From positions 1 to 24,775 of IMG/VR virus record IMGVR_UViG_3300009173_000075: a DNA stretch of 24,775 nt. One strand, written 5' to 3'. Every line of letters begins with the position of its first letter. Within the stretch, counting starts at the first letter, position 1. Source of the DNA: a virus. Below are positions 1 through 24,775 of this stretch, piece by piece. Position numbers and translations under genes: made by a program. Under the pieces are notes generated by a model, which was not told the origin of the DNA, ran no database searches, and saw only the letters and a program-made list of their open reading frames with translations.

Positions 1-12
1 CGCACCGTGCTA

Positions 13-261
13 ATGCGGTTTATCCGTGTGTATGACCGCGCGGATCAGCAAGTGTTTGACGTTATCGACATCGACCCCGAAGAGTACGGGTATCAGCCCC
101 GCAGCATAGCGATCAGTGGTGAAGCAAAACGGTACACGGCAGACACGTTACCCGAAGACATCATGCAGAAACTTTCTGTGCTCAATATCCTGCAAGCCAA
201 TGATTACGTTGATGATGTTGGCTTCTCTGCGGGCGACGGTATGTTCTATGCCGTACAATAA
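13..261 (+). CDS. Small hypothetical phage protein, first of a tandem related pair
   Basis: An 82-residue acidic protein with no family I recognise. ATG at 13 is preferred over the in-frame GTG at 7 because bases 11-15 read TAATG, the stop-start overlap seen repeatedly in this genome; that would put the end of another gene just left of the window. The frame is also open to the left edge, so a longer protein cannot be excluded. The C-terminal half (LPEDIMQKL, then DVGFSAGDGMFYAV) has the same layout as the C-terminal half of the next gene (LPLWMQEKV, then GVGRRIDANVYWVF). It overlaps that gene by 14 bp. Function unknown. Confidence 0.6.
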   Translation: MRFIRVYDRADQQVFDVIDIDPEEYGYQPRSIAISGEAKRYTADTLPEDIMQKLSVLNILQANDYVDDVGFSAGDGMFYAVQ

Positions 262-514
262 CGACTTACCACATGATGATAACGTATACCGTATTTACGT
301 AAATCCACACACCAACACTATCGAGGTGTCATGTATTGGTATGGAAGTTGACAGTGCAGCCAGTGGAGAGTACCCTTCAGTGGATGACCTACCTTTGTGG
401 ATGCAAGAGAAGGTTGCCCTACTGATGATAACCCCATTGGATAAGCCAATCAGTGAGGTTGAAGGGGTAGGCAGACGGATTGATGCTAATGTTTATTGGG
501 TGTTCCGTAGGTAA
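248..514 (+). CDS. Small hypothetical phage protein, second of a tandem related pair
   Basis: An 88-residue protein starting MPYNNDLPHDD. The frame stays open further upstream, to an ATG at 116, but that segment lies entirely inside the preceding gene and has a different, unconvincing composition, so ATG 248 is chosen; it overlaps the upstream stop by 14 bp. The layout YPSVDDLPLWMQEKV followed by GVGRRIDANVYWVFR parallels the previous gene, which suggests an old duplication. It is the last gene before a strong terminator. Function unknown; small size and position suggest an early accessory protein, but this is inference only. Confidence 0.6.
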   Translation: MPYNNDLPHDDNVYRIYVNPHTNTIEVSCIGMEVDSAASGEYPSVDDLPLWMQEKVALLMITPLDKPISEVEGVGRRIDANVYWVFRR

Positions 515-515
515 T

Positions 516-532
516 GTTAGTGCGGCACTAAC
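516..532. promoter_or_regulatory. Palindrome GTTAGTG-N3-CACTAAC, copy 1
   Basis: A perfect inverted repeat lies 2 bp after a stop codon. Here the pairing extends to 8 bp per arm around one central base. The same 7-bp arms with a 3-bp centre recur at 4829-4845, also directly after a stop codon. It could be an operator for a dimeric regulator or an RNA hairpin at the end of an operon. Confidence 0.55.
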
Positions 533-535
533 AAG

Positions 536-567
536 CGGGGGGTGGTTCGCCATCCCCCGACTTTGAT
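536..567 (+). terminator. Rho-independent terminator with UUCG loop
   Basis: Ten base pairs (536-545 with 550-559, one G-U pair, otherwise G/C-rich) close a TTCG tetraloop and are followed by a T-rich stretch starting ACTTTGATTTT. This should end transcription of the two small genes to the left and separate them from the replication operon. Confidence 0.8.
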
Positions 568-596
568 TTTGATACCAGTTCCGAGGAAATCGCCCG

Positions 597-929
597 ATGA
601 CACCAGAAGCAAAAGTTAAGAAGAAAGTAACGGTGCACCTAAAGACGTTAGGAGCCTATTACTTCTACCCAGTTACAGGTGGATACGGTAAGAGTGGCGT
701 TCCTGACATCATTGGATGCTACGAGGGTAAGTTCTTTGGTATAGAATGTAAGGCAGGTAAAAATAAACCAACTCCCTTACAAGAAAAGAATTTATCTGAT
801 ATAAAAGCTAACGATGGCATAAGTCTTGTCATTAACGAAGACAATATAGATGACGTGTTGATCTATGTTGGCGGTAAGTACCGCGACCCACGACAGTTAG
901 AGTTAGATTTTGAAGGCTCCCCTGTTTAG
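597..929 (+). CDS. VRR-NUC domain nuclease
   Basis: A 110-residue single-domain protein of the VRR-NUC branch of the PD-(D/E)XK nuclease fold. The core is visible: G-V-P-D with D37, then F-G-I-E-C-K with E50 and K52, which form the metal-binding catalytic site. VRR-NUC proteins cut branched or flapped DNA and are common in phage replication modules. The length matches stand-alone phage members. The start has a GAGGA ribosome site at 583-587. It is the first gene after the terminator and begins the replication operon, so a role in resolving replication or recombination intermediates, or in host DNA breakdown, is likely. The family call is firm; the substrate is inference. Confidence 0.9.
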   Translation: MTPEAKVKKKVTVHLKTLGAYYFYPVTGGYGKSGVPDIIGCYEGKFFGIECKAGKNKPTPLQEKNLSDIKANDGISLVINEDNIDDVLIYVGGKYRDPRQLELDFEGSPV

Positions 930-953
930 ACACTGCAAAAATTGGAGGTTGTT

Positions 954-1265
954 ATGGGATACACCGAAGAAGGTATCGGTTATCAGCGTAGAGATACAAG
1001 TCTCGCCGCCGCTGAAGATAACGCAGGTAAGAAAGTTACTTTACGCGAACAAGTCTACACACTACTAACCAAATCACCTACCCCAATGAGCACTGAGGAA
1101 ATCGCGCATCACCTAGAGCGTCCTTATGTTTCAGTCCAACCACGTCTATCTGAGTTATCAAATGATCTTCGTGTAAGAGATAGCGGAAGGCGCGGCAAAA
1201 CCCGATGGGGTAAGGCGTGCATCCTATGGGAGGTGCCACATGGCGAAGCAACGCACCAAAGCTGA
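954..1265 (+). CDS. Winged-helix DNA-binding protein
   Basis: A 103-residue protein. ATG 954 is chosen because GGAGG at 944-948 sits just before it; an in-frame TTG at 942 would place the start on that site. Residues from about 28 to the end read as a winged helix: LREQVYTLL, then PMSTEEIAHHL, then VSVQPRLSELSN as recognition helix, followed by a basic wing (RDSGRRGKTRWGK) and a strand ending ILWEV. Such proteins bind DNA and often regulate phage operons. It overlaps the next small gene by 26 bp. The target site is unknown; the palindromes at 516 and 4829 are possible candidates. Confidence 0.7.
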   Translation: MGYTEEGIGYQRRDTSLAAAEDNAGKKVTLREQVYTLLTKSPTPMSTEEIAHHLERPYVSVQPRLSELSNDLRVRDSGRRGKTRWGKACILWEVPHGEATHQS

Positions 1266-1392
1266 ATGGATGGCTATCGCAAATCATTGCGTCGAGGCTT
1301 ATCTGATTGCTCCGAAGTATTCGCCGATGCGGTTGTTCTTTTCGTGGGGTGAGAAGTACGCAAGAAAGCAAGCCGCACAATCCTCCAAATAA
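1240..1392 (+). CDS. Small basic hypothetical protein (50 aa)
   Basis: A short reading frame encoding 50 residues, starting MAKQRTKAEW and ending QAAQSSK. ATG 1240 is preceded by GGGAGG at about 1228-1233, a good ribosome site at normal spacing. It overlaps the end of the winged-helix gene by 26 bp, in line with the tight packing here. The sequence is basic and rich in aromatic residues (YLIAPKYSP, RLFFSWGEKY), with no family recognised. It fits better than the overlapping frame at 1307-1498, which has no good ribosome site. Confidence 0.5.
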   Translation: MAKQRTKAEWMAIANHCVEAYLIAPKYSPMRLFFSWGEKYARKQAAQSSK

Positions 1393-1428
1393 GCCAAAGG
1401 GTCGCGGAAAGATTTTGGTCGCTATGCT

Positions 1429-1447
1429 CCCTGCTGCGTCAGCAGGG
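1429..1447. other. Perfect hairpin in the 164-bp gap before the DUF6378-like gene
   Basis: Eight-base arms (CCCTGCTG and CAGCAGGG) flank a 3-base loop. No T-tract follows, so it is not a standard terminator. The rest of the gap (1393-1556) holds no convincing gene. It has a spaced inverted repeat of CGTACGA with TCGTACG near 1500-1536, and GGAGAACGA occurs twice, the second copy serving as the next gene's ribosome site. Confidence 0.4.
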
Positions 1448-1556
1448 TCCAGGGGCGTAGCGCAGGACGTAGATACAGGAGAACGAGCCGGACCTTAACC
1501 GTACGAGGGTCTTGTGGTCATTTGTTATATCGTACGTGCAATAGGAGAACGACATC

Positions 1557-2048
1557 ATGGCTAGTAAAGCATCACCCAAAGCCGACAAGGTATGGGCGTA
1601 TTTAGTTAAGAATAAAACAGCCACACCTGTGCAGGTCTCGAAGGCCACAGGAGTATCGTATGGCTATGCTTACAAGATAATGCAAAAGATTGGCACGCCG
1701 AAAGAGGTGTTTGTCGCAGAAGAGGAGGCGAAAAGCACTGGAAAAAAACTACGACCCTCTGGGGAAAACTCAGAGGGATTTTCTCGCGGTCAGATTCTTG
1801 ATACTGCTAAGTTGTACGTAACTAAGGATCGTGCGGCTGACCATGGTGACATGAAGAATAATTTCTCTAGGACCGCTGGCTACTGGGCGACGTATCTTGC
1901 ACACCCTGTATCAGCTACCGATGTCGCAGTGATGATGACACTTCTAAAAATAGCACGCATCAATTTTAATCCGAAGCATCCAGACAACTGGGTGGACGGC
2001 GCAGGTTATATGGCGTGTGGGGGTGAGTTAGCAGGGGGTGATTCCTAA
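1557..2048 (+). CDS. HTH plus DUF6378-like domain protein
   Basis: A 163-residue protein with a ribosome site (GGAGAACG) before ATG 1557. Residues about 8-50 look like a winged or simple helix-turn-helix: KVWAYLVKN, TPVQVSKATGVS, YGYAYKIMQKIG. Residues about 80-160 match what I know of DUF6378, a phage domain: AADHGDM with H96, NFSRTAGYWATYL, then DVAVMMTLLKIAR and DNWVDGAGYMACGGE. The domain's biochemical role is not established. The gene ends in TAATG, overlapping the polymerase start by one base, so the two are probably translationally coupled. A DNA-linked role in replication is inferred from position. Confidence 0.75.
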   Translation: MASKASPKADKVWAYLVKNKTATPVQVSKATGVSYGYAYKIMQKIGTPKEVFVAEEEAKSTGKKLRPSGENSEGFSRGQILDTAKLYVTKDRAADHGDMKNNFSRTAGYWATYLAHPVSATDVAVMMTLLKIARINFNPKHPDNWVDGAGYMACGGELAGGDS

Positions 2049-3877
2049 TGGACTTAATCACGATAGATTTTGAAACCTACTATGACAGGGATTTTTCCCT
2101 GTCTAAGTTAACAATAGAGGAGTACGTACGCGACCGCCAATTTGAGGTGATTGGCGTAGGTATAAAGGTGAACAATGAAGGAACTGAATGGGCAAGCGGA
2201 ACACGTGAACAACTTAAACGATACTTACACACCTTCAACTGGGCAGAAAGCATGGTTCTCGCTCACAACACTTTGTTTGATGGTGCCATTCTCTCTTGGG
2301 TGTTTGATATTCATCCTCGCGTGTATACCGATACTTTGTGTATCGCCCGTGCTTTACACGGGGTGGAAGTTGGCGGCAGTCTCAGGGCGTTGTCTGAACG
2401 CTACCAGATTGGCACTAAGGGAACCGAGGTCTTAAATGCTTTAGGTAAACGTCGAGCCGATTTCTCTGAACAGGACTTGGCGCTGTACGGTGACTACTGC
2501 ATCAATGATGTCGAGTTAACATACAAACTATTCAACATCTTCTTGAAGAAGGGCTTTCCGAAGCAAGAACTTATGATGATTGATCTGACGTTGCGGATGT
2601 TTACCGAGCCGATGCTTGAGTTGGATATTGGGTTGCTTGAACAGCACCTTGAAGCCACACGCGAACGTAAAGACCAACTACTTGAGGATGCAGGTGTAAC
2701 TAAGGAAGACTTGATGTCTAACCCTAAGTTTGCCGCTGTGCTTGAGGGGCTAGGCGTAAAGCCGCCTATGAAAATAAGTTTACGTACAGGCAAAGAAACA
2801 TTCGCGTTCGCCAAGAACGACGAAGAGTTTAAGGCTCTAGTTGACCATGAGGATGACAGGGTGCAAGCGGCAGTAGCCGCACGTCTAGGCACGAAAAGTA
2901 CCCTTGAGGAAACACGTACTCAGAGGTTTATAGACATAGGTAAACGTGGGACTTTGCCGGTTCCAGTAAGATACTACGCCGCACACACTGGGCGATGGGG
3001 TGGTGATGATAAGATCAACATGCAGAACCTACCTAGCCGAGGCCCAAATGGTAAGAAGTTAAAGCGTAGCATCCTAGCACCAGAAGGATACACGTTGATT
3101 GACTGTGATAGTTCGCAGATCGAAGCACGTGTACTCGCATGGTTGGCAGGTCAGGATGATATTACTCAATCATTCGCTAATAACGAAGATGTATATAAGG
3201 TGATGGCTTCTCGCATATATGGTGTTACCGAAGACGAAGTAACTAAAGATCAACGGTTTGTAGGTAAGACTACCATCCTTGGCGCAGGTTATGGGATGGG
3301 TGCAGTTAGGTTTCAAGAACAGCTAAAAGGTTTTGGGTTTGAAATGGAACTGTATGAAGCGCGTCGAGTTATCAATATCTATCGTGAGGCTAATTGGAAA
3401 ATCAATCAGCTATGGCGCGACTGTCAGAACATGATCAAGCACATGGTGAACGGCGATACCATACAGGTAGGTAGGGAAGGTGTGCTAAAAGTATTAGGAT
3501 CAGAACGCGGTATCCTTCTTCCGTCTGGTTTAATGTTACGTTATGACGACTTATCAGGTGAGCAAGGTGAGCGTGGTGTTGAGTATAGTTACAAGACACG
3601 ACGTGGGCGCACCCGAATTTATGGTGGGAAGGTAACAGAGAATGTATGTCAGGCGATAGCGCGGTGCATTATTGGTGAGCAAATGTTACAAATCAGCAAG
3701 AGATGTCGTATTGTGTTAACGGTGCATGATTCCATCATCGTATGTGTAAAAGACGAGGACGTGATCGAATCGAGAGCGTTCGTTGAGGAGCGTATGCGTT
3801 GGACACCCGACTGGGCGGCAGGTCTGCCTATCAATTGTGAAAGTGGACTAGGAAAATCTTACGGAGATTGTGAATGA
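2048..3877 (+). CDS. polA: DNA polymerase I family, with 3'-5' exonuclease domain
   Basis: A 609-residue replicative polymerase of family A without the 5'-3' exonuclease domain, the usual phage form. The proofreading domain (about 1-165) shows Exo I I-D-F-E-T (D7, E9), Exo II AHNTLFD, and Exo III Y-C-I-N-D (Y150, D154). The polymerase domain shows T-G-R-W before motif A (D354-S-S-Q-I-E359), motif B (R403, K407, L411, Y415-G) and motif C (V559-H-D-S562). D354 and D561 are the metal ligands. The residue aligned with E. coli F762 is leucine (L411), and motif C ends in Ser where E. coli has Glu. It is coupled to its neighbours by TAATG in front and ATGA behind. Product is clear; kinetic consequences are inferred. 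Confidence 0.97.
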   Translation: MDLITIDFETYYDRDFSLSKLTIEEYVRDRQFEVIGVGIKVNNEGTEWASGTREQLKRYLHTFNWAESMVLAHNTLFDGAILSWVFDIHPRVYTDTLCIARALHGVEVGGSLRALSERYQIGTKGTEVLNALGKRRADFSEQDLALYGDYCINDVELTYKLFNIFLKKGFPKQELMMIDLTLRMFTEPMLELDIGLLEQHLEATRERKDQLLEDAGVTKEDLMSNPKFAAVLEGLGVKPPMKISLRTGKETFAFAKNDEEFKALVDHEDDRVQAAVAARLGTKSTLEETRTQRFIDIGKRGTLPVPVRYYAAHTGRWGGDDKINMQNLPSRGPNGKKLKRSILAPEGYTLIDCDSSQIEARVLAWLAGQDDITQSFANNEDVYKVMASRIYGVTEDEVTKDQRFVGKTTILGAGYGMGAVRFQEQLKGFGFEMELYEARRVINIYREANWKINQLWRDCQNMIKHMVNGDTIQVGREGVLKVLGSERGILLPSGLMLRYDDLSGEQGERGVEYSYKTRRGRTRIYGGKVTENVCQAIARCIIGEQMLQISKRCRIVLTVHDSIIVCVKDEDVIESRAFVEERMRWTPDWAAGLPINCESGLGKSYGDCE

Positions 3878-4545
3878 GTGTAGCCCCGTGGTCGTTCAGC
3901 AAGATTAAAGCGTTTGAACAATGCCCTAAACAGTTTTACCACGAGAAAATACTTAAAGAGTATCCTTTCGTCCAGACCGATGCGATCTTATACGGTAACG
4001 AGTTTCACAAAGCCGCAGAAGATTACGTTAGCAGTGATACCCCTCTACCTAAGAGGTTTAGCTACGCGCAAGCAATGCTTGATTCCCTTAACGACAAACG
4101 AGGGGTCAAACTATGCGAACAAAAGGTGGGCGTAACCGAGAACCTAACCGCATGTAGATTCGACGATAAAGATGTTTGGTTCCGTGGGATCATTGACTTG
4201 CTAATTGTTGACACGTTGGGGGAAACCGCATGGGTCATCGACTACAAGACTGGTAAAAATGCACGATACGCAGACAAGGGGCAGTTAGAATTAATGGCGC
4301 TGTCTGTATTTATAAACTACCCCGAAGTAAAGAAAATTAAAGCAGGGTTAGTGTTTGTTGTTAGTAATGATCTTATCAAAGCGAAGTACCATGAGTACGA
4401 TACCAGTTCCTTATGGGATAAATGGCTAGGCAAGTATGAAGCCATGAAGACCGCCGCTGATAAAAATGTCTGGAATCCGCGCCCGAATGGTCTGTGCAAA
4501 AGGCACTGCTCTGTCACCGTGTGCGCTCACAACGGGAGTAACTAA
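3874..4545 (+). CDS. RecB/Cas4-like PD-(D/E)XK nuclease with probable Fe-S cluster
   Basis: A 223-residue nuclease. Motifs in order: FEQCPKQFYHE with C17, YGNEFHKAAEDY with H45, W-F-R-G-I-I-D with D108, V-I-D-Y-K-T-G-K with D123 and K125, and Q137-LELMA. This is the RecB-type nuclease signature. Three cysteines near the C-terminus (C208, C212, C217) plus C17 give the one-plus-three arrangement that binds a 4Fe-4S cluster in Cas4, AddB and Dna2; the spacing here (C-x3-C-x4-C) differs from the classic C-x2-C. It starts inside the polymerase stop (ATGA) and ends in TAATG with the next gene. It likely processes DNA ends during replication or recombination. No Cas genes or CRISPR array are present. 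Confidence 0.88.
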   Translation: MSVAPWSFSKIKAFEQCPKQFYHEKILKEYPFVQTDAILYGNEFHKAAEDYVSSDTPLPKRFSYAQAMLDSLNDKRGVKLCEQKVGVTENLTACRFDDKDVWFRGIIDLLIVDTLGETAWVIDYKTGKNARYADKGQLELMALSVFINYPEVKKIKAGLVFVVSNDLIKAKYHEYDTSSLWDKWLGKYEAMKTAADKNVWNPRPNGLCKRHCSVTVCAHNGSN

Positions 4546-4829
4546 TGCCATACAAAAATAAAGAAGACCGTAAGGAACAAAAAAACAAACCTGTCGATAG
4601 TAAAGAGTTTAAGGCGCGTATGGAAAGACAGCGTGCCAGAAGAAAGATGGATAAGACAGGTAAAGACGATAACAAGAATGGTAAAGCTGACAAGAGAGAA
4701 GGCAAGGATGTAGCACATAAGAAGCCGTTGGCGCGGGGGGGCTTCAACAAAGATGGCGTCACAGTACAAAGCCGAAAGAAAAACCGTACGGCAGGGGGGG
4801 CGTTGAGCAAAGGCTCTAAGAAAAAATAG
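4545..4829 (+). CDS. Very basic small protein with HNH-like C-terminal motif
   Basis: A 94-residue, strongly Lys/Arg-rich protein. The first half is a charged, probably helical stretch (KARMERQRARRKMDK). The second half reads DVAHKKPLARGG, then VTVQSRKKNRTAGG, which resembles the core of HNH endonucleases (D-x-x-H-x-x-P-L-x-x-G-G ... S-R-x-x-N-R). The motif is near the end with little downstream sequence, so it may be a degenerate or minimal HNH domain, or simply a basic DNA-binding protein. It contains two runs of seven G (4735-4741 and 4794-4800), each encoding part of an Ala/Arg-Gly-Gly segment. It is coupled to the nuclease gene by TAATG. Confidence 0.6.
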   Translation: MPYKNKEDRKEQKNKPVDSKEFKARMERQRARRKMDKTGKDDNKNGKADKREGKDVAHKKPLARGGFNKDGVTVQSRKKNRTAGGALSKGSKKK

Positions 4830-4845
4830 TTAGTGACACACTAAC
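4829..4845. promoter_or_regulatory. Palindrome GTTAGTG-N3-CACTAAC, copy 2
   Basis: Same 7-bp arms and 3-bp centre as the site at 516-532. It begins on the last base of the preceding stop codon and lies 21 bp before the SNF2 gene. Recurrence at gene ends argues for a regulatory or RNA-structural role. Confidence 0.55.
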
Positions 4846-4866
4846 ACCGCGCCATGGGGCGTTGCG

Positions 4867-6414
4867 ATGGAGAACGATGTGCAAATATTAAAGAACAAAG
4901 CGTTACTATTGCGCCTGAAAAACCCGAACAAAGTTACTACAGTTGTCGAGAAGAGCCGAGAATTACCAAACAATCAAGTAGTAGTTAACTGGGGTGTAGA
5001 CGAAGCGCATACCCTAAAGAAGTTAAATATAAAGGTGCCATCACCCATTGAGGGGCGGTACGAGTGGCCGGGGCAGTACGCACCATATGAACACCAGAAG
5101 GTTACTTCCGCGTTTCTTACTCTGAACCGAAGGGCTTTCTGCTTTAATGAGCAGGGCACAGGCAAAACTGCGTCTGCGATCTGGGCATCCGATTTTCTAA
5201 TGACACAAGGTAAGATACGGCGTGTGTTAGTTATCTGCCCGCTTTCGATCATGGATAGCGCATGGCGCAATGACTTGTTTAGTTGCGCCATGCACCGCAC
5301 GGTTGATGTGGCCTACGGTGCTAAAGAGAAGCGTAGGAAAATCATCAACCAAGGCTCTGATTACGTCATCATTAACTATGATGGGGTAGAGATTGTAGCT
5401 GATGACATAGCCAAGGGTGGGTTCGACTGCATCATAGTAGATGAAGCTACTCACTATAAGAACGCGCAGACCAAACGCTGGAAGACACTCAACAAGTTGT
5501 TAACCGATCAGACTTGGTTGTGGATGATGACTGGCACACCAGCGGCACAAAGTCCTCTGGACGCATACGGTATTGCTAAGCTAATTAATCCCACTGCCGT
5601 GCCACGATTCTTTGGGTCATTCCGCGACATGGTTATGTACAAGATAACGCAGTTCAAATGGGTGCCAAAAGAAACTGCTTCGGAGACAGTCTACAACGCA
5701 CTGCAACCGGCTATCAGGTTCACAAAAGACGAGTGTCTGGACTTGCCCCCTATGGTATATGCCAAGCGAGAGGTAGAACTCACGCGTCAGCAGACCAAAT
5801 ACTATAAGGAACTAAAGAATAAGATGGTGTTACAGGCCGCAGGTGAGGAGATCACAGCGGCTAACGCTGCCATTATCATGAGCAAACTCCTACAAATATC
5901 TTCTGGTGCGGTATACACCGATAAAGGAGAGGCATTAGAGTTTGACATCAAGAACCGGTACAAAGTTTTACGTGAGGTAATCGACGAGAGTAGTAAGAAG
6001 GTGCTTGTGTTCGTGCTGTTCAAGCACACGATAGACATCCTTACAAACAAACTACTCGACGATGGGATAGCTACTGAGGTTATTCGTGGTGATGTATCTG
6101 CACCCAAACGTACAGATATATTTCACCGATTCCAAACTACCCCCAACCCACGTGTGTTAGTAATCCAACCACAAGCCGCCGCCCACGGGGTCACGTTAAC
6201 CGCCGCTAACACAGTTGTGTGGTGGGGGCCTACCAGTTCGCTAGAGACTTACGCCCAAGCCAACGCACGTGTTCACAGAGCAGGACAAGATCATAAGTGT
6301 ACCGTCGTCCAGCTCCAAGGTTCAGCCGTAGAGAAACGTGTTTACACACTGTTAGATAACAGAATCGACGTACACACAAAAATGATTGATCTTTACAAAG
6401 AATTGCTTGACTAA
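4867..6414 (+). CDS. SNF2-family DEAD/H helicase
   Basis: A 515-residue superfamily 2 ATPase of the SNF2 type. Walker A is G97-T-G-K100-T; the Walker B box is D192-E-A-T195; motif III is M-T-G-T-P-A-A; motif VI is Q464-x-x-x-R468-V-H-R471-A-G-Q. The second lobe is complete and the length is normal for compact phage members. Such proteins translocate on double-stranded DNA and remodel or displace bound proteins; phage versions usually sit in replication and recombination modules, as here. The start has only a weak GGGG-like ribosome site. The 37-bp gap in front holds the second palindrome, so this gene may open a separately controlled unit. Confidence 0.93.
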   Translation: MENDVQILKNKALLLRLKNPNKVTTVVEKSRELPNNQVVVNWGVDEAHTLKKLNIKVPSPIEGRYEWPGQYAPYEHQKVTSAFLTLNRRAFCFNEQGTGKTASAIWASDFLMTQGKIRRVLVICPLSIMDSAWRNDLFSCAMHRTVDVAYGAKEKRRKIINQGSDYVIINYDGVEIVADDIAKGGFDCIIVDEATHYKNAQTKRWKTLNKLLTDQTWLWMMTGTPAAQSPLDAYGIAKLINPTAVPRFFGSFRDMVMYKITQFKWVPKETASETVYNALQPAIRFTKDECLDLPPMVYAKREVELTRQQTKYYKELKNKMVLQAAGEEITAANAAIIMSKLLQISSGAVYTDKGEALEFDIKNRYKVLREVIDESSKKVLVFVLFKHTIDILTNKLLDDGIATEVIRGDVSAPKRTDIFHRFQTTPNPRVLVIQPQAAAHGVTLTAANTVVWWGPTSSLETYAQANARVHRAGQDHKCTVVQLQGSAVEKRVYTLLDNRIDVHTKMIDLYKELLD

Positions 6415-6422
6415 GGTATTAT
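6392..6422 (+). promoter_or_regulatory. Possible sigma70-like promoter at the end of the SNF2 gene
   Basis: TTTACA (6392-6397) and TATTAT (6417-6422) each match the -35 and -10 consensus at five of six bases, but the spacer is 19 bp, longer than ideal. It would drive the Gam-like gene onward. A short hairpin (CGACA / TGTCG) follows near 6444-6458. Confidence 0.25.
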
Positions 6423-6478
6423 ACGCTAATAGAGTGCGCCTCCCGACACAGTTTGTCGTGCGATTAGGAGCAATAAAA

Positions 6479-6877
6479 ATGAGTGAGGACAAGAAGTTAG
6501 CGGAGAAGCTGACACGTGTTTACTTAAAAATCCGAAATAAGAAAGCGCAGCTTTCGTCAGACTATAAGAAACAAGAAGACGATCTTAACCAGAAATTGGA
6601 TAAGGTCAAAGCCGCGCTACTCGACTACTGCAAAGAGCAGGGCCTTGAGAGCGTAAAGACTTCAGAGGGACTTTTCTACCGTTCGGTGAAGACTCGCTAT
6701 TGGACCAGTGATTGGGAAGCCATGCACAAATTTGTTATGGCGCATGGCGTACCTGAGTTTCTGGAAAAGCGGTTGAACCAAACTAATGTAAAAACTTTCC
6801 TTGAAGAAAATCCTGAGACTGTCCCTATGGGACTTAACGTAGACTCTGAATATATAATTTCTGTGAGGAATAAATGA
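6479..6877 (+). CDS. Gam-like coiled-coil protein, putative nuclease inhibitor or DNA-end protein
   Basis: A 132-residue protein. ATG 6479 is chosen because TTAGGAG lies just ahead (6464-6470); an ATG at 6386 in the same frame lies inside the SNF2 gene. Residues about 1-58 form a charged coiled coil (KIRNKKAQLSSDYKKQEDDLNQKLDKV, here described by its heptads). The rest is GLESVKTSEG, W-E-A-M-H-K-F-V, FLEKRLNQTNVKTFLEE and a P-M-G-L turn, the general plan of Gam-like proteins that bind double-stranded ends and block host RecBCD. Similarity is by layout only, so the function is a hypothesis. Its stop overlaps the next start (ATGA). Confidence 0.5.
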   Translation: MSEDKKLAEKLTRVYLKIRNKKAQLSSDYKKQEDDLNQKLDKVKAALLDYCKEQGLESVKTSEGLFYRSVKTRYWTSDWEAMHKFVMAHGVPEFLEKRLNQTNVKTFLEENPETVPMGLNVDSEYIISVRNK

Positions 6878-7176
6878 TGAATGGCCCTTTTGTACCAATC
6901 GAAGAACTGTCCAAGCACTTCTCTGTATCGGTTTCGACCATACGAGCATGGGTGCGCCAAGGACATATCCCAAAAGACACATACATTAAAGTAGGAAACA
7001 CATACCGCTTCTCTGTCGATGATGTGTCTGTTGCCCTAGCCAAAAAAGATAACACCAAACCTACTGACAGTGCCTCTACACATGTAGAAACGCAGGTGGG
7101 TGGATTATCAGCAATAACTACCACGGCAGTAACCGGCATCGAGTTAGGGCAAGGTCATACCGACGAGGATTTGTGA
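6874..7176 (+). CDS. Excisionase/MerR-type helix-turn-helix protein
   Basis: A 100-residue protein whose residues about 6-58 form a HTH_17-type domain: PIEELSKHFSVSVSTIRAWV, RQGHIPKDTYIKVGNTYRF, then SVDDVSVAL. This fold is shared by excisionases, AlpA-type activators and many phage regulators. The rest is Thr/Ser-rich and probably disordered. The start overlaps the Gam-like stop by ATGA. No integrase or attachment site is visible, so the excisionase-like fold does not by itself show lysogeny. It probably regulates transcription or binds phage DNA. Confidence 0.75.
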   Translation: MMNGPFVPIEELSKHFSVSVSTIRAWVRQGHIPKDTYIKVGNTYRFSVDDVSVALAKKDNTKPTDSASTHVETQVGGLSAITTTAVTGIELGQGHTDEDL

Positions 7177-7180
7177 GGAG

Positions 7181-7858
7181 ATGCAGAACGTAGGTGAACG
7201 CCGCCGTATTAGTATTAGCGGCAGTAAGTTCCGTGAGTATGTTAACGGTCAACAAGACACGGTGCATGAAGGTGCATTGAACGTGGTAATCTTGAACGCC
7301 GCTAAAATCTCTCGCTCTTACTACGCAGGGGAGTATGATGCGAGTAGCCCTACAGGTCCTAAGTGTTGGTCAGCGGATACTAGCGCACCTGCACCGGAGG
7401 TGAAGCAAGAAGAGCGCCAAGCCCACCGTTGTATGGACTGCCCCCAAAATATTAAGGGGTCAGGGTCAGGTACGTCACGTGCATGTCGTTTTGCACAACG
7501 GTTAGCCGTTGTGATAGAGAACGACTTTACAAAAGTATACCAACTGCAATTACCGGCAACATCGTTGTTTGGTAAAGCGAAGGAAGGCAAGATGCCTATG
7601 CAAGCCTACGCGCAGTACCTAAGTTCGCATAACACCCCTGCGCTATCCGTGATTACCGAATGCGCGTTTGATCGGGGGAGTGCGGTGCCCAAGTTGTTCT
7701 TCAAGGCAGTACGTCCCCTTGGGGAAGAAGAAGTGAGTCTTGCGGCTTCAATGGCTGATAGCCAAGAAGCTAAAGAGGCTATATCAATGTCAATGCCCTC
7801 AAGGGGGTCAATCTTTGCGGAAGTAGACGGATTTGTCTATGACGCAAATGCAAATTAA
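7181..7858 (+). CDS. Four-cysteine protein of unknown function next to the SSB gene
   Basis: A 225-residue protein not assigned to a named family. It has four cysteines laid out C62, C84-x2-C87 and C102, the last in R-A-C-R-F-A-Q-R-L, which suggests a structural zinc site. The remainder is a mixed alpha/beta region (VVIENDFTKVYQLQLP, SVITECAFDRG, PKLFFKAVRPL) ending in a Ser/Met-rich helix. ATG 7181 directly follows GAGGAG with no spacer, unusually close; GAGGA at 7164-7168 may be the working ribosome site. It stands between the HTH gene and the gp2.5-like SSB, so it may be a replication or SSB-associated factor; that is inference. Confidence 0.75.
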   Translation: MQNVGERRRISISGSKFREYVNGQQDTVHEGALNVVILNAAKISRSYYAGEYDASSPTGPKCWSADTSAPAPEVKQEERQAHRCMDCPQNIKGSGSGTSRACRFAQRLAVVIENDFTKVYQLQLPATSLFGKAKEGKMPMQAYAQYLSSHNTPALSVITECAFDRGSAVPKLFFKAVRPLGEEEVSLAASMADSQEAKEAISMSMPSRGSIFAEVDGFVYDANAN

Positions 7859-7868
7859 GGAGACTTTT

Positions 7869-8552
7869 ATGTCTGAGCAATATGTAGTTAAAAAAATAAC
7901 CGCCATGTACCCCAAGCTGGATAAGACATACAGATACGATAGCACGGAACAACGCTCCGTACCGTGTGGGCCAACGGATGATGGTGCTGAGTACTCGGTA
8001 AACTTTATCATGGACGATGTAACAGCCAAGGCGTTGTGGTCATACATGAAAACAACTTATGCCGAGGAAAAGAAAAGGAAAAAGAAAAAGAATTGGCCTG
8101 AGATTAAAAACCCATTCAAGAAAACAGATGATGGGATGTGGTCCCACAAGGCTAATTTGAAGGGCGCATACAACGGCGATAAGACTAGGAAGCCATCGCA
8201 GTTTGATGCAAAGACTAATGCACTGCCTGATGATTTCCAATTGACTAGCGGTAGTATAGTAAACATCGCAATCAAGGGTATTCCTTACAGCGGTTCGATG
8301 GGCGCAGGTTGTTCCCTAAGATTGCAAGCAGTGCAGGTTCTTAAACTTGCAGAGCGTAAGCAATCGAACCCCTTTGCTGCCGAAGACGGATACAATTCTA
8401 AGGAGGATAACCCGTTTACAGTAGTGGTTGAAGAGCCTGTTGAGAAACCTATTAAGGAACCTACAAAGGTTGTTAAGAAGACTGCATCTGCACCGCCAAC
8501 GGATGACAGTGATTTGAGTTCGATTATTGATGACTGGGATGACGAAGACTAA
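7869..8552 (+). CDS. gp2.5/DUF2815-like single-stranded DNA-binding protein
   Basis: A 227-residue protein. ATG 7869 is chosen over an upstream in-frame ATG at 7833 because TAAGGAGA lies 7 bp ahead and the upstream stretch overlaps the preceding gene. The body looks like the OB-fold of DUF2815 and T7 gp2.5 proteins: AEYSVNFIMDD, a K-rich insert (KKRKKKKNWPEIKNP), PSQFDAKTNALP, GSIVNIAIKGIPY and SLRLQAVQVLKLA. The C-terminus is a linker followed by a strongly acidic tail (DDSDLSSIIDDWDDED), the hallmark of SSBs that recruit polymerase and helicase. It should coat single strands at the fork formed by the polymerase and primase-helicase encoded here. Confidence 0.85.
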   Translation: MSEQYVVKKITAMYPKLDKTYRYDSTEQRSVPCGPTDDGAEYSVNFIMDDVTAKALWSYMKTTYAEEKKRKKKKNWPEIKNPFKKTDDGMWSHKANLKGAYNGDKTRKPSQFDAKTNALPDDFQLTSGSIVNIAIKGIPYSGSMGAGCSLRLQAVQVLKLAERKQSNPFAAEDGYNSKEDNPFTVVVEEPVEKPIKEPTKVVKKTASAPPTDDSDLSSIIDDWDDED

Positions 8553-8577
8553 GGACATCGTCAAAGTAATCGAACTA

Positions 8578-8611
8578 CATCACGGTGCGGGCATATTTCC
8601 TCACCGTGATG
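8578..8611. promoter_or_regulatory. Perfect 10-bp inverted repeat between SSB and primase genes
   Basis: Arms CATCACGGTG (8578-8587) and CACCGTGATG (8602-8611) flank a 14-base loop, 21 bp before the primase ATG. No T-tract follows the right arm. It could be an operator or an mRNA hairpin that tunes translation of the primase. Confidence 0.5.
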
Positions 8612-8632
8612 GTTTAGGCAGTGGGTGGACCA

Positions 8633-11452
8633 ATGGAAACAAAAACATTTTTATCGAAGGCATTAAGTAGTGGTGGCTACTACTGTGTATTTTCGGCACG
8701 ATCAAGTGACGAACGCAAAGCGCAGAAGTTCTATGACTCAATAGATGCCGTTGTAGATGCCGCCCACAATTATGATAAAGAAGGATACGATGTTTATTAT
8801 GGACTAGCCACGTTTGATAAGGCAGGTTCACGTAAAGTCGATAACGTAAAGAGATTAAACTCTTTCTTCCTCGATCTGGATTGTGGTCCGAGCAAAGAAT
8901 TTTTAAATCAAGAACAGGCTATACAGGCACTGCGGCGTTTCTGTAACCGCAACAAACTACCGAAACCGACGATGGTTAATTCGGGGCGAGGCATACACGT
9001 GTACTGGTTCTTAGAAGAATCGGTGTGCTTAGATGATTGGTTGCCTGTAGCGGAGCGGCTTAAAAGGTTATGCGCACAGCAAGATTTTTACGCTGATCCC
9101 GCAGTAACCTCAGATGCGGCACGTGTGTTGAGAGTTCCTCACACACATAACTACAAGACCAACCCCCCGTCAGACGTAGGATTCTTTGGCTTGACCGCTA
9201 AGTTTGAGACCGTTGATTTTGATACATTCTCAGGCTTACTTGGTTCCGAGCCGATACCAGTTCCTACAAAAAACATACCTAGGGAATTCAGCGCAACCAT
9301 GCAGAACCTCATGGGTAATCAGGAAAACATGTTTAAGGACATACTGATTAAGACCCAACGAGGCGAAGGGTGTGAACAGCTTAAATACATAGTCCGAAAC
9401 CGAAAAACTATGAGCGAACCATTGTGGAGAGCAGGGCTATCTATTGCTAAGTTCTGTACTGATGGAGATAAAGCTATTCACCTGATGTCCAAAGGACATC
9501 CAGAGTACACGCCAGAAGCCACACAACGTAAGATGGAGCAAATAAAAGGGCCTTATACATGTGCACGTTTTGACGAGTACAACCCTGACATCTGTAGAGA
9601 TTGTCCTCAATGGGGCGCTATCAAATCTCCTATCGTGCTAGGTAAGAAGTTACGTGAGGCTGAAACTGACGATGAAGGCAATTATGTAGCGGAAAGCATC
9701 GAAGAAGATGCGCCGACCTACGTTATACCTAAGTACCCACCGCCCTATGTGCGTGGGTCAAACGGTGGTGTGTATGTACGTACCACCAATGAAGACGGTG
9801 ATGTAGACGAGAAGAGAATATACCATAATGACTTATACGTTATTAAACGAGTTAAAGACCCCGAGCTGGGCGAATCATTGGTTATGCGTCTGCACCTGCC
9901 CCGAGACGGGGTGCAAGAGTTTACACTGCCGATGAGTTCAGTCACGTCAAGCGAGGAGTTCCGAAAAAAACTTTCGTCTCAAGGCGTTGCAATTAAAAAG
10001 ATGGATGAACTGATGTCATACACACTAAGTTGGGTGGATGAATTACAAGCCACCAGTACAGCAGACGAAGCCCACGTACAGTTTGGTTGGGTCAACGATA
10101 AGCTAGATACGTTTATTCTAGGCAATCAAAAAGTAAAAAAGGATTGTATAGAATTTAATCCACCTGCTAATCAGACGGTAGGGTTTTTTCCACACTTTGA
10201 GGCCAAGGGTACATACGAAGCATGGCGTGAAAACTTGGAACTATGGAACGACGATAGGTTTTTGTTACAACAATTTGCCCTTGGTATGGGCTTTGGTAGT
10301 CCTCTGATGGAATTTTTGAATGAGAACTGTGGGGCAGTAGCGTTCATAAACAATGAGTCTGGTACAGGTAAAACCATGATGATGTACGTTACAGCAGGTA
10401 TTTGGGGCAACCCAAAGAAACTTGTTTTGGATAAAGCCGATACTGTGTTGTTTAAGATGAACCGTGCCGAGGTTATGCACAGTCTCCCAACGGGTATTGA
10501 CGAAATCACCAATTTAACACCACGCCAAATGTCTGACCTTATATATCAAGGTACGTCTGGTAGACAGCGAGGACGTATGACTGCTAGTGCGAACGTAGAG
10601 CGGTACCAAGGTAGAGAGTGGGGTTTGTTGATGCAGTACACAGCGAACGCTTCTGTTATTGAGACAGTCAGTCGTGGCAAAGCCATGCCGAAAGCAGAAG
10701 CCCAGCGTATTCTTGAGTGTCGGGTGGATCGTATATTTGACAAGGTAAAGGACAAAGAACTGCAAGACACGTTTAAAGCCAATGTCTTTGAGAACTACGG
10801 ACACGCAGGTATACCTTTTATACAGTGGGTAATGAGAAATTTAGATGAGGCGAGAGCGATAGTAAAGAAGGTACAAAAACGGGTGGACGAAAAGGCACAG
10901 CTAACATCTGAAAACCGTTACTGGTCTGATACAATGACCGCCACAATATCAGGACTACTGATTGCCAAGAAGATTGGGCTTCATGATTTTAATGTCCAGA
11001 AAGTTTTTAAATGGGCAACTACTGACCTTGTTTCACAAAACAAACGAGGACTAAACGAGATGACTGGTTCAGTAACTGACATCATGGGCGACTTCTTTGC
11101 CGAAAACATAAGCTACATTATCCAGATAAAAAGCACGGTAGATAACCGTGGGGTGCAGGGTAACGGTCTTGACGAGCACGTAGTGCCAGAACAAATCGCA
11201 CGAGGCAGATTGGTTGCACGGTACGAGACTGACACGAAACTCTTTTTCGTTAAACCAAAACCTCTTAAAGAATGGTGTGGTGAGTTACAGGTTAACTACG
11301 CACACTTGGTTAGCGAGATCATGAAGAAGTGTGGAGGCAAACGTAAGAAGATACGGCTAACAAAGGGTACGAACTTACAGCTACCCGCTGCCGATACAAT
11401 AGTTATGAAATTTGATGTAGACCCTGACAATGAAGGTATTGAGAACGTATGA
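8633..11452 (+). CDS. Primase-helicase: AEP primase fused to DUF927-like ATPase
   Basis: A 939-residue protein joining priming and unwinding. Residues about 1-200 are an archaeo-eukaryotic-type primase: L-D-L-D with D81 and D83, S117-G-R-G-I-H122-V-Y-W, and DPAVTSDAARVLRVPHTHN. Residues about 305-330 hold a cysteine cluster (YTCARF ... DICRDCPQW), a likely zinc site. The C-terminal half is a DUF927-like AAA+/SF3-type ATPase with Walker A N-E-S-G-T-G-K580-T and Walker B G-I-D623-E624. ATG 8633 follows GGTGG; GTG 8621 in frame is an alternative. It supplies both activities that T7 places in gp4, but from different families. The end overlaps the next gene by 23 bp. Confidence 0.9.
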   Translation: METKTFLSKALSSGGYYCVFSARSSDERKAQKFYDSIDAVVDAAHNYDKEGYDVYYGLATFDKAGSRKVDNVKRLNSFFLDLDCGPSKEFLNQEQAIQALRRFCNRNKLPKPTMVNSGRGIHVYWFLEESVCLDDWLPVAERLKRLCAQQDFYADPAVTSDAARVLRVPHTHNYKTNPPSDVGFFGLTAKFETVDFDTFSGLLGSEPIPVPTKNIPREFSATMQNLMGNQENMFKDILIKTQRGEGCEQLKYIVRNRKTMSEPLWRAGLSIAKFCTDGDKAIHLMSKGHPEYTPEATQRKMEQIKGPYTCARFDEYNPDICRDCPQWGAIKSPIVLGKKLREAETDDEGNYVAESIEEDAPTYVIPKYPPPYVRGSNGGVYVRTTNEDGDVDEKRIYHNDLYVIKRVKDPELGESLVMRLHLPRDGVQEFTLPMSSVTSSEEFRKKLSSQGVAIKKMDELMSYTLSWVDELQATSTADEAHVQFGWVNDKLDTFILGNQKVKKDCIEFNPPANQTVGFFPHFEAKGTYEAWRENLELWNDDRFLLQQFALGMGFGSPLMEFLNENCGAVAFINNESGTGKTMMMYVTAGIWGNPKKLVLDKADTVLFKMNRAEVMHSLPTGIDEITNLTPRQMSDLIYQGTSGRQRGRMTASANVERYQGREWGLLMQYTANASVIETVSRGKAMPKAEAQRILECRVDRIFDKVKDKELQDTFKANVFENYGHAGIPFIQWVMRNLDEARAIVKKVQKRVDEKAQLTSENRYWSDTMTATISGLLIAKKIGLHDFNVQKVFKWATTDLVSQNKRGLNEMTGSVTDIMGDFFAENISYIIQIKSTVDNRGVQGNGLDEHVVPEQIARGRLVARYETDTKLFFVKPKPLKEWCGELQVNYAHLVSEIMKKCGGKRKKIRLTKGTNLQLPAADTIVMKFDVDPDNEGIENV

Positions 11453-11651
11453 TCTATCGCCAGATGGCGTGATGATAGAAGTTAGGTGGGAGAACATGGC
11501 TATCGGTTCTTCCATCTTTGTACCCTGCATAAATACCGGCGAGGCAATAAAGCAGGTAAACAAGATATTCTGTGATAGCCACTGGGAACTCGAGCAAAGA
11601 CTACGGATCGAAGGTGGAAATTTGGGGGTACGCTTCTGGCGCACAGTGTGA
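11430..11651 (+). CDS. Small conserved phage protein with S-x-F-V-P and F-W-R-T motifs
   Basis: A 73-residue protein overlapping the primase by 23 bp. The segments IGSSIFVPC and GGNLGVRFWRTV resemble a small phage and bacterial family with G-D-S-F-F-V-P near the middle and R-V-W-R near the end; its function is not known to me. The start at 11430 lacks a good ribosome site; an internal ATG at 11472 (MIEVRWENM) is an alternative and would leave 59 residues. It is the last gene of the plus-strand module, before the terminator. Confidence 0.6.
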   Translation: MKVLRTYDLSPDGVMIEVRWENMAIGSSIFVPCINTGEAIKQVNKIFCDSHWELEQRLRIEGGNLGVRFWRTV

Positions 11652-11748
11652 TAAAGTTTGATAGACAGCATTGGTCCCCCCTCCTGATGTTATGTTTGCA
11701 TGCCGCTGACTTAACGATTGAGGGTACAAAAATCTGTCGTTCTCCGTG

Positions 11749-11776
11749 ACCCCCTTTTCGGAGGGGGTTATTTTTT
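11749..11776 (+). terminator. Rho-independent terminator at the convergence point
   Basis: ACCCCCT (11749-11755) pairs with AGGGGGT (11762-11768) around a 6-base loop, followed by TTA and six T. It ends the plus-strand operon. The minus-strand side lacks a U-tract after the hairpin. The stop codon of the opposing giant gene (11768-11770) lies at its edge. The gap 11652-11767 otherwise shows no gene. Confidence 0.85.
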
Positions 11777-14700
11777 GTTATACCGTTTAATTGGCGTGAA
11801 GTGGTTGTTTACGCCGTAAAGATGTTCCTCTGCGGCTCTACGCATCCCCGGAGACAGTGTTATACCGTAATGCATATTCTCAGTAGTTTTCATGTGTCCT
11901 TTCAATGAATCCATGATTGAGTCAATAGACAGTTCAAAACTTGGGTGTTTTGCATTAAACTTCAGTACGTCACCTTCAATACGCGCAATCTCGCCAAAAT
12001 CCGCTTGCCGTGCGGCGATATATATCTTCTTAGATAAGTTAGATCGTTGCTCAGAAATTGAACGATCTATACCCCTTGCACGTTGATTCTCTTCTTGGAT
12101 ACGTATGTATTCTGCTGGGGCGAATCCTAGGAACTGTGTAACCAACTCACCACCTGTCATATCATCATAGATAGGATCACCACGGCGTGAATATATACCC
12201 CCATCTTGTTGGTATCGACCTAAAGCCTTATACATATTGGAGATACCGGCAGGCAACATGCTCTCAATCCCTCTCTGCATTTCACCATTGTATATAATAT
12301 CCATCCCGCCTCGCGCTGTGCGTTTAAACACACTAGCGGCAGGGCCACCGAGATAGTAACCAATGAACTCTTCAGCGGATGGATCAGGGTTGTACCTGTT
12401 CTCTTGAAAAATTAATCCAGATAGACGTATGCGTGCTGCTACGTCAGCACCTATACCAGCTTCGTCTAGTATCTGGTTAAACGCGCCTTTGTACCAACCT
12501 TCTCCGACAGCGTTGCGGACAATTGTGTTAGTGTCGTCTTCGTCGTCATCAAGTAAGAACAAGTCTGCTATTAATTGCACCGCACCGTATAACGGAATAC
12601 CGTGTATCCCTGCAAAGAACAAGGAAGACAAATGGATACCTATAAGTTGTTTCGCGGCGATCTTCCGAACTTCTGGATCAGTTTGTAGTGATAGTGCGTC
12701 ACGCGCAGTTTTAAACATTGTGTAGTACATGCGCAGGCCGTAGGTCTTGTACATAGCGGCAACACGCAAAATGTGTTCTTGGGCAATACGCGGTGCAGTC
12801 TCAAGGGTAGAGCCACCATTATATTCTTGTGTATCGTAGAGTGCTTCTTGTGCCGCTAGGTTCTGTCGTTCAGCCATCGGCATCTTAGGGTTATCAGTTG
12901 ATATACGGTCTAACGCCAAATTATATGCCGCAACCATAGTCACCTGCCTGTTAAAGCGTTCTGCCTGATTGAACATCATGGCAGAAAGACCAGTACCAAC
13001 GTCAAGACCCACAGACGCTTTACGTGCTAACGTGTCAGTTTTACGTACTTTACCACCTTCTTGTAGTCCAAGAGCGTCAAAGATGAAGGATCGGTTCAGG
13101 TGTCCACGTTCCGACGCCAGCCGTACCAGTGGGGCTATACGTTCTAACTCCTTTATACGCTCCGCAGGGATGTCTTTTTCTTTCTTAACAATAAAGTCAC
13201 CGTTGTCGGTGATGTCATAATAGGCATCCAAACCGTGCGCCATTGCGATCTTATCTAATTTAGTTTCACCATACCCACGTGCGCCTGTCACAAACGATGT
13301 GGCGTGCATGATTTCGTTGTACGTTTTTTTGTATCCGTACCGTGCTCCGAGCATGGGGTAGGTAAACATTGGGGTCTGCGCTAGCTGCACCATAGCAGAA
13401 GCTGCGTTAAAGCCGATTGTGCCGACAAACGCGAGTTGGTTGAACGTACGAACATACCGTTCAATCTTTTTCATACCCGCGCCGTACTTGGCAAAGTTCA
13501 TGCGTATTTTGATTTCTTCACGTATTGTATTGAATTGGAAGTCTTTTCCAGCTCCAAGCCCGCCAATCCACGCGCTAGCTCCTTTATAGTCAGGCACTTC
13601 TAAGCCGGTAAGACGTACCTCCATGCTTTGAATAAGCGCGTTGTAGTTTAATTGCTCTACCTGACTAGCTAAATCATAGCCTTTGCTCTTCATAGCGTAG
13701 ACCGCATCCTGCATATATCCGGGCGTATTCCCACGTTTTTTCAGGGACTTAGCGAACGAACTTTCCGGTAGCGTATCAATGAATAGCCGCATGATTTCAG
13801 ATTGTACTTCGGGACCGACCTTGTTCGCGCTTAATGAATCAAGCACTTGTTTTACAAATGAGGATGGCGGTGCGTTGTTAAAGTCAGACGTTTTAAAGTC
13901 ACCATCCATACCTTTAACGGTCTCTGCTTTGACATTGGGGTCTTTCTTTAACTCGGCTAAAACTCGGTCGCGTTGCCGCTTACTGTCAAACATCTGGAAC
14001 ACGTACTGATCGTTCGCTGATGTAACTGCATCCGCTTCGTATTGGAACTCTAATTTGTAGCGGCCTTCACGTAGTAGCGGGAAGTAAACATCTAGTGTAT
14101 TACTGTCAAACAACTTAGCAAATACTTCTTTCTTCAACTTTGCCGCTGCATCAGGGTTCTCACGTAGTGCTTCGTCAATACGCCCATTAATCGCATCTTT
14201 AAGTTTTCCATATAGATTACGGTACATGTCGCGCATCGTGCGGTAGACTTTTTGCCCATCAGTACCCAACGCATCCCAGTCCCTACGTTGCAAATCCCAA
14301 ACTTTTTCTAGGCTGTTACCACTTTTATCAGTTTTGCCTTTGTATGTGCTACGTGGTTTGGTTGGGTCTACCTGATAGAGAGTAGCCCCATACTCTTGGC
14401 TGTATATTAAATTGTCAAGGTTCTTCCGTTTCTCTTTAGTGCCACTAGCGACCCACTTGTCTACAACCTTTACTTGTTCATGTACATACTTGTTAGCAGC
14501 CGACATTGAACCACGTCGTAACTCCACCAACTCGTGAAACTCTAACGCAAGTTCACCTAGTTCGGTGTCAGCTCTTTTAGCTATATCGCTAAGAGCCAGC
14601 GAATCTACTAATTTTAATTTGATAACTGTTAGCTTTTCCCCCAAACGGGAGAGCGTATCAAACATACCGTTAGCCCAGTCACTACGGAACTTGTCAGTCA

Positions 14701-17700
14701 AGGGTTGGTGTACTGCTTTCTGCGTAGCGTCTATCCCTTTCATTACTTTTTTGACACCCTTCGCCGTAGATTCCATCGCAAGTTCATTTGCGTTACGGAA
14801 CTTAGGTGCGGGTGCAAGAATGCCTTCTATAAGCCTGTCAGCGACTGTCTGCGCTGATTCAATCTTCTTAGGTTGCATACCAAAAAGTTTACGTAAGAAG
14901 TTCCCTACGATGTTGTTGAACCGTTGTAAGGCGTTAACCTCTGTACCGTTAGGGTTGATCGCGGCTAGTTTAGCTCGGAACTCAGGGTTTGACATTGCTT
15001 CAGCGGTAAACTCGTCCACGTCTTTCGCACCATACGCAGTATCAAGATAATCTTTAACATCCTCAAACAACTTAGTGAGCTGGCGCGTCATGGGGTGGCT
15101 TTTGTTTGCCAACGTAGCGGATGTCGCTGCGTGGCCCATTTCATGCAGTAGTACATGAGGGATCATGCCGATGTCAGAGTCAAGCTTGATAGTGTTTGTC
15201 GTAGGGTCAAACGATCCCGCATCCTTGAGGTCTTTGACAACCTCCACTTTGGTGTCGCCCACCACATCAGCGAGTTTACCTGCCATCTGTGCGATGCGTT
15301 TATCCGGTGTTGTAACCGACAGTGCTCGTAACGCGCCCTTTAAGTTGCCAGCACGTAATAGTCCACGTACAGCCGGGTGCAGCGCCACGTCCAGCCCCAT
15401 AACCGAACCACGCGCTAGCTGCTTCTCGAACCGCCGACCTAACTTTTCTAGGTTGTCACGTAGGTCTTGCTTCATGTCCGCTGCAAATTGCGCATCTTCT
15501 GCCCTATCTCTAGCGTCTAACTTGGCCTCACGTTGTCGGGACACCTCAATGTAATCGGTGCTTTCAATCCTTTGTATCTCACGTATTTCTTTAGCGAGGG
15601 TCTCGTCGATCCACTTGTTTGTCTCTGCCGATAGATTAGCTTTAGCCCAATCAAGTACCCGTTGCGCAGACTGACGGCCCGTGCCTTTGAAGAAATCAAC
15701 TTGGGCTTGGGGCATGTCATCAGTTGAACGGAATTGCTTGGTGCTGTGCGCCACGTCAAAGATAGCCATATATAGACCATCTGAGGGGCGACGAAGTTTA
15801 CCTAAATACGTTATCACAGCATTACCCAACTTATCACGTGCACGTGCGCCGTTAGTCAGTAGTGTGAGTATTTTTAGTTTGTCGTCAGGCGTAGTTCTTT
15901 CCTTGCCCACAGTTTGGGTAAACTCTTGGCTAGTCTGCTCTGCGAACTGTCTGGCCGGTTCTGGTTGTTCCGCAACCTGCGATAGTTCCATCTGCCTGAT
16001 TGTCGCCGTAAATTGTTCTGCTTGTTCTGCTTCCGTCTTGCGTGTCGTAGCGGTTGTCTTCTTCTTTTTCTTCGCGGTTGTCTTCTTCTTCTTGTTCCCC
16101 GCTGAATCTTTTGTGTCAACTTGTTTTGGTGTAGTAGCCTTCTTAGCCGTAGCTTTCTTCTTAGTCTTACGCTTTGGCTTTTCTTCTTCTGGCACCGCGA
16201 TTGGCTCTGGCGAATCTAATGCACGTTGCTGTGCTTCTTTTCCTCGTACAGGGTCACTAACGCCACTCCCAACACTTGCCACTCCTCTTCCTCTAGGTGG
16301 CTTAGGCATTTCGGTACTCGGTTGTGCAGTAGTATCGGTACGTGGGGTTCCCACAGGCGATCCAGAAACTGGAATGCTATCTCCACTTGGTGTTGGCTGA
16401 GTTGTCCTAGTCGCTGCATTGGTGTCTCCTTTAGCAGATGCACGTTTACGTGACTTAGGTTGAAACAACTCAAGCTGTGCTTCTGGCACCCCCTCAAGTT
16501 TCCGAGCTACATTCAGCCGAGTTTGTTCGGGTACTCTGCTGTTGTTAGCGAATGCAACAAACTGCTCACGGACCGTAGGATCATTAAGGTCTTTACCTTC
16601 TGTACGTATTCGTATCGGTGCCTTTGGCGCGATACCAAGGTCATCCATAAATTCTTTTGTTATTGTATTTGGAGCAGGTGGTGCCTCCTCTACAGGTGGT
16701 GTTTTCTTGCGGCCCATACCGGGGAACGACATCTGCGACGGAGTAACAGGTTTTTGTGTACGCTCTGGAATCCGTGCTTCCATCTCTGCAAGCTGTGCAG
16801 CTTCAGGTGCAGTTTCTATCGGGGGACCAACTTCAGGTGGCGCTGGTTCTTGTGGGCGCATACCTGCAAACGCATCAGCGGCCCTACGAATACGGGCAGC
16901 TTCTTGTTTTGTAGGTTTAGCGCGTTCACCACTAGTAATGTTCCGCCGCTCTAATTCTTTAGTAAATTTACGCTCAAGGTTAACGTAGCTACCTGTAGTC
17001 GGTTCACCAATAACTGCATCGAGGGCAGCTTCACGAGGTCTAGTACGGTCAGCACGCGCTTCGTCTTTTTGCGCGGCTGTATCAGTTTCTTGCTGCGATG
17101 CACCACGTACTTCTTCAAGGTCTAGTACAGCTTCTTCGTTAGCTTTTAAATAAGCCTCAATCTCGGCAATCTCGGCGTCGTTTAACTCACGCTGGTCCAT
17201 TTCGTTGAGGACCTCTGACTCCATACGGCTAATCATGTCTGGAGTGCGGTCATCCCGTACAGCTTCAAGGTTACTTACTACATCTATATCTTCAGCGACT
17301 CCACCATCTTCGGGTTCCGCAGTAGTTTCCGCAGTAGTTTCCGCAGTGGGCGCTAACGCCATTATTTCAGGGGTATCAGTTATGGTGTCAAACACCATAT
17401 CTTCTGTGATCGTCGCAGGGTCTACGTTAGCAGCTCTGAGTTTATCTACTGCGGCGATAACCTGCTCGTCAGTAAAGTCAGTTAGTGCGCTACCATAATC
17501 GGTACCTTGTTCAACCGTGCTAGCAACGCGTGAAGGGAACAACTCCCCCTGCACTTGGCCTTCTTCTAGTCTAGGCTGATCTACTTCTGGAAGTGTTACT
17601 TCTTCTACGTCGCTTGAAGACTCGGTCGCAGATCGCCTTACAGCGCGTCCTTTAACGAAAAAGTCTACTACGCCTTGGATAATAACACCTGCACCACCAC

Positions 17701-19087
17701 CTGCAATGGCTTCGTCAATTATGTCTGCGTCTAATAATTCTTTCTCAGGGTTATATCCCCGCTCGTTCATATTCTGTAGGAATGCGGCGGCGGCTTCCTG
17801 TGCGGCTTCTACGCCACCTGTAGTCAATGCACTACGTATTTTACTACCACCTTCTTCGACAGCTTTACCGCCGATTTTGCCCATTAACTTAGTCGCGCCC
17901 GGAATTTTTAAGATTTTACCTAAAGGTATGATTTCAAGGGAACCGATTGCGGCACCACGTAACGTAGCGGCATTACGTTCTTCTTCGGTAGCATCTGCGG
18001 CACGTGCACGTTCACTTGCTTCACCAGCACCTGCGCCAATACCGACAGCACCAGCGGCACCTAAACCTGCAATACCTGCCCCAAGTGCGCCTATACCTAA
18101 AGCACCAGCACCATAAGTAGCAGCAGCAGCGGCACCTAATGTACCTACAACTGAACCTAAACCAGAAGCTATTGTATACGTTAACGCGTCTTGGTCCCCA
18201 CCTTCGGGGCGTAGGTAGTTAGCAGCAGATTGTATTTTATCACGAGCGGCAAGTTCACTCTCTTCTTCGAGTAATGCAGCACCACCAAGCGCCGCCATCT
18301 CTCCGGTGTTAACAACACCAGCGCCAAAGCCTGAGAAGATGTTTCCAATAAACCCTGATTCTTCAGCACTAGAACGCCGTAGCTGAGCTTGTATTTCCGC
18401 CCGCAGAGCAGAAATCTCGGCTTGACCTCCACCTATTGCTTGACCTCCACCCATTGCACGTTGCAGTTCTGCCGCTAGTATTCGAGCGTCTTCAGTGCGA
18501 CCTGCTCGATCTGCATTTATTAGGGCTTGTTCGAGTTTCGCTAAAATAGAGTTCCTCGTTTGAGGGGGACTCATAGCTGCTACTCCCCCTGCGCGTCCCG
18601 TAGCTGGAGTAATAGAATTCGTACCAAAGCCTTTAATATTATTGGCGGCTGCGCTGATACGTCTAACTATAGAGTTAGAGTCAGAGGTAGCACCCGCTGC
18701 TATTAGATCGGTAAATTCTTCGTGGTTAAGTAATTCCCTAGCAGCCTCATCATACTTTCCTGCGTTGAATAAATTTAGCCAATTAGTATCCAGTAAGTCT
18801 CCCCTATAGTGCAGGTTCATTAGAGAACTTTGTACAATTGGGGGGAGTGCTCGGTATCCCGACACCTCATTTTCTAACTGACCTTCAAAACGCGCCCATA
18901 CCTCCTTGAAAGAAAGCTCAGATGCCCCCTGTGTTTGGCCTACGCCTGTAGTTGGTATGCGTTTACCGTCGAGATAGGTAGCGTCAGAAAATCCTTCTAA
19001 CACAACGAGTTTTTTCTGTGCTTCGGTTAAAGGGCCTTCACGCTTCTCCACCTGCGCGATTGCGTCTTCCCCATAATATATAGTCAT
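11768..19087 (-). CDS. Giant internal virion protein: GH24 lysozyme, membrane segment, zincin peptidase, long C-terminal domain
   Basis: A 2439-residue protein. Residues 1-160 are a GH24 lysozyme: E31, D40 and T46 keep the exact T4 lysozyme E11/D20/T26 spacing, and T46-x-G48-x-G50 follows; T4 H31 is Q51. Residues about 303-355 are Gly/Ala-rich and hydrophobic, a likely membrane segment. About 480-1020 is acidic and Pro-rich, ending in a Lys-rich tract (about 966-1022). A zincin site follows: H1315-E-M-G-H1319 with E1363 in D-E-F-T-A-E as candidate third ligand. The C-terminal 950 residues are mostly helical, with hydrophobic stretches near 1880-1915 and 2140-2180. The plan fits the polyvalent or ejected proteins of phages: injected, cutting peptidoglycan and perhaps cleaving a protein. 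Last gene of the minus-strand operon. Domain calls are firm, the role is inferred. Confidence 0.9.
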   Translation of the reverse strand: MTIYYGEDAIAQVEKREGPLTEAQKKLVVLEGFSDATYLDGKRIPTTGVGQTQGASELSFKEVWARFEGQLENEVSGYRALPPIVQSSLMNLHYRGDLLDTNWLNLFNAGKYDEAARELLNHEEFTDLIAAGATSDSNSIVRRISAAANNIKGFGTNSITPATGRAGGVAAMSPPQTRNSILAKLEQALINADRAGRTEDARILAAELQRAMGGGQAIGGGQAEISALRAEIQAQLRRSSAEESGFIGNIFSGFGAGVVNTGEMAALGGAALLEEESELAARDKIQSAANYLRPEGGDQDALTYTIASGLGSVVGTLGAAAAATYGAGALGIGALGAGIAGLGAAGAVGIGAGAGEASERARAADATEEERNAATLRGAAIGSLEIIPLGKILKIPGATKLMGKIGGKAVEEGGSKIRSALTTGGVEAAQEAAAAFLQNMNERGYNPEKELLDADIIDEAIAGGGAGVIIQGVVDFFVKGRAVRRSATESSSDVEEVTLPEVDQPRLEEGQVQGELFPSRVASTVEQGTDYGSALTDFTDEQVIAAVDKLRAANVDPATITEDMVFDTITDTPEIMALAPTAETTAETTAEPEDGGVAEDIDVVSNLEAVRDDRTPDMISRMESEVLNEMDQRELNDAEIAEIEAYLKANEEAVLDLEEVRGASQQETDTAAQKDEARADRTRPREAALDAVIGEPTTGSYVNLERKFTKELERRNITSGERAKPTKQEAARIRRAADAFAGMRPQEPAPPEVGPPIETAPEAAQLAEMEARIPERTQKPVTPSQMSFPGMGRKKTPPVEEAPPAPNTITKEFMDDLGIAPKAPIRIRTEGKDLNDPTVREQFVAFANNSRVPEQTRLNVARKLEGVPEAQLELFQPKSRKRASAKGDTNAATRTTQPTPSGDSIPVSGSPVGTPRTDTTAQPSTEMPKPPRGRGVASVGSGVSDPVRGKEAQQRALDSPEPIAVPEEEKPKRKTKKKATAKKATTPKQVDTKDSAGNKKKKTTAKKKKKTTATTRKTEAEQAEQFTATIRQMELSQVAEQPEPARQFAEQTSQEFTQTVGKERTTPDDKLKILTLLTNGARARDKLGNAVITYLGKLRRPSDGLYMAIFDVAHSTKQFRSTDDMPQAQVDFFKGTGRQSAQRVLDWAKANLSAETNKWIDETLAKEIREIQRIESTDYIEVSRQREAKLDARDRAEDAQFAADMKQDLRDNLEKLGRRFEKQLARGSVMGLDVALHPAVRGLLRAGNLKGALRALSVTTPDKRIAQMAGKLADVVGDTKVEVVKDLKDAGSFDPTTNTIKLDSDIGMIPHVLLHEMGHAATSATLANKSHPMTRQLTKLFEDVKDYLDTAYGAKDVDEFTAEAMSNPEFRAKLAAINPNGTEVNALQRFNNIVGNFLRKLFGMQPKKIESAQTVADRLIEGILAPAPKFRNANELAMESTAKGVKKVMKGIDATQKAVHQPLTDKFRSDWANGMFDTLSRLGEKLTVIKLKLVDSLALSDIAKRADTELGELALEFHELVELRRGSMSAANKYVHEQVKVVDKWVASGTKEKRKNLDNLIYSQEYGATLYQVDPTKPRSTYKGKTDKSGNSLEKVWDLQRRDWDALGTDGQKVYRTMRDMYRNLYGKLKDAINGRIDEALRENPDAAAKLKKEVFAKLFDSNTLDVYFPLLREGRYKLEFQYEADAVTSANDQYVFQMFDSKRQRDRVLAELKKDPNVKAETVKGMDGDFKTSDFNNAPPSSFVKQVLDSLSANKVGPEVQSEIMRLFIDTLPESSFAKSLKKRGNTPGYMQDAVYAMKSKGYDLASQVEQLNYNALIQSMEVRLTGLEVPDYKGASAWIGGLGAGKDFQFNTIREEIKIRMNFAKYGAGMKKIERYVRTFNQLAFVGTIGFNAASAMVQLAQTPMFTYPMLGARYGYKKTYNEIMHATSFVTGARGYGETKLDKIAMAHGLDAYYDITDNGDFIVKKEKDIPAERIKELERIAPLVRLASERGHLNRSFIFDALGLQEGGKVRKTDTLARKASVGLDVGTGLSAMMFNQAERFNRQVTMVAAYNLALDRISTDNPKMPMAERQNLAAQEALYDTQEYNGGSTLETAPRIAQEHILRVAAMYKTYGLRMYYTMFKTARDALSLQTDPEVRKIAAKQLIGIHLSSLFFAGIHGIPLYGAVQLIADLFLLDDDEDDTNTIVRNAVGEGWYKGAFNQILDEAGIGADVAARIRLSGLIFQENRYNPDPSAEEFIGYYLGGPAASVFKRTARGGMDIIYNGEMQRGIESMLPAGISNMYKALGRYQQDGGIYSRRGDPIYDDMTGGELVTQFLGFAPAEYIRIQEENQRARGIDRSISEQRSNLSKKIYIAARQADFGEIARIEGDVLKFNAKHPSFELSIDSIMDSLKGHMKTTENMHYGITLSPGMRRAAEEHLYGVNNHFTPIKRYNKK

Positions 19088-19147
19088 ACTAAGCCTTCTA
19101 GCCCCTGTGTTAGTACACTAGACTCTTTTGAGTTATCAATTAAGGTT

Positions 19148-21355
19148 CTAAGGGGTATTAGCATCTAGAGCAGCTTTACCTGCATCGGAAAGGGTAAACT
19201 CATCGGAAAGCTCTGGCATCGGGCCATCCCCGCCTCTTACAATGCGCATAAGCGCCTCCTCAGTAGCTAACAATCCTGCATTGTTAAATTGCTGCGTTAA
19301 TTCTAGTTGTATCATCCTATATACCTCCCCTCGCGTTTTCTCTAGTTCCACCGCCTCTTCTGGTGTAGTAGCAGGATCACTGATTGCAATATCCAACTTA
19401 CGGAGCGTAAGATTATTATCTATCTTGTCTGTGAGTAACTTGAAACGATCTGATTGTAACTTCCTAAGCATCTCTCCTGCACGCAGTCCACGATCCGCAT
19501 CGGCAATATCTTTACGGAGTGCCTGAGTATACTCTATGTTTAAGGCTTCCAAGATGCTTGCCACATTATCTTTGTCAGCATTATAGTCTAGATTAGCTTG
19601 ATCAAGTGCTAGCTGAACTTCTTGCCCCCGTGTCTGTGAAAGAACAGTAGCAATCGTACGTCGATTCTCCATAGCTTGCGTAAGAGCATTATCACCAGAG
19701 ATTGTTGCTGACTTGGCAATATCCATGTCCATGTCCATCGCATTCTTCGCGATATCTAAACGCTTCAATAATCGGTCGCGGGACGATTGTTCTTGGGCTG
19801 CACGTTCATTTGCCATGCCCTGAGAACCACTAGCCATAGTTTGTCCAAAGGAACCAACACCTGCTGTATTACGCAAGAACGCCGAAATTTCTCGATCCCG
19901 TAACTTTTTGGGGTCTTGTTGCCTAACGTCCATTGCCTTGAGTTGTTCAAGGTACTCGTCCATTTTACCGCGTTTTTCATCACGTCCAAGGAACTTAGCG
20001 GTGTCATCACGTGCTGCTATTCTTGCCTTATCAGGGTCTTGTGCACCAATACCTGCACCTGTCAGTATATCTTGACCTGCTTGATTAGCATTTATGCCAG
20101 TCATATCAATAGTTGGTGCAGTTAGTTTATTTTCTTTTAGCATAGCTGCAAGACCACTTCCAACATCATCTTTAACTATAGAGCCATCCCCAACATTTGG
20201 AGGGGGTAGATTATTTCCAACTGCAGGGGGTACATTATTTCCAACTGCAGGGGGTACATTATTTCCAACTGCAGGGGGTACATTATTTCCAACTATAGAG
20301 CCATCCCCAACATCTACAGGAGGTTCATCATCTGAAGTTAAATATGTTTCTATATCTTCGGCAGACGGCGCTTCTAAATTACCCAAAGCCCATTCAGTCC
20401 CCTCATTAAATTTCCCCCCCTCATAGGGCAATTCCCAATCAGCAGGCATACCGGCAGCTCTTAATCCTCTACCAGTTAACTCCGCTATTCCCTTTAGAGG
20501 ATTCAGCACAGCTTTGTCATAAATCCAAGCTGGTGGAACAAGAAGAGCTTTAGTGCCGAGAACTGCGTTCGCTCTATCTTGCATAGTCTGTAAATACCTA
20601 TTTTGGTCTTTTTCAGATAATTTTTGAAATTCCTCTCTAGTTATAATTCCTTCAAGCGTAGTTTTACTTTTTTCGTTCGTCAGATCTTTATCGGCGTCTG
20701 AAACCGGTCGTCTCGTTCCGTTGTTCGGATTTACTGAAACCGTTTCTGCTGTTTTACGTTCAAGAAGAATAGCATCTCTAATTTGGTCGTCCGACATCGA
20801 TATTGGGTGACGTACATTCCATTTTGATAACTCTTCTGCTCGCTTGTATTCTGGACTTTCCTTCATTTGTGCGCGATATGCATCAATCTCATCTTGAGTA
20901 ACTTCATCCACTCCTCCACCGTCTCGAAATGCAACAATACCACCTGCCGCCATACGCATCGGGGCTTGCCCTTGTTGCTGTTGACGTTGCGCTAATGCAC
21001 CCAGTCCAGCTTGCATTTTTTGTACTTGCTGTGGGTTAGCCGCACCTTGTTTAGCTACACGCTGCATATTTTTCTGTTGTTTCTTTTGTGCATTCTGCAT
21101 GATCCCTGTCGTTTGCTTGACAAGGTCTTGCTTAGTCATCTCAAGAAGTTGACGTTCTTTTTGCTGTTTAATAGTCTGAGGGTCTTGTTGCATCTCCAAC
21201 TGCACTTTACGCATAGCATCGTCTTTTTCAGACTTCAGGCGTTGTAGTGCTAACAGGTCAAGGAGTTCTTGATTGGCTGCATATCGTTGCTGTAGTGCTT
21301 GAGGATTGCCTCGGTACGCATCTACGCGTTGTGCAATATCTTGATCAATCGCCAT
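19148..21355 (-). CDS. Coiled-coil virion-associated protein (735 aa)
   Basis: No named family recognised. Residues about 15-130 are Gln/Lys-rich coiled coil (LQRLKSEKDDAMRKVQLEM), followed by M-R-M-A-A-G-G-I-V-A-F, a motif recurring in the neighbouring genes. Residues about 345-400 hold three perfect and one variant copies of VGNNVPPA between two VGDGSIV segments. About 450-700 is again helical (RLLKRLDIAKNAMDMDMDIAK, described as alternating Met/Asp helix; RKLDIAISDP). It starts 3 bp after the 303-residue gene, with GGGGAGG as ribosome site inside that gene's end. By position between gp14-like and lysozyme-bearing proteins it may be a second core or ejection protein, like T7 gp15 in place but not in sequence. 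Confidence 0.75.
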   Translation of the reverse strand: MAIDQDIAQRVDAYRGNPQALQQRYAANQELLDLLALQRLKSEKDDAMRKVQLEMQQDPQTIKQQKERQLLEMTKQDLVKQTTGIMQNAQKKQQKNMQRVAKQGAANPQQVQKMQAGLGALAQRQQQQGQAPMRMAAGGIVAFRDGGGVDEVTQDEIDAYRAQMKESPEYKRAEELSKWNVRHPISMSDDQIRDAILLERKTAETVSVNPNNGTRRPVSDADKDLTNEKSKTTLEGIITREEFQKLSEKDQNRYLQTMQDRANAVLGTKALLVPPAWIYDKAVLNPLKGIAELTGRGLRAAGMPADWELPYEGGKFNEGTEWALGNLEAPSAEDIETYLTSDDEPPVDVGDGSIVGNNVPPAVGNNVPPAVGNNVPPAVGNNLPPPNVGDGSIVKDDVGSGLAAMLKENKLTAPTIDMTGINANQAGQDILTGAGIGAQDPDKARIAARDDTAKFLGRDEKRGKMDEYLEQLKAMDVRQQDPKKLRDREISAFLRNTAGVGSFGQTMASGSQGMANERAAQEQSSRDRLLKRLDIAKNAMDMDMDIAKSATISGDNALTQAMENRRTIATVLSQTRGQEVQLALDQANLDYNADKDNVASILEALNIEYTQALRKDIADADRGLRAGEMLRKLQSDRFKLLTDKIDNNLTLRKLDIAISDPATTPEEAVELEKTRGEVYRMIQLELTQQFNNAGLLATEEALMRIVRGGDGPMPELSDEFTLSDAGKAALDANTP
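20220..20291. repeat. Three perfect 24-bp tandem repeats (VGNNVPPA)
   Basis: Units at 20220-20243, 20244-20267 and 20268-20291 are identical and in frame. A partial unit precedes them, and near-identical 20-bp segments (AACTATAGAGCCATCCCCAA) flank the array on both sides, near 20174 and 20291. The array forms a Pro/Asn linker in the 735-residue protein. Confidence 0.9.
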
Positions 21356-21358
21356 TTC

Positions 21359-22270
21359 TTAACCTCCCCACTCGTTTACATCGTATGTAGGTGGTGGTTC
21401 GGTGTTTTCTGATGTTGGTGGTGCGGTGTTTTCTGATGTTGGTTGTTGATTCTGCTCTCCCGGCAAAAATACTTTGCTAAGCAAGTCGTATACACCACCA
21501 GAACCAGATAAAAAGTCTGATAATGCGCTAGGTTGCGCATAAGAATATGCTTGCGCGGCAATAGGTAGTCCTTGTAATAACGACTGTTGGTATTGCACTT
21601 GTTTGTATGGAAAGTCTCGCTCTTCTTCAAACTGAAGTCGGTCTGCTGTAATACCTTCTTGTTCAATATTACGCTGTAGTTGACCTGCCTCTATTTGGTT
21701 AGCTAACGCTTGCAAGCCGAATTGGTTCGCAAAGTTTTGCGATTGCTGCCCCTGCTGTTGTTCTGCGTTGAACTGTCCCCGTGCTTGTTGAAACGCTTGG
21801 TTATACCCTTGCCCTGTAACATTTGCCATATTAGATAACATAGCGCGGTTAAGTTCTGAATCAGCTAATGCTTGTCTTGAACCACCATAAGCCCCGGCTT
21901 GAGTAAGACGCCCTGCTTGTTCAACACGTGATTTTTCAGTTTGCCTACGTAGTTCGTCAAGTTGTGGCTGCAAAGCTGCATTTGTGTATGGGTTCATGTA
22001 CTGTTGTGCAGTACCCTGTTGCGTAAAAGACTGTGGTTGGTAACTACCCATTTGCTCTGCTGGAACTGTTAGCCCTGCAATACCTTGGAACGCTTGGTTC
22101 TGTAGGTTTGATTGGCCCGCAGTAAGAGGTCCTGAATAACCTTGATAGTTTTCATTGGCAAGTGCGGCACCCTTACCAAGCATGGACGTTACATATGGCC
22201 CTGCCCAGTTAGAAAAGGAAGATTCCTTACCTGTTACACCTCCTACTGGTTCTAAAGGATCAACTGACAT
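21359..22270 (-). CDS. Gln-rich internal virion protein, gp14-like in position
   Basis: A 303-residue protein rich in Gln, Ala and Asn. The central part (about 85-200) has the pattern Y-M-N-P-Y-T-N-A-A-L-Q-P-Q-L-D-E-L, then TQAGAYGGSRQALADSELN, then long helical repeats ending FNAEQQQGQ. This pattern is familiar from marine podovirus structural proteins placed among internal core or ejection proteins; the assignment is by style and place, as T7 gp14 itself is shorter. The last 30 residues carry a duplicated PTSENT-like segment (PTSENTAP, PTSENTEP). It has a GAGGTGAG ribosome site and lies 8 bp after the 272-residue gene. Confidence 0.65.
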   Translation of the reverse strand: MSVDPLEPVGGVTGKESSFSNWAGPYVTSMLGKGAALANENYQGYSGPLTAGQSNLQNQAFQGIAGLTVPAEQMGSYQPQSFTQQGTAQQYMNPYTNAALQPQLDELRRQTEKSRVEQAGRLTQAGAYGGSRQALADSELNRAMLSNMANVTGQGYNQAFQQARGQFNAEQQQGQQSQNFANQFGLQALANQIEAGQLQRNIEQEGITADRLQFEEERDFPYKQVQYQQSLLQGLPIAAQAYSYAQPSALSDFLSGSGGVYDLLSKVFLPGEQNQQPTSENTAPPTSENTEPPPTYDVNEWGG

Positions 22271-22278
22271 TTCTCACC

Positions 22279-23097
22279 TCACACTGGTAATATGGTTTTA
22301 GGGTCAATCTCTTTACCCTGTTTTTTGTTGCCTGTACGTGCTTTTCGTACTCGACTCATCATTTGTTCTAAAACTTTTGCCCCTGCATCGGAGTTACCGT
22401 TACCAAGGTGGCTAACAATATCAGCAGGAATAACAAATTCACCATCACTTAGACGTGCTTCTTGCCGTCCATCAATTCGTGCGGGTACTCTATCTGCCAT
22501 ACCATCCGTGCTACCGTCTAAATACTTCCCCTTTTTTAGCCCAGCAAGCCCCCCTGCCGCCATTAATCGTTGATCCGGCTGATATTGGGGTTTAGGTTGT
22601 GATCCAAGCATGGAACCGGGCTGTCCACCCACTCCGCCTCCCATAAGCTCCTGCCGTGCTGGGTTACGTATATTAGCTTCTGATAGCTTAGCAGCCTGTG
22701 CTGCCATACGTTTCTCTGCTGCGCCTATATCGTCATCTTCGGCTATATACTGCGTATCAGTAAAGTACCTACGCCCAGAGCTACCGGGGCGTCTATTAGG
22801 ATCATACATCATTTGGGCTTCTCTATCCGTACCTGCAAGTGCTCCAAGCCCTTGTGGAACTTGCGTACGCTGAGCACGTAAAGCGGGAACACCCCCTTGA
22901 TAACCCGTCGGAGGAATTTGTGGTTGCGCGAACCCATTAGATTGACTACCTAAGTAGCCAAGACCCATAGAACCAAGCTGTACAACCCCCTTTGGAGTTG
23001 TAAAATAATCTATCGCATTACTACCTGCTTTGACTATACCGCTACCAAACTGGCTTAGTAGGTCGCTAAACCATCCGCTTTCAGCGTCGTCTGCCAT
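22279..23097 (-). CDS. Phage virion-associated protein with A-x-G-G motif and conserved C-terminal domain
   Basis: A 272-residue protein. The first third is hydrophobic and Gly-rich (SQFGSGIVKAGSNAID, GSMGLGYLGSQ). Near 180 comes R-L-M-A-A-G-G-L-A-G-L, like the motif in the 735-residue protein. The C-terminal 70 residues read DRVPARIDGRQEARLSDGEF, then VIPADIVSHLGNGN and KVLEQMMSRVRKAR, a block I associate with many marine phage structural proteins, of unknown role. Its start overlaps the previous gene's stop (TAATG) with GGAGG ahead. Probably a minor tail or core component; not certain. Confidence 0.65.
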   Translation of the reverse strand: MADDAESGWFSDLLSQFGSGIVKAGSNAIDYFTTPKGVVQLGSMGLGYLGSQSNGFAQPQIPPTGYQGGVPALRAQRTQVPQGLGALAGTDREAQMMYDPNRRPGSSGRRYFTDTQYIAEDDDIGAAEKRMAAQAAKLSEANIRNPARQELMGGGVGGQPGSMLGSQPKPQYQPDQRLMAAGGLAGLKKGKYLDGSTDGMADRVPARIDGRQEARLSDGEFVIPADIVSHLGNGNSDAGAKVLEQMMSRVRKARTGNKKQGKEIDPKTILPV

Positions 23098-24775
23098 TAT
23101 GAACCTCCAATTATATTCAACAACTTATCAGTTGTATCGTCTACTTGTCCACCCTCTGCGAAATCATTCGGCCTTCTACTTCTAGCACGAAAATCCGCCA
23201 TGTCTGTCCGAATAGCTAAATTATGCTCACGAGCCTCTCTATCTCGCTCTTCAAACGCATCGTATTGAGCTTGAGTGTAAATTATGCCTTTTTCATCAAG
23301 AGAAGCTAGGTTTGCTTGTCGCCGCCTACTCAAATGCTGATCCTCCATAGAGTCTACTTCAGCCTCAAGAAGCTCTGGACGGGCTTCTTGAAGTTTTTTC
23401 AATAGGTCTTGTTCTGCCTCCTCATAAGACGGAGAAGACGGAGAGTTTTTTCTATGGTAGTAGACCGACTCCTCCCACTCTTCAGGAGTACGCGACATCC
23501 AAGCATCAAAAAGTTGAGTCCTCTTTTCTTTTAGGCCCGCACGATGACGAAATTCGTGAGCTTGTGTCCTAGGATTAGCGCTATCAATACCGAGTATATA
23601 AGCCATATCCAGTTCGCTGCCTTCCATGTTATTTTCTTGAAAAACTTCGTCATACCCGGTTCTTTTTTCCCTAGCCCTTATAGCTTCTATCGCCTCTTCA
23701 TGGGAGAGGTGTGGTTGAGGAGGGAAGTAAACACCCGCCTTGTTCCAGTTAGGGCTATTAAAAAGCGTTTTAATACGCGTATCATCAATAGCACTAGCGC
23801 CAAAGGGTCCCATAGCGTCACGAATAGCCCATTCAAACTCCGAGTTGCCAAGTTGACCCTGCGCTATACGCGCTCTGCGAAAATCATTAGGGTCCTCGTA
23901 CCCTATTTCGAGAAGCTCTTCATTAGTCATTGTTACCGGTTGCAACCCTAATTCTGCTATCTGCTCGTCCAACATCTTCTGCTCAAAGAGCGCCCCTATG
24001 CCCTCCTGTTCCACCCTTCCACCGTCCGCGTATTGAGCTGTTCCCGCGTTATACGGAACATACGAAGCATACGGACTAGGAAACCTTGCTGCTTGCTCAG
24101 GATTAGCAAATATACTGTTAAAGTCGTAAATGTAGCGTAAATCTACCGGATCGGGTGTTCTAACATCGACTTGTTGCCCCATAGCATCAGGGGCTTGCAA
24201 CGCTGCTTGGAGGAACTGACGGCCTCCAGCACGTCGTGCTTCGTTTTCAATATTCGTAACAATGTTTGATTCTATTGCGGTAACAGTATCTATTACTTGA
24301 TCCTGATTTTGATCCTGATTTTGCTCCATTTCGGTAATAGTATCTATTACTTGATCCTGATTTTGCTTTATTTGGTTCATTAAATTCGTTTCAGTATCAA
24401 CCAGTTGTCCAGCAATAAGATCAACAACAAAATCAATATCAGCTTGGGTTACTTCTGCCTCAGATTTACCTATAAGATTACTTATTGCAGCAATATCTTC
24501 ATCTACAGCAACTTCACCCTCTTCAGCAACTTCACCCTCTTCAGCAACTTCACCCTCTTCAGCAACTTCCCCTTCTTCTATAAGATCATCTTCAACTATA
24601 AGATCATCTTCAATAATAGGATCATCTTCAATAATAGGATCATCTTCAACTATAAGATCATCTTCAACTATAGGGTCATCTTCAATAATAGGATCATCTT
24701 CAATAATAGGATCATCTTCAATAATAGGATCATCTTCAATAATAGGATCATCTTCAATAATAGGATCATCTTCAA
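23097..24775 (-). CDS. Virion-operon protein with acidic repeat region and HExxH motif, partial at the right edge
   Basis: The frame is open from the stop at 23097 to the window edge, 558 residues visible; the ATG at 24378-24380 (MNQIKQNQ) is internal, so the true start lies outside. The visible N-terminal part is 11 copies of an EDD[PL]I[IV] hexapeptide, then four EEGEVA copies, then a duplicated QDQVIDT segment. The rest has Y-A-D-G-G-R-V and F-A-E-G-G-Q-V motifs and, counting from the ATG at 24380, H275-E-F-R-H279 in Q-A-H-E-F-R-H-R-A-G-L, a possible zinc-peptidase site. It is coupled to the next gene by TAATG. Role unknown; probably a virion protein, with the repeat region a flexible acidic arm. 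Confidence 0.7.
   Translation of the reverse strand, partial: EDDPIIEDDPIIEDDPIIEDDPIIEDDPIIEDDPIVEDDLIVEDDPIIEDDPIIEDDLIVEDDLIEEGEVAEEGEVAEEGEVAEEGEVAVDEDIAAISNLIGKSEAEVTQADIDFVVDLIAGQLVDTETNLMNQIKQNQDQVIDTITEMEQNQDQNQDQVIDTVTAIESNIVTNIENEARRAGGRQFLQAALQAPDAMGQQVDVRTPDPVDLRYIYDFNSIFANPEQAARFPSPYASYVPYNAGTAQYADGGRVEQEGIGALFEQKMLDEQIAELGLQPVTMTNEELLEIGYEDPNDFRRARIAQGQLGNSEFEWAIRDAMGPFGASAIDDTRIKTLFNSPNWNKAGVYFPPQPHLSHEEAIEAIRAREKRTGYDEVFQENNMEGSELDMAYILGIDSANPRTQAHEFRHRAGLKEKRTQLFDAWMSRTPEEWEESVYYHRKNSPSSPSYEEAEQDLLKKLQEARPELLEAEVDSMEDQHLSRRRQANLASLDEKGIIYTQAQYDAFEERDREAREHNLAIRTDMADFRARSRRPNDFAEGGQVDDTTDKLLNIIGGS
24278..24365. repeat. 54-bp-spaced direct repeat (two 34-bp copies)
   Basis: Copies at 24278-24311 and 24332-24365 differ at one base. 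They encode the duplicated QDQVIDT segments; an extra 12-bp QNQD unit follows the first. The 54-bp offset is three times the 18-bp period of the adjacent arrays. Confidence 0.85.
24507..24578. repeat. Four 18-bp tandem repeats (EEGEVA)
   Basis: Units of AGCAACTTCACCCTCTTC on the plus strand, three exact and a variant fourth, in frame with the minus-strand gene. Confidence 0.9.
24579..24775. repeat. Eleven 18-bp tandem repeats (EDDPII type) running to the window edge
   Basis: Units based on AATAGGATCATCTTCAAT, with variants carrying TATAAG or TATAGG at the start. The last five are identical apart from the cut-off end, and the array continues beyond the window. All changes keep the frame. Confidence 0.92.

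Follow-up and report, generated by a model that had tools for sequence, protein, structure and literature searches.

The window analysed here, an entire IMG/VR virus record of 24,775 bp, ends at its right side in a field of short tandem repeats, inside a reading frame that is still open. The original prediction, made from the DNA letters, interpreted this field as an acidic arm of variable length on a probable virion protein. The locus thus raises the question of whether the repeats form an arm at all, what maintains them, and what part they might play in the phage particle.

Repeat arrays at the right end of the window

The features on which the analysis is based are, from left to right:

21359-22270, minus strand: 303-aa neighbour protein; weak match to phrog_4287 (DNA ejection protein), E 1.2e-5; relatives with up to 90% identity
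22279-23097, minus strand: 272-aa neighbour protein, used as the synteny marker for relatives; 26 related loci, up to 72% identity
23097-23156, minus strand: conserved C-terminal tail EGGQVDDTTDKLLNIIGGS and stop; 79-86% identity to relatives over 20-24 residues
23157-24065, minus strand: 303-aa insert with the motif HEFRH, absent from every relative examined
24066-24509, minus strand: conserved C-terminal domain of the giant protein (DEDIAAISNLIGK ... YIYDFNSIFANP ... FPSPYA); 49-55% identity to L002, L029, L031, L005 and L007
24271-24365, minus strand: 54-bp-offset duplication (QDQVIDT...) inside the conserved C-terminal domain; one copy in relatives such as L002
24507-24578, minus strand: EEGEVA array of four 18-bp units, on the C-terminal side of the EDDPII array and in register with it (TRF and unit table)
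24576-24775, minus strand: EDDPII-type hexapeptide array of eleven 18-bp units, truncated by the contig end (TRF and unit table)

TRF finds an 18-bp unit in 10.9 copies at 24580-24775 (93% match) and a second 18-bp array of 4.3 copies at 24502-24578 (94% match). In minus-strand translation, starting at 24773, the units are five EDDPII, one EDDPIV, one EDDLIV, two EDDPII, one EDDLIV, one EDDLIE and four EEGEVA. The field at 24507-24775 is thereby composed of the eleven EDDPII-type and four EEGEVA hexads that had been predicted, far above chance. Since the contig stops within the array, eleven is a minimum count. The EDDPII array carries a charge of about -0.5 per residue, so that its acidic character is upheld. 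The two kinds of unit agree in length and register and lack clear sequence homology; their descent from one ancestral unit is not demonstrable. An exact search placed the EEGEVA unit in no other viral contig, and an Rfam search of the window returned no match.

The outermost five EDDPII units are identical in their DNA, as had been noticed, and form a perfect period-18 run of 100 bp (24676-24775) that reaches the contig edge. Because these units sit exactly at the break, they attest to at least 100 bp of homogeneous repeat but say nothing of when it arose, and the suggestion of current expansion is unsupported. The proposal that one 18-bp rule governs the whole field holds for the EDDPII and EEGEVA arrays but does not extend to the 54-bp-offset duplication. 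The latter is present (copies at 24271-24311 and 24325-24365, 93%), but it is an event separate from the 18-bp arrays, with a different sequence, and the stretch also contains a 12-bp repeat (NQDQ, 24297-24327). By chance alone, one in six in-frame duplications will have a length divisible by 18 bp, so that the 54-bp offset is no proof of an 18-bp rule.

The 303-aa insert interrupts the conserved C-terminal tail of the giant protein (PSPYA / EGGQVDDTTDK). Its HEFRH corresponds to the HExxH pattern and may be zinc-protease-like. Searches of the loci, phage records, Pfam, PHROGs and PDB, the last of these by sequence, gave no relative of the insert, whose predicted structure has a pLDDT of 52. 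Direct searches with the window reading frame gave no match in viral contigs or phage records; since the search words came mostly from this insert, which the relatives lack, the relatives were reached via the neighbouring genes.

The other side of the array

The EDDPII unit was searched, both exactly and in a codon-degenerate version, through 2.9 million viral contigs. Both searches led to a single other record, L107 (9,281 bp), which breaks inside an EDDPII array from the opposite side, after 13.7 units. The last gene of L107 supplies 1,608 residues before the break, on the N-terminal side of the array. Its EDDPII unit matches that of the window letter for letter, its array has interspersed variants of its own, and the array is continuous with a homologous gene. 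The L107 part is 53-65% identical to the N-terminal portion of the relatives' proteins of 1,805-2,598 aa, and the window part aligns to the C-terminal module of the same proteins, so that in the relatives both halves fall within one gene. The composition of matched segments from L107 and the window compares at 0.718, close to the mean of 0.708 for pairs from the same genome versus 0.549 across genomes, with the caveat that a few other records match equally well. This comparison replaced a ranking by whole-contig composition (rank 64 of 107), which was confounded by gene content.

From these sequences, none of which spans the junction, we infer that L107 and the window represent two halves of the gene of one phage species. 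With the two records as gene halves, the array is internal, and what had been taken for an end arm becomes a segment preceded by the 1,608 residues of L107. If both end runs are one run, the array would hold at least about 20 EDDPxx hexads.

It might be argued that the array arose in assembly, through the collapse of a repeat or as a chimera, as the contig stops within a perfect 100-bp run and short-read assemblies typically do so at long repeats. L107, however, is a separate record with its own array variants running on into a homologous gene, and a stretch located upstream in L107 has a 99.9% copy in yet another record, L112. An artefact is accordingly given hardly any probability, and only the copy number in the assembled array is unreliable. 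An exact assembler k-mer was considered as the cause of both break points; the perfect runs differ (100 bp in the window, 86 bp in L107), and no k is claimed.

A P22-type tail stabilization gene lies upstream of the giant gene in L107, and likewise in relatives, and the genes for the 272-aa and the ejection-like 303-aa protein lie downstream in the window, neighbours that agree with the joining of the two records. The order of the tail and ejection genes is P22-like, and the uncultured source phage is probably short-tailed. The gene thus lies inside a cassette of virion proteins, in line with the original prediction of a virion protein, and its product would be located in the virion.

Several other features of this cassette deserve mention. 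A motif A-x-GG-x-V (MAAGGIV, MAAGGLA, YADGGRV, FAEGGQV) occurs in several of its proteins, for example at 19148-24065 (minus strand), and also in the cultured phages DSL-LC04, HTVC027P and MinM2; it is possibly a shared packaging or processing signal. The gene at 11768-19087 (minus strand) encodes a protein of 2,439 aa with matches to LPD39 (Pfam) and to DarB-like antirestriction profiles, and with an HEMGH motif. A 370-aa tail-region protein of L107 (L107:2875-3984) matches phrog_35856, of unknown function, at E 7e-38 and resembles, by eye only, a ketosynthase-type enzyme (KTHGTGTPVNNAAE).

Architecture and composition of the giant protein family

The giant protein has about 1,600-2,600 aa in the relatives, and its architecture was measured in 13 of them with a complete gene. 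The N-terminal part (1147 +/- 34 aa) and the C-terminal part (204 +/- 9 aa) are both near-constant, whereas the middle extends from 284 to 1236 aa (701 +/- 277, CV 0.40), an about four-fold range. The predicted variability in length therefore exists between species. The net charge per residue is -0.18 in the middle versus -0.08 and -0.11 in the flanks, and in each of the 13 genes the middle as a whole is acidic.

The conserved N-terminal part is followed by YVDPRQ(V/I)T...VGQ repeats in variable number. The repeats of the middle vary from member to member and include 147-bp YVDPRQVT units, coiled-coil-like GVE/ETNL units and short arrays, DEPVTDD among them. Distant members outside the 13 genes have arrays of DPVDDT (18 bp, 17 copies), PEPEPE, poly-D, DEGDV, SQDE and DPTG, a few members have uncharged arrays (GTGTGT, PTTTT), and some are devoid of any short array. 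The longest array noted has 219 aa (L013, aa 1426-1644). In L037, a close relative, the start of an acidic 33-bp array falls on the very residue at which the array of L107 starts. Absence of the arm from homologs had been named as an observation that would speak against the original prediction; the homologs carry different repeats at that place, most of them acidic. Indels linked to repeats are seen in some near-identical pairs (ADPT in L043/L045; 156 aa beside 114-bp repeats in L004/L031), and most such pairs show no difference in copy number. The short Pfam matches of L031 (Sigma70_r3, UPF0154, DUF7116) were dismissed as spurious, being of 16-31 residues each in the repeat field with none passing alone. 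The acidic array scores 19.8 bits against the LED repeat (PF20854), below the Pfam cut-off of 59.

Selection was assessed from distinct single-base variants in short-period arrays, 30 of them in 21 genes once near-duplicates had been removed. Family-wide, 65 variants are synonymous and 25 nonsynonymous, with 21.7 synonymous expected (p 9e-22; a shared history of duplication links the variants to one another, so that this and the following p-values are too small). Third codon positions account for 68 of the 90 changes, and controls in shifted frames were negative (9:79 and 8:43). In the acid columns an acid was lost 8 times versus 28.1 expected. The strong synonymous bias across the family suggests that composition is maintained while the units turn over. 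The signal depends largely on the poly-D and PEPE arrays: without L025, L013, the window and L107, the acidic arrays give 11:12 with 5.1 synonymous expected (p 0.006), and the retention of acids loses significance (p 0.07). The window and L107 alone give 5:5, also not significant (p 0.08).

These numbers bear on the main rival explanation, neutral slippage, according to which a tolerant linker gathers in-frame repeats with the frame as the sole constraint, the acidity being that of the seed sequence. Array units that differ among species, the uncharged arrays of some members and the 5:5 ratio of the window and L107, which is not distinguishable from neutral, are all compatible with it. Against it stand the excess of synonymous changes and the keeping of acid codons across the family, with negative controls in shifted frames, and a middle that is acidic as a whole in 13 of 13 genes; it is judged unlikely.

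An acidic decoy is a second alternative: the array would mimic DNA, or bind a host or virion protein or divalent cations, its charge serving the binding. The density of charge agrees with this, as does an EF-hand-like DVTGDGQITLDDQ (DVTGDGQITLDD) segment that adjoins the C-terminal domain in L002, L029 and L031. This segment, however, is missing from the window protein (reading frame near 24380-24430, minus strand), and proline in most units together with the free variation of unit and length is unlike a shaped mimic. DNA mimicry and host interaction, both raised in the original prediction, are unsupported. Such a function is considered very improbable.

The explanation that is probably correct is that the array belongs to an internal acidic spacer, selected for composition and grown by slippage, in a giant protein encoded among P22-like tail and ejection genes, where it likely serves as a tether within a virion or ejection protein. 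The spacer would connect the roughly 1,150 conserved N-terminal residues and the YVDPRQ(V/I)T...VGQ field to the C-terminal module of about 200 residues. It would gain, lose and re-seed units through in-frame tandem duplication, presumably by replication slippage or by recombination. What selection would preserve is the reading frame together with a composition of low complexity and mostly acidic character, not one sequence or length. A disordered spacer of this kind, soluble, extended and charge-repelling, could tether two parts of the protein, a role that fits the composition and the gene position. It is tentatively suggested that the spacer, selected for charge and free in sequence, belongs to an undescribed family of giant proteins in uncultured phages and acts electrostatically, with an adjustable length, in the machinery of genome ejection, its units and length having been replaced repeatedly while the mostly acidic composition was kept.

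Relation to known systems

The apparent end arm has turned out to be the spacer of a family of giant phage proteins whose L107 part matches none of 50,697 phage records. The replacement of repeats under a constraint on composition is a recurrent pattern that can be checked in sequence data. The window and L107 both break in one array, showing that such spacers can split metagenomic phage genomes. As arrays cut assemblies, short-read viromes may understate how common such giant proteins are.

The podovirus ejection proteins (P22 gp7, gp20 and gp16; T7 gp14-gp16) are the closest in gene position, since the giant gene follows a P22 gp10-like stabilization gene and adjoins an ejection-like gene. 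Models of T7 gp15 contain disordered segments, according to a review of these proteins in which acidic tandem arrays are not mentioned (PMC8954989). The giant protein differs in being much larger and in having no sequence relation to the gp7, gp16 and gp20 families; neither it nor the window reading frame matches a PHROG or Pfam ejection family. As the likeness is one of gene position and not of sequence, the giant protein is not filed as a member.

The "tail tape measure protein" of DSL-LC04 (WJZ48115.1) occupies the same slot between stabilization and ejection-like proteins and has an internal tandem repeat (AGMDLSSAQGTLGGPSY). It has 760 aa, however, its repeat is not strongly acidic, and its C-terminal motif resembles, by eye, the 272-aa neighbour in the window rather than the giant protein.

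A literature search on repeats in phage virion proteins found nothing specific. A survey of low-complexity regions (LCRs) found acidic examples in halobacteria; half of the phage proteomes that it covered contained LCRs, and those of phages were rich in Ala, Gly or Pro and at most 115 aa long (PMC6821194). The spacer repeats are likewise biased in composition, lie in frame and vary in length or unit among relatives, as low-complexity or hypervariable coding tandem repeats do. Since LCRs in phage proteins are already known (PMC6821194), the spacer is a variant of these and not a new kind, distinguished from the phage LCRs of the survey by arrays, mostly acidic and up to 219 aa long, that are found again and again in the central part of a single family of giant proteins.
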